Shown here in pieces: positions 1-64,000 of a stretch of DNA of 64,000 bases. The stretch is taken from NCBI GenBank assembly GCA_026398895.1, contig JAPLRZ010000042.1:1-64000 (forward strand), given 5' to 3'. The notes beneath the pieces are model-generated. The model was not told the DNA's origin. It saw only the letters and a list, made by a program, of their open reading frames with translations, and ran no database searches. The stretch is from Methylococcales bacterium (GTDB lineage: Bacteria; Pseudomonadota; Gammaproteobacteria; Methylococcales; Methylomonadaceae). How positions within the stretch are numbered: position 1 is the stretch's first letter; the number at the start of each line of letters is the position of its first letter. Made by a program: the position numbers and the translations under genes.

Positions 1-2
1 AA

Positions 3-104
3 GCTCGGACATTTGATAACCTTTTAATAGCTATTGGAAATGCTTTTAAAATTATTACCGTTGATAATGCACATGGATATTTTTACCATGCTAACCAATT
101 TTAA
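3..104 (+). pseudogene. IS630-type transposase C-terminal fragment
   Basis: An open frame enters from the left edge and ends at TAA 102-104, coding 33 residues that begin ARTFDNLLIAIGNAF and end in a short aromatic tail. The 'FDNLL.AIG.A' block followed by '..FxHxxxF' is the usual C-terminus of IS630-family transposases. Only the tail lies in the window, so I cannot tell whether the element is complete on the other side. No terminal inverted repeat was identified. Confidence 0.55.
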
Positions 105-302
105 TTTAAAGTAACTAATGATGATTGAAAACACTGTATAAGTATTATGACAAACTTAATTCTTAGCGTACTATTTTTCCGTTTCGTGAATTGCGAGACC
201 GTAGCTGTCTTCAGCATCCATGCTTGAAATGAAGTAACAACCTGAAACATTAATAAATTCAATACGTTTTATATCGAATTCAGGTTATTTATGGGATGGT
301 TT
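105..302. other. Intergenic, no gene seen
   Basis: No coding frame or RNA gene was recognised between the IS630 scar and the palindrome at 303. A weak relative of the dispersed 'cgtcattccagc' repeat (see 2663 and 5581) can be seen near 205-238, but it is too degenerate to call. Confidence 0.4.
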
Positions 303-328
303 GGAGTTCAAACCTAGGTTTGAACTCC
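303..328. repeat. Perfect 26-bp palindrome, possible terminator of the copC operon
   Basis: A perfect inverted repeat with arms GGAGTTCAAACCT lies 4 bp beyond the stop of the HupE-like gene. No run of T follows in the transcribed direction, so a Rho-independent terminator is only possible. Related hairpins (GGAGTCCAAA-type) occur at 2798-2819 and, degenerate, near 12310, which points to a dispersed palindrome family. Confidence 0.55.
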
Positions 329-332
329 GTGA

Positions 333-1385
333 TTAACTCAATAGTGTGCGCTCTATTAACCAATAAGCTCCCGCTAAACTGGCTAACACGGAACAAACAG
401 GGGTTAGATACGGTTCTATGGCTGGTTTTTTATGTAGCCACCAAATAATGGGCAACACGATGGTGGCAACGGTAATCTGCCCTAGCTCCACACCTAGGTT
501 AAATGAAAATAGCGGCACTAAAATTCCAGTCTCTAAAGAAGAAATGCCCATTTCGCGTAGCACAGCAGCAAAACCAAAACCATGTATTAAGCCGAAGAAA
601 AACGTCAGCCATTGTCGTCCTTTAGGATGATCGCCACGGATGATATTTTCTACACCGACATAAATAATAGTTGCGGCAATGAGTGGCTCAACAATAGTAC
701 TGGGTATATCGATTATATTCATCGCCGCCAATGCCAGAGTAATGGAATGGGCAATGGTGAAAAAAGTGATAATTTTGAGCGCGGGTAAAAAACTGCGCGT
801 GACTACCAGTAACGAAAACAAAAATAACAGGTGATCGTAGCCTGTCAAAATGTGTTCTATGCCTAACAGCAAAAAGTCGGTAAAAGTGGAGGATTTTCCA
901 ACCAAAGAACTCATGACACTGTCTTCTTGAGACAGCATTTTTTCGCTGAGATTTTTGCCCGCTTCATTTTTTACTGTCACATACTGTTTATGATCTTTGG
1001 GCAGTTTGCTTAAAAAATCAGCGCGTAACTCGCTGGGTATTTGCGCATAACGCATGGAAATATGGGCGTTATTTTGTTGATCAAAACTGACTTCACCCGC
1101 CGCGATAGGCTGAATCACTTGCCCCTCAACTATTAGTTGTACGCCTTGTTGTACCCATAGTGCAATTTTTGGCTTAGCAGCGTCTTGTTCAGCGGCGGTG
1201 ACTTCGGCATCTTGATCGCTGTCCATCGGCACAAAGGCTTCTATGTCTTGCAAAGAAAAAGTGATGCTGACATCAACGCCCTGTTCTTTGACGATGACAT
1301 CAACAGAACTCAATCCAGGATCATGCGCTAAACTGAATGGTGCGTAGGTAAGTAGAAAAATAACGGCGATTAGTCTACCGAACAT
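333..1385 (-). CDS. HupE/UreJ-like membrane protein with secreted N-terminal domain
   Basis: The product is 350 aa from the ATG at 1385, chosen because GAGGA lies just upstream and the start overlaps the previous stop (TAATG). A signal peptide ending in FSLAHD is followed by a ~150-residue extracytoplasmic region with a calcium-loop-like stretch (DSDQDAEVTAAEQD). After that come six or so membrane segments containing 'GIEHILTGYDHLLFLFSLL' and 'FFGLIHGFGFAAVL', the His-rich signature of HupE/UreJ_2 proteins. That family is linked to metal (nickel, cobalt, copper) passage. It is last in an operon with a lipoprotein and CopC, so copper handling is the likeliest role (inference). Confidence 0.75.
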   Translation of the reverse strand: MFGRLIAVIFLLTYAPFSLAHDPGLSSVDVIVKEQGVDVSITFSLQDIEAFVPMDSDQDAEVTAAEQDAAKPKIALWVQQGVQLIVEGQVIQPIAAGEVSFDQQNNAHISMRYAQIPSELRADFLSKLPKDHKQYVTVKNEAGKNLSEKMLSQEDSVMSSLVGKSSTFTDFLLLGIEHILTGYDHLLFLFSLLVVTRSFLPALKIITFFTIAHSITLALAAMNIIDIPSTIVEPLIAATIIYVGVENIIRGDHPKGRQWLTFFFGLIHGFGFAAVLREMGISSLETGILVPLFSFNLGVELGQITVATIVLPIIWWLHKKPAIEPYLTPVCSVLASLAGAYWLIERTLLS

Positions 1386-2149
1386 TAAGCATTCCTCGCG
1401 GCTTTGCGTTTTTTCCAATACCAAATAAGAGCGGTAATAATGATTAGGAATAATATAACCACGCTAACTGCCATTAACATTAAGGTCTGTTTAAATAAGC
1501 TATCACCGCCGACATGAAAGGCAACTCGCAATTTGTCTTCGTCAGAAATTGCCTCTTCGCCACCTATTATTAAAAATAAAGCGTAATAACCGTTTTTATC
1601 AAGATCAGCTTGGGCTTCAACTACGCCTTTAGAATATACCTTAGGCGCGACTTCGTTAATAGTACGCACTTCTTTAAAGTCTTCTGGGCTGCTTGATGCA
1701 AGAATTAAATTATATTCCAATGCGTTTTCTGGGTGTTTTATCAGCAATGTTAATGCGTTTTTTGAATATTTCGCCATTAATGCCAAACGCTCTATGACTC
1801 CCATATCGTCCGATTGGGTGAGTTCAAGTTCTACCACACGAATGCCAATAGGGGTTTTACGAATATCACGGTCAATTAAATCAGCGGCAAAAAATGCCTT
1901 GCCTGTCGTAGACAGTTCTTGGCAATAGGGTTTTAACAGAGCCTCACGGTCGCTGGCATCTTTTGGCGCGACGGCAGTTTTGACATAAACGCTAAAATGT
2001 ACCGCGTAAAAATCATTGGCAATCAAACAGCCAACACTATTGAGGTCAGGAATTTGTGGCTGTGTGCCGAGTTTATTTTTATCACAACCCACTAAGCTAA
2101 GCACCAGCAACAAACTCAACAACCATGTAACACAGGTTTTATTTTTCAT
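1385..2149 (-). CDS. Predicted lipoprotein with C-terminal membrane anchor
   Basis: The product is 254 aa. A lipobox-like signal peptide (LVLSLVGC, Cys22) is followed by a mixed soluble domain of ~190 residues. One transmembrane helix near residues 223-245 ends in a basic tail (WKKRKAARN). I do not recognise the domain. It lies 2 bp after copC and overlaps the HupE-like start by 1 bp, so the three genes are almost certainly co-transcribed. A partner in periplasmic copper handling is inferred from this context only. Confidence 0.6.
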   Translation of the reverse strand: MKNKTCVTWLLSLLLVLSLVGCDKNKLGTQPQIPDLNSVGCLIANDFYAVHFSVYVKTAVAPKDASDREALLKPYCQELSTTGKAFFAADLIDRDIRKTPIGIRVVELELTQSDDMGVIERLALMAKYSKNALTLLIKHPENALEYNLILASSSPEDFKEVRTINEVAPKVYSKGVVEAQADLDKNGYYALFLIIGGEEAISDEDKLRVAFHVGGDSLFKQTLMLMAVSVVILFLIIITALIWYWKKRKAARNA

Positions 2150-2151
2150 AA

Positions 2152-2535
2152 TTAAGGAGCTTTGATGGTGAATTGATATTTACCTGTGACGATATGGGTG
2201 TCAATAGATACCACACGATAACGGACAGTATAGGTATCGGGAGGTAATAAGGGCAAGGTGGTATAAAGATGGGCTGAATCAAAGGTTTCTTGCACCAAAT
2301 CTTTATTGTCAACACGCTTACCTTTGCTATCAATGACAGCGAGGGCTTTGTATTCCGTGCCGACTTTATCATCGAACCAGACATCAACTTGTTTAGGTGA
2401 TTCAGTTAAAACGGCATCTTGTTCAGGTGAAGAACGCACCATCTTAGCGTGTGCAAACGATAACGAGGGCAACATCGCCAGTGCAGCAAACAGGGCTAAG
2501 CCCCAAATTTTATTATTGTGTTGGTTATGAGTCAT
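2152..2535 (-). CDS. copC: CopC-domain periplasmic copper-binding protein
   Basis: The product is 127 aa. The signal peptide is cleaved before a mature N-terminal His (SFA-HAKMVRSSP), the usual first ligand of the CopC Cu(II) site. The family landmarks 'SSPEQDAVL', 'VDVWFDDKV' and 'YRVVSIDTHIVTGKYQFTI' follow, and the D-x-H in SIDTH supplies the remaining conserved ligands. The size is normal for a single CopC domain. It is the first gene of the operon copC-lipoprotein-HupE-like. Binding and delivery of Cu(II) in the periplasm is established for the family. Confidence 0.85.
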   Translation of the reverse strand: MTHNQHNNKIWGLALFAALAMLPSLSFAHAKMVRSSPEQDAVLTESPKQVDVWFDDKVGTEYKALAVIDSKGKRVDNKDLVQETFDSAHLYTTLPLLPPDTYTVRYRVVSIDTHIVTGKYQFTIKAP

Positions 2536-2582
2536 AAAATCTACGAGTGAAAGAGTGAACTGTCGAGCTAGTGAGGGCGGCT

Positions 2583-2588
2583 ATTATA
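2583..2588 (-). promoter_or_regulatory. copC: Candidate -10 box of the copC operon
   Basis: On the minus strand a TATAAT sits in TTATATAATAG, about 50 bp before the copC start. The matching -35 is weak, so this is a tentative sigma-70 promoter. Confidence 0.3.
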
Positions 2589-2662
2589 TAACTGATATGC
2601 AGGAATACTCAGTAAAAATGCACATGGACTTTAGGCTTACTGCCCACAGTTAAGGAGAGCAT

Positions 2663-2762
2663 CGTCATTTCGGCAGGGATTGCCGAAATCCAGAAGCCAC
2701 GGATGGCATACACTCAAACACATCCTTGTGACTGGATTCCAGCATCCCTGCTGGAATGACGG
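2663..2762. repeat. Dispersed ~100-bp repeat with inverted ends, copy A
   Basis: The element starts CGTCATTTCGGCAGGGAT and ends CTGGAATGACGG. Its reverse complement matches the copy at 5581-5694 over most of its length, including 'ATGCTGGAATCCAGTCACA', 'GGATGTGTT' and 'GCCATCC.TGGCTTCTGGATT'. The ends are inverted 'CGTCATT...AATGACG'. The two copies are in opposite orientation and enclose the second FGS target, TR, RT and HRDC gene. Confidence 0.8.
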
Positions 2763-2797
2763 ATTAACTTAATGGTGGCGGGATTTAACGGAAATCA

Positions 2798-2819
2798 AGT
2801 CCAAAACCTGTTTTGGACT
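2798..2819 (-). terminator. Hairpin after the FGS target gene
   Basis: A perfect 10-bp stem (AGTCCAAAAC / GTTTTGGACT) with a 2-base loop lies about 34 bp past the stop of the 302-aa FGS gene. It is followed on the minus strand by TTGATTT, a poor T-tract, so it is a weak terminator candidate. Confidence 0.4.
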
Positions 2820-2852
2820 CCTAACAAACAGACACACCCACTACCGAATTTC

Positions 2853-3761
2853 TCATTTGTAATCGTCCTGCCCGCTCGCATCGTCACCACTGACCGTCTG
2901 CGCTACCGCTTGCCTGTCCGTGGCGACGGTGCGGGCTTGCTTAACTGCCTCTGTTTGACCTAGGGCAAAACGGAAGCCGAAGTAGTAGGAGCGATTATCA
3001 GGCGTGCCGTAGTAACGGAAAGCAGAACGTGCGTCCCTCGCATAGTAGTGCCAAGTACCGCCGCGCAACACCCGCGACGTGCCATCAGTTGCACCTGTGG
3101 GATTAGTGACTGGTTCACTCGAATAGTCGCCATATCGATCATCGCACCATTCCCAAACATTGCCGTGCATTTCATACAAGCCCCAATCGTTTGGTGGTAG
3201 GGATTTAACAGGCACGGTTTTTTTACGATACAAGCCTTTTTCAGCGTTGTTATAAGGGTAATTTCCATCATAATTCACTTGTTCAGGGGTGATGTTGTCG
3301 CCAAAAGAAAACGGCGTTGTTGTTCCAGCTCTACAGGCATATTCCCATTCGGCTTCACTGGGTAAATAGGCGTTTAAATCGGGTAACTTGTTAAGTTCTA
3401 TTAAGAATTTTTGTATATCATCCCAACTGACTTGTTCAACAGGATTATTTAAGTCTTCTTTAAAACTAGCTGGATTTTCACCCATGACTGCTATCCATAA
3501 GGCTTGGGTACAAGCGGACTCAGCTAACCAGTAACCCTGAGTGAGTGTGACTTTATGTTGTGTTTCTCTGTCGAATCTTTCTGGTTCATCAGACGGTGAA
3601 CCCATTAAAAACCAGCCCGCCTCTATCCAACGAAAAGTTTGTTTAACCTCCTTAACAGTTAATTCCATCCATAAGCCAAACTCATCTTCACCAAAGGCAG
3701 TTGCCCACGAGGCAGGAAAAGGATGCGGGAAGTTGATGTTGGGTTTTAGATTAGGCGACAT
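2853..3761 (-). CDS. DGR target 1: FGE-sulfatase (C-type lectin fold) variable protein
   Basis: The 302-aa protein is almost entirely one formylglycine-generating-enzyme/SUMF-type domain. Landmarks in order are 'FRWIEAGWFLMGSP' (~44-57), 'VTLTQGYWLA' (~70-79), 'NNPVEQVSWDDIQ' (~105-117), 'LPSEAEWEYACRAGT' (~132-146), 'WGLYEMHGNVWEWCDD' (~192-207) and 'RVLRGGTWHYYARDARSA' then 'FGFRFALGQ' at residues ~230-270. Residues 227-268 are the DGR variable repeat VR1. About 35 residues follow the VR. It closely resembles the last third of the 904-aa protein at 5727-8441, without that protein's N-terminal domains. There is no signal peptide, so it should be cytoplasmic. In DGR biology this fold displays the hypervariable ligand-binding surface, and catalysis is not expected. 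Confidence 0.9.
   Translation of the reverse strand: MSPNLKPNINFPHPFPASWATAFGEDEFGLWMELTVKEVKQTFRWIEAGWFLMGSPSDEPERFDRETQHKVTLTQGYWLAESACTQALWIAVMGENPASFKEDLNNPVEQVSWDDIQKFLIELNKLPDLNAYLPSEAEWEYACRAGTTTPFSFGDNITPEQVNYDGNYPYNNAEKGLYRKKTVPVKSLPPNDWGLYEMHGNVWEWCDDRYGDYSSEPVTNPTGATDGTSRVLRGGTWHYYARDARSAFRYYGTPDNRSYYFGFRFALGQTEAVKQARTVATDRQAVAQTVSGDDASGQDDYK
2874..2936 (-). promoter_or_regulatory. Inverted repeat downstream of VR1
   Basis: The arms at 2874-2890 and 2920-2936 pair at 14 of 17 positions around a 29-base spacer. They begin 23 bp beyond VR1 in the coding direction. The same structure follows VR2 (5778-5846), and nothing similar follows the template repeat. In studied DGRs a DNA hairpin just after the VR promotes retrohoming, and I infer the same role here. 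Confidence 0.65.
2960..3081 (-). repeat. DGR variable repeat VR1
   Basis: These 122 bp align without gaps to the template repeat at 3908-4029. There are 18 differences. Seventeen fall on adenines of the template (coding strand), and the exception is a T-to-A change that makes Ser into Thr at the 'RGG[S/T]W' position. Template Asn codons became His, Tyr, Asp, Phe, Gly and Ser. The last 21 bases (to CCCTAG) and the first ~25 are unchanged. Confidence 0.95.
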
Positions 3762-3767
3762 AAAAAG

Positions 3768-3896
3768 CTACTCTGTTAGGTCGCCACTTTGATAGGCGTT
3801 CGTTATCACTACTAGCGTATCAAAGGGCAGTTGGTTTTTGCCATTGAACAGATATTCAACGGACAGGATGATGATTGGGTCAAACAGTGTGTTCAT
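3768..3896 (-). CDS. Small ORF between template repeat and FGS gene
   Basis: A 42-codon frame runs from the ATG at 3896 to the TAG at 3768-3770. It begins MNTLFDPIIILSVEYLF and ends 'NAYQSGDLTE'. The ATG directly follows the TGA that closes the frame running through the template repeat (TGAATG), and the stop lies 6 bp before the FGS start. No good ribosome-binding site is visible and I do not recognise the sequence. It could be a real linker peptide, the tail of an eroded gene, or chance. Confidence 0.3.
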   Translation of the reverse strand: MNTLFDPIIILSVEYLFNGKNQLPFDTLVVITNAYQSGDLTE

Positions 3897-3907
3897 TCAT
3901 GTATGAG

Positions 3908-4029
3908 CTAGGGCAAAACGGAAGCCGATGTTGTTGTTGCGATTATCAGGCGTGTTGTTGTTACGGTTAGCAGAACGTGTGTTCCTTGCATTGTTGTTCC
4001 AAGAACCGCCGCGCAACACCCGCGACGTG
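3908..4029 (-). ncRNA. DGR template repeat (TR)
   Basis: This 122-bp non-coding template lies 10 bp after the RT stop codon. Read on the minus strand it would encode [15 protein letters not shown]-type sequence with twelve Asn codons, nearly all AAC/AAT, the hallmark of a DGR template in which adenines are mutated during cDNA synthesis. It has 33 adenines, of which 23 are changed in one or both variable repeats. At the 3' (IMH-like) end the identity with both VRs stops at CCCTAG. The next ten bases agree at only six positions, while the two VRs agree with each other, as expected for IMH* versus IMH. It is probably transcribed from the HRDC-RT operon. Confidence 0.95.
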
Positions 4030-4039
4030 TTTTTAATCA

Positions 4040-5059
4040 TCACCCTGTGTCTGTTGTATAACAAGACGGATGTAATTTCAAGTTGTGTTTGCGCCAAGCC
4101 AGACTATCGGTGTGTAGAGTAACCGCATGAACGGCATCATAGCCTTGTTGTAATTTAAGGCTGTTGATTTCACCTGTTTGCCACAAGTATTCCCAACGCT
4201 GGCGTAGTTGTCGATAACGGCGTTTTTTGCGCAGGGTGAGTCTGAAGGTGGCAGGTAAAATGCGATAGCCGCAATACGTCACGCCGCGTTCACTGCGATT
4301 GATTTGAACATTGGCTTTAAGTTGTAACAATCGCTGGGTTTCAAGATAATAGCTTAATTGGTTTAAAACGTGTTTAGCGGTGGTTTTGTCATCACACCAC
4401 CACAAAGTATCATCCATGTAACGCACCACCGCCCCGACTTGCGAATGGTTAGATAAAAAACGGTCGGCACCGTCTAAATAATAATTGGCAAAATGTTGTG
4501 AAGTCAGTGAACCAATCGGTAAGCCTTTGTTAGCTGCGGTGTGATAAGAATCTATGATACGCCAGAGCAGGTTTAAAAACCCCTCGCTTTTAAAGCGTTT
4601 GCTCAATAGTTCAAATAAGATCGCGTGGTCTATGGAGGGAAAATAACGCTGTATATCGACTTTAACGAACCATGAAAAACGCCGTAAATTTTTTTGTACT
4701 TGCTGCACGGCTTTATGTACGCCTTTGTTTGGACGACAGGCATAAGTATGAGTCATTAAGCTACGTTCAAAGACGGGTTCAGCTAAATTCATGATGGCAT
4801 GATGCAATACACGGTCTTCAAAACAGGCGGCGGTAATTAAACGCAATTTAGGGTCGTGAATGTAAAATTGTCGGTAACGTCCTGCTGGGACATTGCCTTG
4901 TAAAATGGCATGACTGAGTTGTTGTAAGCTGGTATCTAACTGCGTGATGAAGTGCTGCACGTCAGGGCGATGCTGTTTACCTTTCGCTGCTTTCCAAGTC
5001 GCGGTGAGCAAATTGTCATAATCAGCAAGTTCGCTTAAGGTAATCAACTGGCGTTTCAT
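4040..5059 (-). CDS. DGR reverse transcriptase
   Basis: The 339-aa protein has the standard size for DGR RTs and no maturase or endonuclease domain. The catalytic Asp of motif A is in '[15 protein letters not shown]' (D135). Motif 4 is '[16 protein letters not shown]' (GSLTSQ 183-188), the SQ form typical of DGR RTs, where group II intron RTs have QG. The polymerase site is '[11 protein letters not shown]' (YMDD 214-217). It overlaps the HRDC gene by 4 bp and is followed 10 bp later by the TR. It copies the TR RNA with adenine-specific errors to give cDNA that replaces the VRs. All core motifs look intact. Confidence 0.95.
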
Positions 5060-5514
5060 GATTTGGCTAAGCTGGTTTTTAGCAGATTTAAAAAGCTTGC
5101 GCCGTATTTTTCTAATCTCGCTTTGCCTATGCCTTCAATACTGGCGAGTTCCGTTTGTGTCAGAGTGCGGCGTGTCACCATTTCAGCCAGTTGTTCATTG
5201 GTGAATAAGGCATAAGCGGGTACGCCTTCCTGTTCTGCCAGCGTTTTACGCAGAGTGCGTAATTCAGCATACACGGCAAAATCCTGTTCGTTAAGAACTT
5301 CTCGATAATCAACAGAAGGACGTTTATTCGCGGCGGTGTTTGGTTTTTCCGTACTGTCTATGGTGGTGACACAAATAGACCAAAAGCTGTTATCGCCTAG
5401 GGCAACAAATTGTTTTTCCACTGCCAATATACGATGTTGCCCACAGAAAGTATTTAAGGCTTCCTGTCCAGAGTCTGGGTTTTGGGCGTGTATGTTGAAA
5501 AAATGGTATTTCAT
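5056..5514 (-). CDS. DGR accessory protein with HRDC domain
   Basis: The product is 152 aa. The N-terminal ~60 residues (AVEKQFVALGDNSFWSICV) are not a family I can name. A linker follows, then an HRDC domain at ~78-150: 'LRTLRKTLAEQEGVPAYALFTNEQLAEMV..' and 'LASIEGIGKARLEKYGASFL'. HRDC proteins stand in for Avd as the second conserved gene in many DGRs and are thought to act with the RT in nucleic-acid handling. The 4-bp overlap with the RT indicates translational coupling. Confidence 0.85.
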   Translation of the reverse strand: MKYHFFNIHAQNPDSGQEALNTFCGQHRILAVEKQFVALGDNSFWSICVTTIDSTEKPNTAANKRPSVDYREVLNEQDFAVYAELRTLRKTLAEQEGVPAYALFTNEQLAEMVTRRTLTQTELASIEGIGKARLEKYGASFLNLLKTSLAKS

Positions 5515-5580
5515 AAAGTGTCTTTTGTTACTTAAGCTGAGTTCGGGATAAAACCCATTGAATCGATTAGAGTTTCAGAG

Positions 5581-5694
5581 CGTCATTCCAGCATGGATGC
5601 TGGAATCCAGTCACAGGGATGTGTTCGAGTGTAAGCCATCCTTGGCTTCTGGATTGCGGCGAACCCTCGCTATGCTCTCCCTGCCGCAATGACG
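5581..5694. repeat. Dispersed ~100-bp repeat with inverted ends, copy B
   Basis: This is the inverted counterpart of the copy at 2663-2762. It starts CGTCATTCCAGCATGGATG, ends CTGCCGCAATGACG and has ~14 bp extra near its right part. It fills the gap between the 904-aa target gene and the HRDC gene. It has no coding capacity, and its mobile status is unknown (MITE-like). Confidence 0.8.
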
Positions 5695-5726
5695 TATCTT
5701 ACACATCCAAATTTATTGTCATTAGC

Positions 5727-8441
5727 TTATTTGAGCTTTATCTTATCAAGGATTCGGCTAAATAAATTCTTGCTATCCAAGCCCACATCGTCACCACTGA
5801 CGGGCTGCGCTACCGCTTGCCTGTCCGTGGTGACGGCGCGGGCTTGCTTAACTGCCTCTGTTTGACCTAGGGCAAAACGGAAGCCGAAGCCGTTGCCGCG
5901 ATCATCAGGCGTGCAGTAGTAACGGAGAGCAGAACGTGTGAGCCTAGCAATGCTGCGCCAAGAACCGCCGCGCAACACCCGCGACGTGCCTTCAGTTGCG
6001 CCTTTAGGATTCGTGACAGATTCATTCGGATAGTCACCAAACCAATCATTACACCATTCCAAAACATTACCGTGCATTTCGTACAAGCCCCAATCATTCG
6101 GTGGCAAGGATTTTACCGCAACGGTTTTGCCGCGATCCAGTCCTTTTTCAGCATTGTTATAAGGACGACTACCATCGTAATTAACTTGTTCAGGCGTGAT
6201 ATTGTCACCAAAAGAAAACGGCGTTGTTTTTTTTGCTCCTGCTCTACAGGCGTATTCCCATTCGGCTTCGCTGGGTAAATAGGCGTTTAAATCGGGTATC
6301 AATTGATTAAGTTTACTTAAAAAGTCTTGTACATCATCCCAACTGACTTGCTCAACGGGGTTGTTTTTATCCTCTTTAAAACGGGCTGGATTATCGCCCA
6401 TCACCGCTTGCCATAAGGCTTGCGTGCAAGCTGTATCCGCTAACCAGTAGCCTTGTGTCAGTGTCACTTGATGCTGTATTTCATCGTCATAGCGTTCTGG
6501 TTCATCAGGCGGCGAACCCATTAAGAAACTACCAGACTCTATCCAGCGAAAACGCTGGCTGACTTTGTTAATGGTTAAATCGGCATAGATACCATAGTCA
6601 TCTTTACCAAATGGCGGTTTCCATGCCCAATCACTGTGTTCAGTGATACGCCAAGGCAGGGTGTGGTGTTTGCCTCGCCAGTTGACACTGACAAACAAAC
6701 CTTGACTATCCCGCCACAGACGACTTGCCCAATCGGGTTTTTTAATGGCTTTTAGTTGCAGTTGTTCGGTTTCTGTTTCAATGTTGACAGTTTCAGCTTC
6801 ATTTAGAGTGAAAACCTGCCCATCTTGTATCAGTTGTTGTTTTCCATCAGCCTTGCGTTGTACGGGTGTAAATTTTGTTGACAGCGTGGCAATGCTTAAC
6901 GGATGCGCGTTTGTTTGCACACAACTGTGTCCTTGTCCTTGTTGCGCGATGTGCCACTGTATCTGTGTTTTTGTATTAGGATCACTTTTTTCAAGTTCAT
7001 ACAGATCATAACCTTGATTCAGTAGCTGTTGGCGTTGGGTTTCGTTATGACTGAGGGCGGCAATGCGGTGTAATAACGGGCTTATCTTTGTGTCTAAAAT
7101 GCTGTTTGGGGTTAGGGCAATCACGGTTTGCGCTTGGGCGTGTAACGCACTGTTAGTCTGTTCAGTGTTTAGCCGTGTGACTAGGTATTGATAATAGCGT
7201 TCGATGTTGTCATCCAATGGCGTATTCCGCTGCATGGCGTGTTTATTTAAACCTTCCAAACATTTTAAACCCTGAAAAGCGTTGGCATGGTGTTCATTCA
7301 CAATTTGCCAAAAGTCTTTGGTATCGTTTGGGTAATATGAACGATAGCTTTCAGCCGTTTCCTTAGGAAAATAAATGCCTAAGCCGTTATCCGTCACATC
7401 GGGATGTTGCCATATGAAATGTTCGAGTTCACTACCGCCCCACTGTAATTCTTTGCGTAAGCGGCGCAATAAAGCGGTATCAATCAAGGGTAATACCGAT
7501 AACAGCGCGAAAATTTCGCGTCTTTTGGTTTCCGACAGTTCGGGCAGTGTAAAGCCTTTTTGATACGGATGACGGCGTACAGGTTGGCTATCGTTTAAGG
7601 GATTGGGTTTAAGGTGTTGACACAGGTTTACATCATTTGGCGTGTTTCTGCTGGGGCTGAGTGTCAACATCGGTGCGCTGCGGGTTTGTAGGCGTTTACT
7701 TAAGTATCGCCAATGTTTTGCGTTTAAGTCACTTAAAATTAACAGCGCGACATCATCGGCGGGTTGTTGCCATATCTGCCATGAATCATTAGATCGTGCA
7801 GGATATGGCAGACAATACGCCTGTTCATGAGTCATGCTGTCTTCATCAAAACGTATCGCGCTAACGGCTTCTTTTCCAAGGCGTTTTTTCAGTTCATCGA
7901 CGATAAATTCAAAATCGACCCAATAGGGTTCTAAATCTAATCGAGCATCGACAATGATTTGTATGCGTTGTGACCAAACCTGTCTGGGCAAATAGGGCAA
8001 ACGCTTTAAGGCTTTGCCTTTTGCCAGTTGTGAACTTAAACGGCTTAAGTCTAGGTTGTTACCTTCGCGCTTTTGCCCTAAGCCGTTGTGCAGTAATGGA
8101 ATTAATCGTGCCATTGTGAGTAATGGCTCTGCGGCTTTGAACCGATAACTGCCTTCTGTGGTTTCTGGCGGTGCGCCTGAAAAGGTATCAGGTTCGGGGG
8201 TAACGTCTGGTTTGGTTTTTGATTGACTGATGACGATGAATAAGGCGGGTGGGCGTTTTGGAGTTTGTTCTGCGTTGTCGTCTGCTGTTGTTGAAACTGT
8301 CAGTTCAGTGGTTGAGCTAAAGCCACGTTCAGCAATATAGTTTATTGGTTCATGTTCATAACCAAATAACTGCGCTATTTTTTCTAAAGTTTGGTCTGAT
8401 TCACCCGCCGCGTGTATCAGTGCTAAACGTCCCCATGCCAT
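5727..8441 (-). CDS. DGR target 2: vWA-like plus variable FGE-sulfatase domain protein
   Basis: The product is 904 aa. The N-terminal half holds a region resembling a degenerate von Willebrand A fold: 'RIQIIVDARLDLEPYW' (~160-176, where DxSxS would be) and 'VALLILSDLNAKHW' (~229-242). A long helical region (~290-520) and a ~70-residue linker follow. The C-terminal ~290 residues form an FGS domain: 'RFRWIESGSFLMGSP', 'WGLYEMHGNVLEWCNDW', 'LRGGSWRSIARLTRSA', 'FGFRFALGQ'. VR2 covers residues 818-859. It has no signal peptide. It sits in one minus-strand array after MoxR and the TumE/TumA-like pair, starting 27 bp past the latter. vWA plus MoxR plus FGS is a known architecture of NTP-dependent conflict systems, with FGS as the diversified sensor. 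That reading is an inference here. Confidence 0.85.
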   Translation of the reverse strand: MAWGRLALIHAAGESDQTLEKIAQLFGYEHEPINYIAERGFSSTTELTVSTTADDNAEQTPKRPPALFIVISQSKTKPDVTPEPDTFSGAPPETTEGSYRFKAAEPLLTMARLIPLLHNGLGQKREGNNLDLSRLSSQLAKGKALKRLPYLPRQVWSQRIQIIVDARLDLEPYWVDFEFIVDELKKRLGKEAVSAIRFDEDSMTHEQAYCLPYPARSNDSWQIWQQPADDVALLILSDLNAKHWRYLSKRLQTRSAPMLTLSPSRNTPNDVNLCQHLKPNPLNDSQPVRRHPYQKGFTLPELSETKRREIFALLSVLPLIDTALLRRLRKELQWGGSELEHFIWQHPDVTDNGLGIYFPKETAESYRSYYPNDTKDFWQIVNEHHANAFQGLKCLEGLNKHAMQRNTPLDDNIERYYQYLVTRLNTEQTNSALHAQAQTVIALTPNSILDTKISPLLHRIAALSHNETQRQQLLNQGYDLYELEKSDPNTKTQIQWHIAQQGQGHSCVQTNAHPLSIATLSTKFTPVQRKADGKQQLIQDGQVFTLNEAETVNIETETEQLQLKAIKKPDWASRLWRDSQGLFVSVNWRGKHHTLPWRITEHSDWAWKPPFGKDDYGIYADLTINKVSQRFRWIESGSFLMGSPPDEPERYDDEIQHQVTLTQGYWLADTACTQALWQAVMGDNPARFKEDKNNPVEQVSWDDVQDFLSKLNQLIPDLNAYLPSEAEWEYACRAGAKKTTPFSFGDNITPEQVNYDGSRPYNNAEKGLDRGKTVAVKSLPPNDWGLYEMHGNVLEWCNDWFGDYPNESVTNPKGATEGTSRVLRGGSWRSIARLTRSALRYYCTPDDRGNGFGFRFALGQTEAVKQARAVTTDRQAVAQPVSGDDVGLDSKNLFSRILDKIKLK
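5778..5846 (-). promoter_or_regulatory. Inverted repeat downstream of VR2
   Basis: The arms at 5778-5797 and 5827-5846 pair at 17 of 20 positions (arm CAAGCCC.C..CGTCACCAC), with a 29-base spacer. The structure starts 20 bp after VR2 in the coding direction and corresponds to the one after VR1. It is the expected place for the hairpin that marks a DGR target site. Confidence 0.7.
5867..5988 (-). repeat. DGR variable repeat VR2
   Basis: It aligns without gaps to the 122-bp template with 19 differences, every one at a template adenine. Asn positions became Arg, Ser, Ile, Leu, Tyr, Cys, Asp and Gly. The flanking constant blocks are identical to both the TR and VR1. Confidence 0.96.
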
Positions 8442-8468
8442 ATTAATCAGCCTTTTTTTAGCAAAATA

Positions 8469-8810
8469 TCATGCTGCTTTCAACATAAAATCAACATGAA
8501 TCGCACTGTAAGGAAAAATTACGCCATTTTCAGTTGTTTCCAGTAAGCCCGACACGCATAAAATCTCAATGTCGTTCTGCACCGTGTTTATATCACGATT
8601 GATTTGTTGAGCGATTTCATTAATTGTCATATCACCAGTCCCTGTCATTATTTTTAGAATTTGCCAGCGTTCCAGTGTGAGTGTTTTCCAGAATTGTTCA
8701 TCTGATTCAAAATTGATACGCGCTCCTTGCTTTTCTCCCGTTTCCCATGCTTTTAGAAAACGGGCAGAAAGTTCTTGTGGATGACTAATACCGATAGTGA
8801 CTTCATTCAT
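8469..8810 (-). CDS. TumA-like antitoxin, winged-helix DNA-binding protein
   Basis: The product is 113 aa. The sequence 'FWKTLTLERWQILKIMTGTGDMTINEIAQQINRD' then 'VQNDIEILCVSGLLE' and 'VIFPYSAIHVDFMLKAA' fits the HVO_A0114-type MarR/winged-helix family that partners TumE toxins. The recognition helix is around residues 65-85. Its start overlaps the toxin gene by 8 bp and the vWA-FGS gene starts 27 bp after its stop. It probably binds its own promoter and neutralises the toxin, or has been recruited as a regulator of the array. Confidence 0.75.
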   Translation of the reverse strand: MNEVTIGISHPQELSARFLKAWETGEKQGARINFESDEQFWKTLTLERWQILKIMTGTGDMTINEIAQQINRDINTVQNDIEILCVSGLLETTENGVIFPYSAIHVDFMLKAA

Positions 8811-9093
8811 GTTGTGTTCTCCAAAGTTCTACATCGTGCCAAAAATCAGCTAATAAATGTTGTGGCGATTCAAATAAATACGTCATTTCAACATCGCCAA
8901 TATGCTTATGATCGCCTTTTCCTGCTTCATTGTCATAACGCAATACACAAACACCTTCGACAACTAACGCCAGCCGATATTTGAAATGATGACTGCTACC
9001 CGTTACTGGTGTAGGCACAGACCACAAGATTAATTCAACAAATCTATTTTCACCCTGTATGAGTCGTTCTTTAAAAAGCAGTTCGGCTTTCAT
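8803..9093 (-). CDS. TumE-family toxin-like protein (DUF6516)
   Basis: The product is 96 aa. The conserved run 'HHFKYRLALVV', 'VLRYDNEAGKGDHKH' and 'HLLADFWHDV' matches the TumE/DUF6516 pattern (YDNE.GKGDHRH..G). It overlaps MoxR by 4 bp (ATGA) and the antitoxin-like gene by 8 bp, so expression is coupled to the conflict array. The TumE biochemical activity is not something I can state. Finding the pair inside a MoxR/DGR array is unusual. Confidence 0.75.
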   Translation of the reverse strand: MKAELLFKERLIQGENRFVELILWSVPTPVTGSSHHFKYRLALVVEGVCVLRYDNEAGKGDHKHIGDVEMTYLFESPQHLLADFWHDVELWRTQHE

Positions 9094-10097
9094 GTGTCCA
9101 ATTCTTTTTTCAACGCATAATCTTTAATCTTGGTTAATCGTTGTTTTTGTTCCTCTAGGTCTTCTAATTTACTTAAGGCACTGAGTAAATCAATGTATTC
9201 GGCTAATCCAGGTTTATAACGTGTGCAGTTTTTTCTATCGATCAATAATAACTTAGCCGCCTCTAAGTAAATATCTATTACTTTATCTTCTTTATCCTTA
9301 TCCTTATCCTTACCAACGTAAATTTTGTCACCAAAATGTAATTCACCACGTTGTTTTAACCACAGTTCGTCTTCTTTCATTTTCAGGGTATGCACAAAAC
9401 AACGGCGCAAAAAGGCAGGGGGTAATTCGCGTTCTTCATTGGTGGTGATAATGACTAATAATTTTTCAGGTTTTGCAGTAATGGTTTGGTTAATATACGG
9501 TACAGTAAATTTATAATCGCCCAAGGTTTCTAACAAGCCATTGGGTAAATCGGGTTCAGCTTTATCTATTTCATCAATCAATAACACCACGCCGTTTTCA
9601 TAAGCGTTATTATTATTTTCAGGTTTGGCTTTTAAACGAGTTCGGCATTGCTTATGTTGCCGCTCCGCGCTTTCCCAATCGTATGCCCACCAAAATGCAC
9701 TCGGTGATAAGAATTTCCCCGCTTTTAATTCTTTTAAATTACATTCCACTTTACTCATGGCTTGCGCTTCACCCAAACGCCCAATGGCATCAAAATGCCA
9801 ATGTAAATCCGATAATTCAGTATTGCCGCGTATCACTTCACTGACAAACGCCCAACCCAATTGATGAGCGATGGCTTTTGCCATTTGTGATTTACCTGTA
9901 CCCGTTTTGCCGCGTACTAATAAGGGTCTTCCTGCTGCGTAGGCTGCCCATAGTGCATAACAATCGGCTTCATCAAGAATATGATAGAGGTCTTTCTCAC
10001 TATTTTCGATGTAATACTGCTTTTTTTCATCGGCAGTAGTGGTAAATTTTTCGGCGGTGAAGTGTTCAAATTTGAGATTATTTTTGGGATTATTCAT
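9090..10097 (-). CDS. MoxR-type AAA+ ATPase
   Basis: The product is 335 aa. Walker A is GKTGTGKS (63-70), Walker B is 'VVLLIDEIDKA' (170-180), sensor 1 is 'LLVIITTNEERELPPAFLRRC' and the Arg finger is in 'PPAFLRR'. It carries the MoxR-style insertion between the Walker motifs. Near residue 260 a short imperfect hexanucleotide repeat yields KDKDKDKEDK. MoxR ATPases act with vWA proteins as ATP-driven chaperones or remodellers. The vWA-like partner here is the 904-aa protein. It is the first gene after a 141-bp gap from the protease gene and overlaps the TumE-like gene. Confidence 0.88.
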   Translation of the reverse strand: MNNPKNNLKFEHFTAEKFTTTADEKKQYYIENSEKDLYHILDEADCYALWAAYAAGRPLLVRGKTGTGKSQMAKAIAHQLGWAFVSEVIRGNTELSDLHWHFDAIGRLGEAQAMSKVECNLKELKAGKFLSPSAFWWAYDWESAERQHKQCRTRLKAKPENNNNAYENGVVLLIDEIDKAEPDLPNGLLETLGDYKFTVPYINQTITAKPEKLLVIITTNEERELPPAFLRRCFVHTLKMKEDELWLKQRGELHFGDKIYVGKDKDKDKEDKVIDIYLEAAKLLLIDRKNCTRYKPGLAEYIDLLSALSKLEDLEEQKQRLTKIKDYALKKELDT

Positions 10098-10166
10098 GTT
10101 GTTTAATGGGTTTAATTATTTGATAATGGCTTAGTCTGTTATTTAAACGGAATATCAAGTTACTGG

Positions 10167-10229
10167 TCTGGAGTTCAATAGCTTTAGCTATTGGCGATTC
10201 GCAAAAAGCTAAAGCTTTTTGACTCCAGA
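10167..10229. repeat. Palindromic repeat between protease and MoxR genes
   Basis: The outer arms TCTGGAGT / ACTCCAGA enclose two smaller hairpins (ATAGCTTTAGCTAT and AAAAGCTAAAGCTTTT). The same family is found at 38969-39028. It may act as an RNA processing or termination hairpin within the array. Confidence 0.6.
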
Positions 10230-10238
10230 TTTAACCCA

Positions 10239-11852
10239 TCACTCAATCATTTTTAGCAATTCATCAAGTGATGCAAGTACCACCTTTTCGTCTTCTGTAC
10301 AGGGTTTTTCTTGCTGATCTGATTTATTTATCTCGTAACAAATAAATTTTAAATAGTTTGCTAGCTCTTGTTTATTGTCTTTAAACCATGGTGTTTTATT
10401 TAATAAATCGAGATAGATTTTATTAACCACATAATAAACTAATTTTCCTTGATTAATTCCAAGCAAGGCTTTTGCTTTGGCTTTTATATCTCTAAGTAAA
10501 TCCTCTTTAGAGTTTTTAATGTCTTTATCTTCAATATGTTGTCGTCCCCATAAATCTTTATAAATAGGGATTAATAATTGTTCATCTATAGCCACTCCAT
10601 TACCATCTAAAACAAGAATTTCTTTCTTTTCTTTATTTCTACCTCTATACACGGATGTATAGGGTTTAGGATAAGATTCTTCTTTTTTTGATTTATCAGA
10701 AATAGATTTTTGTGTTTTATTTAAATCATATTCTGATTTATCAGTGTTATTACATTCTAAAGTATATCTAGCAGGTTGCAGCGCGTAACGTGAAATAATA
10801 GTTTCAAAATATTCTAATATTTCTAAATTAAATTCTGTTATTGCTTGTTGCATCTTATGTTTATTCTGAAACCACCAAGTCGAATCAATACTATTAAGCA
10901 TTAACCAACCTGCTATTTCTTGCATATCATCTAATTTTTTAGGTTGATATTCTTGCAATATCCTTATTAAAGACGCAATAGATTCTGTAGTAGATTGTTT
11001 CGTTAAACAATCAGCAATAGACTGATAATTTTTTTCTGCATTATTAGATAGTCCAACACTATCCACTAAGTCATCTAAATCGAAATTTCTTTTAAGTAAT
11101 TTTTCAATACCCGCTTTAATGGCTTCATGCAGGTCTTGTTTTTGTTGATCTATAGTTTGTTGTTCTGTAAGCGGTGGTTTTATGGCTTCGCAAAAATCTG
11201 GGCAATGTTCTTTTACCCAAGGAATAGAAACAGCATAAAAATAACTTTTCACCGTATCATAAGTTTTTATTATGACGGCTACTAATTCATTTTTATAGAA
11301 AACAGGTGAGCCTGAAAGTCCGCCCCAACCATTTTCTTCTGGAAAGAAAGTTGGATTAAGTTGAACTGATGAATGTAGTATCAAAATATCATCGCCTCCT
11401 GTTTCTGTTAAACGCTTCAATGGAAAACTAAGCTGTTCTCTTTGAAAATCAGCTACTTTTCCCGCTAACGGAAAACCTAGCGTATTACTCTCTTCATTTA
11501 ATGGCGGAGGGTAATTGGCTAATTGCACAAGAGGTATTACATTTAAAAACTCAGGACAGCGAATAACAGCTAAATCAATATCTTCATTATCTGGACATAT
11601 TATGTCTTGACTGGAAAAATATAATCCATTTTTAAAAATATAAACAAGGTTATTATTTTGTTTTTTTGGTATTCCGTTAATATCTCTTTCAGGAAAAACC
11701 AGTTTTAATTCGGTACTGATACTATTGCCAGACAATATATTATGTTTTGCAGTTAAAATTAATCCGTTGTTTATAAAATAGCCAGTGCCGATGCACCAAT
11801 CATTAGCTTCATCTTTTGAATAAATTTGAACTATCCATTGGGCATCCAACAT
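10239..11852 (-). CDS. Trypsin-like serine protease with C-terminal effector-associated region
   Basis: The product is 537 aa with no signal peptide. Residues 1-215 form a chymotrypsin-fold protease with an apparently complete triad: His37 in 'LILTAKHNIL', Asp93 in 'EDIDLAVIRC' and Ser180 in 'GWGGLSGSPVF'. Residues ~235-330 are helical ('LHEAIKAGIEKLLKRNFDLDDL') and look like an effector-associated adaptor domain. The remaining ~200 residues are Lys/Asn-rich and unassigned. It is preceded by the trypco2 gene 16 bp upstream. Cytosolic trypsin domains with trypco partners are established components of vWA/MoxR-type conflict systems, where the protease is the effector. Base composition is lower in GC than in the flanking genes. 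Confidence 0.85.
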   Translation of the reverse strand: MLDAQWIVQIYSKDEANDWCIGTGYFINNGLILTAKHNILSGNSISTELKLVFPERDINGIPKKQNNNLVYIFKNGLYFSSQDIICPDNEDIDLAVIRCPEFLNVIPLVQLANYPPPLNEESNTLGFPLAGKVADFQREQLSFPLKRLTETGGDDILILHSSVQLNPTFFPEENGWGGLSGSPVFYKNELVAVIIKTYDTVKSYFYAVSIPWVKEHCPDFCEAIKPPLTEQQTIDQQKQDLHEAIKAGIEKLLKRNFDLDDLVDSVGLSNNAEKNYQSIADCLTKQSTTESIASLIRILQEYQPKKLDDMQEIAGWLMLNSIDSTWWFQNKHKMQQAITEFNLEILEYFETIISRYALQPARYTLECNNTDKSEYDLNKTQKSISDKSKKEESYPKPYTSVYRGRNKEKKEILVLDGNGVAIDEQLLIPIYKDLWGRQHIEDKDIKNSKEDLLRDIKAKAKALLGINQGKLVYYVVNKIYLDLLNKTPWFKDNKQELANYLKFICYEINKSDQQEKPCTEDEKVVLASLDELLKMIE

Positions 11853-11868
11853 AACTGTTCCTTATAAA

Positions 11869-12195
11869 CTAGGCTTTGCCTTTTATAGTTAATGCCCGAG
11901 TTGTTTTACTACCATCTGCATTTTCAATGACTTCGACAGCTTCCAAACTCAATTTAATTTTTTGTTTAGTCGCATTTTTATAGTGTCCACCTGCTTCTGC
12001 ATTTACATCAACGACACCGAATCTAATTTTAAACCCACCTTTGCCGTCACCTGCTATTTCAACAACGGTTTCCAATTCAACTTCTACATTGCTGACATTA
12101 AAGCGTATTTTTTTATCTTCGCCTTCTTGTTGTGCGGTAATCAGTTCCTGACGTAATGCTATGATGACATCGGCGAGTTCGAGTGTGTCTGTCAT
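11869..12195 (-). CDS. Trypco2-domain protein (trypsin co-occurring)
   Basis: The product is 108 aa. 'LELADVIIALRQELITAQQEGEDKKIRFNVSNVEVELE' followed by 'GGFKIRFGVVDVNAEA' and 'TKQKIKLSLEAV' matches the trypco2 family, small beta-rich proteins found next to trypsin-like effectors in conflict systems. A good Shine-Dalgarno (GGAGAAAG) precedes the ATG. It is the first gene of the DGR-associated array. The partner role with the protease is family knowledge, and its precise action is unknown. Confidence 0.82.
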   Translation of the reverse strand: MTDTLELADVIIALRQELITAQQEGEDKKIRFNVSNVEVELETVVEIAGDGKGGFKIRFGVVDVNAEAGGHYKNATKQKIKLSLEAVEVIENADGSKTTRALTIKGKA

Positions 12196-12332
12196 GTTCT
12201 TTCTCCAGTTAAAAGTGATGTTTGTTTAAATTTGGTTGCTGGCTTTGTTTAGTATCTTGGATTCAAGTATAGACATATCTCACTCAATTAGAACTTAAAT
12301 ATATGTTGGAATCCAAAACCTATTTTGAACTT

Positions 12333-13520
12333 CTATTCGTTGAGCATTTTAACAACCCATTTATTAGGTTGTTTAGGGTGTTTCTCTGTCCAGAGTGCTA
12401 AAAATCCTGAATGCGTTGCCACAAGACGCGGATGCGTTGCCATAATGCCTGTGGCAGATAGGCGTTTTGGGGCTGACCAAGTGACACCGCCATTTTGCGA
12501 CTGTGCGGAAAAAATACTCGCGCCGTCTGGCTCACGCTCATCCCAAATCGCTATCACCTGCTGATTATTGACCGCAATGTCGCTATGACTGGCTAAACCG
12601 CCTAGCGATTGTGGCGCACTCCACGTTTTGCCATTATCGCCTGAATGCAATGTGTATAAACCCGCTTTGCCCTCAACACCTGTCCACACCGTGCTATATA
12701 AAGTGTGGTCTTCAGCAATGGCTAAGCCACCACCAATATGAGGGCATCCGTCAAATTGCCAGTTAAACAGCCCCACCGTGCTGGTGCGTCGCCACGTCTC
12801 GCCATTATTAGCTGATTGCATCAATGCCATATCACGCGGTTTCATGTCCCGATACAGGATATTAATTTCGCCTGATGGTGATAGAGCTAAGGTATTCCAA
12901 CAGCAGGAGCAAGTGGAATCATCCAATTTTTGGCTGGCTTGCCAATGCTCACCGCCATCAAGCGAACGGGCATAACGTAAACTTTGATAGCCGTTTTCTT
13001 CAGGATCAGCTAACCAAACTGTATGAAAAATGCCTTTTTTATCGGCAATCACATCGATATGTGCTTGATCGCCGTTATTATCAACGGCTGGATTTGTGCC
13101 TTGTTGCCACGTTTTGCCCGCATCATGGGAATAATAACTCACCATCGCGCCCATACTGGGTAGCTCACCTTTCACTTGCCAGATTGCAACTAAATTATCA
13201 CCTGCGGCGGCAATTTGTACATCATTGCCACGCACGGCAAGTGGCTGAGTATTGGTGGCAACATCAACCGCGCTACCCCAATGTTCACCACCATCGTCAG
13301 AGAATAAGTAGCGAATGACCACACGGTTATTTTTTTCGCCCACTTTACCTGCAATCAAGGTGTGGATAATAGTATGGTCAACGGTCACATCGAAGCTGGT
13401 CACTTCTTGTAAACCCAAAGAAGCGGATGTTGGCTGTGCAACTTGCGGAGTAACGCACGCCGTTAAAGACACTAAAACCACGCCAACAAGCAGTGTGTGT
13501 AAATAAGAAAATCGATACAT
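12333..13520 (-). CDS. BNR/Asp-box repeat lipoprotein (sialidase-fold beta-propeller)
   Basis: The product is 395 aa. A lipoprotein signal ends at LVSLTAC (Cys22). Six Asp boxes (SxDxGxxW) are visible: SDDGGEHW, SHDAGKTW, SLDGGEHW, SANNGETW, SGDNGKTW and SQNGGVTW, indicating a six-bladed sialidase-type propeller. The catalytic Arg triad and Tyr of true sialidases were not identified. A CSCCWNT cluster in the middle is unusual and could bind metal or form disulfides. It stands alone and has no clear link to the conflict array that begins just downstream on the same strand. Confidence 0.75.
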   Translation of the reverse strand: MYRFSYLHTLLVGVVLVSLTACVTPQVAQPTSASLGLQEVTSFDVTVDHTIIHTLIAGKVGEKNNRVVIRYLFSDDGGEHWGSAVDVATNTQPLAVRGNDVQIAAAGDNLVAIWQVKGELPSMGAMVSYYSHDAGKTWQQGTNPAVDNNGDQAHIDVIADKKGIFHTVWLADPEENGYQSLRYARSLDGGEHWQASQKLDDSTCSCCWNTLALSPSGEINILYRDMKPRDMALMQSANNGETWRRTSTVGLFNWQFDGCPHIGGGLAIAEDHTLYSTVWTGVEGKAGLYTLHSGDNGKTWSAPQSLGGLASHSDIAVNNQQVIAIWDEREPDGASIFSAQSQNGGVTWSAPKRLSATGIMATHPRLVATHSGFLALWTEKHPKQPNKWVVKMLNE

Positions 13521-13629
13521 AGCAGCTTAAAATACCGTGTTAATAAACCTGTCAACGCAGGCAGAATGATTTAATTTGACACTATACAATGAATTCTATT
13601 TATTGTAGTAGTATGGAACTCGCTTAATT

Positions 13630-13675
13630 CATCCGCCGACTTCTATCCGTCGGCGGGTGTCACTCGACGGATGAG
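13630..13675 (+). promoter_or_regulatory. GC-rich hairpin upstream of the SUMF-like gene
   Basis: CCGCCGAC / GTCGGCGG pairs as an 8-bp stem. An alternative outer pairing TCATCCGCCGA / TCGACGGATGA also exists. It lies 45-90 bp before the start at 13723. It may be a leader structure or a dispersed palindrome. Confidence 0.4.
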
Positions 13676-13722
13676 CTTGAGTGTGGATTGAAACATAACT
13701 ATAAAATAATGAGGAGAAAGCC

Positions 13723-14496
13723 ATGAATATAAAATTTATTTTTACCTTGGTTGCCATAATAATACCTTGGCAATCAGTACACGCAGTAGAAGTTCAACAT
13801 AAATCGTTTGCTGGGATTAGCTTTGTCAAAATAGAGGCAGGCTGTTTTTTAATGGGGCGAGATACGGAAGTTAAAGAAAGTAGCGAAGTTGAATTGCCCC
13901 AGCATCGCGTCTGCATTGAAAAACCTTTTTATCTGAGTGAAACCGAGGTCACTCAGAAACAATGGGAAACTGTGATGGGTAGCAATCCCAGCAAGTACAA
14001 AGGACAATATAAACCCGTAGAAAAAGTTAATTGGAGTGATACCCAAGATTTTATCAAGCGTTTAAACGATCAAGAAGGCGGTAGCTTTTTTCGCCTTCCT
14101 AGCGAGGCAGAATGGGAATATGCCGCTAGAGCAGGCAGTACCACGCTGTATTCCTTTGGTGATAAACCCAAGGATTTAGTTGATTATGCGTGGTTTGGTA
14201 ATGAAGGTTATCACGGCACTAGCAAAGAAGTAGGCACTAAAAAACCTAATCAATGGGGCTTGTATGATATGCACGGTAATGTTTGGGAGTGGGTGCAGGA
14301 TTGGTACGATCCTAACTATTACCATAACAGCCCTGAAAAAGACCCCAAAGGTCCAGAGTCTGGGCAATATCGTGTCTATCGTGGAGGAAGTTGGGTGGGT
14401 AAAGCCATTAATTTACGCTCAGCCCTGCGCTATAGCGGTTTACCTGTGAGCCGTACTAGCGACATTGGTTTTCGTCTGTTAAGAGAGGTCGAATAA
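13723..14496 (+). CDS. Secreted formylglycine-generating-enzyme (SUMF1)-like protein
   Basis: The product is 257 aa with a signal peptide (WQSVHAVEV). The complete FGE-sulfatase domain contains 'FLMGRDTE', 'PVEKVNWSDTQDFIKRLND', 'RLPSEAEWEYAARAGSTTLYSFGD', 'WGLYDMHGNVWEWVQDWYD' and 'YRVYRGGSWVGKAINLRSALR'. A strong AGGAG precedes the ATG. It belongs to the same superfamily as the two DGR targets but is exported, on the opposite strand, and shows no adenine-specific pattern against the template. I find no sulfatase next to it. Whether it makes formylglycine or is a non-enzymatic relative is open. Confidence 0.82.
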   Translation: MNIKFIFTLVAIIIPWQSVHAVEVQHKSFAGISFVKIEAGCFLMGRDTEVKESSEVELPQHRVCIEKPFYLSETEVTQKQWETVMGSNPSKYKGQYKPVEKVNWSDTQDFIKRLNDQEGGSFFRLPSEAEWEYAARAGSTTLYSFGDKPKDLVDYAWFGNEGYHGTSKEVGTKKPNQWGLYDMHGNVWEWVQDWYDPNYYHNSPEKDPKGPESGQYRVYRGGSWVGKAINLRSALRYSGLPVSRTSDIGFRLLREVE

Positions 14497-14565
14497 TCAC
14501 TTCAAAAATCAAAACTAATGAGTAAAAATGATGCAGTATCTTTAAGCCATTCTAATGTTGTTATG

Positions 14566-14574
14566 TGTTAGAAT
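14566..14574 (+). promoter_or_regulatory. Extended -10 promoter of the 131-aa exported protein gene
   Basis: TGTTAGAAT (TGn-TAGAAT) lies ~97 bp before the ATG, inside the shared block ATGTGKTAGAATGC that also precedes the paralogue-like gene at 15338. The box also forms one arm of an 8-bp inverted repeat, CATTCTAA...TTAGAATG (14549-14576). Confidence 0.5.
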
Positions 14575-14670
14575 GCCTCTCGGCAATCATTAGTTGTTTA
14601 GTTGAATGCCTTTTGTTGCTCATCCCTTAAAATTAAACAGTGGAATCTACATTCTACCGAGGATAAAAAT

Positions 14671-15066
14671 ATGAAATTATTGAACAAAATCGCAGTTTCT
14701 CTTGTTATGGCGGCATCAATGTTAGCCGTTTCTTCAGCAACTTTCGCTGCTGCAGAACATAAAGATTTAAATGCTATCGTCTTAAAAGCAGGCGAAAACA
14801 CTGAAGCTTCATTGTTAGAAGCTAAAGAATTGTTGACAAAAGGTGCTACAACTGAGCAAATCCAAAAAGCACTGAATGATGCGCGTCAATACCAAAAAGA
14901 ATTTCGCTATGAGCAAACTGAGCGTTTACGTCAAAAATTGAATGATAAACTGAGCAGTGCGCGTAAAGCATTTGATGCCAATGACAATACAAAAGCGTTG
15001 GAAGATGTAAACGCCGCGATAGCTTACTACGCAGAAATGAAAAAAATCTACGCAGCAGCTCACTAA
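14671..15066 (+). CDS. Small exported helical protein of unknown function
   Basis: The product is 131 aa from the ATG at 14671, preceded by GAGG and followed by a classical signal peptide (MASM...ATFAAAEH). The mature part is nearly all helix, rich in Ala/Lys/Glu: 'LLEAKELLTKGATTEQIQKALNDARQYQKEFRYEQTERLRQKLNDKLSSARKA' in pieces. It resembles the protein at 15338 in size, signal peptide, 'LTKGxxxxxI..L.DA' and C-terminal 'ARKA.....AL.D...A' pattern, so the two are likely diverged duplicates. I do not recognise the family. Confidence 0.7.
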   Translation: MKLLNKIAVSLVMAASMLAVSSATFAAAEHKDLNAIVLKAGENTEASLLEAKELLTKGATTEQIQKALNDARQYQKEFRYEQTERLRQKLNDKLSSARKAFDANDNTKALEDVNAAIAYYAEMKKIYAAAH

Positions 15067-15105
15067 TTTAACCAATTAGTCCGCCAGAACTCATTATTTG
15101 AGTTT

Positions 15106-15138
15106 AACACTGTAAGGGTTGCATACCCTTATAGTGTT
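15106..15138. terminator. Strong hairpin after the 131-aa protein gene
   Basis: A 14-bp stem (AACACTGTAAGGGT / ACCCTTATAGTGTT, one wobble) with a 5-base loop lies ~40 bp past the stop. No T-run follows, so it may be a processing or stability hairpin and not a terminator. Confidence 0.45.
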
Positions 15139-15251
15139 ACCCGAAATAAAAACTAAACGTTGCGTTGTACAAAAATAAACTGTCTTTTAAAATACTTAAA
15201 AAGCAGTACCAACCTTTGTTACCCTACCAAATAAACGATAATTTCAAAATG

Positions 15252-15260
15252 TGGTAGAAT
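15252..15260 (+). promoter_or_regulatory. Extended -10 promoter of the 127-aa exported protein gene
   Basis: TGGTAGAAT lies in ATGTGGTAGAATGC, the same 14-base block as at 14563-14576, and predicts a 5' leader of ~70 bases before the ATG at 15338. Confidence 0.5.
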
Positions 15261-15337
15261 GCAACTTGGTAGCTAACTCAATAAAAAAAATGGCTGCCAA
15301 TACACACAAATAAAAATAACCTTGAGGATTTAGAAAT

Positions 15338-15721
15338 ATGAGAACCTTAAAAAAAATCGCACTGGCTTTATGTATTGCTGCCTCTATGGGTGCAGTTTCA
15401 ACTTCAGTTATGGCTGAGGATGCTGGTCGTGTTACTTATGCACCCGCTGATGCCATTGATATGGTAGCAGCTAAAGTAGGCGTTGCTATTGACGCACTGA
15501 CAAAAGGTGAAGATGCTGCGAAAGTTGACGCACTTATTAAAGATGTACTGGCTGCAAGTAAAGAAATTAATGCAAGTGACAAAGTATTTGCCGCTCGTGA
15601 CAAAGTACATAGCAAGCTGAAAGCCGCTCGTAAACATTTGACTGAAGGTGCTACACAAGAAGCTGAGCAAGAATTAAGAGATGCTCAAAAAGCTTTCTTA
15701 GCGTTGAAAAGCATATTGTAA
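15338..15721 (+). CDS. Small exported helical protein, paralogue of the upstream gene
   Basis: The product is 127 aa with a signal peptide (SVMAEDAG) and a helical mature part ('DALTKGEDAAKVDALIKDVLAASKEI', 'HSKLKAARKHLTEGATQEAEQEL'). AGGA lies 10 bases before the ATG. It shares promoter block, size and layout with the gene at 14671. No cysteine or metal motif is seen in the mature protein. Function is unknown. Confidence 0.7.
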   Translation: MRTLKKIALALCIAASMGAVSTSVMAEDAGRVTYAPADAIDMVAAKVGVAIDALTKGEDAAKVDALIKDVLAASKEINASDKVFAARDKVHSKLKAARKHLTEGATQEAEQELRDAQKAFLALKSIL

Positions 15722-15859
15722 TAGCGCGTTATGTTCTCGAACATGAGTAATCACAACTGAACTGCTGAAAAATCTGTTTGGCTAGTTAATCCGCCTTTTA
15801 AGGCATAGATTTTTTACTATTATAAGTAACTTTTGTGTTCTCAGATAAGAGCTTGAAAA

Positions 15860-15890
15860 CCTCGTTACTCACAAGTGACGAGGTTTTTTT
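15860..15890 (+). terminator. Rho-independent terminator
   Basis: The stem CCTCGTTACT / AGTGACGAGG with a 4-base loop is followed by seven T. It lies ~140 bp past the 127-aa gene, so its transcript has a long 3' tail. Confidence 0.8.
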
Positions 15891-16033
15891 ATGTCCACTC
15901 AAATTGTTCATTGATGAATTTGCCAGTTATTACTTACCTATCTGATTAGCTTCTGGTATATTCAAACAGTAGAGTCCATCGACCTACACGGATTTACTTT
16001 TTAGAGCTTATATAGTAGAGGTGGAGAACTGTC

Positions 16034-16477
16034 ATGACTGAAGGATTATTTGTATTAATTGTAATTTATGCTGCTTATGTGTTTTACGTCGTTCTTAATG
16101 ATAAAAAGACCATCGCTAAATTCATAACGCCAACAACAGAACTTGAAAAACAGGCAGTATCGGTAGAGTCTTTGCCATTTAAATCGGCTTTAACCGAAAA
16201 AACAACAATAAAAAAGCCTGAAGAAAATATCACTAAAAAACCAGCACCTACCATCAAGCAGACTACCCAGAAAAAAGGTTTGAAAGACCCTAAAACAGGT
16301 GATATTGCTACCACATACAGCAATTATAGGTTTAGCAAACGGTGGATAAAAGAAGCGTTGGTTACTGAAGGCTTATTAGAAAAAGTGTACAAAAATAACG
16401 AATTGAATGCCGAAATCGAGGCATCCATTAAAGCCGCTATTGCTAAGCTTGAGTCAATAGAGCAATACAAGGTTTAG
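16034..16477 (+). CDS. Membrane-anchored hypothetical protein
   Basis: The product is 147 aa. One N-terminal transmembrane helix (residues 4-22) is followed by a Lys/Thr/Pro-rich linker (~50-95) and a helical C-terminal region 'RFSKRWIKEALVTEGLLEKVY'. AGGTGGAG precedes the start. The 3' end overlaps pilR by 4 bp in convergent orientation. I do not recognise the family. Confidence 0.6.
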   Translation: MTEGLFVLIVIYAAYVFYVVLNDKKTIAKFITPTTELEKQAVSVESLPFKSALTEKTTIKKPEENITKKPAPTIKQTTQKKGLKDPKTGDIATTYSNYRFSKRWIKEALVTEGLLEKVYKNNELNAEIEASIKAAIAKLESIEQYKV

Positions 16478-17850
16478 TCTTTGTTGTCCAAATTAAGACG
16501 TTTCAGTCGATAACGAAAGGATCGAAAAGACAGCCCCAATTGTTTTGCAGCGGCTGTCTTATTCCACTTATTATCTTCCAAGGCGCGAGTGAGCATATTT
16601 TTTTCAATGGTTTCCAGATAATCCTCTAATGAACCATCGGCTGGATTAAATGCTGGGCAAGCCGCATTGTCTTGATCATTGGTTAATCCCTTATTGATAG
16701 CGGTAGTTATCGGCAAATTTAAGTCTTTAAACTCAATACGATTGCCTTCATAAAGTGCCAATGCTCTTTCCAAAATATTCTCAAGCTCTCTAACATTACC
16801 TGGAAATTCATAGCGTTGTAATGCTACCAAGGCGGTATTTGATAATATCGGTTTATCGTTCGCGCTATTACCTATAAGCTTGATTAGAATATGATCTATC
16901 AATTCTGGCAGGTCTTCAGGTCTTTCACGCAACGAGGGGACGTGAAGATTAATAACATTGATACGATAATACAAATCTTGTCTGAAACTACCCGCTAACA
17001 CCATATTATTGAGGTTTTGATGCGTTGCACTAAGCAAACGCACATCAACGGGAATTTCTCGACTATCCCCTACAGGGCGGATTTTTTTCTCTTGTAAAGC
17101 GCGTAATAATTTTACTTGTAGCGACAACGGTAAATCAGCCACCTCATCAAGAAATAATGTCCCCCCTTCTGCGGCTTGAAATAAACCTTGTTTATCACTG
17201 GATGCCCCTGTAAAACTGCCTTTTTTATGCCCAAAAAACTCACTTTCCATTAATTCCAAAGGAATCGCGCCGCAGTTAATAGCAACGAAAGGATTAGTAC
17301 ACCGCGCACTTTGTCTATGAATTAACTTAGCTACTAATTCTTTGCCCGAACCCGATTCACCGCTGATATAAATAGGAGCTTGACTAAGAGCTAGTTTATT
17401 TATTTTTCCGCGAATTTCACGCATGACAATAGAATCGCCTAACAGAATATGTCGTGTTCGATTATCTTTGCTATGGCTGGGTTCTATGGTTTTTAAGGCA
17501 CTATTAACGAGTTGTCGTAGTGCCAACAAATCAACAGGCTTGGAGATAAAATCAAACGCACCTTTTTTCATCGCTAAAATGGCAGTATCCATATTGCCAT
17601 GCGCGGTAATCACGGCAATGGGTATAGAAACGGCTCTATCCTGTATTAAATCGACTAACTCTAAGCCATTACCATCAGGCAGTTTCATATCGGTTAGGCA
17701 AAGATCAAACGATTCTTCTTGTAATAAGGCTTTAGCACGACTGATATTTTTGGCGCAACGAGTATCAATGGACATTCGGTTCAGTGTGATTTCCAACAGC
17801 TCGCGAATATCGGGTTCGTCATCTACAATCAGTACCAGTGGTTTTTTCAT
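16474..17850 (-). CDS. pilR: Sigma-54-dependent response regulator (PilR-type, NtrC family)
   Basis: The product is 458 aa. The receiver domain has acidic pocket D10-D11, phospho-acceptor D54 in 'LCLTDMKLPDG' and K104-region 'FDFISKPVD'. The AAA+ domain has Walker A 'GESGSGKE', the sigma-54 contact loop as 'GSFTGA' (GAFTGA variant) and Walker B 'GGTLFLDEVADLPL'. The C-terminus is a Fis-type HTH, 'WNKTAAAKQLGLSFRSFRYRLKRLNL'. It overlaps the kinase gene by 4 bp. PilS-PilR controls type IV pilin transcription in gammaproteobacteria. The assignment rests on the kinase architecture, since no pilin gene is in the window. Confidence 0.85.
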   Translation of the reverse strand: MKKPLVLIVDDEPDIRELLEITLNRMSIDTRCAKNISRAKALLQEESFDLCLTDMKLPDGNGLELVDLIQDRAVSIPIAVITAHGNMDTAILAMKKGAFDFISKPVDLLALRQLVNSALKTIEPSHSKDNRTRHILLGDSIVMREIRGKINKLALSQAPIYISGESGSGKELVAKLIHRQSARCTNPFVAINCGAIPLELMESEFFGHKKGSFTGASSDKQGLFQAAEGGTLFLDEVADLPLSLQVKLLRALQEKKIRPVGDSREIPVDVRLLSATHQNLNNMVLAGSFRQDLYYRINVINLHVPSLRERPEDLPELIDHILIKLIGNSANDKPILSNTALVALQRYEFPGNVRELENILERALALYEGNRIEFKDLNLPITTAINKGLTNDQDNAACPAFNPADGSLEDYLETIEKNMLTRALEDNKWNKTAAAKQLGLSFRSFRYRLKRLNLDNKD

Positions 17851-19481
17851 ATTTCAATTAAGGTATGGTCAGCATTTAATAAACACAGCCGAAAACAAGT
17901 TTTATTGTCAGCAGTGATATAGTAAATCAATTTTGCTTGATTAAGTTCAGCTAATTCTTTAGAGATATAAAGTCCTAAGCCAGTTCCACTCGCCGATGTG
18001 GTGAAAAAAGGTTCAAAAAGATGCCCAAGATTTTCACGACTAATGCCAGAGCCATTGTCAATTACATCGATACAAGGTGTTTGTTTTAGCATCACCGTTT
18101 GCACAATGAGTTTTCCCATCTCTGGTTTACCGTATTTCAATGCGTTTTGGCATAAATTATCCATAATTTGCTTTAAATGACTAGGATCAATAGAAGCGAA
18201 CAATAGTTCATTTGAGGCTAACAAGCTAATCGTATCTTGTGTGACGGCCTGCTCAAGGGTAAAAATTTTTAAGTAGTTTTCCAACCAACTGTTTAAGTCC
18301 AGTTTTTCTCGTCTTGAATCTTTGCGGCGAGACAACTGCAAAATATCCTCGATAATATGATTAACTCGTGCCGTATTAGCTTGAATGATGTGAGTTAAAC
18401 GTCTGTCTTCAGCAGGTAAATCAGGATTTTCTGAAAGTAATTGCCCTGCATGATTAATAGCACTGAGTGGATTGCGTATTTCATGGGCAATACTTGCACT
18501 GAGTCGCCCTAAAGAAGCCAATTTGCTTTGTTGTAAGCGTTGATTATAAACCGTGCCATCTTCGAGGATAATCATATAAAAAAATTGACAGCCTGTTGGT
18601 AATAACATAAAACGCACATGAACATCGGACTGATTCAAAACAGGTAGCACTAAAAAATTCTGTTCGTTATTGGCTAACCATCGTTGAAAAGCACGTTCTA
18701 ACTGCTCAGAAATATCATTAAGCTTAGAAGGCAACACCGTTAAATTTATTAATCGTAATGCAGCTTCATTCGCCATTTGAATGACTTGTTGCTGATCAGT
18801 AATAATAATACCAGATTGTAAATATTGAATAATGTAGCGGTTAAGCTCTTCCAAATTGGAGATAGCTTGTTTTTGCTGATCGGCAAGTTGTAGCATTTGT
18901 TCACTACGTTTTGCCAACACGAAAGACAACAAAGAAATCGTGAAAAATGACGCGCCTAACATTCCCGTATAAAAATAAGAATACGGCGTTATATCAAAAA
19001 TCTTCGTGTAATCGGCATAAACTTGTTCAGCCAATACTGCCAAACTTGCTAAAGCAGCAAAAAACATAGCACAGCGACCACCAATTAATAAACCGCCTGA
19101 GGCAATGGACACCGCGAGCAAAATCCCGATGCCACTGCTAATACCGCCATAAGCGTGCATAATCAGTGTCAATATGAGTATATCGGTGACAATCAATAAC
19201 TGCGCTTGAACGGTATAGCGGGTCAGTCGCCAAATAATACACACTGCCGAGATAACCGAAAGGACTAAATAACTCTGACTACTGTAAGTAAATAATGGAC
19301 TATGATGGATACTTAATAACGGAGAGCCTGTATGCGTGTAGAACAGAATAATAAACAGACTCGCCAACGTCAGCCGATACCCTAAAAAAACTTTCAGCAA
19401 CAACCAAGCCTGTTTAGCAGGAATGCCATAAGCTTTAGAAAGTGGGCAAGGATAGATAGTCTCAGAAGTATTTTCGATCAT
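17847..19481 (-). CDS. pilS: Membrane sensor histidine kinase (PilS-type)
   Basis: The product is 544 aa from the ATG at 19481. A TTG at 19529 would add 16 residues, and neither start has a clear ribosome-binding site. Six transmembrane segments (~30-185) precede a PAS-like region ('IIITDQQQVIQMANEAALRLI'). The H-box is 'SASIAHEIRNPLSAINHAG', the N-box is 'LCQNALKYG' and the G-boxes are 'VIDNGSGIS' and 'GTGLGLYISKEL'. This is the PilS layout. Translational coupling to pilR supports a cognate pair. Confidence 0.83.
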   Translation of the reverse strand: MIENTSETIYPCPLSKAYGIPAKQAWLLLKVFLGYRLTLASLFIILFYTHTGSPLLSIHHSPLFTYSSQSYLVLSVISAVCIIWRLTRYTVQAQLLIVTDILILTLIMHAYGGISSGIGILLAVSIASGGLLIGGRCAMFFAALASLAVLAEQVYADYTKIFDITPYSYFYTGMLGASFFTISLLSFVLAKRSEQMLQLADQQKQAISNLEELNRYIIQYLQSGIIITDQQQVIQMANEAALRLINLTVLPSKLNDISEQLERAFQRWLANNEQNFLVLPVLNQSDVHVRFMLLPTGCQFFYMIILEDGTVYNQRLQQSKLASLGRLSASIAHEIRNPLSAINHAGQLLSENPDLPAEDRRLTHIIQANTARVNHIIEDILQLSRRKDSRREKLDLNSWLENYLKIFTLEQAVTQDTISLLASNELLFASIDPSHLKQIMDNLCQNALKYGKPEMGKLIVQTVMLKQTPCIDVIDNGSGISRENLGHLFEPFFTTSASGTGLGLYISKELAELNQAKLIYYITADNKTCFRLCLLNADHTLIEI

Positions 19482-19583
19482 GAATGCGTAAAGGATAGCG
19501 TTTTGTGGGGACTTCGTTAAAATATTCAATTAAAGGACAATAATAGCATCAATATAAAACCATCCGTTAATCAGGAGTTAATA

Positions 19584-20753
19584 GTGAATATTCACGAGTA
19601 CCAAGCAAAACAATTATTTCAGCAATACGCTATCCCCATTCCCGAAGGCAGTTATGCCGATACCCCCGAACACGCAAAACAGGTTGCCAGTGAGTTAGCG
19701 GGTAATGGTTGGGTCGTTAAAGCACAAGTCCACGCAGGCGGACGAGGCAAAGTGGGCGGGGTAAAACTGGCAAAAAGTTTAGCCGAAGTTGCTGAATTTA
19801 GTCACGAACTGCTCGGTAAACGATTGGTTACCATACAAACAGACAGTTTAGGCTTACCGATTAATTCCTTGTTAATCGAAAAAATTTATCCGATTAAACG
19901 CGAGTTATATCTCAGTTTAATTCTTGACCGTGCCACTGAGCGAGTGATGTTTATTGCATCGAACGCAGGTGGAATGGACATTGAAGCGGTTGCCCATGAA
20001 ACACCTGAGAAAATCATCTCAGTTGCTGTTCATCCTGCCGCAGGTTTGCAAGGCTATTCCTGTCGCAAAGTCGCTTACACGCTAGGACTGAAAGGACAAC
20101 AAATAAAAGCGTTAGAAAAAATCATGCACGGTATGTACAAACTCTTTGTAGACAAAGATGCCAGTCAAATTGAAATCAACCCGCTGATTGAAACCGACAG
20201 CGGTGATTTAATGGCACTGGATGCCAAAATCAATTTTGACGATAACGCACTGGCTTTACATCCTGAGATTTTGGCAATGAAAGACCCTAGCCAAGAAGAC
20301 GACAAAGAAAACGAAGCGCAACGCTTTGGGCTGAACTACATCACTTTGGAAGGCAATATCGGTTGCATGGTCAACGGTGCGGGTCTGGCAATGGCAACGA
20401 TGGATTTAGTGAAACTTAAAGGTGGCTTCCCTGCTAACTTTCTCGATGTTGGCGGCGGCACCAATGTCGAAAAAGTCTGTGAAGCCTTTAAACTGATTAT
20501 TTCAGACAGCAATGTCAAAGCCGTATTAGTCAATATTTTTGGCGGTATCGTTAAATGTGACGTGATTGCCCAAGGTATATTGGCAGCGATTGAACAGGTT
20601 CACGTTACTATCCCCGTAGTTGTCCGCTTAGAAGGCACCAATGTCGAAGAGGGCAGAGCCTTATTAACCAACACAGGACTGAATCTATACGCAGCAGAAG
20701 ATTTAAGTCATGCCGCAGAAAAAGTAGTCGAATTAGCAAAGGCGGTCGCATGA
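19584..20753 (+). CDS. sucC: Succinyl-CoA synthetase beta subunit
   Basis: The 389-aa ATP-grasp protein starts at a GTG with AGGAG upstream. The opening '[15 protein letters not shown]', '[19 protein letters not shown]', 'EINPLIE', '[15 protein letters not shown]', '[14 protein letters not shown]' and '[11 protein letters not shown]' are SucC signatures. It makes succinyl-CoA from succinate, CoA and NTP in the TCA cycle. Malate thiokinase (MtkA) is a close relative in methylotrophs, and 'GIVKCD' near the C-terminus favours SucC. It overlaps sucD by 4 bp. Confidence 0.88.
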
Positions 20754-21616
20754 GCATTTTAATTAACAAAGACACCAAAGTTATTTGTCAGGGTTTTACG
20801 GGTAAACAAGGTACATTCCATTCTGAACAAGCTCTTGCTTACGGCACAAAATTAGTTGGTGGCGTAACACCTGAACGCGGCGGCGAAACCCACTTGGGCT
20901 TGCCTGTGTTCAACACCGTGCAAGATGCAGTAAAAACCACAGGCGCGACTGCCAGTGTAATTTATGTACCCCCATTTTATGCCGCCGATGCAATTTTAGA
21001 AGCGGTTGATGCTGGCATACAACTCATCGTCTGTATTACCGAAGGCATACCCACCTTACAAATGTTGCGCGTTAAAGCCGCAATGGCAGGAACAGGCGCG
21101 TTATTAATCGGGCCTAACTGCCCTGGTATCATTACGCCTGATGAATGCAAAATTGGCATTATGCCCGCTAAAATTCACTTAGCAGGTTCTATCGGTATCG
21201 TGTCACGCTCTGGCACACTGACGTATGAATCCGTTCATCAAACCACGCTACAAGGTTTAGGACAAAGCACTTGCGTCGGTATCGGTGGCGATCCTGTTCA
21301 TGGTATGAACTTTGTCGATGTACTCAGTCGCTTTCAAGCCGATGAACAAACCAAAGGCATCGTCATGGTCGGTGAAATTGGTGGCGGTGAAGAAGAAGAC
21401 GCGGCAGAGTACATTAAAGCATTCGTCACAAAACCTGTGGTAGCCTATATCGCAGGACAAACAGCTCCAGCAGGTAAACGTATGGGACACGCAGGGGCGA
21501 TAGTCACAGGTGGCAAAGGCACGGCAGCGGGTAAAATTGCCGCGCTCAGAGCCGCTGGCATTGAAGTTGTCAACTCACCTACCGATATTGGCGTAGCCAT
21601 GAAAGGTTGTTTGTAA
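20750..21616 (+). CDS. sucD: Succinyl-CoA synthetase alpha subunit
   Basis: The product is 288 aa. The CoA-binding Rossmann start is '[21 protein letters not shown]', then '[19 protein letters not shown]', and the active-site His is in '[19 protein letters not shown]'. It overlaps sucC and together they form the normal heteromer. The acid-rich stretch '[14 protein letters not shown]' is also typical. Confidence 0.9.
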
Positions 21617-21627
21617 TCATTGGTCTG

Positions 21628-21658
21628 GTAGGTCGGGTTAGCGATAGCGTAACCCGAC
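21628..21658. repeat. REP-like palindrome (GTAGGTCGGGTTAGCG family)
   Basis: GTCGGGTTAGCG/ATAGCGTAACCCGAC forms a hairpin just after sucD. The same family appears as a larger double copy at 60247-60331. It may also end the sucCD transcript. Confidence 0.7.
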
Positions 21659-21745
21659 AATTACCTGAAAAATATATTTAGGTATACAACACAACAGGTT
21701 TGTAAGCCCATAGTGTTTAACAACAACTCTAACAAAAACACTTTT

Positions 21746-22360
21746 ATGAATGAAATCACTCAACTGATTCAAAGCTATGGTGATTGGATTTATCTAATCG
21801 CCTTTTTCTGGGCGGCACTAGAAGGCGAAACCTTCGTTATTTTTGCAGGACTTGCCGCACAGCGCGGTTATTTAAATATTTACGAATTAATTCTTGCCGT
21901 TGGTTTAGGCAGTTTAATGGGCGATCAAATTTGCTTCTGGTTAGGGCGTTGTTATGGTGCGCGTTTACTGCATCATTTTCCTAAACTAGAACGCGGTGTA
22001 AAACAAGCCATCGTCTGGTTAGAAAAACACGCAGTTGGCTTTATTCTCTCTTACCGTTTTATGTATGGGATTCGTAATGTCAGTAGCATCGCTATCGGTA
22101 TGAGTCATCTTAGATGGGAAAAATTTGCCTTATGGAATTTCATTGCGGCGTTCGTTTGGGCAGTGGCATTTTCTAATATCGGTTATCTATTTGGTGGTTT
22201 AATTCAGCAAATGCCAGAAGGTGAAGACAAATTGGTATCAGGCATACATCAAGTCATGCTGGGCGTTGTCGGTTTATTCCTACTGGTTATAGCGATGCGC
22301 TTTATCTCCGCTCGCCTACATAAACACCATACTGAGAAATCGCTTGATAAAGCGGAATAA
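21746..22360 (+). CDS. DedA-family membrane protein
   Basis: The product is 204 aa from the ATG at 21746; a GTG at 21713 would add 11 residues. Four to five membrane segments are seen. Family landmarks are 'FFWAALEGETFVIFAGLAAQRG', 'GSLMGDQICFWLGRCYGARLL' and 'FILSYRFMYGIRNVSSIAIG', the R-x3-G-x-R-like signature of DedA/VTT proteins. Members act in membrane homeostasis, including undecaprenyl-phosphate flipping in some cases. Confidence 0.8.
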   Translation: MNEITQLIQSYGDWIYLIAFFWAALEGETFVIFAGLAAQRGYLNIYELILAVGLGSLMGDQICFWLGRCYGARLLHHFPKLERGVKQAIVWLEKHAVGFILSYRFMYGIRNVSSIAIGMSHLRWEKFALWNFIAAFVWAVAFSNIGYLFGGLIQQMPEGEDKLVSGIHQVMLGVVGLFLLVIAMRFISARLHKHHTEKSLDKAE

Positions 22361-22397
22361 TCGATATAATAATTTTTTCATTTTATAACAAACTCTT

Positions 22398-23186
22398 ATG
22401 CTAAGTTACCCCACTATTGATCCAATACTCATCGCCTTAGGTCCCGTCAAAATTCATTGGTATGGCATTATGTACCTCATCGGTTTTGCTGCCGTCTGGT
22501 TTTTAGGGCAACGCCGCGCCGCACAACCGTGGTCAGTTATTAAACCTGAATCTATTGAAGATTTAGTCACTTACGGTGCGTTAGGCGTGATTGTCGGCGG
22601 GCGTTTAGGCTACATACTGTTCTATAACTTCTCTGCTTTTATCGACAACCCGTTCATCCTATTTAAAATCTGGCAAGGTGGTATGTCCTTTCATGGCGGA
22701 CTGCTAGGTGTATTTATTGCCATGTGGTTTTTTGCGAAAAAACAAAACTGCACTATGTTACAACTCACTGACATTATTGCCCCGCTCGCTCCCATTGGAT
22801 TAGGTGCTGGACGTATCGGCAATTTTATAAACTCTGAATTATGGGGCAGACCTACCGATGTACCGTGGGCTATGGTATTTCCCAATGGTGGGGAATTCGC
22901 TCGACATCCATCACAGCTATACGAAGCGTTTTTAGAAGGGCTAGTGTTATTTGCCATTCTGTGGATTTATACCAGCAAACCCAGACCGACAATGGCGGCA
23001 ACTGGTTTGGCTGTTCTACTCTATGGCTGTTTTCGATTTTTCATTGAATTTTTTAGAATGCCCGACGCACACCTCGGTTATCTAGCATTGGATTGGGTCA
23101 CAATGGGGCAAATACTATCCACACCCATGATAATCATAGGCGCGTTAATGGTTTATTTTGCCTATCATAAAACTGAGAAATCATAA
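22398..23186 (+). CDS. lgt: Prolipoprotein diacylglyceryl transferase
   Basis: The product is 262 aa. '[14 protein letters not shown]', '[11 protein letters not shown]', '[13 protein letters not shown]', the Lgt signature '[22 protein letters not shown]' and '[14 protein letters not shown]' are all present. There are seven membrane helices. It transfers diacylglycerol to the lipobox Cys, as needed by the lipoproteins elsewhere in this window. It overlaps thyA by one base, the common lgt-thyA order of gammaproteobacteria. Confidence 0.95.
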
Positions 23187-24022
23187 TGGCGACGCACTAT
23201 CTAGGACTGTTAAATGACATCCTCACTAACGGCGTACAAAAAGGCGACCGTACAGGGACAGGCACATTGTCTGTTTTTGGAAGAATGTATCGTCACGATT
23301 TAAACGCAGGTTTTCCATTACTCACCACCAAAAAATTACACATCAAATCTATTCTTTATGAATTACTCTGGTTTCTTCAAGGCGGCACCAACACCGACTA
23401 TTTAAACCAAAACGGCGTAACAATCTGGGATGAATGGGCAACGGAAACAGGCGATTTAGGGCCTATTTATGGCGCACAATGGCGATCATGGCGCGGTGAA
23501 AACGGGCAAATTACCGATCAGGTCACTGAATTAATCGCAGGTATACGCGCCAATCCCAACAGCCGCCGCCATATCATCAATGCGTGGCACGTTAGCTATT
23601 TACCCGATGAACGCAAAACCGCCGCCGAAAACATCGCCGCAGGTAAAATGGTACTTGCCCCCTGTCACGTCATGTATCAATTTTGGGTAGCCAATGGCAA
23701 ACTCAGTTGTATGCTCACCCAACGTTCTGCCGATTGCTTCTTAGGTGTGCCATACAACATGGCATCCCTCGCCTTTTTAACCTCTATGGTAGCCCAGCAA
23801 TGTGATTTACAGGTCGGTGACATTGTTCACTCTTTTGGTGATTTACACCTGTACAACAACCACCTAGAACAAGCTAAATTACAGTTATCACGCCAGCCCC
23901 GTCCCCTACCCTCTTTAGTATTCAATCGTAAACCTGCTTCCATTTTTGACTATCAATTTGACGATTTCGAGCTTGTTGGTTATGAACCGTATTCGGCAAT
24001 TGCTGCTGAGATTTCGGTTTAA
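23186..24022 (+). CDS. thyA: Thymidylate synthase
   Basis: The product is 278 aa. '[18 protein letters not shown]', the nucleophile in '[12 protein letters not shown]', '[18 protein letters not shown]' and '[13 protein letters not shown]' are conserved. It methylates dUMP to dTMP using methylene-THF. A second, diverged copy of its last ~30 codons lies 2.6 kb downstream (26613-26819). Confidence 0.95.
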
Positions 24023-24064
24023 TTACAAATATTGGTAATGGTAAAAAACCAATTGACCGCATTG

Positions 24065-24091
24065 GTAGAGACGCGATGTGCGCGTCTCTAC
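24065..24091. repeat. REP-like palindrome (GTAGAGACGCG)
   Basis: Perfect 11-bp arms GTAGAGACGCG / CGCGTCTCTAC with a 5-base loop sit 43 bp after thyA. Such repeats are multicopy in many bacterial genomes. The rest of the 255-bp gap up to 24278 holds nothing else recognisable. Confidence 0.65.
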
Positions 24092-24277
24092 ATTTATACG
24101 AAATCACTTGGACTTTGCCACTACCCAAATATTTACTAAGTTTGTCAAAAGACCTAGAAATCCATATAGGACCTTGCCAAGAACACAACTTCCTAGCCGC
24201 AAATTAAGTTTACTTAACTAATTGAATGCGTGTAGCATTGTCCTTCCTTTTACTATTCCTTATTTGGGAGTATTCGC

Positions 24278-26308
24278 ATGGTTGCTTTAAATAAATCAGT
24301 CATAGACGACATTATCAAAAATTGGTTTCCCATCGTCGGTGTTTTGTTCGTTGTGGCTGGTATGTCTTATTTATTTTATGAAGGCGTATGGCAAAATCTG
24401 AGTGAATCTGGACGTTTAACCTTAGGTTTTTTAACAGGGGTCGCATTAATCAGCGGCTCTTATGCCTTGGAGAAAAAGTCAAAAATCATCGCTGATGCTA
24501 TATTAGGTGGCGGGCTGTTAATGCTGTATTTAACGCTGATTTTTGGCTCGCGCTTTCAAACTGAAAATGTACCAGGGTTAATCCCAGAAGCATGGGCTTT
24601 AATTATCGCTACTCTGTTCACCATTGGCGTGGCGTTTTTTTCTTATAGACGACAATCACAATATATATTATTGGTTGGTATTTCAGGCGGCTATTTGACA
24701 CCTTTCTTCATAGGTGAAACGGGCAGTTTTGAAAAATTCATGGATGACAAAGGTGTATTTCACTATGACTTACCGCTACCCGCCTTTTTGATTTACTTTA
24801 TAGCCATTAATATTGCCATATTAATGGTTTCCAATCGGCTCTTTCTGCGTGGTATCGGCTTACTTAACTCCTTGGGGCTTTTTATCGGCACGTTATCTTT
24901 ATCCTTTTTCATGGGCGGAGAATTTCCCGATAATGCCAACAATATCGCAGCTTTCATGATATTGGTGGTGGCATTACATATCGGTTCTATGTGCGTTAAT
25001 GCCAAGAAATTCCACAAGGAAACCGATCCTTATTTAATCATTGGTTATTTGTTACCACTGGCTTGGTTTGTACTGAGTATGAATAGCTTTCTTAACAAAT
25101 ATACCGATGGAATGGTGCTTGCAGGTTTATTGCTTGCCTGTTCAGCTATCTATTTTGGTGGTTGGCACTACCTTAGAAAAATGCTGAATCAAGATAAACA
25201 TATCGCTTTGTATCTAGGTGGTATTATTAGTGTTGTGTTGGCACTGACCAAGCTGCATCCACTGCTTAATCACTTCGATGGTCCCGCTTTAGCAATAGTT
25301 GCTTTCATATTTGGCTGTATACACTTATTAAGACGACCACTGATAGAACGAGAAATAAGTTTTTATATCTTTGCATTATTCGGCACTATTCTAGCAGTAT
25401 GGCATATTAATGAGGTTACTCTGCCCGATTTAGGTGTCTTTCGTGGCACTACTTTGATATTGGTATTCTGTTTATTACCCTTCTTGCTAAGCTACTTCTT
25501 TCCAAAATATGTTGTTGATTGGCGCAGTGACCCCAATAGCGAGAATGAATATATCGTTGATCTACGCATCAGTAGTTATTTTGCGGCGGTGTTTATTTTG
25601 TTGCTGTTATTTTGGGACATCATGCACATTCAAGGTATACCGCCTTCGTTTTTATTTTTAACCTTACCTGCTGCGATTACCTGTTTATTCACATATAAAG
25701 CGAGTAGAGATAGCTCAAAACTCATACTAATTAAAACCTCATTGGTACTCGCAGCGATGGGATTTTTTACCACGTTTGTGGTCATTATTAATCGCTTTTA
25801 CTCATTTCCTCTGAATGTAAAACTATTTGCTACCGCTCAGAGTTTAGTGGGATTTACCACACTAGGCGTGTTTGCCTTGCTCAGTTTAAACATAAACAAG
25901 CTGAAACGCGTTGACATAGAGCTTTACGACGATAAATTCGATACGATATGGCAATTTATACTGACACTTTTCCTTTATGTCAGCCTTTGGTCAACCATTA
26001 CCCATGAAATATTAGCCATATTTAACACCTTAGACTTTCATGTAGAGGGTATAAAAAGCTTTTCCACCACGATATGGTGGAGTTGTTTAGGTGCTTATAT
26101 GATTTTTATCGGCGTTAATAACAGTGCCTTGGTTAATCAAAAAAATATCGGTTTTGGTTTATTATCACTTACTATTTTTAAAATTTTGCTGATTGATTTA
26201 CATAATTTGAATACTAATTTCAAAGTATTTGTCTTTATGTTGGTTGGTATATTGATGCTTTATATTTCTTATGTAGCTAATAAGAAAGCCGATGTGAATG
26301 AAGTTTAA
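24278..26308 (+). CDS. DUF2339 polytopic membrane protein
   Basis: The product is 676 aa with ~20 hydrophobic helices and short polar loops. The start 'IIKNWFPIVGVLFVVAGMSYLFYEG', 'LTLGFLTGVALISGSYALEKK' and 'ILLVGISGGYLTPFFIGETGSF' are DUF2339 features. No enzyme motif is visible and function is unknown for the family. TTTGGGAG near the start serves as ribosome-binding site. It lies alone between thyA and a broken thyA tail, suggesting it arrived with that rearrangement. Confidence 0.75.
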   Translation: MVALNKSVIDDIIKNWFPIVGVLFVVAGMSYLFYEGVWQNLSESGRLTLGFLTGVALISGSYALEKKSKIIADAILGGGLLMLYLTLIFGSRFQTENVPGLIPEAWALIIATLFTIGVAFFSYRRQSQYILLVGISGGYLTPFFIGETGSFEKFMDDKGVFHYDLPLPAFLIYFIAINIAILMVSNRLFLRGIGLLNSLGLFIGTLSLSFFMGGEFPDNANNIAAFMILVVALHIGSMCVNAKKFHKETDPYLIIGYLLPLAWFVLSMNSFLNKYTDGMVLAGLLLACSAIYFGGWHYLRKMLNQDKHIALYLGGIISVVLALTKLHPLLNHFDGPALAIVAFIFGCIHLLRRPLIEREISFYIFALFGTILAVWHINEVTLPDLGVFRGTTLILVFCLLPFLLSYFFPKYVVDWRSDPNSENEYIVDLRISSYFAAVFILLLLFWDIMHIQGIPPSFLFLTLPAAITCLFTYKASRDSSKLILIKTSLVLAAMGFFTTFVVIINRFYSFPLNVKLFATAQSLVGFTTLGVFALLSLNINKLKRVDIELYDDKFDTIWQFILTLFLYVSLWSTITHEILAIFNTLDFHVEGIKSFSTTIWWSCLGAYMIFIGVNNSALVNQKNIGFGLLSLTIFKILLIDLHNLNTNFKVFVFMLVGILMLYISYVANKKADVNEV

Positions 26309-26411
26309 AACATCTGTAACATAACGTTTAGCTTTTATAACTTACTGATTTTAAATACATAAAACCTGTTAATATAGGTACTTAAAGTCAACGCGATAAG
26401 GTGTGCTAAGT

Positions 26412-26493
26412 TATAGGATGTGCTGAGGCACGAAGCGCATCGGTCGAGAAATATGACGCGAATGATGCCCCTCCTATCGTCGGCACATCCTAT
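26412..26493. repeat. REP-like palindrome (ATAGGATGTGC family)
   Basis: The ends ATAGGATGTGC...GGCACATCCTAT are inverted around a GC-rich middle. It is one of several nested repeats filling the 500-bp gap after the DUF2339 gene. Confidence 0.55.
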
Positions 26494-26510
26494 GGAGACG
26501 GTGAAAGCAA

Positions 26511-26606
26511 GTAGCTCGCATGGAATGTAATGTAATGCGGGATTCGTCAAAGTGTCACGGTTTTTTGTAAATTTCCCCCGCATTACGCAAGCTCCATGCG
26601 GGCTAC
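26511..26606. repeat. REP-like palindrome (GTAGCCCGCATGGA family)
   Basis: The inverted arms GTAGC[T/C]CGCATGGA...TAATGCGGG and CCCGCATTA...TCCATGCGGGCTAC flank ~35 bp. Its right end abuts the thyA-tail remnant. Confidence 0.65.
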
Positions 26607-26612
26607 GCCACT

Positions 26613-26819
26613 TCAATCTTTGATTATCAATTTGAAGATTTCGAGATTATCGACTATAGCTAACCGTGGATAAAATGATTACAAAACCGTTCGCACTGAG
26701 CTTGTCGAAGTGTGAATGTGGTTCGATAAGCTCACCACGAACGGTATCATTTTATTGTGCGTTAGCTCTACAAGCCACATTCAGCAATTGCCGCTGAAAT
26801 TTCGGTGGGTTATTTGTGA
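26613..26819 (+). pseudogene. thyA: Remnant of a second thyA 3' end, split by a MITE
   Basis: The frame reads SIFDYQFEDFEIIDY, then an insertion, then [15 protein letters not shown] and TGA. The intact ThyA ends [27 protein letters not shown]. Codons differ at many third positions, so the remnant comes from a diverged thyA and is not a recent duplicate of the gene at 23186. Removing the inserted 111 bp and one CTA copy restores the frame exactly. The 3' end overlaps the tail of the convergent gene at 26810. Confidence 0.8.
26657..26767. mobile_element. 111-bp MITE-like insertion with CTA target duplication
   Basis: The imperfect ~22-bp terminal inverted repeats (TAGCTAAC...ATAAAATGAT and ATCATTTTAT...GTTAGCT) are flanked by CTA at 26654-26656 and 26768-26770. 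A second inner inverted repeat (ACCGTTCG / CGAACGGT, with CTTGTCGAA and TTCGATAAG blocks) fills the middle. It has no coding capacity. Confidence 0.7.
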
Positions 26820-27778
26820 TTGTTTTTCCGCGCTATTTCTATTTCTAACGCCGTTTTAATGTCTGATACTGGCATAGCGCGGTTGTTAATGATGGCTTGC
26901 CAAACTGGATTTTGTGCCATAAGTTTTCGCCATTCGGTAAAAAATACGTCATCGACTGGAAACTTACTAGACCACGCCATGTTGGCAAATTTCCAGCCTA
27001 GCTCTTCGTGACCTTTATACATTAAGCGCATCGAGTTTTGAATGAGAGCAACAGGAATATTTTTGACTTCGTATTTATCACCCCATTTTTTATCCTCACT
27101 AATCAGTTTTGCTTGCTTTTCGAGTTCAGGCAGTGGTGGCGGGTCTTTACGCATTAAATCTGGGCGAAGAACGTACTCAGTGCCGTTCCAGCCAAACACG
27201 ATAGGCGGATTCGGGTAATCTAACTCTGCATCACCTGAATGCCAGCCGAAATAATTATTGTCAGTTAGAATAACTTCTGGTCGTTTATCGCCATTTATAT
27301 CGCTAAATCCCACCCCCCATGAGCCGCCTTTAATTTTGGCAATTTTCTTAAATTCTTTACCTAGCTCAAAAATTACTACACTACCGCAACAGTAAGTCGC
27401 ATGGTAAGAATATGAAATAACCAATTTTGGTACACCATTGCCTGTTATATCCTCACCAACGGCAGGCTCTAGGAGCATAGATTTATCATCCTTAAAAGAA
27501 ATATGCCACGCAATACCCAGCGTTTCATTCAATCCTTTGGTTTCTTCTATCACTTCATCGTATAAATCGCAGTTGCTGTAAACCAGTTTATCGCCTTGTT
27601 TAACGGTAAAAGTCCCTTCTTTGGTGATGGTGAATTCATAACCATCAATGAGGCGTTTATCTTGTGCATCCACAATTGAATGATAGGAGGCATTAGACGC
27701 GCATGGCTTTTCGGTTGCTAGAGCTATATTTATAGTTAAGGCAAGTAATGTAGCGGTGATTAAAAATAGTTTGCTCAT
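26810..27778 (-). CDS. Exported protein with FG-GAP/VCBS-like repeats
   Basis: The product is 322 aa. A signal peptide (ALATEKPC) is followed by two motifs of the Asp-rich calcium-loop type found in FG-GAP propellers: 'VGEDITGNGVPKLVISY' and 'FSDINGDKRPEVILTD'. A YCCGSV pair of adjacent cysteines lies between them. It is last before the thyA remnant and has no operon partner. The function is not recognised. Confidence 0.65.
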   Translation of the reverse strand: MSKLFLITATLLALTINIALATEKPCASNASYHSIVDAQDKRLIDGYEFTITKEGTFTVKQGDKLVYSNCDLYDEVIEETKGLNETLGIAWHISFKDDKSMLLEPAVGEDITGNGVPKLVISYSYHATYCCGSVVIFELGKEFKKIAKIKGGSWGVGFSDINGDKRPEVILTDNNYFGWHSGDAELDYPNPPIVFGWNGTEYVLRPDLMRKDPPPLPELEKQAKLISEDKKWGDKYEVKNIPVALIQNSMRLMYKGHEELGWKFANMAWSSKFPVDDVFFTEWRKLMAQNPVWQAIINNRAMPVSDIKTALEIEIARKNNHK

Positions 27779-27819
27779 GATCGTTATCTCGTATTTTGAT
27801 GCGGTGTATTCGGTTGACG

Positions 27820-28533
27820 TTATTTTTTAAACCTTATCACCTTGTTTAAAGGATTTAGATTAATTTCGTCAATGACGATGTTGGGGTTAGCGTTCAGCAC
27901 ATAATCCACCGCGTCGGCAATATCTTCAGGCAGTAAATAATTAGTTTCATCATCCGCAGGTTCAAAGGACAGATTATCAAAAAATGCGGTTTTGACCATA
28001 CCAGCATTAATTAAACACACGCGTATTCCGCTTTTACTGCATTCTTCGCGTAGGGCTTGAGTAAAACCACGCAAGGCAAATTTACTAGCACAATAAATCG
28101 CACCTTTACGACTACCTTTAAGCGCGGCTTCTGAGCCGATATAACACAAGTCACTACGCGATTTACGTTTTAATTGCGGTAACAAGGCGCGGGTTAAAAA
28201 TACTTGGCTGGTAAAATTGACAGTCATTAGAGCTTCAATTTGGGCGTAAGAAAATTCTTCGAGTGAGCCAAATTGTCCAATACCTGCGGCAAAAATGACG
28301 GTATCAATGTCTGGATAATTTTTTGCCAACTGCTTAAACTGTGAAGGCAAATCAGGTAAGTGACTTAAATCCAACTGCACGGCACTGAACTCTGGCATGG
28401 TTTTGGTGAACTGTTGGATATTACGCGATACACCAATGACACGGTGTCCGTGCTGTAATAGCTTTTCGGCAATCGCACGACCTATGCCAGAACTCGCGCC
28501 TGTGACTAAAATGGTACGCTTTATAAACGGCAT
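27820..28533 (-). CDS. Short-chain dehydrogenase/reductase
   Basis: The product is 237 aa. The NAD(P)-binding motif is 'TGASSGIGRAIA' (~11-22), then 'VIFAAGIGQFGSLEE' (NAAG variant), the catalytic Ser region 'CYIGSEAALKG' and 'YCASKFALRGF' (YxxxK). The substrate cannot be told. It overlaps the radical SAM gene by 13 bp, so they are co-expressed. Confidence 0.85.
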   Translation of the reverse strand: MPFIKRTILVTGASSGIGRAIAEKLLQHGHRVIGVSRNIQQFTKTMPEFSAVQLDLSHLPDLPSQFKQLAKNYPDIDTVIFAAGIGQFGSLEEFSYAQIEALMTVNFTSQVFLTRALLPQLKRKSRSDLCYIGSEAALKGSRKGAIYCASKFALRGFTQALREECSKSGIRVCLINAGMVKTAFFDNLSFEPADDETNYLLPEDIADAVDYVLNANPNIVIDEINLNPLNKVIRFKK

Positions 28534-29555
28534 GGGAAAAATTTACTCGCTGGAATGTAACTTAAAAGTTGTTCGCTGCAATAGCCCATCATGTCTTGTT
28601 CGATGTTATTACGATAAGACATCATGCCGTGTTGACTGCTAAAATCACCTGCGAACAGTTTTTCTTCGGGATAAAGTTTGTGGATTTTTTTAAAAAATGC
28701 GTCGGGTAAACGAAATGTACCAAGACTCACAGAATGCAGTTGCGCTAAGTCAATATGGGCGAATACTTGGGCAAATAGTTGTTGATACTGTTCACGGTAA
28801 TCGCTTTGGTAAATGAGAGGATCAAAACGTAAACCGATTTGCCAGCCGTGGGCTTGGGCTTTAATCAGTGCGTCCAATCGGCGTTGTAGATTTGGAGCTT
28901 TGGCTTCTACTTTACGAGCAATCGCATCGGGCGACAAGCTAAACGCCAATACGCAATTGGCTAAGGGTTGGCAATTTAATAAGCGTCTGATTTGAGTGCT
29001 TTTAGTGCGTAATTCTAAAAACGCATTGGGTAGTTTGGCAAATACAGGTAAAAAATATTCGCTAAACGCACTGACAGGTTCTAAAGCTAAACTGTCACCA
29101 TCATAGCCAGAAAAAAAATGTAGGTGTTCATCGGGTGAGTCTTGGCAAAGTTGTTCAATTTCAGCTTGAAAATCTTCGTAATTCACAAATAATACATAGT
29201 GTGCCGATTGATACATCCCCTGTAAAAAGCAGTAGCGACAATCGTATAAGCAATTTAACACATGGGAAAAATAATAATTTCGTGCTGAGCCTATGCCATA
29301 ACCTGCGGGTGCAGGCAGTACGAAATGTTGGTGTTTTTGAGCTAAAATGAGCGCGGGATTTTGTTTTTGTAAACGAAAATTTTGCGCTTTGGGATTAAAT
29401 ACTTGCGTATAGCGTTCGCAACTAATGCGTCTTGCTTTTGGAAATCGTGCCAAAATATCGCGTACACGCGGATGCTGGGAAATAGCTTCTTCAATGTAGA
29501 TGGTATCAATCATAGGTTTTAGTTTGTCAGTAAGGGCTTGTGATTTATTGCACAA
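28521..29555 (-). CDS. SPL-like radical SAM protein (spore photoproduct lyase family)
   Basis: The product is 344 aa. The cluster motif CLYDCRYCFLQG (CxxxCxxC) follows a ~95-residue N-terminal region containing 'FPKARRISCERYTQVFNPKAQNFRLQK'. This is the layout of SplB-like proteins found in non-spore-formers. The GTG at 29555 is kept because AAGGAA sits 10 bases upstream; an ATG at 29513 is the alternative. True spore photoproduct repair is not expected in this organism, so a DNA-lesion or other radical role is inferred. Confidence 0.7.
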   Translation of the reverse strand: MCNKSQALTDKLKPMIDTIYIEEAISQHPRVRDILARFPKARRISCERYTQVFNPKAQNFRLQKQNPALILAQKHQHFVLPAPAGYGIGSARNYYFSHVLNCLYDCRYCFLQGMYQSAHYVLFVNYEDFQAEIEQLCQDSPDEHLHFFSGYDGDSLALEPVSAFSEYFLPVFAKLPNAFLELRTKSTQIRRLLNCQPLANCVLAFSLSPDAIARKVEAKAPNLQRRLDALIKAQAHGWQIGLRFDPLIYQSDYREQYQQLFAQVFAHIDLAQLHSVSLGTFRLPDAFFKKIHKLYPEEKLFAGDFSSQHGMMSYRNNIEQDMMGYCSEQLLSYIPASKFFPCRL

Positions 29556-29613
29556 ACCTTATTCCTTAATATAGAGTAATATACTTTTAATCATCACCAC
29601 TATAACGTAAATC

Positions 29614-30441
29614 ATGAAAACAAAAAAAATAGGTTTTATCGGCGGCGGTAATATGGCATTAAGCTTGATGAGCGGTTTGATTGCTAGCGGTCATCCAGCA
29701 GAGCAGCTGTGGGCTTCGGATATTAATGCGGATACTCTTAGTAATTTAGCCGCTACATTGAACGTAAATACGTCAATAAACAACGATGACGTGCTTAATG
29801 AAGCCGATGTGGTTGTTTTAGCGGTCAAACCACAAGTATTAGCCGAAGTGGCTAAAAATGCAGCTGCTTTAGTACAGCAAAGAAAAACCCTGATTGTCTC
29901 TATTGCAGCGGGTATTAATCAACACAGTTTAAGCCAGTGGTTAGGCGAAGATATTGCAATTGTCCGTTGTATGCCTAATACCCCTGCTTTGGTGCTGACA
30001 AGTGCCACTGCGTTACATGCTAATAGCAAAGTTAACACCACACAACGCAACTTAGCCGAAACGATTTTGCGTTCTGTCGGTATCGCGCTGTGGGTTGATG
30101 AGGAAAGCGAGCTTGATGCAGTGACTGCGGTGTCTGGCAGCGGTCCTGCGTATTATTTTCTACTGATGGAAGCGATGGAAAAAACGGCGTTAGAATTAGG
30201 GCTTAGTGCGAAAACCGCTCGATTATTAGTTCAACAAACCGCCTTAGGTGCGGCGAAAATAGCCTTGGAATCTAATGAATCGCCTGAACAGTTACGCAAA
30301 CGCGTCACCTCACCAGGTGGTACAACGCAACACGCAATAGAAACCTTCACCGAAGGTGGCTTTTCTGAACTGGTTTCCAAAGCACTCCACGCGGCGCGTG
30401 ACCGCTCTATTGAAATGTCTAAGCCATCGGAAAATAGCTAA
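29614..30441 (+). CDS. proC: Pyrroline-5-carboxylate reductase
   Basis: The product is 275 aa. The Rossmann start 'IGFIGGGNMALSLMSGL', 'VRCMPNTPALV' and the P5CR signature 'SGSGPAYYFLLMEAM...LGL' with 'VTSPGGTTQHAI' are present. It performs the last step of proline synthesis. It abuts the yggT-like gene with 1-bp overlap (TAATG), a widely conserved pair. Confidence 0.95.
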   Translation: MKTKKIGFIGGGNMALSLMSGLIASGHPAEQLWASDINADTLSNLAATLNVNTSINNDDVLNEADVVVLAVKPQVLAEVAKNAAALVQQRKTLIVSIAAGINQHSLSQWLGEDIAIVRCMPNTPALVLTSATALHANSKVNTTQRNLAETILRSVGIALWVDEESELDAVTAVSGSGPAYYFLLMEAMEKTALELGLSAKTARLLVQQTALGAAKIALESNESPEQLRKRVTSPGGTTQHAIETFTEGGFSELVSKALHAARDRSIEMSKPSENS

Positions 30442-31016
30442 TGAATTCTAATTACCTAACTGCACCTATTATTTTTTTAATCGGCACGTTATTTTATTTG
30501 TACATATTGGCGGTGTTATTGCGTTTTTTATTGCAATATTGTGGCTCTGATTTTTATAATCCTATTTCACAATTTCTTATCAAAATAACTCATCCACCGT
30601 TAAAAATTTTGCGCCGTTACATACCCGCTGTGCGAAAAATAGACACGTCATCGCTGGTGTTAGTTTTTGCTTTACAACTGCTGGCTGATTTTTCCATCGG
30701 GTTATTAAAAGGCGATGCTATTGGCATAGCGTCACTGGCTATTTTATCTACTTCGCACTTGATCGAATTACTTATCGATATTTTCATTTATGCAGTATTT
30801 ATTAGAGCGTTATTAACGTGGTTTAGCCCTGTGGGTTTTGATGCGGTTTCTGCTATTTTAACTAGCCTAACAGAGCCATTACTGAATACTTGTCGAAAAT
30901 TCATACCCTACATCGGTGGTGTTGACCTTTCATCTTTAGCAGTATTGTTGTTTTTATACTTAGCCAAACTGGTGGTTTTGCTACCGTTGTATGATTTGGT
31001 CAATTTAGTGCGCTAA
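30441..31016 (+). CDS. YggT-family membrane protein
   Basis: The product is 191 aa with two YggT repeats. Each has hydrophobic helices followed by a conserved 'P..F..ITHPPLKILRRYIP' or 'LTEPLLNTCRKFIPYIGGVDLSSL' block. YggT proteins accompany proC and are implicated in osmotic tolerance and cell division; the mechanism is unknown. Confidence 0.88.
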   Translation: MNSNYLTAPIIFLIGTLFYLYILAVLLRFLLQYCGSDFYNPISQFLIKITHPPLKILRRYIPAVRKIDTSSLVLVFALQLLADFSIGLLKGDAIGIASLAILSTSHLIELLIDIFIYAVFIRALLTWFSPVGFDAVSAILTSLTEPLLNTCRKFIPYIGGVDLSSLAVLLFLYLAKLVVLLPLYDLVNLVR

Positions 31017-31104
31017 AAAATGACGACAGCAAAGAGTATTAATTTTTATCTTTGTCGTCTTTACAATATAATCCTAGAATCAATAAAAACCCATTGAATA
31101 GTCT

Positions 31105-32996
<1,892 letters not shown>

Positions 32997-33021
32997 TTAT
33001 AGGAGTTTGCTGAGGTTTTTA

Positions 33022-34017
33022 TCAATCATCAAAAAAATCATCCATACGCACATCATCGTAATTATCGGGCATGGTGTCATCGTTATCTTGATCCAAGACA
33101 CGTTTATATTGTGCTAAAGTAGGAATTACACCCTCCATTTCAGTTAGATTCACAGGATAAGTATTATAAAGTTTCTGAGTAGTCATCATGTCCTTGATAG
33201 CTTTCATAATACAATTTACATCTTCTGACAGTAAAGCTGATAATTTTCGGTGTACAGAAAAAAAGCCTAGCAATGTTATCAATCCAGCGATAAAAACAAC
33301 CGTCGCGGACACGGTCAATTCACTGACATCCATACCCGAAGTATAGTAATAAATAATTTCCCAGTCAGAATCATCTACTTTTACGCGAATATTGGCAGCT
33401 TTTTTAGTATCGATTATTGATCCCGAAACGCCCAATACCAGCAAGTCTTGTTTTAATTCAATGTATTCATCTTTAGCTGCGGCTGTGCGTATGTTTTTAC
33501 TAATAAAATCATAGTTTAAACTAACTAGAATAACGCCCACAACTTCATTGTTCTGCTTAATTGCCCTCGTGATAGCAAGATGTCTATCAGGTCCACTATC
33601 GCCTTGTATGCTAGGTAGACGAGTTTTGCTAAAAGTTTCGCGTACCATTTCAATATCAGCAAAGCCCATTTTCGGCACAATTTGGTCATCGGTCGGACTC
33701 ACACCTGGGACGAACAACCTAATTTTTAGGACTTCTGGAAAATATTTTTCCAATTTCGTTGCTGTCGCACTTAGCTGAACAGGATTTGCATTGCTGATAA
33801 TCGCTAATATTTCTGGATCACTCACTATTTTATCGATTGTTTTGTTAAGTAAATCTATTTGTACTGATAGTGTTACGGATACCGCTTTGGCAATGGCTGT
33901 TGCAGATTCCTCTTTTGAGTGCATTACCGCAATATTGGACATCCAATAAATACACGCGCCAGAAATTAAAAACATCAGCATAGTAATGCCAGCTAACCAC
34001 GAAAAAAGTTTTATCAT
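33022..34017 (-). CDS. Membrane protein with periplasmic sensor-like domain (AlgC N-terminal-like)
   Basis: The product is 331 aa. TM1 is ~5-25. A periplasmic PDC/dCache-like region (~35-230) contains 'ILVSLNYDFISKNI'. TM2 is ~232-255, followed by a cytoplasmic tail ending in an acidic run (DQDNDDTMPDNYDDVRMDDFFDD). In related bacteria the dut-argB interval holds the phosphomannomutase AlgC, sometimes with an N-terminal membrane extension of this kind. Here the catalytic mutase part is missing. I infer a split-off or truncated AlgC front end. No kinase, GGDEF or MCP domain is present. Confidence 0.55.
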   Translation of the reverse strand: MIKLFSWLAGITMLMFLISGACIYWMSNIAVMHSKEESATAIAKAVSVTLSVQIDLLNKTIDKIVSDPEILAIISNANPVQLSATATKLEKYFPEVLKIRLFVPGVSPTDDQIVPKMGFADIEMVRETFSKTRLPSIQGDSGPDRHLAITRAIKQNNEVVGVILVSLNYDFISKNIRTAAAKDEYIELKQDLLVLGVSGSIIDTKKAANIRVKVDDSDWEIIYYYTSGMDVSELTVSATVVFIAGLITLLGFFSVHRKLSALLSEDVNCIMKAIKDMMTTQKLYNTYPVNLTEMEGVIPTLAQYKRVLDQDNDDTMPDNYDDVRMDDFFDD

Positions 34018-34043
34018 AAGTGATACCTTGAATAAATTGTAAC

Positions 34044-34499
34044 TTAGTGACGACCCGTATGACCAAAACCGCCAAGACCGCGCGAGCTTTGTGTAAACGC
34101 TTCGACCTGCTCGAATTCTACCTGCACAACAGGGACAAAAACCATTTGCGCAATTCTCTCACCAACATTAATAGTAAACGCTGTTGTGCCACGATTCCAG
34201 CAAGACACCAATATTTCACCTTGATAATCTGAATCGATAAGCCCTACTAAATTACCCAACACAATACCGTGTTTATGTCCCAAACCTGAACGGGGTAATA
34301 AAACTGCTGCTAAACTAGGATCATCAATATGAATAGCCAAGCCTGTCGGGATTAGTACACTTTCTCCAGAATTTAACGTTGTAGCTTCATTGACACAGGC
34401 ACGCAAATCTAAGCCTGCTGCCCCTGTTGTTGCGTATTCGGGCAAAGGAATCTCTTTACCTAATCGGGTATCTAAAATTTTAAGTTGTATTTTTTTCAT
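34044..34499 (-). CDS. dut: dUTP diphosphatase
   Basis: The product is 151 aa. The five trimeric dUTPase motifs are visible: 'AGLDLRAC', '[17 protein letters not shown]', '[11 protein letters not shown]', '[10 protein letters not shown]' and the C-terminal '[12 protein letters not shown]'. It hydrolyses dUTP to dUMP, feeding ThyA. It overlaps coaBC by 20 bp. Confidence 0.96.
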
Positions 34500-35682
34500 T
34501 AAATCTCTCTGCGCATAACAAAATAAATTGTTCTGCTAACTGTATTTTATTCATCATTTCCAAGGTTTTTTGACCTGTTTGCCAAAAAACCTGTAACGCA
34601 TTTTCATTGCTGTCAAACCCCCCATGTTCCCGTCCTACCCAGTTTGCGGCAATCATATCGAGGTTTTTTTCGTGTAATTTATGTAGTGCGTAGCTTTCAA
34701 GATTGTCGGTTTCTGCGGCAAAGCCCACAGTAAACGGACGTTTATCGAGTTTGGCAACAGCTGCCAAAATATCTTGGGTCTTTTGTAGGATTATAGTGCT
34801 TTGTTGGGCTTGTTTTTTTATTTTTTGCGCTTGTACGGTAATGGGTGTGTAATCAGCCACTGCTGCTGCACCGATATAGATATCACAATCGGATGCTTTT
34901 GCCATAACGGTCTCAAACATTTGGGCGGCTGTTTCCACCTGATAAGCATCAATAGCCTCTGGGACGACTAAGGTGACAGGTCCACTCACCAGTGTTACTT
35001 TCGCACCCGCCTGAACAGCCGCGTTAGCCAATGCGTAACCCATTTTTCCCGAACTACGATTGGTAATATAGCGCACAGGGTCTAAAGGTTCACGAGTAGG
35101 TCCTGCACTGATTAATACCCGCAAGCCCTGTAAACACTGCCCAACAGGCTTAGTTAGTAGCCGTTCACAAATCGCCACAGGTTCTGACATTCGACCAAAT
35201 CCTGTGTCACCACAGGCTTGCTCACCTTGTTCAGGACCGATAATTGTCACACCGTGCGCTTTGAGTTTAGCTATATTTTCTTGCGTAACCACCTTATGCC
35301 ACATCGCCTGATTCATAGCAGGGGCGATATAAATAGGACAGTCAACCGCCAAATACAAGGTTGATAGTAAATCATCTGCCAAGCCGTGACTACATTTTGC
35401 AAGGGTATTCGCGCTTGCAGGCGCGATAACAAACACATCGGCCCAACGTGCCAAACTAATATGACTCATCGCATTCTCTGCTTCATCGTTGAGTAACCCG
35501 AACTGCACCGAATGACCAGAAAGAGCTTGAAAAGTCAGTGGGCGGACAAACTGTGTAGCGGCTTCAGTCATCACCACACGCACCTCAGCCCCTTGTTTAC
35601 GCAACAATCGAACCAATTCAGCCGACTTATACGCTGCAATACCGCCGCTAACGCCTACCAAAATATGCTTGTTAATCGTCAT
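34480..35682 (-). CDS. coaBC: Phosphopantothenoylcysteine decarboxylase/synthetase
   Basis: The product is 400 aa. The flavoprotein CoaC half has '[20 protein letters not shown]', the active His in '[14 protein letters not shown]' and 'PAMNQAMW', with the redox Cys region '[13 protein letters not shown]'. The CoaB half begins '[31 protein letters not shown]'. It performs two steps of CoA synthesis. Its start lies head-to-head with radC. Confidence 0.95.
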
Positions 35683-35768
35683 ATTTGAAAATAAATAAAA
35701 GAGGGTATTATGGCAAGTCTAGCAAAATTCTTCTATGCTTAATTTTCAACTCAACAAGGCGGTGTGTT

Positions 35769-36443
35769 ATGGCGATAAAGGATTGGCTGGTAGAAGATAG
35801 ACCCAGAGAAAAACTATTACAACGCGGTGCATCGGCATTGACTGATGCAGAATTACTGGCTATTTTTTTACGCACAGGTGTACAAGGTAAATCAGCAGTC
35901 GATTTAGCGCGTGATTTGCTCGCCGATTTTGGTTCTTTAAAAGCCTTATTGAATGCCAATGAACAACGATTTTGCCTAGCGCGTGGCTTGGGCAGTGCAA
36001 AATACGCCCAACTACAAGCCGTGTTAGAAATGGCAAAACGCCATTTTGAAGAGATTTTGCAACGTGGCGACGCGCTAACCAGTCCAGACATCACCCGCGC
36101 CTACCTTAGTGCGCAACTACGCGGTTATAACTACGAGGTATTCGCCTGCTTATTTCTCGACAACCAACACCGCGTCATTCAACTTGATGAATTATTTAGA
36201 GGCACCATAGACGGTGCTAGCGTTTATCCGCGTGAAGTCGTTAAACAAGCCCTACATCACAACGCCGCAGCGGTTATTTTTGCCCATAATCACCCCTCAG
36301 GCATTGCCGAACCCAGTCAAGCTGACAAACAAATTACCGAAAAGCTCAAACAAGCCTTAGCTCTATTTGACATCCGCGTATTAGATCATTTTATTATCGG
36401 TGATGGACAGCCCTATTCAATGGCAGAACACGGTTTGCTATAG
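35769..36443 (+). CDS. radC: RadC-like JAB-domain protein (UPF0758)
   Basis: The product is 224 aa from the ATG at 35769. The N-terminal helix-hairpin-helix is '[21 protein letters not shown]'. The C-terminal JAB/MPN domain has '[18 protein letters not shown]', a complete HxHx7SxxD metalloprotease-like motif. Despite the name, no DNA-repair role is proven for the family. The divergent pairing with coaBC-dut is conserved in gammaproteobacteria. Confidence 0.9.
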
Positions 36444-36450
36444 CATCTAT

Positions 36451-36670
36451 AATGACTGCCAGTCCTTTAAAGGCATAGGTATCTACACACAATTCAGCAC
36501 AATAAAAACAATGGCTTATAAAAACGCCAAACTCCCTCTCCTGCTGGAGAGGGTTGGGGTGAGGAGAATAAAATCAGGTATTTACATTTCCCCTCATCCC
36601 AACCTTCTCCCTCTGGAGAAGGAGTAATAGCACTTGTGTAGATACCCATGCTTTAAAGGACTCGCAGTTA
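36451..36670. repeat. 220-bp nested palindromic element
   Basis: The outer ends, AATGACTGCCAGTCCTTTAA and the complementary right end, form a ~35-bp imperfect inverted repeat (GGTATCTACACAA / TTGTGTAGATACC). Inside sits a second palindrome of the CCCTCTCC...GGAGAGGG type. The outer end family recurs as the palindrome at 41365-41398. It is non-coding and MITE-like. Confidence 0.65.
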
Positions 36671-36695
36671 TGCTTGATCACTACCGTATTAAAAG

Positions 36696-37265
36696 TTAGT
36701 AATACTCAGGAAATGCCTGCAATAAAACAGCAAGCTGTTCAGAGGGTAACTGCACTACAACGCGTACTTGTTCAGCAAAATCCTGTTCAATAATACGCCC
36801 GTCCAGTTTTTTTAACGCATATTCCAAAGGCTGGATTTGCTTGTAATCCAAGATTAAGGTGACAGTCACCTGCTCGATATACGGATAAATATCGGCGGCT
36901 TCAATCACTTGTCTTGCCGTCTGCCCATACGCGCGAGTCAAGCCTCCTGCCCCTAATTTAATCCCACCAAAATAACGAATCACTGCCACCAGCACATTGA
37001 TGAGCTGCTTACCTTCGATATGTTGAAAAATGGGTTTACCCGCTGTACCAGTGGGTTCGCCTGCATCATGAAAGCGATAGACTAAGCCGTTATCTGTTTT
37101 GAGTTGATAGGCGTAAGCGATATGAGAGGCATCAGGATAAGTCGTATGCAGTTGCTTAAGTTGCTGTAAGACTTCGCTTTCATCAGCACATGGCACAATG
37201 ACACCAATAAACTGCGATTTTTTAATACTTTCTTCAATGATTTGTTTGGCTTTAACACAGTTCAT
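36696..37265 (-). CDS. YigZ/IMPACT-family protein
   Basis: The product is 189 aa. The N-terminal UPF0029 domain contains 'SQFIGVIVPCADESEV', 'DASHIAYAYQL', 'FHDAGEPTGTAGKPIFQ' and 'NVLVAVIRYFGGIKLGAGGLTRAYG'. A C-terminal DUF1949-type ferredoxin-like fold follows. It abuts the ABC ATPase gene (1-bp overlap). Relatives of eukaryotic IMPACT may modulate translation under stress. Confidence 0.9.
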   Translation of the reverse strand: MNCVKAKQIIEESIKKSQFIGVIVPCADESEVLQQLKQLHTTYPDASHIAYAYQLKTDNGLVYRFHDAGEPTGTAGKPIFQHIEGKQLINVLVAVIRYFGGIKLGAGGLTRAYGQTARQVIEAADIYPYIEQVTVTLILDYKQIQPLEYALKKLDGRIIEQDFAEQVRVVVQLPSEQLAVLLQAFPEYY

Positions 37266-38872
37266 CAGGCGATTTTTAACACAGGAACAGCGGCTAATAA
37301 TTGTTGTGTATAAGCGTGTTGGGGATGTTGTAATATTTGTTCTGCCCTGCCCTGCTCTATAATTTTACCTTGATACATCACCGCAATTTCATGAGCAATT
37401 TCAGCCACTACCGCAATATCATGAGTAATAAATAAATAACTCACGCCTTTTTCCCGTTGCAGGGTTTTTAATAACTGAATAATTTGTGCTTGTACTGACA
37501 CATCCAACGCGCTGGTAGGTTCATCACAGACAATCAGTTTAGGTTCAACAGCTAAGGCACGCGCAATGCAAATTCGTTGCCGCTGTCCACCTGAAAACTC
37601 ATGCGGATAGCGGTACACTGACTCTTCTGGTAAGTCCACTTGCTGCAATAATTGTTTAACACGGCTGATCCGTTGTTGTTCCGTTACTTGCGGATGCAAA
37701 GCGCGTAACCCTTCAGAAATAATATCACCCACTAACATCCGTGGATTCATCGAAGAAAACGGGTCTTGAAAAACGATTTGAATATTCGCTCGTTGTTGGC
37801 GCAACTCTTCACCTTTGAGCGTGTTCAACGCCACCCCGTTAATCACCACCCTACCCTGACTGGGTAATAAATTTAACAAACTTTTACCTAAAGTAGTTTT
37901 GCCGCAACCTGATTCACCGACTAATGCCAAGGTTTTGCCTTGCTCAATACTAAAATCGACCCCATCCACAGCACGGACAGTGTCCACAATGCGCTTAAAA
38001 ATCCCTTTGCGTATCGGATAGTAGCAATAAAAATCACTGACTTGCAATAACGGCATGGGTTGTGCATCGCGTATCTGTTGTTTTCCCGCATGATGAATAG
38101 ACGGTAAAACGTTCAGTAATTTTTGCGTGTACGGATGTTGAGGATTAGAAAATAATTCAGCAGTTAAACCAGATTCAACAATTTTACCGTTCTGCATTAC
38201 TGCCACACGATCTGCCATCGTAGAAACCAACGCTAAATCATGACTAATCAACCACAACGCCATGCCTGTTTGCCGTTGAATAGCTTTCAATAACGCCAAA
38301 ATTTGCGCCTGAATCGTCACATCCAGCGCGGTAGTCGGTTCATCGGCAATTAATAAATCAGGTTTACCCGCCAACGCAATGGCAATCATCACCCGTTGCC
38401 GCTGCCCGCCTGATAACTGGTGCGGGTAATCTTTTAATCGCTGCTCTGGATTAGGAATTTCCACTTGCTGTAATAACTCCAGAACCCGTTGATTTAACTC
38501 AGTTTTTGACAGCTTAAAATGAATAGTGAGGACTTCGGCAATTTGACTACCGATAGTCATCACAGGATTTAATGACGACAACGGGTCTTGAAAAATCAAA
38601 CCAATACGCCGACCGCGAATTTGACACAGCTCTAGTTCTGAATGCGTCAATAATTCATTGCCTTGTAGATTAATCGATTGCGCGGTTAGTTTGGCATTAT
38701 TGGGCAATAAACGCAGTATCGACAACGCAGTCATCGATTTACCCGAACCCGATTCACCGACTAAGGCAAACGTTTCACCTGCATGAATAACAAAACTTAT
38801 CGCATCCACCACGGTTTGCGACTGATTAAAGGTAACACTGAGTTGTTCGACCGACAGTAAAGGTTGATTCAT
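37265..38872 (-). CDS. Duplicated peptide ABC transporter ATPase (YejF/DppDF-like)
   Basis: The product is 535 aa from the ATG at 38872; a GTG at 38935 would add 21 residues. Two complete ATPase domains are fused: Walker A 'GESGSGKS' and 'GESGCGKT', signatures '[12 protein letters not shown]' and '[12 protein letters not shown]', Walker B '[12 protein letters not shown]' and '[12 protein letters not shown]', each followed by the oligopeptide-type C-terminal extension. It energises a di/oligopeptide or microcin-type importer whose permeases are not in the window. Confidence 0.88.
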
Positions 38873-38968
38873 TGCTTGGCTTAGGCTCTTAAAGATTGTA
38901 GGCTTGATTCTACCTTTAGTTGGCTTTTTACGCACTATTGGCTGTTAATTATCAAATTGGTTAGCAAC

Positions 38969-39028
38969 GATGGAGTAAAATAGCTTCAGCTGTTTTTGCT
39001 GCAATAGCTAAAGCTATTGGACTCCATC
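38969..39028. repeat. Palindromic repeat (GGAGT...ACTCC family)
   Basis: GATGGAGT / ACTCCATC ends surround AATAGCTTCAGCTG and CAATAGCTAAAGCTATTG blocks. It is the same family as 10167-10229 inside the DGR array. Confidence 0.6.
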
Positions 39029-39061
39029 TATTTCCCACACATTAAAACAGGTGTTAAACAA

Positions 39062-39562
39062 ATGAAAAATATACATAGTATATCTATGCTGTTTTTTTTA
39101 TTAGTATTATTTAGTCATATCACTTATGCCGAAGTGCGCGTGGCTATATTAGATTTTGAATTAAAAGATGTGACTTATTTGCCGAATCGTCCTGAGGAAA
39201 TAGAGCGTACTGCGTCAATAAAACCGTTATTATCAGCTGAATTACAAAAAGCAGGATTAATCCTATTGCCGATTGATTCAGCGGCACAACAAGCATTGAA
39301 TATGGGTGAGGGTTATCTTTTCGATCATGTTGATGTTGCCGCACAATTAGGAAAACAGGTAAATGCCGATTATGTGATTGTCGGGCGTTTACATAAACCG
39401 AGCTTTTTATTTGCGTATCTATTAACTGAAATCGTGAATGTAAAATCAGGGACGTTAATTGATAGTCTGTCAGTAGAAACCAAAGGCGGCGAGAAAAAAT
39501 TAACGGGCAAAGCCATAGAAATGTTGGCTGATAAAATTAATGCGGTTCTGCATTCAAAATGA
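39062..39562 (+). CDS. Exported DUF2380-type protein
   Basis: The product is 166 aa from the ATG at 39062, with a signal peptide ending TYAEV. 'RVAILDFELKDVTYLP', 'SAELQKAGLILLPIDSAA', 'NADYVIVGRLHKPS' and 'GKAIEMLADKINAVL' fit DUF2380, a periplasmic family related to TolB-N/CsgG-like folds. It overlaps ampD by 4 bp. Function is unknown. Confidence 0.7.
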   Translation: MKNIHSISMLFFLLVLFSHITYAEVRVAILDFELKDVTYLPNRPEEIERTASIKPLLSAELQKAGLILLPIDSAAQQALNMGEGYLFDHVDVAAQLGKQVNADYVIVGRLHKPSFLFAYLLTEIVNVKSGTLIDSLSVETKGGEKKLTGKAIEMLADKINAVLHSK

Positions 39563-40092
39563 ATATAAAACAACATTGGCTTAGCACTGCCCAGCATATA
39601 CCGTCACCTAATTTTGATGATAGAAAAGATAGTAACGATATTTCTTTAGTAGTAATTCATTGTATTGGTTTACCAGCGGGTGAATTTGGCAATAATTATA
39701 TTAACCAGTTATTTTGTAATTGTTTAAATCCGAATGAGCATCCATATTTTAAAGAGATATATCAATTAAAAGTATCTGCACATTTATTGATTAAACGCAC
39801 GGGGGATATTATTCAATATGTGCCGTTTGATAAACGTGCTTGGCACGCAGGAGTATCTAGCTATGAGGGGCGCGAACGCTGTAATGATTTTTCGATAGGT
39901 ATTGAGTTAGAAGGCACGGAGTTTATCCCTTATACCGATGCGCAATATACCCAACTTAATGAGGTGCTTGCGTTGTTGCTGGACACTTACCCTAAATTAT
40001 CCAGACAACGCATTACAGGGCATAGTGATATTGCCCCTGACCGTAAAACTGATCCAGGTGCATCGTTTGATTGGAGTCGATTGACAGACTGA
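39559..40092 (+). CDS. ampD: 1,6-anhydro-N-acetylmuramyl-L-alanine amidase
   Basis: The product is 177 aa. The zinc-amidase motifs 'VVIHCIGLPAGEFG', 'VSAHLLIKRTGDIIQYVPFDKRAWHAGVSSYEGRERCND' (read in parts), 'FSIGIELEGTEF' and 'ITGHSDIAPDRKTDPG' are all present and closely match AmpD. It works in the cytoplasm in murein recycling and controls AmpC induction where ampR/ampC exist. Confidence 0.95.
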   Translation: MNIKQHWLSTAQHIPSPNFDDRKDSNDISLVVIHCIGLPAGEFGNNYINQLFCNCLNPNEHPYFKEIYQLKVSAHLLIKRTGDIIQYVPFDKRAWHAGVSSYEGRERCNDFSIGIELEGTEFIPYTDAQYTQLNEVLALLLDTYPKLSRQRITGHSDIAPDRKTDPGASFDWSRLTD

Positions 40093-40198
40093 AATAGGCT
40101 AACAGTTGCGCAAAAAAATTGTTCATCGTATACTTTGATTTAGCTTACTTGATCAAGCTAGCGACAATAATTTTAAAAACTTCTGGAGGTTTACGATG

Positions 40199-40273
40199 AT
40201 GAAATGGGAAACACCAAGCTACACTGACTTACGTTTCGGTTTTGAAGTCACAATGTACATTTACAACCGTTAA
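40199..40273 (+). CDS. pqqA: PQQ precursor peptide PqqA
   Basis: The 24-residue peptide starts MKWETPSYTDLRFGFE. The Glu16 and Tyr20 that are crosslinked into pyrroloquinoline quinone sit in the invariant 'FEVTMYIYNR' end. GGAGG lies 9 bases upstream. An in-frame ATG at 40196 would add one Met. A strong hairpin follows before pqqB. Confidence 0.96.
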   Translation: MKWETPSYTDLRFGFEVTMYIYNR

Positions 40274-40294
40274 TTACGACGTTTGTTTTTTAAG

Positions 40295-40323
40295 AAGGGG
40301 CTATTTATTAGCCCCTTTTTTTT
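40295..40323 (+). terminator. Terminator/attenuator between pqqA and pqqB
   Basis: The 8-bp stem AAGGGGCT / AGCCCCTT with a 7-base loop is followed by a run of T to 40323. It probably lets most transcripts stop after pqqA, so that the peptide substrate is made in excess of the enzymes. Confidence 0.85.
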
Positions 40324-40377
40324 GCCTGATTGTGCGATTATCGACTCATTCAAGGCTCACTATTTTGGAATTTTTAC

Positions 40378-41289
40378 ATGAAAATTAGAGTGTTAGGTTC
40401 AGGTGCAGGCGGTGGTTTTCCACAATGGAATTGCAACTGCCACAACTGTCACCGTATTCGCCATAATGAAATGAATGGCACAGCACGCACGCAATCTTCT
40501 ATTGCCGTCAGTACCGACAATAAAAACTGGCTGTTATTCAACACCTCGCCCGATATACGCGCTCAATTAGAAGCGTTTCCTGCGATGCAGCCGCAAAACG
40601 GTATTCGGGACACAGGCATTAAAGCTATTATGCTGATTGATAGCCAAATCGACCACACCACAGGTTTATTGATGCTACGCGAAGGCAAGCCGTTGGATAT
40701 TTACTGCACGGAAATGGTCAAGCAAGATTTAACCACAGGCTTTCCATTATTCACCATGCTGAAAGATTACTGCACCGTCAATCATCATCCCGTGCCTGTG
40801 GATGGAAGCAGCTTCACCATTCCTGCCATTGAAGATTTGCGCTTTTATACCCAAGCGTTAAAAAGTAAAGCACCGCCCTACTCTCCTCATCGTCATGATC
40901 CGCATGAAGGCGACAATATCGGCGTGATTATTGAGCAAATATCTACAGGCAAAAAAATGTTTTATTCACCTGGTTTGGGTGAAATAGAACCGCACGTTAT
41001 GGACGCGATGCAATCAGTTGATTGCTTGCTGGTGGATGGTACATTTTGGACAGATGACGAAATGGTCACGCAAGGTATTAGCCATAAAAAAGCCCGCGAA
41101 ATTGGGCATTTACCGCAATCAGGCGCAGGTGGCATGATAGACGTGTTAAACGGTGTCGCCAAAGCGCGTAAAATTTTGATACACATCAACAACACCAACC
41201 CGATTTTAGACGATGATTCTGAACAACGGAAAATCCTCGATGCCGCAGGTATTGAAGTCGCTTACGATGGTTTAGAAATTGATTTATAA
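40378..41289 (+). CDS. pqqB: PQQ biosynthesis protein PqqB
   Basis: The product is 303 aa from the ATG at 40378. A metallo-beta-lactamase-fold protein opens 'KIRVLGSGAGGGFPQWNCNCHNC' and has 'NTSPDIRAQLEA', 'DSQIDHTTGLLMLREG' (in place of HxHxDH), 'YSPGLGEIEPH' and 'GHLPQSGAGGMID'. PqqB has been shown to be an iron-dependent hydroxylase acting on the precursor. pqqC, pqqD and pqqE do not follow; IS debris does. Confidence 0.95.
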   Translation: MKIRVLGSGAGGGFPQWNCNCHNCHRIRHNEMNGTARTQSSIAVSTDNKNWLLFNTSPDIRAQLEAFPAMQPQNGIRDTGIKAIMLIDSQIDHTTGLLMLREGKPLDIYCTEMVKQDLTTGFPLFTMLKDYCTVNHHPVPVDGSSFTIPAIEDLRFYTQALKSKAPPYSPHRHDPHEGDNIGVIIEQISTGKKMFYSPGLGEIEPHVMDAMQSVDCLLVDGTFWTDDEMVTQGISHKKAREIGHLPQSGAGGMIDVLNGVAKARKILIHINNTNPILDDDSEQRKILDAAGIEVAYDGLEIDL

Positions 41290-41298
41290 ACGCTCAGA

Positions 41299-41327
41299 GT
41301 ACAAACCCTAGGTTTGTACGCTTTTTT
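41299..41327 (+). terminator. Terminator after pqqB
   Basis: The stem GTACAAACC / GGTTTGTAC with loop CTA and a following CTTTTTT tract begins 10 bp past the pqqB stop. Confidence 0.8.
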
Positions 41328-41364
41328 AAAAATGTAATGGCTTAAATCTATTACAACGACATGA

Positions 41365-41398
41365 ATGACTGCCAGTCCTTTAAAGGACTGGCAGTCAT
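41365..41398. repeat. Perfect 34-bp palindrome
   Basis: The arm ATGACTGCCAGTCCTTT is followed immediately by its complement. It matches the outer ends of the 220-bp element at 36451-36670 and may be a collapsed copy of that element. Confidence 0.75.
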
Positions 41399-41503
41399 AA
41401 AAATAACAGCTTTAATAAACCAACTTAAAAACGATTGAGGAAAAAATCATGCGATTATTGTGCGTTGAAGTGCCTTTAGTGCTGTTTTAAAAAGGAAGAT
41501 ATT

Positions 41504-41662
41504 ATGAACGACCAAGCCCGCAAATTGCTTGCTTTTGTTATTCATCATTATGGTGTCGATATTATTCAAACGCCAAAGCAGTTGCAGGCTTTGTTAAAAG
41601 ACCATGCCAAAGGACAATTCAAAAGACTGTGTCCTGCTATACAGCGTGCGTTGGCAGAGTGA
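41504..41662 (+). pseudogene. Truncated small ORF joined to IS sequence
   Basis: A 52-codon frame begins MNDQARKLLAFVIHHYG and continues 'VDIIQTPKQLQALLKDHAKG', preceded by AAGGAAG. The first ~38 residues resemble the short helical N-terminal module (x-x-YGxxLxxxPxxLxxLLxDxxxG) of some caspase/TPR-type proteins. From ~41625 the frame runs out of phase into transposase sequence, so the gene was probably cut by the IS. Confidence 0.4.
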
Positions 41663-41903
41663 GTTACTGTTCAAATTCTGGAAAAGTCACAGCAAACTGG
41701 GGCATTTCAACAGTGCTAACTCATGGCGCAGACTGTGCGAACTGTACGCGAAATTGCTCATCGTCATGATTCAGCATTGGATTTTCTTAACGGGTTTGTG
41801 GCACATTCCAGAACGCAGCCTTGTGAAAGGCGGACATTTCCTTTTGTTGATATACCAAAAAGCAAATAGCGGCTTTCATCGTAGGAATGGTCAGGGTCGC
41901 TAA
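41628..41903 (+). pseudogene. IS4-type transposase C-terminal fragment
   Basis: The frame 'LYSVRWQSELLFKFWKSHSKL' and 'RRLCELYAKLLIVMIQHWIFLTG' then 'RSLVKGGHFLL' matches the C-terminus of IS4-group DDE transposases, with the catalytic Glu in 'RWQSELLFK'. The 5' two thirds are missing. The piece sits between pqqB and unrelated genes, marking the point where the pqq operon was broken or ended. Confidence 0.65.
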
Positions 41904-42106
41904 CGCATGATGAGTAATCATCGGCAAATACTTCAGTGACTTCCAAAAAAGAAATGGCGTGTTTGCGTTGATTACTATTTCTTTGTTATCGTCTCATTCA
42001 ACCTCATGATTCAATCGAGTGGTGAAAACTATGCCGTGCGTTTTCCCGTTGTTGGGTGATGGGTTTCGCGTTGCTCTACCCATCTTACAATTGCCCATCT
42101 TACGAG
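41904..42106. repeat. Intergenic with REP-like palindrome
   Basis: Around 42051-42092, GATGGGTTTCGCGTTGCTCTACCCATC forms a hairpin (arms GATGGGT / ACCCATC), followed by a CCCATCTTAC direct repeat. The rest up to 42050 shows no gene. Confidence 0.45.
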
Positions 42107-42469
42107 TTACGGGTTAATTTGGTTGTTAATAATTATTGCAGGAGAGCTATTAGGAGACATCGGTTGTATCTTTGGTCGTACATAATCCTTGTCACTTTTA
42201 TCGACACACTCAAAATTTACAATTGCCTGTGCTCCAGCACCTACTCGAGAAATCTGAGTGTTACTAACAACAAGATATTTCTTTAAATCGGTGCAATGTT
42301 TGGCTCCAATTTCTGTAGCATTAGCAATAGCCCCTGCTCCACCAGGATCTATGGTAAATAGAGTTGAATGAGCTCTCGCCATAAAACTATCAGGTCCTGT
42401 TTGAACGACACCTGAGGTAGTACAACCACAAAGTAATAATATACTTAAATATATAAGTCTCGGCTTCAT
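42107..42469 (-). CDS. Small lipoprotein
   Basis: The product is 120 aa from the ATG at 42469 with AGGAG upstream. The signal ends at LLLCGC (lipobox). The mature part 'TGPDSFMARAHSTLFT' and 'GAKHCTDLKKYLVVSNTQ' resembles small phage- or cassette-borne lipoproteins, and no enzyme motif is visible. It lies directly downstream (minus strand) of the attC-like site, so it may be a second cassette or the resident neighbour. Confidence 0.65.
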   Translation of the reverse strand: MKPRLIYLSILLLCGCTTSGVVQTGPDSFMARAHSTLFTIDPGGAGAIANATEIGAKHCTDLKKYLVVSNTQISRVGAGAQAIVNFECVDKSDKDYVRPKIQPMSPNSSPAIIINNQINP

Positions 42470-42550
42470 CTGATACAAACTCCTAAATATTCGTAAATAT
42501 ACATGAGTACAGTGACGATAATAAATTTTTCTTGGAATGCTTTATCAATT

Positions 42551-42619
42551 GCCTAACGCACCTATGAGCGGTGATAAAGCGTGCAGCGCGGAAGCGTCCG
42601 CTCAATTGGCTGGTTAAGT
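42551..42619 (-). other. attC-like integron recombination site
   Basis: Read on the minus strand, the 69-bp stretch begins ACTTAAC (fits RYYYAAC) and ends GTTAGGC (fits GTTRRRY). Inside are inverted L boxes TGAGCGG / CCGCTCA and a short imperfect stem. The first box overlaps the stop codon of the HEPN-like gene (acT-TAA-C), exactly where an attC starts in a gene cassette. No integrase gene or second attC was recognised. Confidence 0.6.
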
Positions 42620-43204
42620 ATCGCTTTTGACTGTAGCCGATGAAGAACTAATTCCATGCGTGAAGGCTGGATGGGCAACTGTCGCCAGTTTATGAAGCTC
42701 AAGTATGGCTTTCTTTACTGCTTCCCGTAGTCGCTTTACCTCTGACCCTACACATAGCGACTCCCAGCTTGTCGGTAGGCGTTTGGCAATAAGCTCGTCA
42801 ATCACTTCGGGGGTTTCGAATACGACCTCAACTGCTTCAAGCTTTCCTGGTTTGGGATGAGCAAGTTGGTTTCGGAATTCGTGTAGTTCCTTTATTTCTT
42901 GGTAGGGACTTCTGCCTAGATCGATCTTTGCGCCAATTTTACCTGCTATACGTTTCAGCTTGTCTTTGGGATTTAAACTTTCCCCACTATCTAGCCAATC
43001 TGGGTCTACTTCGATGCTGACCTGATTTAGATAGGCTTCCCAAGCGAATGCTGTGAAGATCAGCACCGACATGAATTTCCAAGTAGAGCCGACAGGGTCT
43101 TCGTTCGCTTGTCTTTCGAGTACGTTGGCGGCGTGCCAAAGATCTGCGTAGGGTCGATCATCGCGCTCTTTGGTAATTACGGTATGTATTTTTTCGTTTG
43201 TCAT
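42614..43204 (-). CDS. HEPN-like protein, probable integron cassette gene
   Basis: The 196-aa helical protein has 'STWKFMSVLIFTAFAWEAYLNQV' (~40-62) and 'EIKELHEFRNQLAHPKPG' (~105-122). RNQLAH is an R-x4-H motif of the kind that forms the HEPN RNase site. No partner nucleotidyltransferase gene is adjacent. Its stop lies inside an attC-like site, so I infer a mobile cassette. Codon use is GC-richer than its neighbours, which agrees with transfer. Confidence 0.6.
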   Translation of the reverse strand: MTNEKIHTVITKERDDRPYADLWHAANVLERQANEDPVGSTWKFMSVLIFTAFAWEAYLNQVSIEVDPDWLDSGESLNPKDKLKRIAGKIGAKIDLGRSPYQEIKELHEFRNQLAHPKPGKLEAVEVVFETPEVIDELIAKRLPTSWESLCVGSEVKRLREAVKKAILELHKLATVAHPAFTHGISSSSATVKSDT

Positions 43205-43228
43205 CGTGAACCCTGACTCTAATTAGCC

Positions 43229-43316
43229 CTGTAGCTGCGTAAGTTGGGCTGGCGATTAGCCAACCAAACACCTTAAGCATTTGTTGGGTTGCGAAAAAGT
43301 CGCAACCCAACCCACA
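43229..43316. repeat. REP-like palindromes upstream of the HEPN-like gene
   Basis: GTTGGGCTGGCGATTAGCCAAC and GTTGGGTTGCG/AAAAAGT/CGCAACCCAAC form two adjacent hairpins between the formate dehydrogenase stop and the HEPN-like gene. The second may serve as a terminator for fdsA. Confidence 0.55.
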
Positions 43317-43320
43317 AAAG

Positions 43321-46218
43321 CTAAACCGCTTGTTGTGCCGCTTCCAGAAATTCTAATTGTTGCTCACTGAAATCCGCATAATTTTGTTGCCATTCTGACG
43401 GCGCGTGTACTTTGGCAATCTGTACCGCAGTGACTTTGTATTCAGGGCAGTTAGTTGCCCAATCTGAATTGTCGGTGGTGATGACATTCGCACCTGATTC
43501 AGGGAAATGGAAGGTGGTATACACTACGCCGACTTGTACGCGCTCAGACACTAAGGCGCGTAACACGGTTTCACCTGCACGGCTTTTAATACCTACCCAA
43601 TCACCATCAACTACACCACGGTCTTCGGCATCATGCGGATGGATTTCTAAACGGTCTTCGCTATGCCACGCATTGTTTTCCGTACGGCGGGTTTGTGCGC
43701 CGACGTTGTATTGCGACAAGATGCGTCCAGTGGTCAAAATCAGCGGGAACATTTTGGTGATTTTTTCAGCGGTTGCGACATATTCGGTCAACATGAACAG
43801 ACCTTTGCCGTTATCACGCAAGAAATGCTCCTCGTGCAGAGTGGGCGTACCTTCGGGTGCTTCTTCTGTGCATGGCCATTGCACACTGCCGAGGTCATCG
43901 ATTTTTTGATAACTGACATGGCTAAAAGTCGGTTTTAAGCTGGCAATTTCATCCATAATTTCTGATGGATGGCTGTAATTCATCGGATAACCCAAGGCGT
44001 TAGACAGCATTTGTGTCACTTCCCAATCGGCGTAAGTCGCTAACGGTTTCATCACTTTGCGCACAGGTGAAATACGGCGTTCTGCGTTGGTAAATGTACC
44101 GTCTTTTTCCAGAAATGATGAACCAGGTAAGAAAACGTGGGCAAATTTTGCGGTTTCATTCAAGAAAATATCTTGGACAATAACGCATTCCATCGCACGC
44201 AACGCGGCATGAACGTGTTTAATGTCGGGGTCAGATTGGGCAATGTCTTCGCCTTCACAATACAGCCCTAAGAAGCTACCATCAAGCGCGGCATCAAACA
44301 TATTAGGAATGCGTAACCCAGGTTCGCCGCTCAGATCAGCTTGCCATGCGTCTTCAAATAAAGCACGAGTGACAGGATCAGCGACATTGCGATAACCAGG
44401 GAATTCATGCGGAAATGAACCCATATCGCATGAACCTTGAACGTTGTTTTGTCCGCGTAATGGATTGACACCCACGCCGCTACGTCCTAAATTACCTGTT
44501 GCCATTGCTAAGTTGGCAATACCGATAACCATTGTTGAACCTTGGCTGTGTTCAGTCACGCCTAAGCCGTAGTAAATCGCGCCATTTTTCTCAGTGGCAT
44601 ATAAACGGGCGGCAGCTCTAATGTCAGCGGCAGGAACACCTGTAATCGCTTCACTGGCTTCAGGTGAATTTTTATCTTGAGCGATAAATTTACGCCATTT
44701 TTCAAACGATGCAACATCACAACGCGCTTTGACAAATTCTTCATCAACCAAGCCTTCTGTTACCACTGTGTAGGCTAACGCATTGATTAACGCGACGTTA
44801 GTGCTGGGGCGTAGTTTCAAATGGTAGTCAGCATGAACGTGTGGCGATTTTTTCACTAAATCAATTTCGCGTGGATCAACGACAATCAATTTCGCACCTT
44901 GACGTAGGCGTTTTTTCATCATCGAACCAAACACGGGATGACCGTCAGTTGGATTTGCACCGATGACTAAAATGACATCAGAATCCATCACCGAATCAAA
45001 ATCTTGCGTACCTGAGGCTTCACCAAAGGTTTTCTTTAAGCCGTAACCTGTGGGTGAATGGCATACACGCGCACAAGTATCGACGTTGTTATTACCAAAA
45101 CCTGCACGAATTAATTTTTGTACTAAATAGGTTTCTTCGTTAGTGCAACGTGAGGAAGTAATACCGCCGATAGAATCTTTGCCGTATTTGGCTTGGATAC
45201 GTCTTAATTCAGACGCAGCGTGATTAATCGCTTCTTCCCAGCTGACTTCTTGCCATGCGTCTTTGATACTGGCACGAATCATGGGTTTAGTAATACGGTC
45301 TTTATGCGTTGCATAACCAAAGGCAAAACGCCCTTTCACACAGGAATGCCCGTGATTAGCTTTGCCGTCTTTATGCGGCACCATACGAATGACTTGATCA
45401 CCTTTCATTTCGGCACGGAACGAACAGCCGACACCACAATACGCACAAGTGGTGATAATCGCGTGTTCGGGTTGACCGTTATCAATGACTGATTTTTCCA
45501 TCAAGGTGGCTGTGGGACAAGCTTGCACACACGCGCCACAGGAGACGCATTCTGAACTCAAAAAGTCTTGGTTTTGACTGGGCGATACTTTGGAATCAAA
45601 GCCGCGTCCGTCGATAGTCAATGCAAATGTGCCTTGGGTTTCTTCACAGGCGCGAACACAGCGTGAGCAAACGATACATTTGCTAGGATCAAAACTAAAG
45701 TACGGGTTGCTTTCGTCTTTCTTGGCATCCAAATGGGTGGTGACAGGTTTATAACGCACTTCCCGCAAACCCACCGCGCCTGCCATGTCTTGCAGTTCAC
45801 AATCGCCATTCGCTGAACAGGTTAAGCAATCTAGCGGATGATCAGAAATATATAGTTCCATCACACCGCGACGTACATCAGCGAGTTTTTGGTTTTGCGT
45901 GACCACTTTTAGACCTTCAGCAACAGGCGTGGTACAAGAGGCAGGCATCCCTCGGCCGCCTTCAATTTGCACAACACATAAACGGCAAGAACCAAACGGT
46001 TCAATGCTATCAGTTGCGCATAACTTGGGAATTTCAATACCTATACTTGCAGCCGCTCGCATAACAGACGTGCCAACGGGGGCGGTAACTTTAAAGCCGT
46101 CAATTTCTAAGTTGACAGTCTGTGTGGCAGTACTGGCGGGTGTGCCAAAATCTTTTTCTTTACTCATGCTCATTGCGGGATTCCTCGTATCAGTTGGCTT
46201 GTTATCTGTTGTGTTCAC
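43321..46218 (-). CDS. fdsA: NAD-dependent formate dehydrogenase, molybdopterin (alpha) subunit
   Basis: The product is 965 aa. The N-terminal [2Fe-2S] domain has 'CRLCVVQIEGG' and neighbouring Cys, then a His-Cys cluster 'HPLDCLTCSANGDCELQ'. Two [4Fe-4S] motifs 'CIVCSRCVRAC' and 'CVSCGACVQAC' follow. The bis-PGD catalytic part has a [4Fe-4S] 'CAYCGVGC' and the Mo-ligand Cys in 'CARVCHSPTGYGL'. It oxidises formate to CO2, the last step of C1 oxidation in methylotrophs. An alternative start (MSMSKEKD) lies 16 codons in. The beta, gamma and delta subunits (fdsBGD) are not adjacent. Confidence 0.93.
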   Translation of the reverse strand: MNTTDNKPTDTRNPAMSMSKEKDFGTPASTATQTVNLEIDGFKVTAPVGTSVMRAAASIGIEIPKLCATDSIEPFGSCRLCVVQIEGGRGMPASCTTPVAEGLKVVTQNQKLADVRRGVMELYISDHPLDCLTCSANGDCELQDMAGAVGLREVRYKPVTTHLDAKKDESNPYFSFDPSKCIVCSRCVRACEETQGTFALTIDGRGFDSKVSPSQNQDFLSSECVSCGACVQACPTATLMEKSVIDNGQPEHAIITTCAYCGVGCSFRAEMKGDQVIRMVPHKDGKANHGHSCVKGRFAFGYATHKDRITKPMIRASIKDAWQEVSWEEAINHAASELRRIQAKYGKDSIGGITSSRCTNEETYLVQKLIRAGFGNNNVDTCARVCHSPTGYGLKKTFGEASGTQDFDSVMDSDVILVIGANPTDGHPVFGSMMKKRLRQGAKLIVVDPREIDLVKKSPHVHADYHLKLRPSTNVALINALAYTVVTEGLVDEEFVKARCDVASFEKWRKFIAQDKNSPEASEAITGVPAADIRAAARLYATEKNGAIYYGLGVTEHSQGSTMVIGIANLAMATGNLGRSGVGVNPLRGQNNVQGSCDMGSFPHEFPGYRNVADPVTRALFEDAWQADLSGEPGLRIPNMFDAALDGSFLGLYCEGEDIAQSDPDIKHVHAALRAMECVIVQDIFLNETAKFAHVFLPGSSFLEKDGTFTNAERRISPVRKVMKPLATYADWEVTQMLSNALGYPMNYSHPSEIMDEIASLKPTFSHVSYQKIDDLGSVQWPCTEEAPEGTPTLHEEHFLRDNGKGLFMLTEYVATAEKITKMFPLILTTGRILSQYNVGAQTRRTENNAWHSEDRLEIHPHDAEDRGVVDGDWVGIKSRAGETVLRALVSERVQVGVVYTTFHFPESGANVITTDNSDWATNCPEYKVTAVQIAKVHAPSEWQQNYADFSEQQLEFLEAAQQAV

Positions 46219-46730
46219 TCACTGCTTTATTATATAGCTTTGTCATCTACATGAGTGATAAGTGGTGCTTGTAATTTTTAGCTGTCGTTCGTTGTCGGCA
46301 AGCAATATAAGCTGTTTTCATGCTACCGTCCAACGTCACTAACTTCAAATTAGTCAGCAACACGGTAGCAATAATAATGCTATTGGGTAATTTTCACAAA
46401 ATCCGCACTGAACGCGTTATTTTGTAGGAATTTACAAAATCAGCGATGGGCAAATCTTCTACCTTTGAGCTTGTTTTCACTGTATCAATACTATCACTCC
46501 ACGGCAACAATAATTCGCTAAAAGTCTTGTGTAGCATAGCTATTCGAGCGTTCCATGAATTTATTTTTACCATTGTCCATTTTTTCAAAATTCAAATATT
46601 GGGTAAATACGAGGCTAAACTGTATTTTACCCGCTCATACTGCGCTATCACGCTATGATAAAATAAACCAAAGTAATTACAAACGGCATTCTATTAGCCA
46701 ATTACCCACAATAAAGGTATAGCTCTCAAC
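46219..46730. other. 512-bp intergenic region with a hairpin
   Basis: This is the upstream region of both fdsA and the divergent kinase-like gene. An inverted repeat GCTACCGT (46322-46329) / ACGGTAGC (46362-46369) surrounds an inner CTAA...TTAG stem. I see no convincing gene; short frames here lack start signals and family resemblance. Regulatory sites for fdsA are expected but not identified. Confidence 0.4.
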
Positions 46731-47801
46731 ATGAAACAAACAATCCTAGTCCGTAAACCCAGTGATTTGACCATAGCTTGGGCGCAACGCGTGGCAAACC
46801 AGCACGATAGCAATATAGTAGTATCTCATGTTGATATAGTGGCTATTGACATTGGAACGACAACACGGATTAAGATTATAGTTGATCACAATGGTGCGAA
46901 ATTACCCAGAAGCTGGTTTGTTAAATTGCCGTCATTGGCATGGCGAGCGCGAATGATTACCGCGCTGCCAAGATTACTACATACCGAAGTACGTTTTTAT
47001 AACGAATTGGCAGACTCCGTCCCTGTGACTATGCCTGTGTGTTTGGCAGCAGAAAGTCAATTAGGTCGTGGTTCAACCTTGGTACTTGCAGATATTACAG
47101 AGTTTGCGGGATTTCCCAGTAGTTCGCATGAATCTTTAACTTTTGATCAGTCTACCTTAGTCATTGAACAACTTGCTCATTTTCATGGACATTTTTGGCA
47201 ATCGGTACATCATCCAAATTATCAGTGGTTAGCGGGTTCAGTGCGAAAACTGGAAGATTCGCTGGGTTCAGCTCTTGCTGTCCCGCTAATGAAACGTGGA
47301 CTTAAGCTGGCTGGGACAGTAATACCCTCAGCATTGCATAAGCCCGCCTTGCACTACGCCCATAATCGCCGAAAAATCATGCGTTTTCTTTCAACAGCTC
47401 CACAAACATTAATTCACCATGACTGTCATTCGGGTAATTTATTTTGGAACAGCGATAAGTCACACGCAGGATTTTTAGACTGGCAATTAGTGCGCATGGG
47501 TGAAGGTGTCAGTGATGTGGCTTACTTTTTATCAACAACGCTTAAGCCTGAAACTCGACAACAATATGAACTAGAGCTATTGGCTAGGTATGGTCAAATA
47601 CTGACAGTTCGTGGCATTAAGGGGATTGATAATACTAACTTGATGCTCCGTTATCGCGCTCATTTGACTTATGCGTTCGAGGCGATGATTATTACCTTGG
47701 CGGTCGGAGGCATGATGGAATTAGAGCATAACTTAGAATTAATACGGCGCACAGCGGCGGCGGTTGATGCTCTGGATGCGTTTTCAGCACTGCCCTTATA
47801 A
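46731..47801 (+). CDS. Aminoglycoside-phosphotransferase/CHK-like kinase
   Basis: The product is 356 aa. The kinase-like catalytic core has 'TLIHHDCHSGNLFWN' (HxDxxxxN, Brenner-type) and 'AGFLDWQLVRMGEGVSDVAYFLS' (D of the DFG equivalent). The N-lobe contains 'RSWFVKLPSL' with the probable ATP Lys. This fits the ecdysteroid-kinase/DUF1679-like branch of APH enzymes. The substrate is a small molecule that cannot be named from sequence. No resistance context. Confidence 0.75.
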   Translation: MKQTILVRKPSDLTIAWAQRVANQHDSNIVVSHVDIVAIDIGTTTRIKIIVDHNGAKLPRSWFVKLPSLAWRARMITALPRLLHTEVRFYNELADSVPVTMPVCLAAESQLGRGSTLVLADITEFAGFPSSSHESLTFDQSTLVIEQLAHFHGHFWQSVHHPNYQWLAGSVRKLEDSLGSALAVPLMKRGLKLAGTVIPSALHKPALHYAHNRRKIMRFLSTAPQTLIHHDCHSGNLFWNSDKSHAGFLDWQLVRMGEGVSDVAYFLSTTLKPETRQQYELELLARYGQILTVRGIKGIDNTNLMLRYRAHLTYAFEAMIITLAVGGMMELEHNLELIRRTAAAVDALDAFSALPL

Positions 47802-47881
47802 ACGTCTGTATCAATATATTTTTACCCTATCAGTTATAATGAATTCTCCACCTTTAACCCTCTCATTACTTTATTAAGCCC

Positions 47882-48838
47882 ATGAAAATGTATTCTTTTT
47901 TTATCATGTTTTGCCTTATTATGGCTAGCAACTGTTTTGCTAGTGAAAAAACCACCCTTCGTATCGGCGTACAAGCAGGCGGTACGGTCGAATGGGAATT
48001 GTCTGCCTTAGCGGTTGATCCAACTGCTGATTTTCAAGTTGAACTCCATCCCGTTGCGACTGCTGAAGCGGGCAAAATCGCACTACAATCTAATGCTGTG
48101 GATATGATTGTTTCTGATTGGATATGGGTCTCTAACCTTCGCACGCAAGGCGAAGATTTTACTTTTTATCCCTATTCCAGCACCGCTGGCGCGTTAGTTG
48201 TGCCTGAAAATAGTCCAATTCATTCGGTTAAAGATCTCAATGGTAAACACCTAGGTATTGCAGGCGGAGAACTGGATAAAAACTGGTTATTGCTACAAGC
48301 CTTAGCACAAAAAGAGTCGGTGGATTTAAATAAAACGGTAGAAAAAACCTTTGGCGCACCGCCGTTGATTAGCGAACAACTCAAACAAAATCGTGTGGAT
48401 GCTGCCCTCACCTATTGGAACTTTGCCGCTAAGTTAGAAGCAGCAGGGTATCGGAAAATTATCGATGGCAAAGGCATATTAAAAGGCTTAGGGATAGCTG
48501 AAAACGTGCCTAGCTTAGGTTATGTATTCAAACAAAGCTGGGCTTCGAGTCATTTATCAGCGGTGAATAATTTTTTCAAAGCCAGCGCAGCCGCTAAAAA
48601 ACTGCTATGTACCGATGATGCCGCGTGGCAAAAAGTTATTCCATTAACCAAAGTCGATGATGCCGCCACTCAAAAACTATTACGCCAGCGTTATTGTGAA
48701 GGTAGCATTGAACAATGGGGCGACAAAGAACAACAAGCTGCCGCACATATTTACACGTTGCTAAAAACCTTAAGTAGCGACCACACACAAAGTAAATCTG
48801 AAACGCTAAAAGCGGGGACGTTTTGGCTGGGTAAATAA
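47882..48838 (+). CDS. Periplasmic substrate-binding protein (NMT1/SsuA-like)
   Basis: The product is 318 aa with a signal peptide (NCFASEKTT). 'LRIGVQAGGTVEWELSAL', 'GKIALQSNAVDMIVSDWIWVSNLR', 'SVKDLNGKHLGIAGGELDKNWLLLQALA' and 'LTYWNFAAKLEAAGYR' follow the SsuA/THI5 type II binding fold. Family members bind sulfonates, pyrimidine precursors or other small organics. No ABC permease or ATPase is adjacent, so it may work with a distant transporter or as a sensor. In methylotrophs such proteins sometimes sit near quinoprotein systems. Confidence 0.75.
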   Translation: MKMYSFFIMFCLIMASNCFASEKTTLRIGVQAGGTVEWELSALAVDPTADFQVELHPVATAEAGKIALQSNAVDMIVSDWIWVSNLRTQGEDFTFYPYSSTAGALVVPENSPIHSVKDLNGKHLGIAGGELDKNWLLLQALAQKESVDLNKTVEKTFGAPPLISEQLKQNRVDAALTYWNFAAKLEAAGYRKIIDGKGILKGLGIAENVPSLGYVFKQSWASSHLSAVNNFFKASAAAKKLLCTDDAAWQKVIPLTKVDDAATQKLLRQRYCEGSIEQWGDKEQQAAAHIYTLLKTLSSDHTQSKSETLKAGTFWLGK

Positions 48839-49005
48839 CAATTTGTAGTGTGAGCAAGCGTCTTTTTGCTTGTTCATCGATTACGCTAATTTCGGGTAGG
48901 CAAACGATACAGCCGTTTACCTACCTTGCTAAGATAAGCACGAAATATATGCACGGTATACCCAGCATGGATTATCAACAGCGATAAAAATTAACTACCT
49001 AACCA

Positions 49006-50589
49006 ATGCTATTTAACTCTTATATTTTTATTTTTGCTTTCTTCCCGATTGTATTTTTCGGGTTCTTTTGCATTGGTAAACACAGTCACGCCTTAGCCTC
49101 TTTATGGCTTGCCGCCGCATCGCTGTTTTTCTATGGATGGTGGGATATTCGCTTTGTGAGTTTGTTGCTGGGATCAATTGTATTTAATTACACCGCTGGA
49201 TATTTAATCGGATATAAAATCACGCACGCCTCAGCCAAGCAGTCGAAAACCATCTTGGCTACGGCTATCACTGCCAATCTAATTCTGTTGGGTTATTTCA
49301 AATATGCCAACTTTTTTGCTGACACTCTAAATCACCTCACTGGAACATTACTTCCCATCGGTGAAGTCGTTCTCCCACTTGGTATTTCCTTCTTCACCTT
49401 CACCCAAATCGCCTTTTTGGTTGATACCTATCAAGGAAAAGTGAAAGAATTCAACTTTGTTCACTACGCTCTATTTGTTACCTACTTTCCTCATTTAATC
49501 GCGGGGCCTGTGTTACATCACAAAGAAATGATGCCGCAATTCGCCAAGCGTGATGTCTGTCTCCTTAACTTGAATAATGTTGCCGTGGGCTTAAGTATCT
49601 TTGTGCTGGGGCTGGCGAAAAAAGTGTTAATTGCCGATTCATTGGCAGATTTTTCCACGCCGATTTTCACTGCTGTTGCCGCAGGTGGACAGCCAATGTT
49701 ATTCGAAGCGTGGTTAGGTGCGCTGACTTATACGCTGCAATTGTATTTCGATTTTTCAGGCTACTCCGACATGGCGATTGGACTATCGCTAATGTTCAAC
49801 GTGCGCCTGCCGATGAATTTCAACTCGCCTTACAAAGCCACCAGCATTATTGATTTTTGGCGACGTTGGCATATAACGTTATCGCATTTTCTGCGTGACT
49901 ACATCTACATTCCACTGGGCGGTAGCCGCAACGGCAAAGCCCAACGCTATTTAAACCTGATGATTACCATGCTACTCGGCGGACTCTGGCACGGTGCAGG
50001 CTGGACATTTGTGATTTGGGGCGGGCTACACGGATTTTACTTGATGGTGAACCACGCTTGGCGGGGTATCAAAAATAAAATGGCTTGGGGCGAAGGTGAC
50101 ACAATGGCAAAATTGGGTTCGGGTGCATTGACTTTCTTGGCAGTGGTTGTGGGCTGGGTGTTTTTTAGAGCGGATAGTTTTAGCTCGGCGATGACCCTGC
50201 TACAGGGTATGGTGGGAATGAACGGGGTGACATTACCCACGTCATTGCAAGGTAAACTACCAGACTATTTTTCTCAGTATGATTGTATTGTTTTCAATGA
50301 CTTGGGAGGTGAGATAAAAAAAGCAAAATTAATATTAAGCGTGAGCGTCCTCATTACATGGCTGCTACCCAATGTACGGCAATTATTTCAAGGCTATCGT
50401 CCTACCTGTGAAGATACAAAAGAAGACTTGGCATCAAAATCATTGCCGATATTACAGGGGCTATTCTACCACAGCTTAAAATGGCAACCCAGTAAATTAC
50501 AGGCAATAAGCTACGGGATTTTATTTTTCATCCTGATAGTTTTTATGGGATCCGCAGATAAATCAGAGTTTCTTTACTTTCAATTTTGA
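49006..50589 (+). CDS. MBOAT-family O-acyltransferase (AlgI/DltB-like)
   Basis: The product is 527 aa with ~12 membrane segments. 'LWLAAASLFFYGWWD', 'LPLGISFFTFTQIAFLVDTYQG', 'YFPHLIAGPVLHHKEMMPQF', 'FSGYSDMAIGLSLMFNVRLPMNFNSPY' and the catalytic His in 'LLGGLWHGAGWTFVIWGGLHGFY' are those of the AlgI group. It moves acetyl groups across the membrane for O-acetylation of an exopolysaccharide. It overlaps the downstream SGNH-like gene by 4 bp. Confidence 0.9.
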   Translation: MLFNSYIFIFAFFPIVFFGFFCIGKHSHALASLWLAAASLFFYGWWDIRFVSLLLGSIVFNYTAGYLIGYKITHASAKQSKTILATAITANLILLGYFKYANFFADTLNHLTGTLLPIGEVVLPLGISFFTFTQIAFLVDTYQGKVKEFNFVHYALFVTYFPHLIAGPVLHHKEMMPQFAKRDVCLLNLNNVAVGLSIFVLGLAKKVLIADSLADFSTPIFTAVAAGGQPMLFEAWLGALTYTLQLYFDFSGYSDMAIGLSLMFNVRLPMNFNSPYKATSIIDFWRRWHITLSHFLRDYIYIPLGGSRNGKAQRYLNLMITMLLGGLWHGAGWTFVIWGGLHGFYLMVNHAWRGIKNKMAWGEGDTMAKLGSGALTFLAVVVGWVFFRADSFSSAMTLLQGMVGMNGVTLPTSLQGKLPDYFSQYDCIVFNDLGGEIKKAKLILSVSVLITWLLPNVRQLFQGYRPTCEDTKEDLASKSLPILQGLFYHSLKWQPSKLQAISYGILFFILIVFMGSADKSEFLYFQF

Positions 50590-51617
50590 TCATGAAATAT
50601 ATTCAACTATTCTTTGCCTCTAGCATAGTGTTTTACTTAAGCTATTTTTCAGTTGTATTGTTATTAATCGACGCACCGATTCCAGCCGATTACTGGGTCA
50701 AAGAAATGATTACCGTTAAAAAGGAACTGGTTAAGAAATATGCAGGAAAACGTAAAATTATCGTTGTGGGTGGATCAAGCACTTTGTTTGGCATTGATGC
50801 TGAATATGCAAGTAAGCAGCTTGGTATACCCGTCATTAATTTTGGCTTATATGCGGGATTGAGGCTGGAACATATTTTCAAAGAAAGTATGGTAGTTGAG
50901 ACGGGGGATTTATTGATTTTTCCATTGGAGCCACCATACTACGATTGCCATAAAAAAATGGACGCATCGCAAGTTACAAATATTATTGCTTGGGATCACG
51001 ATGTTTGGAGAAACATGAGCTACATTAAAAAAGCTGAATTTGTGACCTTGATTTCACCCAGCACTTTCAAGAAAATGATTATCTCTAAAAGAGAAAAAAA
51101 ATTCGTCCCTTTCAAAGTTATTGATAGATTAAACGCGCTCGATGATTCCTTAGTCTTATCCAAATTTCGTGAACGAACCCCTCCACTGACTTTCGCATAC
51201 TCTGCTTATAATTTAAATGATTATGGAGATATTCTAAAAGCAGAGGGTACGGAATTTAAAGGGGCTGGATACAACACCCGCCAACCAAATCATGTATGTA
51301 CCGAAACAGCAAAGCAACTTATGGAATTCATTAAAAACATGAAACAGCGGGGAGTCTCTGTTTATTTTGCAAACACGCCTTACATCGAATCAGAGGATGC
51401 TAAAAACGAAGTAAGAAAGAGTGAGCTTAGTTTTCAAAAAGAATTTATGGCAATAGGCTGTTTCATTGATAAGCGTGAAGATTTGGTTTTCAATAGGAAA
51501 TACTTTTTTGATTCAAACCTGCATTTAAACAGTGAAGGACGGGCAATTCGAACAGAACTGTTCATTAACTCGATACATCGTAACGTATTTTCTGGAAAGC
51601 AAAGTAGGTCGGAATAA
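50586..51617 (+). CDS. SGNH/AlgJ-like membrane-anchored acylation partner
   Basis: The product is 343 aa. One N-terminal membrane helix is followed by a periplasmic SGNH-type domain: block I 'KIIVVGGSSTLFGID' (nucleophile Ser), 'PVINFGLYAG' and the C-terminal 'FFDSNLHLNSEGRAI' with the D-x2-x-H pair. Coupled to the AlgI-like gene, it most likely completes acetyl transfer to a polysaccharide, as AlgJ/AlgX do. The family is too diverse to name the polymer. Confidence 0.7.
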   Translation: MIMKYIQLFFASSIVFYLSYFSVVLLLIDAPIPADYWVKEMITVKKELVKKYAGKRKIIVVGGSSTLFGIDAEYASKQLGIPVINFGLYAGLRLEHIFKESMVVETGDLLIFPLEPPYYDCHKKMDASQVTNIIAWDHDVWRNMSYIKKAEFVTLISPSTFKKMIISKREKKFVPFKVIDRLNALDDSLVLSKFRERTPPLTFAYSAYNLNDYGDILKAEGTEFKGAGYNTRQPNHVCTETAKQLMEFIKNMKQRGVSVYFANTPYIESEDAKNEVRKSELSFQKEFMAIGCFIDKREDLVFNRKYFFDSNLHLNSEGRAIRTELFINSIHRNVFSGKQSRSE

Positions 51618-51719
51618 GACAGTTCAAGCGATAGCGCAGGGTGGTCGTTTCCGACAACACATTGAGATGTCGGAAACGTCTTATTTCGCTCCCGCTCAAT
51701 AAGGCTTATTCCGACCTAC
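51604..51719. repeat. REP-like double palindrome (GTAGGTCGGAATAAG family)
   Basis: GTAGGTCGGAATAAG at the left is inverted at the right as CTTATTCCGACCTAC, with an inner GTTTCCGACA / TGTCGGAAAC pair. Its left end overlaps the last codons of the SGNH-like gene. The same family lies at 61973-62098. Confidence 0.75.
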
Positions 51720-51743
51720 ATGACTACGCAGCTTGCCCACCGA

Positions 51744-52157
51744 TTATGCCTTCAAACAATCCCTACGAATATACTCATAATCAAGCTCGCTGAAATCGCT
51801 TATTTTGAAATCCTTTTGTATTCCAATAAAAGCTAGTTTTAGATCATTTGTACTATTAACAACCGCAAATTTTCTTCGCATCGGAGCGGTTATTGGAATC
51901 CACTGTATAAGCAAAAGTCTTTCTGTTTTTCGAGGCGGGTTTTCATCTGTTTCATACACGAAATTAATGACAAGAAACCTGATGTCATCTTTCGGCAATT
52001 GAGCTTGAGCAATAATGTCTTGATATGAGGTATTAATATCAGCCTTATCAAGCAATATTAAATTCTGATTCGCACTGTCCAGAGTTAAAAATAATGCACT
52101 AGCATCGCGGTTTGTTTTCATCGAATTATACGTTTCGATAATGTCTTGAGTGATCAT
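51744..52157 (-). CDS. ADF/cofilin-homology (ADF-H) domain protein
   Basis: The 137-aa protein is the length of a single ADF-H domain. Against eukaryotic cofilins it lines up end to end: N-terminal helix 'TQDIIETYNSMKT' with VSDECxxxFNDLK; 'YQDIIAQ.QLPKDDIRFLVINFVYETDE' with [26 protein letters not shown]; 'LLLIQWIPITAPMRRKFA' with IVFITWSPDTAPIKSKML; 'STNDLKLAFIGIQ' with SSKDALRRALNGIQ; and 'SDFSELDYEYI' with TDLSEIDYDEV. The basic pair of the actin-binding long helix is kept (PMRRK). It has no signal peptide. The product would bind actin-like filaments or be a horizontally acquired eukaryotic-type protein. A short doubtful ORF lies just upstream. This is my recognition by eye, not a search result. 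Confidence 0.72.
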   Translation of the reverse strand: MITQDIIETYNSMKTNRDASALFLTLDSANQNLILLDKADINTSYQDIIAQAQLPKDDIRFLVINFVYETDENPPRKTERLLLIQWIPITAPMRRKFAVVNSTNDLKLAFIGIQKDFKISDFSELDYEYIRRDCLKA

Positions 52158-52160
52158 AAA

Positions 52161-52379
52161 TTATTTCGCATACTGTTGTCGCTTCGTAAGCATGGGTTGC
52201 GCCTTTCTTTTTCCAATATGGACGGGTTCAGGATATTCCGCTTTTCTTATTGTAGCTCGTAGGATCACTGCCATTAAGTTTGTAGATACCGTTGCCAAAA
52301 CCCGAGTTGTCCAACCAAGACCTTCAGGGGTGCATACAACGCCCCCCTTAACACTGATAAGCATGAGATAGGCAATCAT
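52161..52379 (-). CDS. Doubtful ORF upstream of the cofilin-like gene
   Basis: A 72-codon frame begins MIAYLMLISVKGGVVC and ends 3 bp before the cofilin-like start. Composition is unremarkable and no family is recognised. In another minus-strand frame of the same stretch, 'GFGNGIYKLNGSDPTSY' and, after one stop, 'PYWKKKGATHAYEATT' look more protein-like, so this region may instead be a decayed gene. Confidence 0.25.
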   Translation of the reverse strand: MIAYLMLISVKGGVVCTPEGLGWTTRVLATVSTNLMAVILRATIRKAEYPEPVHIGKRKAQPMLTKRQQYAK

Positions 52380-52561
52380 AATACGCAGAAAATCGAACCT
52401 AAAAATCTGACAATCGCACTTAGATCAAGCAGCTTACGCGCAAAACGTGTGCTTGTCAAAATTGCTGTGCTGCACGATACCGTTATCGGTTTATTGATTA
52501 ACAAGGTCGTTGTGGACGCAATATTTATGCTTGATTACAGGTTTCACTCACTACTGAATTT

Positions 52562-53170
52562 TTAAAATTGGGAGGCGTTTAAAGCTATGAGTGTTTTTAC
52601 AGGATTAAAGGTTTTTCGGTGAATTTCTAAAAATCCGAATTGTTGAATTTCTAGCAGGTGTTGCGAAGTGCCGTAGCTTTTATGACGATGAAAGGAAAAA
52701 TTAGGGTGTTGTCGGTGATAATCTACCATGAGCTTATCACGGTAAACTTTGGCGATAATGGAAGCGGCACTGATAGCAGCGATTTTGCTATCGCCTTTGA
52801 TAATAGCTTGAGCAGGCATCGTTAGAGACGGTAATCGATTACCATCGACTAAAACCCTATCTGGCTGTTGCTGTAAGCCAGCGACAGCTCGCTGCATGGC
52901 AATTAGCGTGGCTTGGAGGATGTTAAGTGAGTCTATTTCGACAACGCTGGCTTCGGCTATAGCCCAGCTTAATGCTTTTTCTTGAATGAGTTGACTCAGG
53001 TATTCACGCTTGCGTTCAGTTAGTTTTTTGGAATCAGCTAAACCAGCAATGGGTTTTGTTGCATCCAATATGACAGCGGCAGCTACAACAGATCCTGCTA
53101 AACAACCGCGTCCGACTTCATCAACACCTGCAATCAGAAAGTGTTCAGGAACTTCATCAATGAATTGCAT
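52562..53170 (-). CDS. rnhB: Ribonuclease HII
   Basis: The product is 202 aa. The DEDD residues lie in '[20 protein letters not shown]', 'LVDGNRLP' and '[32 protein letters not shown]'. It removes ribonucleotides from DNA. It is last in the bamA-skp-fabZ-lpxA-rnhB block, 6 bp after lpxA. Confidence 0.95.
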
Positions 53171-53176
53171 AGATGA

Positions 53177-53971
53177 TTAGCGCAGAATACCACGGCGGAC
53201 ATTGCGCAAAAAATCAACCATTTCGGCTAATTCTTTGCTATCAGTTGCCAGTTCTACGAGTTGCTCTATAGCATCTTCTAGGCGTAGATTCATTTTGTAG
53301 ATGATTTTATAGGCATTTCTAATTAAGCGAACATCTTCGGCAGTGACTCCATTGCGTTCCATACCCACTGAGTTGATACCATGTGGTCTGGTAGGCTTAC
53401 CACCTACCATAATAAACGGAGGAATATCCTGAGTAATGGCACTACCCATTGCAGCAAAGCTGTATTGACCTACTTGAGTGAACTGATGCACTAGAGTAAA
53501 TCCACCCAGAATAGCGTGGCTATGTAAATGAACATGACCCGCTAAGGATGCACCATTTGCCATAATAACGTGATCGCCGATAATGCAATCATGCGCAACA
53601 TGGGTATAAGCCATGAACAAGTTGTCATTGCCTATTTGAGTAACACTATGATCTTGAATTGTGCCTCGGTGCATGGAGGTAAACTCTCGAATAGTATTTC
53701 TATCGCCAATTTCAAGACGCGTGATTTCAGCCGCGTATTTTTTATCCTGCGGGTCTTCGCCGATAGAAGTGAATTGATAGATACGATTGTCCTTACCAAT
53801 GGAAGTAGGTCCTTTAATAACGACATGGGAGCCTATCACTGTGCCAGCATCAATTTTGACATCAGCACCGATAACGGAAAAAGCACCTACTGACACACTA
53901 TCAGCGAGTTCAGCACGACTATCTATAATGGCGGATGGAGCGATCAAAATTAATTCACTACTGCTGCGCAC
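53177..53971 (-). CDS. lpxA: UDP-N-acetylglucosamine acyltransferase
   Basis: The product is up to 264 aa, a left-handed beta-helix of hexapeptide repeats. '[40 protein letters not shown]', the catalytic His in '[13 protein letters not shown]' and '[18 protein letters not shown]' are LpxA features. The GTG at 53971 is taken, but a TTG eight codons in (LIAPSAII) fits the family start better. It catalyses the first step of lipid A synthesis. It overlaps fabZ. Confidence 0.92.
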
Positions 53972-54393
53972 CGAATTTCGGCACTGGCTACAAAATCACC
54001 ATCCACTTCGGCGCGACATTCAAACGCCCAAATATTACGTCTACTTTTGACGAACTTGGCTTCTAACATCAGCTGATCTCCAGGGACGACAGGGCGTTTA
54101 AATTTGGCTTTGTCAATTCCAACTAAATAATAAATCATACCTTCTAATTCATCACCCGCCGTCTCTGACGCTAATAAACCCGTTGCCTGCGCCAAAGCTT
54201 CTAAAATAAGAACCCCTGGCATAATGGGTTTTTGCGGAAAATGCCCTTGAAAAAAAGGCTCGTTATAGGTGACATTTTTTACGCCTACTAACCTAATTCC
54301 AGGTTCGCACTCAATGACCTTATCAACCAATAAAAAAGGGTATCGATGGGGCAAGAAAGCTTGTATTTGTAAAATATCCAGCGTAATAGACAT
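53950..54393 (-). CDS. fabZ: 3-hydroxyacyl-ACP dehydratase FabZ
   Basis: The product is 147 aa from the ATG at 54393; a TTG at 54441 would add 16 residues. '[14 protein letters not shown]', catalytic His in '[23 protein letters not shown]' (with Glu) and '[17 protein letters not shown]' define FabZ. It dehydrates 3-hydroxyacyl-ACP and competes with lpxA for substrate. It follows skp directly, where lpxD is usually found. Confidence 0.95.
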
Positions 54394-54449
54394 GGCGTAA
54401 GGAGTTTTATTAGGGATGGGGGGGTTAGTGCTTGATAACAAAAAGCGTT

Positions 54450-54950
54450 TTATTCAGGCATTTTTGACAATTTTTGTTGAACTTGACTGGTTATATCAAG
54501 TTTTTCATTGGCGTGAATAACGCCTTCTGCTAACAAAAGATCAAAATTTTGTTCTTTAGCAATTTCGCGGATAGCTTCAACAATACGCTTTTGCAATTTA
54601 TTCAATTCTTCATTACGGCTGGCATTAAAGTCTTCGCTAAGTTCTTGTTGGGTTCTTTTTGCGTCTCTTGTTTTGTTGGCAAGGTCTTTTTCCAAATTAG
54701 CTTTTTCTGACTCACTCATAACAGCTGCGTCTTTGGTGATCTTGTCTTCCAAGGTTTTGATTTGCTGAGCGGCATCCTTTAATTGCTTTTCACGCGGCAA
54801 AAATTTTGCCTCTAAACGTTTTTGAGCCTTTTCAGCCTGTGGTGACTTCTCAAGCACAGCGGCTATGTTGACAACACCAATTTTTAATTCAGCGTGACTG
54901 ACGCTAGTAGCCAGTAATAATCCTAAAAATAAAGCAATTTTCTTTTTCAT
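54450..54950 (-). CDS. skp: Periplasmic chaperone Skp/OmpH
   Basis: The product is 166 aa with a signal peptide ([10 protein letters not shown]). '[27 protein letters not shown]' precedes the two long amphipathic helices of the tentacle. It escorts outer-membrane proteins to BamA, encoded just upstream. Confidence 0.92.
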
Positions 54951-55040
54951 TGTTAAATCAATCTCCAGTGTAGTTAAAAAATAAATAATCAGTTAAGGCG
55001 CGAAATTATAGGGGATAAGTGTGTAAACTAAAATAATTTC

Positions 55041-57518
55041 TTAGAAATTTTGTCCAAAATTGAATTGAAACGCTTGTTTTTGATCGCCGAGTTGACCAGT
55101 TGTAGGATTGGAACCCTGAGCATTAAGTGGATATGCTGCACTAACTGATAACGCACCAAACGGTGATAACCATTCTCCTGAAAGTCCTGCGGAATACCTC
55201 ATATCCTTTGTTGAAAATCCATTACTAACTTCCCCTGCGTCAAAAAAAGTACCTAACCTGACAGACTTTGTTTCTGTCATGAAAGGAACAGGAAAAAATA
55301 ATTCCGCATTAGCTATAATTTTACTAGAGCCGCCAATGGGATTACCTGGTAAAAAAAGTCCATTCAGTATATTTTGTTGGGTGTCTCTCGGCCCTAATGT
55401 ATTGTTTTTAAAGCCGCGTATTGAACCTGTACCACCTGCAAAGTAGTTTTCAAAAAATGGTAAGCTTTTAGTGCTACCGTAACCATTTCCATAACCGACT
55501 TCACCGTTAAGTTTAAGTGTAAAGTCTTTAGCGATGGGAAAATAATGTTGCTGTCTGTAAGCAATTTTATAATAGGTCAGATCACTACCTGGAATGGTTG
55601 CCATTGCAGATGCACGTTGTTGTCCACCATGATTAGGGAACATGGCGCGATTAAGGGTGTCGTGAGTCCAACTGACTGTTTCACCTAAGGTTAAATACTT
55701 GTTGCCGTTCTCACGAATAAATTCACGGATTTGTTTAGATGCGTAGGCATTATTAACCGTATAACCAAGACTGGTAATTGCATTACCAAGCGCATCGAAA
55801 GTAATGGGATTTCCGAGGTTATCGGTCGCAATACGATTACCAGAACTATCAGTGATAACGGTAACAGGCTGACCAGAGCTATCAGTAAGGGTATTATTAA
55901 TTTTTAAGTTCGTGTGCTTTAGATCAGTATCAAAACGTATTGAATCAAATTCATTTAAGGGAATACCAAAGTTCGTGCCTGCATTCGCCACATTGGTGCT
56001 GTAGTTGGATAAATTTATCGCTCCCGCATTACGTTTGACATAACCTAAATTGTAGCCTTGACTAACGCCATCTGTTGTAAAATAAGGGTTAAAGAAACCA
56101 AATTGATAATTGGTGGTATAGGTACTGTTGTTAAACGCGAGGTTGACGCGCTTACCTGAGCCAAATACGTTATCTTGGGCAATATTGGCATTTAATATAA
56201 TGCCTTGCACCTGAGAATAGCCAACCCCTGCTGATAAATTTCCCGATGGTTTTTCGACTACGGTGTAATTAGCATCGATTTGGTCTGCTGTACCTGCAAC
56301 GGGTGGTGTTTCCACATTGACCGATTCAAAATAGCCTAAGCGTTCAAGGCGAACTTTTGAACGTTCAATTTTTGAACTGGAAGCCCAGCTCGATTCCATT
56401 TGACGCATTTCACGGCGTAGTACCTCATCACGCGTGGTTGCGTTGCCGCGTATGTTAATGTGATTCACATAAACGCGCTTACCAGGGTCAACGGCAAAGG
56501 TCATATCGACGGTTTTTGATGCTTCGTTGATGTCTGGCACCATATTAACGTTAGCAAACGCATAACCTTCATCACCTAAACGGTCTTGAATTGCCTTAGA
56601 GGTTTCAGTGGCATTTTTGCGAGAAAAAATTTCGCCAGGTCCTACGCTAACCAGTTTCGTTAATTGTTCAGGCGGAACAACTAAATTACCTGCTAGCTTG
56701 ACTTTGTTCAACTTGTAAACCTCACCTTCTTTAACATTGATGGTGACGTAAATATCTTTTTTGTCAGGGGTAATCGCGACTTGCGTGGATTCAATCGCAA
56801 AATTGATATAACCGCGATCCAAATAATAAGACAACAAGCTTTCTAAATCGGCAGACAGTTTTTGCTTGGAATATTGATCATTTTTAGTATAAAACGACAA
56901 CAAATTAGAGGGGCTTAACTCAAACTTACCCAGCAGGGTTTTATCATCAAAGGCATTGTTGCCAACGATATTAATCAGCTTAATTTTACTGACCCGACCT
57001 TCTGAGATAGTAATATTAATACCCACACGATTGCGCGTTAGGTTTCCCACATCGGTTTTAATTTTTAATCCATATTTACCATGACTGAGATATTGGCGGC
57101 TTAATTCCTGCTCAACTTTATCAAGCACTTGTTTATCAAAGACTTTACCTTCGGCTAAGCCAATTTTATCTAACGCTTTGGTTAAATCGTCTTTGCTGAG
57201 GTCTTTATTGCCTTCAAAGACAATTTTTGCGATAGTTGGACGCTCTACGACTTTAATAATCAGCGTTGACCCTTCTCTGGATAAGGAAACGTCTTTAAAA
57301 AAACCAGTTTTAAATAAAGCTCTTATCGCAGCAGCAGAATTATCTAAGGAAAACCGTTCGCCGACATTGACAGGAAAGTCGTTGTAAACAGTACCCACAG
57401 AAATGCGTTGCAGACCTTTGACTTGAATATCTCTAACAATGAATTCTCCAGCAGCGTTAACAGCTTGAGGCGCAATCAGGCATAGTAATAACAAGCGAGA
57501 AAAAGTATTTAATTTCAT
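55041..57518 (-). CDS. bamA: Outer membrane protein assembly factor BamA
   Basis: The product is 825 aa with a signal peptide (APQAVNAAG). Five POTRA domains fill ~24-430 ('FIVRDIQVKGLQRISVGTVYNDFPVNVG' starts POTRA1), then comes a C-terminal 16-strand barrel with the lid motif 'GSIRGF' and terminal aromatic 'FQFNFGQNF'. The barrel contains an insertion of ~60 residues rich in 'D.LGNPI.FDALGNAIT' (~550-600), unusual for E. coli-type BamA. It is the core of the BAM complex. The operon order bamA-skp is standard. Confidence 0.93.
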   Translation of the reverse strand: MKLNTFSRLLLLCLIAPQAVNAAGEFIVRDIQVKGLQRISVGTVYNDFPVNVGERFSLDNSAAAIRALFKTGFFKDVSLSREGSTLIIKVVERPTIAKIVFEGNKDLSKDDLTKALDKIGLAEGKVFDKQVLDKVEQELSRQYLSHGKYGLKIKTDVGNLTRNRVGINITISEGRVSKIKLINIVGNNAFDDKTLLGKFELSPSNLLSFYTKNDQYSKQKLSADLESLLSYYLDRGYINFAIESTQVAITPDKKDIYVTINVKEGEVYKLNKVKLAGNLVVPPEQLTKLVSVGPGEIFSRKNATETSKAIQDRLGDEGYAFANVNMVPDINEASKTVDMTFAVDPGKRVYVNHINIRGNATTRDEVLRREMRQMESSWASSSKIERSKVRLERLGYFESVNVETPPVAGTADQIDANYTVVEKPSGNLSAGVGYSQVQGIILNANIAQDNVFGSGKRVNLAFNNSTYTTNYQFGFFNPYFTTDGVSQGYNLGYVKRNAGAINLSNYSTNVANAGTNFGIPLNEFDSIRFDTDLKHTNLKINNTLTDSSGQPVTVITDSSGNRIATDNLGNPITFDALGNAITSLGYTVNNAYASKQIREFIRENGNKYLTLGETVSWTHDTLNRAMFPNHGGQQRASAMATIPGSDLTYYKIAYRQQHYFPIAKDFTLKLNGEVGYGNGYGSTKSLPFFENYFAGGTGSIRGFKNNTLGPRDTQQNILNGLFLPGNPIGGSSKIIANAELFFPVPFMTETKSVRLGTFFDAGEVSNGFSTKDMRYSAGLSGEWLSPFGALSVSAAYPLNAQGSNPTTGQLGDQKQAFQFNFGQNF

Positions 57519-57600
57519 GTAAGTATCTAAAAAATAAACTATCTATGAGCGGATAATAATAACTTGAGCCAGATTATAACACAGTAAATATTTAAACAGC

Positions 57601-58581
57601 TTAAGCACTGTGTATTGAAAAACTCAGAACTTCGTCTATGGAGGCAGTTTTTGACAATAACATGAGCAAACGATCCAAGCCGATTGCTATGCCAGAACAC
57701 TCAGGTAAACCCGCATTCAACGCTGCAATCAACCTGTCATCCTTAAGCACTTCGGGTAGATTTCTTTGTTGACGGATGGCTATTTCAGCATCAAAGCGTT
57801 GATTTTGTTCAATAGCATCGGTCAATTCATAAAAACCATTGCCCAATTCAATACCATTAATAAACAGCTCCACGCGATCTGTCACCAATGGATTATCCGC
57901 ATTAAGTCGCGCCAATGACGACTGACAAGCAGGATAACCATAAATCATACACAAGGCATTGTCACCCAAATACGGTTGAACTTTATGGCTAAACAACACA
58001 TCCAGCCACAGCGCGTGGTCGTGTTCACACAACGCCACCGCCTCGGGCAATTCATTAGCCAGCGCGTAAGCACAGTAATCGGCATAACAAAAAACCAGCG
58101 CGTCCAGCCCCGTGTACTGCTGAAAAATCGCCTGATAACTACACCGCTCTACACTCACTAACGGCTGATAGTCAGCAAACAACGACACAATCAACTCAGC
58201 CACTTCATCCATTAAATCCGACAACGTAAAACCAATCCGATACCATTCCAACAGTGTAAATTCAGGATTATGAAAGCGTCCCGATTCACCATTTCTAAAC
58301 GCCTTAGCGATTTGATAAATAGAACCACAACCTACGGCAAGCAAGCGTTTCATGGCAAATTCAGGCGAGGTTTGTAGAAATAAACGGTGTTGAAAAGGCG
58401 GCAAATCATAGCTAGTTGCAAAAAACGCCAAAGACGGATCAGTGCCTATCGTGTGACTTAACAGCGGCGTTTCCACTTCCAACACCGCTTTTTCCAAAAA
58501 GAACGCACGAATTTTTGCCAGCAGCCGCGCTCTTAAATGCAGTGTTTCGATAGAGCAACTCGGCTGCCACGCAGACTGCAT
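57601..58581 (-). CDS. epmA: EF-P--(R)-beta-lysine ligase
   Basis: The product is 326 aa, a class II LysRS-like catalytic core without the anticodon-binding domain: 'RAFFLEKAVLEVETPLLS', 'LFLQTSPEFAMKRLLAVGCGSIYQIAKAFRNGE' (motif 2) and 'GIAIGLDRLLMLL' (motif 3). It attaches beta-lysine to EF-P. It overlaps the efp gene by one base. Confidence 0.93.
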   Translation of the reverse strand: MQSAWQPSCSIETLHLRARLLAKIRAFFLEKAVLEVETPLLSHTIGTDPSLAFFATSYDLPPFQHRLFLQTSPEFAMKRLLAVGCGSIYQIAKAFRNGESGRFHNPEFTLLEWYRIGFTLSDLMDEVAELIVSLFADYQPLVSVERCSYQAIFQQYTGLDALVFCYADYCAYALANELPEAVALCEHDHALWLDVLFSHKVQPYLGDNALCMIYGYPACQSSLARLNADNPLVTDRVELFINGIELGNGFYELTDAIEQNQRFDAEIAIRQQRNLPEVLKDDRLIAALNAGLPECSGIAIGLDRLLMLLSKTASIDEVLSFSIHSA

Positions 58582-59150
58582 TATTCTTTTACACGCGAAA
58601 TATATTCGCCTGTACGAGTATCGACTTTAATCATTTCTTCGGTTTGTACAAACAACGGCACACGCACCACCGCGCCAGTTTCCAACTTAGCAGGTTTACC
58701 ACCACCGCCTGAGGTATCACCGCGTACACCCGGATCCGTTTCCACAATTTTCAATTCCACAAAATTAGCAGGCGTTACACCAATTGGCGCGTCATTCCAT
58801 AACATAACCGTACAAGCATCTTGATCTTTCAACCATTTACCCGCATCGCCGACGATTTTTTCATCACATTGATACTGTTCAAAGGTTTCATTATTCATAA
58901 AATGTCTAAATTCGCCATCGTTATACAGATATTGCATCTCCATCTCGACCACATCCGCGCCTTCCAACGACTCGCCTGATTTAAACGTTCTCTCAATCAC
59001 CCGACCTGTTTTCAAGTTTCTAATCTTAACGCGGTTAAACGCCTGACCCTTACCTGGTTTAACAAACTCATTCTCAATAATCGCACACGGGTCATTATCC
59101 AACATGACTTTCAACCCTGCTTTAAACTCACTGGTACTATAACTAGCCAT
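58581..59150 (-). CDS. efp: Translation elongation factor P
   Basis: The product is 189 aa with three OB-like domains. The modified Lys lies in the loop '[17 protein letters not shown]', the bacterial EF-P form that is beta-lysylated by EpmA. It relieves ribosome stalling at polyproline. It sits between epmA (same strand) and divergent epmB, so the complete modification pathway is together. Confidence 0.95.
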
Positions 59151-59233
59151 TTTATCCTCAAGATGACAAACAATATAAAGTCAGACCATTATAATAGAGG
59201 CAATCATTGAATAGAAACCTTAAATACCCACGC

Positions 59234-60235
59234 ATGACCGAAACCGCGCATTTTGCCAAGAACTGGCAACAACAATTAGCAGACGCATTCAGCACCCTAG
59301 AAGACCTGTGTCACTACTTAAACTTAAACCCCAACGACCTACCCGTCTCACCCACAGCCGCGCAAAACTTCCCCTTGCGCGTGCCACTTAGTTTTGCCGC
59401 CTGCATGGAAAAAGGCAACCCTTTCGACCCCTTATTGCGCCAAGTGTTACCCATAACAGATGAACTCGTGTTTTATACAGGCTATAGCAACGACCCTGTC
59501 GGCGACTTACCCGCCGCCACCCAAACAGGTATATTGCACAAATACCGAGGGCGCGTGTTACTCATCAACACAGGCAGTTGTGCCATTAACTGCCGCTATT
59601 GTTTCCGCCGTAATTTCCCCTACGCCGACTTACAACTCAGCAAACAACAAGAACACGCCGCCATTCTCAGCATACAAAACGACCCCAGCATCCACGAAGT
59701 CATCTTCAGCGGCGGCGACCCCCTATTACTCAACGATGCCAGACTCACCCGCCTCATAGCACAACTCAACACCATTCCCCACATCAAACGCATCCGCATC
59801 CATAGCCGCCTGCCCATCGTACTGCCTGCGCGTATCACCCCCGAACTCATTCACACCCTAACCAAAAGCCCCAAACAAATCATCCTAGTGCTACATTGCA
59901 ACCACGCCAACGAACTCAACGAGCGCGTCATCACCGCCTGCCAACAACTCAAAAACCACGGCATCACCTTATTAAATCAATCGGTACTGTTAAAAGGAGT
60001 CAATGACGATACGGCGGTACTCTGTGAACTCAGCGAACGCTTATTCCAACACGGCGTGATTCCTTACTACCTGCATCTATTAGATAAAGCCACAGGTACG
60101 GGGCATTTTGCCGTGTCAGAAACGGACGCTTTATTATTAATGGAACGGGTGCAAGCGTGTCTTTCGGGCTATCTTGTGCCTAAGTTGGTTAAAGAAGTTG
60201 CGGGGGCGGAGTCTAAGCGGTATGTGGTGGGGTGA
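59234..60235 (+). CDS. epmB: EF-P lysine 2,3-aminomutase
   Basis: The product is 333 aa from the ATG at 59234; a TTG at 59207 would add nine residues. The radical SAM motif is 'CAINCRYCFRRNFPYAD', with 'EVIFSGGDPLLLND', 'HIKRIRIHSRLPIVLPARI' and 'YYLHLLDKATGTGHF', closely following E. coli EpmB (YjeK). It makes (R)-beta-lysine for EF-P. Confidence 0.94.
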   Translation: MTETAHFAKNWQQQLADAFSTLEDLCHYLNLNPNDLPVSPTAAQNFPLRVPLSFAACMEKGNPFDPLLRQVLPITDELVFYTGYSNDPVGDLPAATQTGILHKYRGRVLLINTGSCAINCRYCFRRNFPYADLQLSKQQEHAAILSIQNDPSIHEVIFSGGDPLLLNDARLTRLIAQLNTIPHIKRIRIHSRLPIVLPARITPELIHTLTKSPKQIILVLHCNHANELNERVITACQQLKNHGITLLNQSVLLKGVNDDTAVLCELSERLFQHGVIPYYLHLLDKATGTGHFAVSETDALLLMERVQACLSGYLVPKLVKEVAGAESKRYVVG

Positions 60236-60246
60236 ATATTGATTTT

Positions 60247-60331
60247 GTAGGTCGGGTTAGGCGATAGCCGTAACCCGACGCACTGTGATGCGCGGTGTGT
60301 GTCGGGTTACGCTGTCGCTAACCCGACCTAC
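60247..60331. repeat. REP-like double palindrome (GTAGGTCGGGTTAG family)
   Basis: GTAGGTCGGGTTAG...CCGTAACCCGAC and the inverted GTCGGGTTACG...CTAACCCGACCTAC copy surround a GC-rich loop. It is the same family as 21628-21658. Confidence 0.75.
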
Positions 60332-60399
60332 GGACTGAATCTAAGCGGTATGTGGTGGGATAAACCGCTCGTAAAATATGTAGTTTGCTTTCCAAATAA

Positions 60400-60437
60400 A
60401 AAAGCCAAGCGATCATAAAATGACGGCTTGGCTTTTA
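60400..60437. terminator. Bidirectional terminator-like hairpin
   Basis: The 11-bp stem AAAAGCCAAGC / GCTTGGCTTTT has A-rich and T-rich flanks on either side, and lies between the convergent epmB and the gene at 60678. Confidence 0.7.
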
Positions 60438-60677
60438 TCCCACCCCAATCCCTATTAGACAAAGACACTTTTCAAATACTGGAAACATCTTTCTTTTATC
60501 TTTAAAAAAGCAGGTGCGTTTGTCTTCCTAAATTTTTGTTTGCATTTCTGCGTCACAATAGCGAATTGGCTAGTTGTAAGGCAGGCTATAAAGCATACAA
60601 ACTATCTTGCTGATTTTTCAGCCTACTATTTGGACGTTTAAGGTGTCCGCTTCCTTTTGGGTTGCTCTTTAAAATTA
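60438..60677. other. Intergenic, no gene seen
   Basis: 240 bp with no supported frame. A short direct similarity to REP-like sequence (AATAGCGAATTGGCTAG) is visible, and nothing else. Confidence 0.35.
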
Positions 60678-61397
60678 TCATATTGAAGGGTACTCTACAA
60701 TATTTTCCAGATGATAACCGTTTTCTATCATTGCCTTACGAATTAAAAATGGCAAAGTATATTTTTCACTAAGCCACTCATTTTTAGCAAATTCACCTGA
60801 AAGTGTTTCAATTTTTTGCACAACTTGTTCCGTATTAAGTTGCTCACTGATATATGAAAACCAATGTCCACTTTCTACATGACATTTTAGAAGCTTGTCC
60901 ACGTCATTATTAAAATGTGGTCTATGCTGTTCAACTATGCGAAAAACCAATTCGCCTTGTTCATTTGAAGTAGAGCTAGGTCTATTTTGTTCTACAGTAC
61001 GAAAAACGCCTTTTCCTTGTTCATGCACTATGATTTTAAATACAGGGATTTTTTTTGTAATTTTATTGCTTTGCTTTTCTTTAAAAAACGTATAAGAAAA
61101 GATAACTTTACCTTCTACGCGAAAGAATTTAAATTTCTGTTCCTCAGAGTCAAAATGATAATAAACCTGAAAACTTTTTCTTCTGAGTTGATTACCATAT
61201 TGCTCTAATAGTGGAGCTAATTGAGCTTCTGTACCTTGATTTTCACCACGCGCCCACGCACTAACAATTGATTGTTGTGTACGACAAGCTTTAGCAATGC
61301 TCTGTTGAATCCAGCCATCATTTAAAGCAAGCTTAACAAGTTGTTTAGTTTGTTTAAGTTTTCGCTTCTTGGCATTTTGTTGTGCTGAATTTTCCAT
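60678..61397 (-). CDS. HTH-like hypothetical protein with internal duplication
   Basis: The product is 239 aa from the ATG at 61397 (GGAA upstream). The N-terminal ~60 residues look like a helix-turn-helix: 'LALNDGWIQQSIAKACRTQQSIVSAWARGE'. The middle has a tandem repeat of ~20 residues, 'EQGKGVFRTVEQNRPS' and 'EQGELVFRIVEQHRPH'. The C-terminal part 'LPFLIRKAMIENGYHLENI' is helical. I do not recognise the family. A tiny Asn/Gln-rich gene lies 50 bp upstream on the same strand. Confidence 0.6.
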   Translation of the reverse strand: MENSAQQNAKKRKLKQTKQLVKLALNDGWIQQSIAKACRTQQSIVSAWARGENQGTEAQLAPLLEQYGNQLRRKSFQVYYHFDSEEQKFKFFRVEGKVIFSYTFFKEKQSNKITKKIPVFKIIVHEQGKGVFRTVEQNRPSSTSNEQGELVFRIVEQHRPHFNNDVDKLLKCHVESGHWFSYISEQLNTEQVVQKIETLSGEFAKNEWLSEKYTLPFLIRKAMIENGYHLENIVEYPSI

Positions 61398-61447
61398 TAT
61401 AAATATTCCGAAGTGGGGCAAACTTGACATTTGCCCCAATGTTACAG

Positions 61448-61612
61448 TTATTTTCCAGATTTTGGGTTACTGGATTTTTGGCTATTAGGCTGGCTGTTTG
61501 GATTCATCTGTCCACCACGATTACCTTGATTTTGTGAATGTGTTTGGTTTTGTCCAGATGTGCCTTTATTTGCATTGCCCATATCGGCTTGATGATTTGA
61601 TTGTTTGCTCAT
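61448..61612 (-). CDS. 54-aa low-complexity Asn/Gln/Ser/Gly-rich protein
   Basis: The frame starts MSKQSNHQADMGNANKG and ends 'NSQKSSNPKSGK', with no hydrophobic core. AAAGGA lies ~10 bases before the ATG. It resembles small disordered stress or phage-encoded peptides with repeated Q/N/G. It is probably in one transcript with the HTH-like gene downstream. Confidence 0.5.
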   Translation of the reverse strand: MSKQSNHQADMGNANKGTSGQNQTHSQNQGNRGGQMNPNSQPNSQKSSNPKSGK

Positions 61613-61785
61613 TTTGAGAGTCCTTTGTGATTAAAGTTAGATAAGAGGCTCTATTGTATTGATTTTCATAAAAAATAAAGTTGATTGTTTTATGATAAAA
61701 GTTGATATTTTATGATAAATCCGTAATCCGCATAGATTGAGTTGCTATCTTTTTGGTAACCCAACACAACCACGCACAATTATTT

Positions 61786-61936
61786 CTCGTTCCCAAGCTC
61801 CGCTTGGGAATGCCTACCCTCAAGCTCTGCTTGACGATTAATGCTTATAATCGTGAGAACAAACTTGTCTCATTCGCTGCCACGCCAAGCGGAGCTTGGC
61901 AATAGGCATTCCCAAGCCAGAGCTTGGGAACGAGAT
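61786..61936. repeat. Palindromic repeat (CTCGTTCCCAAGC family)
   Basis: CTCGTTCCCAAGCTCCGCTTGGGAATGCC at the left (two short blocks) is inverted at the right as CATTCCCAAGC...GCTTGGGAACGAG. AAGCTC[C/T]GCTT sub-repeats fill the middle. It is non-coding. Confidence 0.7.
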
Positions 61937-61972
61937 GCTTGGTGATTCAATACAATAAAACCACAGTCATGT

Positions 61973-62094
61973 AGTCGGAATAAGCTTATTTGAGCGTAAA
62001 CGAAAATAGGCGTTTCCGACAAACCGTTATGCAGATTACCTCGCTTTGTGGGAAACGCCCACCCTGCGCTATCGCTTGGGCGGGCTTATTCCGA

Positions 62095-62098
<4 letters not shown>
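61973..62098. repeat. REP-like double palindrome (GTCGGAATAAGC family)
   Basis: The outer GTAGTCGGAATAAGC / GCTTATTCCGACCTAC and inner GGCGTTTCC / GGAAACGCC arms match the element at 51604-51719. Its right end covers the stop codon of the IS3 remnant. Confidence 0.75.
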
Positions 62099-62382
<284 letters not shown>

Positions 62383-62390
62383 ATACCTAA

Positions 62391-63341
62391 CTATTGTTTG
62401 GCAATAAACTTAGGTGCAATGCCAAAATATTTAACAAATGCCACACTAAAATTATTGGCATGACTGTAACCAACAAAATCAGCTGCGACACTGACTTGGC
62501 AATGGCTAGATTTTAGCAATTGATAGGCTTTATTCATGCGTATGTCCAATAATACGCCGTAAGGCGTGTTATCAAAAAAGTGCTGGAATAATTTTTTGAG
62601 TTTACATTGATTGGTGCCAGCACGTCTTGCTAATGCTGCTACTGTGGGCGGGGTTTGAAATTCTTGCTCAAGAATATCGTGTGCTAAGTTGGCAATCTCT
62701 TTGTCTCGTTCGGTAAATTTAAACCCTGCTTTTGATTTTTCCTGATAAAAACAACCCAACTCTGCTGCTAATAGTGACATCGCTTGAGCGTGCATAAATA
62801 CACGCTTTACTTCGGGTGCAACCTTCGCTGTCAATAGCTGTTGTGCGGCTATCATGCCTTGCGCTGAAATGGGTTGATGGGCGAGTAACTGCATCGCTTT
62901 ACCATTGAATAATTGCGCGGCTTGCGATTCACCCAAATACCGCTCTAACCATGTTTTACTCAAAGATAAACGTAGCTGCGTCACCGCTTGATGAGCTTGA
63001 TATTGTCGTTCACCCTTACTGGTATTGAAGGTGGCTATGGTGGTATAGCCTTGGTTAAAAATTAATTCTTCACCTTGATGACTGGTAAAACAAGATTTCC
63101 CTTTTAACCCCAGCGTTACTACCATGCGTGGTTCTGGTGATTCTATCTGGCTTAACACCCCCAAATCTTTGCTGGGTGTATAGTGTGTTTCTATATAGCT
63201 CAAATCTGTATCTAATAACAATACATCAGAGTAACCCTCGCCTAATTCTTTGGGCAATGCTTGATGTAGCCGCTGTTCTTGTGCTTGAAAATGCGAGGGC
63301 AAATCATCGTTTTTTACTCGCCAGCGTGTTGATGTTCCCAT
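62391..63341 (-). CDS. AraC-family transcriptional regulator (PchR-like)
   Basis: The product is 316 aa. The C-terminal ~100 residues hold two HTH motifs, 'PTVAALARRAGTNQCKLKKLFQHFF' and 'QVSVAADFVGYSHANNFSVAFVKYFGIAPK'. The N-terminal domain resembles the siderophore-sensing half of PchR-type regulators ('MVVTLGLKGKSCFTSHQGEEL'). It is divergent from a TonB-dependent receptor gene, the usual arrangement for siderophore control. Confidence 0.82.
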   Translation of the reverse strand: MGTSTRWRVKNDDLPSHFQAQEQRLHQALPKELGEGYSDVLLLDTDLSYIETHYTPSKDLGVLSQIESPEPRMVVTLGLKGKSCFTSHQGEELIFNQGYTTIATFNTSKGERQYQAHQAVTQLRLSLSKTWLERYLGESQAAQLFNGKAMQLLAHQPISAQGMIAAQQLLTAKVAPEVKRVFMHAQAMSLLAAELGCFYQEKSKAGFKFTERDKEIANLAHDILEQEFQTPPTVAALARRAGTNQCKLKKLFQHFFDNTPYGVLLDIRMNKAYQLLKSSHCQVSVAADFVGYSHANNFSVAFVKYFGIAPKFIAKQ

Positions 63342-63660
63342 GATTTTTCTCTTTGGTAGAACTGAATAATTCTTAACTTAAAGCATGAACTGTGCCTTTG
63401 TGTGTAGCACCTATCAGGCTTTTAAAACCTGACAGGTGCTTGAAATCAAAATACGGCATATCACTCATTAAATTCTAAAAGTGCGGCATATCACACAATA
63501 AAAGCCTTGTGCATAGAAAATATTACTTTTGCCATATAAAAAGAACCTAAACAGGATTTATTTGTTGGGTAGACTTGCAAATAAGTCACTTCGATGTAAA
63601 TGACTCAAATAGTCCTCAGCCTATTGAGGTGCGTTTTTTACTGACAACTTTAAAATTACT
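63342..63660. promoter_or_regulatory. Divergent intergenic region with a hairpin
   Basis: 319 bp separate the AraC-type regulator from the receptor. AGCACCTATCAGG / CCTGACAGGTGCT (63403-63438) pairs as a 13-bp stem with one mismatch. A GTGCGGCATATCAC / ACGGCATATCAC near-direct repeat (63454-63495) could be a regulator-binding pair. No Fur box is obvious. Confidence 0.4.
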
Positions 63661-64000
63661 ATGAATTTACTTCCTCCTCGACTTTTTAAGCTTTCACCGC
63701 TAAACAAATCTATATTGATTGCATTGGTCGCCTGCAACGCATCGACAACGGTTATGGCGAAAGACACAAAAAACCAAGCGAATGCAGTGCAACTTGAAAC
63801 TATGACCGTCACCGACAAAAAAGACGCAAAAAAAATTGATCCAAAACTTGCGGCTACGCGTGTTGAAGTTGACCAATCAGCAGGTGGTGTGACTTTAGTG
63901 GATATAAATGACTTAAGAGATCGTAATGTTTCCAGTATTGCTGATTTTTTCCGTTATGTGCCAGGTGTTTGGGCAGCGAGTCAAAGTGGCAATGACACCA
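63661..64000 (+). CDS. TonB-dependent siderophore receptor (5' part)
   Basis: The frame is open to the window edge, 113 codons seen. A signal-like hydrophobic stretch (LIALVACNASTTVMAKD) is followed by 'VQLETMTVTDKK', a TonB-box-like segment, and the start of the plug 'DLRDRNVSSIADFFRYVPGVWAAS'. It should import a ferric siderophore across the outer membrane and is probably switched by the divergent AraC-type regulator. Confidence 0.8.
   Translation, partial: MNLLPPRLFKLSPLNKSILIALVACNASTTVMAKDTKNQANAVQLETMTVTDKKDAKKIDPKLAATRVEVDQSAGGVTLVDINDLRDRNVSSIADFFRYVPGVWAASQSGNDT

Follow-up and report, generated by a model that had tools for sequence, protein, structure and literature searches.

How does a retroelement that overwrites parts of its target genes leave its own template intact? 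The question is raised by a locus on the minus strand of the window, the 64,000-nucleotide (64-kb) stretch of Methylococcales DNA analyzed here. The locus shows a diversity-generating retroelement (DGR) layout, with a reverse transcriptase (RT), an HRDC accessory gene, a template (TR), and two FGE-type target genes containing the rewritten repeats (VRs); all parts of it given below are on the minus strand. The RT gene (4040-5059) matches PF00078 (1.3e-17), and the best phage match of its product is Brt of BPP-1 (36% identity). An HRDC-domain accessory protein (5056-5514; PF00570, 4.9e-18) stands in the place of Avd. The TR (3900-4029) has adenine-specific mismatches to four VRs. Two VRs are in the window: VR1 (2952-3081), where 17 of the 20 mismatches fall at TR adenines, and VR2 (5859-5988), where 19 of 21 do. 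VR1 belongs to a target gene with an FGE-sulfatase domain (2853-3761; PF03781, 2.1e-42). The VR2 target gene (5727-8441; PF03781, 1.6e-43) encodes 904 aa, with a large N-terminal part and an FGE-sulfatase domain of the C-type lectin fold at its end. Having a DGR-type RT, adenine-specific TR/VR pairs, and an accessory gene, the element is a DGR as judged from its sequence. The adjoining genes (8469-12195, minus strand) encode an HTH protein, a TumE-like toxin, a MoxR-type AAA ATPase, a trypsin-like protein, and a Trypco2 protein, a set that resembles the conflict-system neighborhoods of PMC7159879. Two MITE-like elements (2675-2761 and 5581-5667), 91% identical and in opposite orientation, lie downstream of target genes, each at a distance of 60-92 bp.

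The initial annotation had described inverted repeats after VR1 and VR2 and none after the TR, and had read this as the difference between a target (IMH plus hairpin) and a protected template (IMH*). We folded the 101 nt after each repeat as DNA and calculated z scores against 200 dinucleotide shuffles. Both inverted repeats were confirmed: the VR2 flank folded with -28.4 kcal/mol (z -6.27; 0 of 200 shuffles equal) and the VR1 flank with -22.8 kcal/mol (z -3.92; 1 of 200 equal), while the TR flank showed no significant fold (-7.1 kcal/mol, z -0.14). When folded as RNA, the three flanks had z scores of -8.0 (VR2), -4.3 (VR1), and 0.0 (TR). Among approximately 3,200 overlapping 70-nt minus-strand DNA folds in the 64 kb, the VR2 hairpin ranked 1st and the VR1 region 12th. 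The VR2 hairpin (5778-5846) can be extended to 28-nt arms (5819-5846 and 5778-5805) that are 82% complementary and separated by a 13-nt gap; the VR1 hairpin spans approximately 2874-2936, and each is located within the ORF of its target gene. The spacings originally given, 20 bp after VR2 and 23 bp after VR1, hold if counted from CCCTAG, but from the end of the TR/VR homology the VR2 hairpin begins after only about 12 bp. After the TR, only a VR-type hairpin is missing; an AT-rich 9-bp stem-loop does exist there, which is insignificant by folding and sits within a conserved structured RNA (see below).

Both hairpins share the apical core GGACAGGCAAGCGGTAGCGCnGnCnGTCA (5798-5826 after VR2 and 2891-2919 after VR1), which includes GCGGTAGC (5809-5816 and 2902-2909, respectively). 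The latter can form a GC-GGTA-GC loop compatible with GRNA, but nearest-neighbor energies favor GCG-GTAG-CGC by 3 kcal/mol. VR1 and VR2 are 86% identical over 300 nt including the hairpin. They are thus recent relatives in this region, so that their mutual resemblance alone proves little, and remote VRs and other species weigh more. A whole-genome search revealed two such remote VRs, VR3 and VR4, on the contigs G000:C53 and G000:C41. They are also adenine-specific, with 12 of 14 and 18 of 21 mismatches at TR adenines. The hairpin is present after all four VRs of the genome and not after the TR. At VR3 and VR4 the ORF stops 6 nt past the VR and the hairpin is non-coding, whereas the VR1 and VR2 hairpins are coding. 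Since the same hairpin is found outside coding sequence, conservation at the protein level cannot account for it. Outside the four VRs, the genome contained no match to the hairpin sequence longer than 31 nt.

Stem covariation was analyzed in a set of six VRs, four from this genome and two from a sister DGR (L066; RT 79% identical), which align without gaps around the core. The core, GGACAGGCAAGCGGTAGCGC..GTCA, is near-invariant in all of them, and the arms vary. In the hairpin structure, 95.2% of the cells are standard pairs and 11 of the 28 pairs were changed on both sides; neither figure was reached in any of 500 shuffles. When the partner was shifted by 1-3 columns as a slide control, 24-52% of the cells were paired and only 1-2 pairs were double-changed. 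The two hairpins of L066 have an identical apical core, and 7 of their 20 outer pairs changed on both sides, with none lost. The initial annotation had named arms not conserved in relatives, and equal hairpins after TRs, as signs against a target mark. The sequence of the arms is indeed not conserved, but their pairing is. Judging from these comparisons, stem pairing is under selection, and the stem appears to matter as structure and not as sequence. A stem kept as structure and a loop kept as sequence is also the pattern seen in BPP-1 mutagenesis. In L066, the common core carries different, near-perfectly paired outer stems, suggesting stem replacement or templated correction. Because divergent stems misalign, a gapped alignment of paralogous VR flanks across all loci showed no more than a slight excess of paired double changes (107 of 236), and it was replaced by the core-anchored comparison. 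Two G-A mismatches flanking a 3-bp GAC/GTC step, a motif noticed in the window, recurred only in L066 and L067 and were set aside as a feature of a local clade.

We scanned bacterial genomes with an RT alignment and obtained 80 loci, of which 79 encode an HRDC accessory and none Avd. Counting that of the window, 71 DGRs had TR/VR pairs, mostly with two local VRs each; they form 54 clusters at 75% RT identity. Seven phyla are represented: Pseudomonadota, Planctomycetota, Thermodesulfobacteriota, Myxococcota, Acidobacteriota, Verrucomicrobiota, and Gemmatimonadota. The median folding z score was -2.6 for VR flanks (n = 132; 41% below -3) vs. -0.8 for TR flanks (n = 71; none below -3), and thus hairpins equal to those of VRs were not found after TRs. 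At some VRs, for example in L068, L131, and L132, the folding signal is weak or absent. 

The loop is conserved in sequence and in strand. Perfect stems of at least 5 bp in the 150 nt after VRs enclosed a GGA loop 82 times and its reverse complement never. The heptamer GCGGAGC was present in 94 of 130 VR flanks, in 0 of 71 TR flanks, and in 3 of 129 upstream control stretches; counted together with GCGGTAGC, the ratio of sense to antisense occurrences was 162:2. With one element taken per cluster (n = 54), either motif was found after VRs only in 45 clusters, after the TR only in none, and in neither place in 9 (sign test, 6e-14). The density of GGA hairpins after VRs was 66 times that in the rest of the same loci. 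The putative GGTA loop belongs to the subclade of the window DGR and L066, which lies inside the HRDC clade where GGA dominates. C-GNA-G loops are cited as forming DNA mini-hairpins of unusual stability (Yoshizawa et al. 1997, as cited in PMC6479982). The reverse-complement loops lack such stability, and the fold should therefore favor the sense strand. C-GNNA-G tetraloops are similarly stable.

The arrangement of the hairpins varies within the family. Nine loci, mostly from Accumulibacter and relatives (L069, L074, L082, L083, L098, L099, L106, L108, and L109), have 2-4 short tandem GGA-loop hairpins after most VRs in place of one long hairpin. In Thiothrix DGRs, GGA-loop hairpins also occur approximately 10-45 nt upstream of the VR start (L089 near 6202, 9622, and 9650; L092 near 6202 and 9040), so that VRs are flanked on both sides. 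In L076, the hairpins in the downstream flanks of two VRs (512-660 and 3245-3390) are mutually inverted, as if the stem-loop had been flipped.

TR and VRs also differ by one base. They were first described as diverging right after CCCTAG. One base does differ there, being C in the TR (3907; IMH* type) and G in both VR1 (2959) and VR2 (5866; IMH type), but TR and VRs still agree at 6 of the next 7 bases before the similarity stops. In the family, the base after AG was C in all 65 scored TRs, and among 117 scored VRs it was G in 74, T in 42, A in 1, and C in 0. These counts are limited to repeats that fit the search pattern; the remainder was judged by eye, and most of it obeys the C vs. G/T rule, with the TR of L129 breaking it and L139 being ambiguous. 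Because the difference sits in otherwise identical sequence in nearly all elements, it suggests a role of its own. The proposed distinction between target and template is supported, and its IMH/IMH* part narrows to a single base, constant throughout the family.

Directly 3' of the TR lies a structured RNA element (3780-3911), whose model scored 98 bits here and which shows covariation in relatives. In an alignment of 25 sequences, 19 of the 21 consensus pairs of this approximately 130-nt RNA had compensatory double changes. The RNA model matched directly after the TR in all searched HRDC-type loci outside the model-building set, and had no match after VRs, in two remote-VR loci, or in five Avd-type loci. 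There was one match per HRDC-type locus except for two in L137, where the second copy (4279-4415) possibly marks a second template. No Rfam family scored above threshold for this RNA. The distantly similar RT-14 (RF02921) aligned with it end to end at 30.2 bits, below the gathering score of 48.1, and did not match the relatives L094 and L091. By its position, we take the TR-flanking RNA to be a possible counterpart of the RNA that BPP-1 needs for priming.

Very probably, the hairpins serve an HRDC-type DGR as its cis-acting target mark, and the TR would be spared by its C base together with the missing hairpin. The nine of 54 clusters without the heptamer are a counterpoint. A rather unlikely variant accepts the hairpin as a DGR target mark but holds that it and the base difference only mark the end of VR homology, the TR being protected by its structured RNA-coding flank or by TR transcription. 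Every TR does have such a flank, and the missing TR hairpin could be a side effect of the flank being occupied. However, the C vs. G/T base lies within otherwise identical sequence, and in BPP-1 the few differences between IMH and IMH* determine directionality (PMC5006420).

It is quite improbable that the hairpins act as RNA, that is, as terminators, attenuators, or stabilizers of the mRNA 3' ends of target genes. The flanks do fold even more strongly as RNA than as DNA (see above), and in some relatives the hairpin follows the stop codon. But neither window hairpin has a terminator-like match, both are inside an ORF, and in L105, L112, L119, and L123 the reading frame continues for more than 1 kb beyond the hairpin. 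Moreover, terminators need no GGA loop on the sense strand and have no reason to accompany VRs but not other genes. The hairpins may have a second role in RNA. Their chance presence as mobile palindromic repeats of the REP or MITE-like kind is very improbable. True MITE-like repeats do lie near the VRs of the window (2675-2761 and 5581-5667), such repeats have been reported in Thiohalocapsa DGR loci (PMC10907252), and several relatives have GGA hairpins in a row; against this stand the confinement of the hairpin sequence to the four VRs of its genome (other matches at most 31 nt), the 66-fold enrichment after VRs, and stems that differ between VRs of one genome. Scarcely credible is a hairpin that arose as a side effect, either because the 3' end of the target gene was recently duplicated or because a C-terminal protein tail is conserved. 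This would fit the VR1/VR2 identity across two coding hairpins but not the retention of the hairpin after the stop codon at VR3 and VR4, the compensatory changes that keep pairing while the sequence changes (with alignment artefacts excluded by the slide control), or the unrelated stems in other species.

The target-mark reading can be compared with phage elements. In BPP-1, both the structure of the stem and the loop are required for homing, and long stem insertions or a larger loop abolish activity (Guo et al. 2011, PMC3240598). In E. coli, BPP-1 homing is reduced by deletion of the stem-loop, and a target is preferred when the lagging template is the strand to which the cDNA is complementary (PMC12875486). 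As a positive control, our script recovered the 8-bp stem with a GAAA loop at +4 of BPP-1. Of 80 viral contigs whose RTs are related, 73 have an Avd gene and 4 an HRDC gene. Phage VR hairpins are short and have GRNA tetraloops (39 of 50 loops; reverse complement, 0), which confirms and widens the GRNA rule of Guo et al. GRNA was found at 43 of 68 Avd VRs vs. 5 of 131 HRDC VRs, and the GGA triloop at 1 of 68 vs. 64 of 131. Accessory type and loop type are strongly associated by counts (Fisher tests, 6e-14 and 2e-20), but the accessory changes only once on the RT tree. This amounts to one independent event at a single deep split, a correlation that does not prove cause.

The hairpins of the window share with BPP-1 the place just 3' of the VR, the absence after the TR, and the IMH/IMH* difference, and they fit the BPP-1-type position, in which an inverted repeat lies 4-34 bp 3' of the VR and none after the TR. 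They differ in the stem, which in BPP-1 and phages has 7-10 perfect GC-rich base pairs and in the window approximately 28 pairs broken by mismatches. Since BPP-1 does not tolerate long stem insertions or a larger loop, the long stem cannot act in exactly the same way. Furthermore, the phage hairpins are usually non-coding, with a 4-nt GRNA loop and Avd, whereas the window hairpin is coding at two of four VRs and accompanied by HRDC, and most relatives have the 3-nt GGA loop. One possible, still tentative reading is that there are two target codes that track the accessory protein: a short stem with a GRNA tetraloop for Avd, and for HRDC long stems that evolve fast and carry a GGA triloop (or GGTA), together with a one-base C vs. 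G/T switch between template and target. The RT-accessory complex would read a mini-hairpin of the sense strand, with homing on one exposed strand. If this is true, a joint swap of loop and accessory would swap target specificity.

Several features have parallels in other DGRs. Like the window element, the Treponema denticola DGR (PMC4891356) has an HRDC gene overlapping the RT gene, remote VRs, and IMH-like ends with few differences; it differs by its lipoprotein targets, and the text of that paper contains no hairpin or stem. The nanoarchaeal AvpA DGR (PMC5006420) shares a hairpin or cruciform in the coding sequence after the VR, but it is archaeal, has an Avd-like accessory, and its hairpin is short and said to encode five disordered residues. 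The DGRs of Thiohalocapsa PB-PSB1 and the cyanobacterial FGE DGRs (PMC10907252, PMC7517822) share FGE/C-type-lectin targets, several and also remote VRs, and nearby MITE-like repeats. In these multi-target FGE DGRs, cruciforms were proposed as features of remote targets; as far as searched, neither paper describes these hairpins, a loop rule, or a discriminator base. Thus, a target hairpin is known in principle from BPP-1, coding hairpins from an archaeal DGR, and the HRDC accessory from Treponema. The long stem, the GGA-triloop class, the single-base discriminator, and the link between accessory and loop appear new: the literature searched, which did not extend to the large survey of DGRs by Wu et al. 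(2018, NAR) that may already contain some of these points, held no description of a GGA-triloop class, long covarying stems, a one-base discriminator, or an accessory-loop link, and no homing experiment with an HRDC-type DGR was found in it.

Starting from the anatomy, the TR/VR specificity, the selected pairing, the conserved loop, and the strand asymmetry, we infer a role of the hairpins in homing, with a strand-opening step and recognition by the RT or the HRDC protein. The DGR RNA would comprise the TR and the structured 3' element and would be reverse transcribed with errors at adenines, and the cDNA, complementary to the sense strand, would replace the VR. A recipient would be defined by an IMH end (AG followed by G or T) and, within a few tens of bases, a hairpin whose conserved apical loop, GC-GGA-GC or in the window GC-GGTA-GC, is on the sense strand. 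While single-stranded, for example when templating lagging-strand synthesis, the sense strand would fold into the hairpin, and a GNA- or GNNA-type loop would make this fold favorable on the sense strand only. The hairpin may keep the 3' end of the VR open for the cDNA, be bound by the RT-HRDC complex, or both. A TR with the C discriminator and without such a hairpin would not be overwritten. Because the sense strand would be the pairing partner of the cDNA, loop stability and the lagging-template preference may be parts of one mechanism.

So far, the distinction between template and target and the role of the hairpin in DGRs have been known from one phage element. The rule found across 54 RT clusters amounts to a minimal target signature, AG[G/T]TC followed by a hairpin whose sense-strand loop is C-GGA-G or C-GGTA-G. 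The structured RNA after the TR would merit a family of its own. The signature covers a large class of bacterial DGRs that diversify putative immune sensors, allows remote target genes to be discovered from sequence, and points to a strand-specific step on single-stranded DNA.

Follow-up and report, generated by a model that had tools for sequence, protein, structure and literature searches.

What is an integron recombination site doing at the end of a single gene, in a genome in which no integron can be detected? This question is raised by a 64,000-nucleotide stretch of Methylococcales DNA (hereafter the window), in which a sequence-only reading had noticed a HEPN-like gene ending in an attC-like site. 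We consider, with a probability of roughly 85%, that the locus is a relic single-gene integron cassette (gene plus attC), which lies outside any integron and codes for a HEPN RNase of the toxin or phage-defence kind. It lies downstream of a formate dehydrogenase gene, with a repeat element on either side, and comprises the following features (R1 and R2 are the attC covariance models described below):

42551..42619, minus strand: attC site, with R'' ACTTAAC, L'' with GAGCGG, L' with CCGCTC and R' GTTAGGC (sequence reading plus R1 and R2 scores)
42613..42619, minus strand: R'' box ACTTAAC, which contains the stop codon of the HEPN gene (sequence reading)
42598..42603, minus strand: L'' box core GAGCGG (sequence reading; paired in the R1 alignment)
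42566..42571, minus strand: L' box core CCGCTC (sequence reading; paired in the R1 alignment)
42551..42557, minus strand: R' box GTTAGGC (sequence reading)
42614..43204, minus strand: gene for a predicted single-domain HEPN protein of 196 aa, RNQLAH at residues 111-116 (predicted fold and motif)
42557..43222, minus strand: the cassette as inferred; its 5' border, placed near 43222, is a guess, as the expected complementarity to R'' was tested and is absent
42107..42478, minus strand: lipoprotein-like gene just past the R' box, like the HEPN gene apparently foreign to the genus; it may be a second cassette whose attC was lost
43231..43320, no strand assigned: repeat family 1, beside the formate dehydrogenase gene and kept there in part of the genus; it marks one border of the foreign stretch
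42056..42106, no strand assigned: repeat family 2, CGTAAGATGGGTAGAGC type; the other border of the foreign stretch

The anatomy that had been described for the site, namely 69 bp with RYYYAAC and GTTRRRY ends, inner complementary boxes and a stop codon inside, can be read directly in the sequence. The site runs over 69 nt from ACTTAAC (42619-42613) to GTTAGGC (42557-42551) on the minus strand; these R'' and R' boxes fit the two consensus ends and are paired at 6 of 7 positions in the R1 alignment, one of the pairs being G-U, while the inner boxes GAGCGG (42603-42598) and CCGCTC (42571-42566) are complementary to each other. The L''/L' stem is present with its unpaired L'' base and a family-like spacing to the R boxes, and the R1 match is full-length (1-88 of 88) with the outer L pairs kept. 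The HEPN gene (42614-43204) ends with ACT TAA, its stop TAA lying inside the R'' box, and gene and attC share one orientation (one ORF, stop in R''). In integrons the recombination point is located after the G of the R' box, here GTTAGGC. A scan for such box-and-stem anatomy in loose form (5.5 or more pairs between the R boxes, a stem of 6 or more, a span of 55-141 nt) found 2 places in the window, while 40 first-order Markov simulations of it averaged 0.475, 16 of them having at least one, and the stability of the hairpin is ordinary compared with shuffles (z -0.31 and -0.44). Given these counts and the unremarkable folding, the anatomy alone is within chance; it is the covariance models, not the boxes, that raise the site above it.

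R1 was derived from 21 attC sites of family integron arrays, excluding the window site; they were chosen by their boxes and stems from 20 stretches beside family integron integrases. Alignment A1 was used for training, a MAFFT alignment (A2) being poorer and set aside, and the pairs of the training set show strong covariation, with 92.5% of cells paired and 54 two-sided cells where shuffles gave 16.2. The second model, R2, comprises 113 family attC sites and is not independent of R1, since it was built from R1's matches. The window site obtained 31.1 bits from R1 (E=4.1e-5; unfiltered, full length, on the gene's strand) against 12.6 bits for the runner-up in the window (E=0.84), and 30.1 bits from R2 (E=1.2e-4) against 11.8 bits (E=1.9), all E-values being rough because the calibration was short. 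No second attC was found in the 64-kb window below E=0.84 with R1 or 1.9 with R2, and an Rfam scan of the window gave no match at gathering scores. The proposed attC identity is thus upheld by a covariance check run with models of the host family, both of which place the site far above everything else in the window. The attC sites of family arrays score from about 84 bits downward with R1, and in view of its modest score the window site is judged to be a weaker, perhaps decayed attC.

The site had also been called solitary, and this holds, because no integron integrase was found in its own genome (3.6 Mb in 75 contigs, 91.5% complete) with the TIGR02249 profile; that profile matched two loci, both below its cut-off, and the same kind of match occurs in 14 of 14 control genomes. 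IntI is detected at E<=1e-60 in 95 of 201 genomes of the family, covering 24 of 29 genera, and in none of the 8 genomes of the window's genus. In the whole genome, with 150 of 339 candidates scored, R1 reported the window site and one other at E<=10, C13:7817-7872 (38.6 bits). This second isolated attC (L081:1501-1556, minus strand) scores above the window site; a 93-aa ORF begins 20 bp past its R' box, as in a cassette, with no attC at the end of the ORF, and repeat family 2 is located on the far side of the ORF. One further attC-like site was found in the genus (8 genomes), at G006:C72:226-291 (26.3 bits by R1, 39.8 by R2); it is isolated, has the R' box GTTATGC and lies near a gene that by eye resembles polA (L083:226-291). 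All three of these sites are single. The earlier suggestion to look for intI and for similar sites led to a genome with no detectable intI, to one other attC in the same genome and one in another genome of the genus, and to many in the arrays of the family. The window contains one attC in 64 kb, whereas a CALIN is a cluster of two or more attC sites that lacks intI and a complete integron has intI in the genome. According to PMC9024848, IntegronFinder 2 by default requires at least two attC sites for a CALIN, and under this rule a single site such as ours would be left unreported. An attC model for Methylococcales has already been published, as stated in PMC8352920.

The gene itself belongs to a family of which several members are carried by cassettes. 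A search of the contigs of named genomes with the single protein found no relative; a four-sequence profile found 20 loci in these genomes and, within the family, matched 5 of 201 genomes, and a 21-row profile matched 8 of 369 genomes of the class, the own genome being included in both counts. The relatives are 24-34% identical to the window protein and span several proteobacterial classes and one Myxococcota-assigned MAG, some of them without attC; within the genus none was found. Both attC models were applied to 31 distinct relatives, a set that omits L109 (on the contig of L015) and L016/L087 (on that of L108), and a match on a Sphingomonas plasmid stands outside the attC count. In 7 of the 31, R2 called an attC on the same strand within 5 nt of the stop codon: L014 (a relative from the order), L092 (Gammaproteobacteria MAG), L096 (Betaproteobacteria MAG) and L099 (Lampropedia hyalina), which have attC on both sides, as well as L089 (a relative from the family), L095 (Deltaproteobacteria MAG) and L108 (Methylococcaceae MAG). 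The offset between stop codon and attC in the window is the same as in four of these seven. In L097 (Nitrosomonadaceae MAG) the gene starts 10 nt past an attC and has none at its end, and in the other 23 relatives R2 called no attC at the gene. L114, L112 and L094 have ends that look attC-like or attI-like by eye; both models left them uncalled, and they were not counted. On the family tree (27 rows, most deep branches weak) the attC label is scattered, with 7 changes against a shuffled mean of 7.8, at least 2 of them forced by starred branches.

Five of the seven attC-ended relatives have a cassette start that is the complement of their own R'' over 7-9 nt, which 0-2 of 1000 shuffles equalled in each case, and this is a sign of a complete cassette in those five. 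The same test failed for L089 and L108, and also for the window gene, where the longest run is 3 nt and 395 of 1000 shuffles did as well; the 5' border of the window cassette is therefore decayed or located elsewhere. About 150 bp from the HEPN cassette of L089 lies a frameshifted N-terminal fragment of intI (L089:1157-1314) that points away from it, for which reason L089 is probably a first cassette. In the Deltaproteobacteria MAG the R' box GTTGGGT of the HEPN cassette attC lies in a GTAGGTTGGGTT...CAACCCAAC repeat (L095:3068-3160), and it looks as if such repeats could serve as targets of cassette insertion.

The surroundings of the window cassette had been described as full of IS debris and repeats, and both are indeed present. 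Remains of a transposase occupy 41604-41903 (DDE_Tnp_1, E=1.7e-5), and two repeat families of the genus, GTTGGGTTGCGAAA... (43231-43320) and CGTAAGATGGGTAGAGC... (42056-42106), flank the foreign block; the former has more than 20 matches in the own genome. Among the matches listed for the 7 other genomes of the genus, none touches 42107-43213; they begin at the repeat beside the formate dehydrogenase gene, and judged by these comparisons the block appears to be foreign to the genus. The lipoprotein-like gene is likewise absent from the rest of the genus and has a distant copy (28%) in its own genome. The interval behind the formate dehydrogenase gene varies, with a gene close by in G006 that by eye resembles fdhD and other small ORFs in G003, G005 and G007. 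A search of the genus for an exact empty site found none, the relatives carrying other material there; as the content of the place differs from genome to genome, no junction is readable. In the window (40330-43321) a pqqB-like gene is found near the spot of the relatives' fdhD-like gene, with the transposase debris between, a placement that is probably a rearrangement. The 95 bp at 41838-41932 recur with 96% identity inside a small gene of G007 (L019:713-807; by eye BrnT-like), which lies behind the same formate dehydrogenase gene. The lipoprotein-like gene is flanked on either side by GGCAATTG with (A)TAA after it, at 42541-42554 and 42084-42097 on the minus strand, which may be due to chance.

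How could the cassette have come to this place? It would have arrived by IntI-mediated recombination, either within an array that has since decayed or on its own, by insertion at a genomic site. The former, that these are remains of a longer array in which the lipoprotein-like gene past the R' box was a second cassette, its attC and the integrase having been lost, is quite conceivable, if a little short of an even chance. GTTAGGC stands directly before the lipoprotein-like gene, as is usual for the start of a next cassette, this gene shares its absence from the genus with the HEPN gene, and the L081 attC of the same genome has the same layout (a short ORF 20 bp past the R' box, no attC at its end). 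Decayed integrons without intI are common elsewhere, for instance in Xanthomonas, according to PMC12444791. On the other hand, the homologues of the lipoprotein gene, L085 and L086, have no attC, the start of the gene is about 75-80 bp away from the R' box, and neither R1 nor R2 called an attC at its end. The latter, a single cassette inserted by IntI acting in trans at an attG-type site of the genome, is doubtful. It would suit one attC with no array in a genus without intI, and experiments in E. coli have shown cassettes inserting at such sites (Loot et al. 2024, as cited in PMC12444791), but the presumed start of the cassette is unrecognisable, and the R' box is a full GTTAGGC, which would be less expected at a random genomic target.

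With respect to the protein, the RxxxxH motif noticed in the sequence reads RNQLAH (residues 111-116), and eight residues are invariant in 21 sequences (F53, E56, A57, N60, K82, R111, A115 and H116). In the alignment of these sequences (A5) the R of the motif is followed by N or D, and the upstream acidic residue E56 is invariant. Known domain profiles hardly recognise the family: Pfam gave only HEPN_Swt1 (E=0.18) for the window protein, NCBIfam gave no match, and the PADLOC profile CARF_HEPN matched it weakly (E=0.0079) and 3 of 21 family members, among which MAE_28990 matched 5 and RiboL-PSP 4, also weakly. The AlphaFold2 model, computed from a 21-row alignment, has a pLDDT of 91.8 and shows short beta strands at either terminus. 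The top Foldseek hit was a HEPN-MNT complex (E=0.071, probability 0.99), no PDB match reaching E<=0.001. VIA-align on the Foldseek candidates gave a best Z of 11.1 (sacsin HEPN; 123 residues at 3.0 A), a value that taken alone is soft evidence for helical bundles; the top 25 rows, with Z from 6.8 to 11.1, are HEPN or HEPN-type proteins throughout. Some of these rows, e.g. 1jog, 1wty, 1ylm, Csm6 and AbiA, are ones that we take to be of the HEPN class. For part of them the class is given in PMC3710099. It is the uniformity of these 25 rows, together with the RxxxxH motif, on which the fold assignment is based, and the earlier impression of a HEPN-like gene with such a motif is borne out: the window protein is supported as a HEPN domain by its predicted four-helix fold and the invariant motif.

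Could such a protein be a non-catalytic or substrate-binding HEPN, of the type that partners a nucleotidyltransferase, and not an RNase? The best fold matches do include MNT-partner HEPNs and the sacsin HEPN, and RNase activity is a prediction; nevertheless we find this unlikely, as the R and H of the motif do not vary among 21 relatives and the R is followed by N or D, in agreement with the rule given in PMC3710099 for active HEPN RNases (Rx4-6H with a polar residue after the R, plus an upstream acidic residue), and there is no other gene between the attC and the repeat. By far the poorest reading, which we consider highly improbable, is that of a chance palindrome or terminator-like hairpin at the end of a gene that was never in an integron: about 0.5 occurrences of the box anatomy by itself are expected in 64 kb, the hairpin is of ordinary stability and the 5' border of the cassette is unrecognisable, but the covariance score is far over that of the rest of the window with one other match in the whole genome, and the site sits on the stop codon, at an offset shared with 4 of 7 attC-ended homologues, all seven of which have theirs within 5 nt.

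If the locus is a relic cassette for a HEPN RNase, the protein would be an endoribonuclease of the metal-independent HEPN type and would stop growth upon a trigger, e.g. phage infection or stress. The HEPN gene is the sole gene of its cassette and has no partner gene; such a partner-free RNase may function in growth arrest or abortive infection, and as the gene travels alone, its control must be built in, exerted via expression, or come from elsewhere. Integrons are reportedly discussed as stores of phage-defence genes (by, it is said, Darracq et al. 2025, Kieffer et al. 2025 and Getz et al. 2025). Tentatively, and with less than even confidence, we propose an undescribed family of partner-free HEPN RNases that passes from one bacterial class to another, for the most part in integron cassettes, a one-gene module of phage defence or dormancy, which was kept here as a resident defence gene after loss of the integron. 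A genome without a detectable integron carries a stray HEPN cassette, whose distant relatives are found in cassettes of quite different bacteria. With attC-bearing members in Methylococcales-type, beta-, gamma- and delta-type bacteria, and lying outside the curated family models, the family is a compact candidate for testing. Lone attC sites, which the standard tool skips by default, can be recognised by an attC model of the host family together with the cassette habits of homologues.

HEPN proteins borne by integrons are known, one example in PMC3548836 and PMC3710099 being Vpc_cass2 (PDB 3JRT), and RNase-driven dormancy was proposed for integron HEPNs by Anantharaman et al. 2013 (PMC3710099). 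As described there, Vpc_cass2 resembles our case in being an integron cassette that codes for a stand-alone HEPN-type helical bundle, with RxxxxH listed as conserved. Searches with the family profile and with one member gave no match to 3JRT up to E=10, and 3JRT is absent from the VIA-align rows listed. Among the papers listed by our literature search on integrons with HEPN or phage defence, no title or abstract describes the family of the window gene. The kind is thus already known from Vpc_cass2, and the window gene appears to be a sequence-distinct new addition to it. Its family differs from Vpc_cass2, to which no sequence similarity was found, in occurring in several proteobacterial classes and a Myxococcota-assigned MAG, also without attC. 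The locus resembles CALINs and the single-attC remnants among the IntegronFinder classes in having attC without a neighbouring integrase; CALINs have by default at least two attC sites, whereas here there is one per locus at two loci of the genome. With the Methylococcales-type chromosomal integrons of the same family the window site shares the layout and spacing of its attC, although in its genus intI is absent from 8 of 8 genomes searched. Finally, the fold is shared with HEPN proteins of abortive infection and toxin-antitoxin systems (AbiA, 8oz7, Z 9.2; AbiV, 9bj6, Z 6.2; HEPN-MNT toxins, about 8-10); unlike these, the window protein stands on its own, with neither partner gene nor extra domain, and its predicted bundle is framed by short terminal beta strands.
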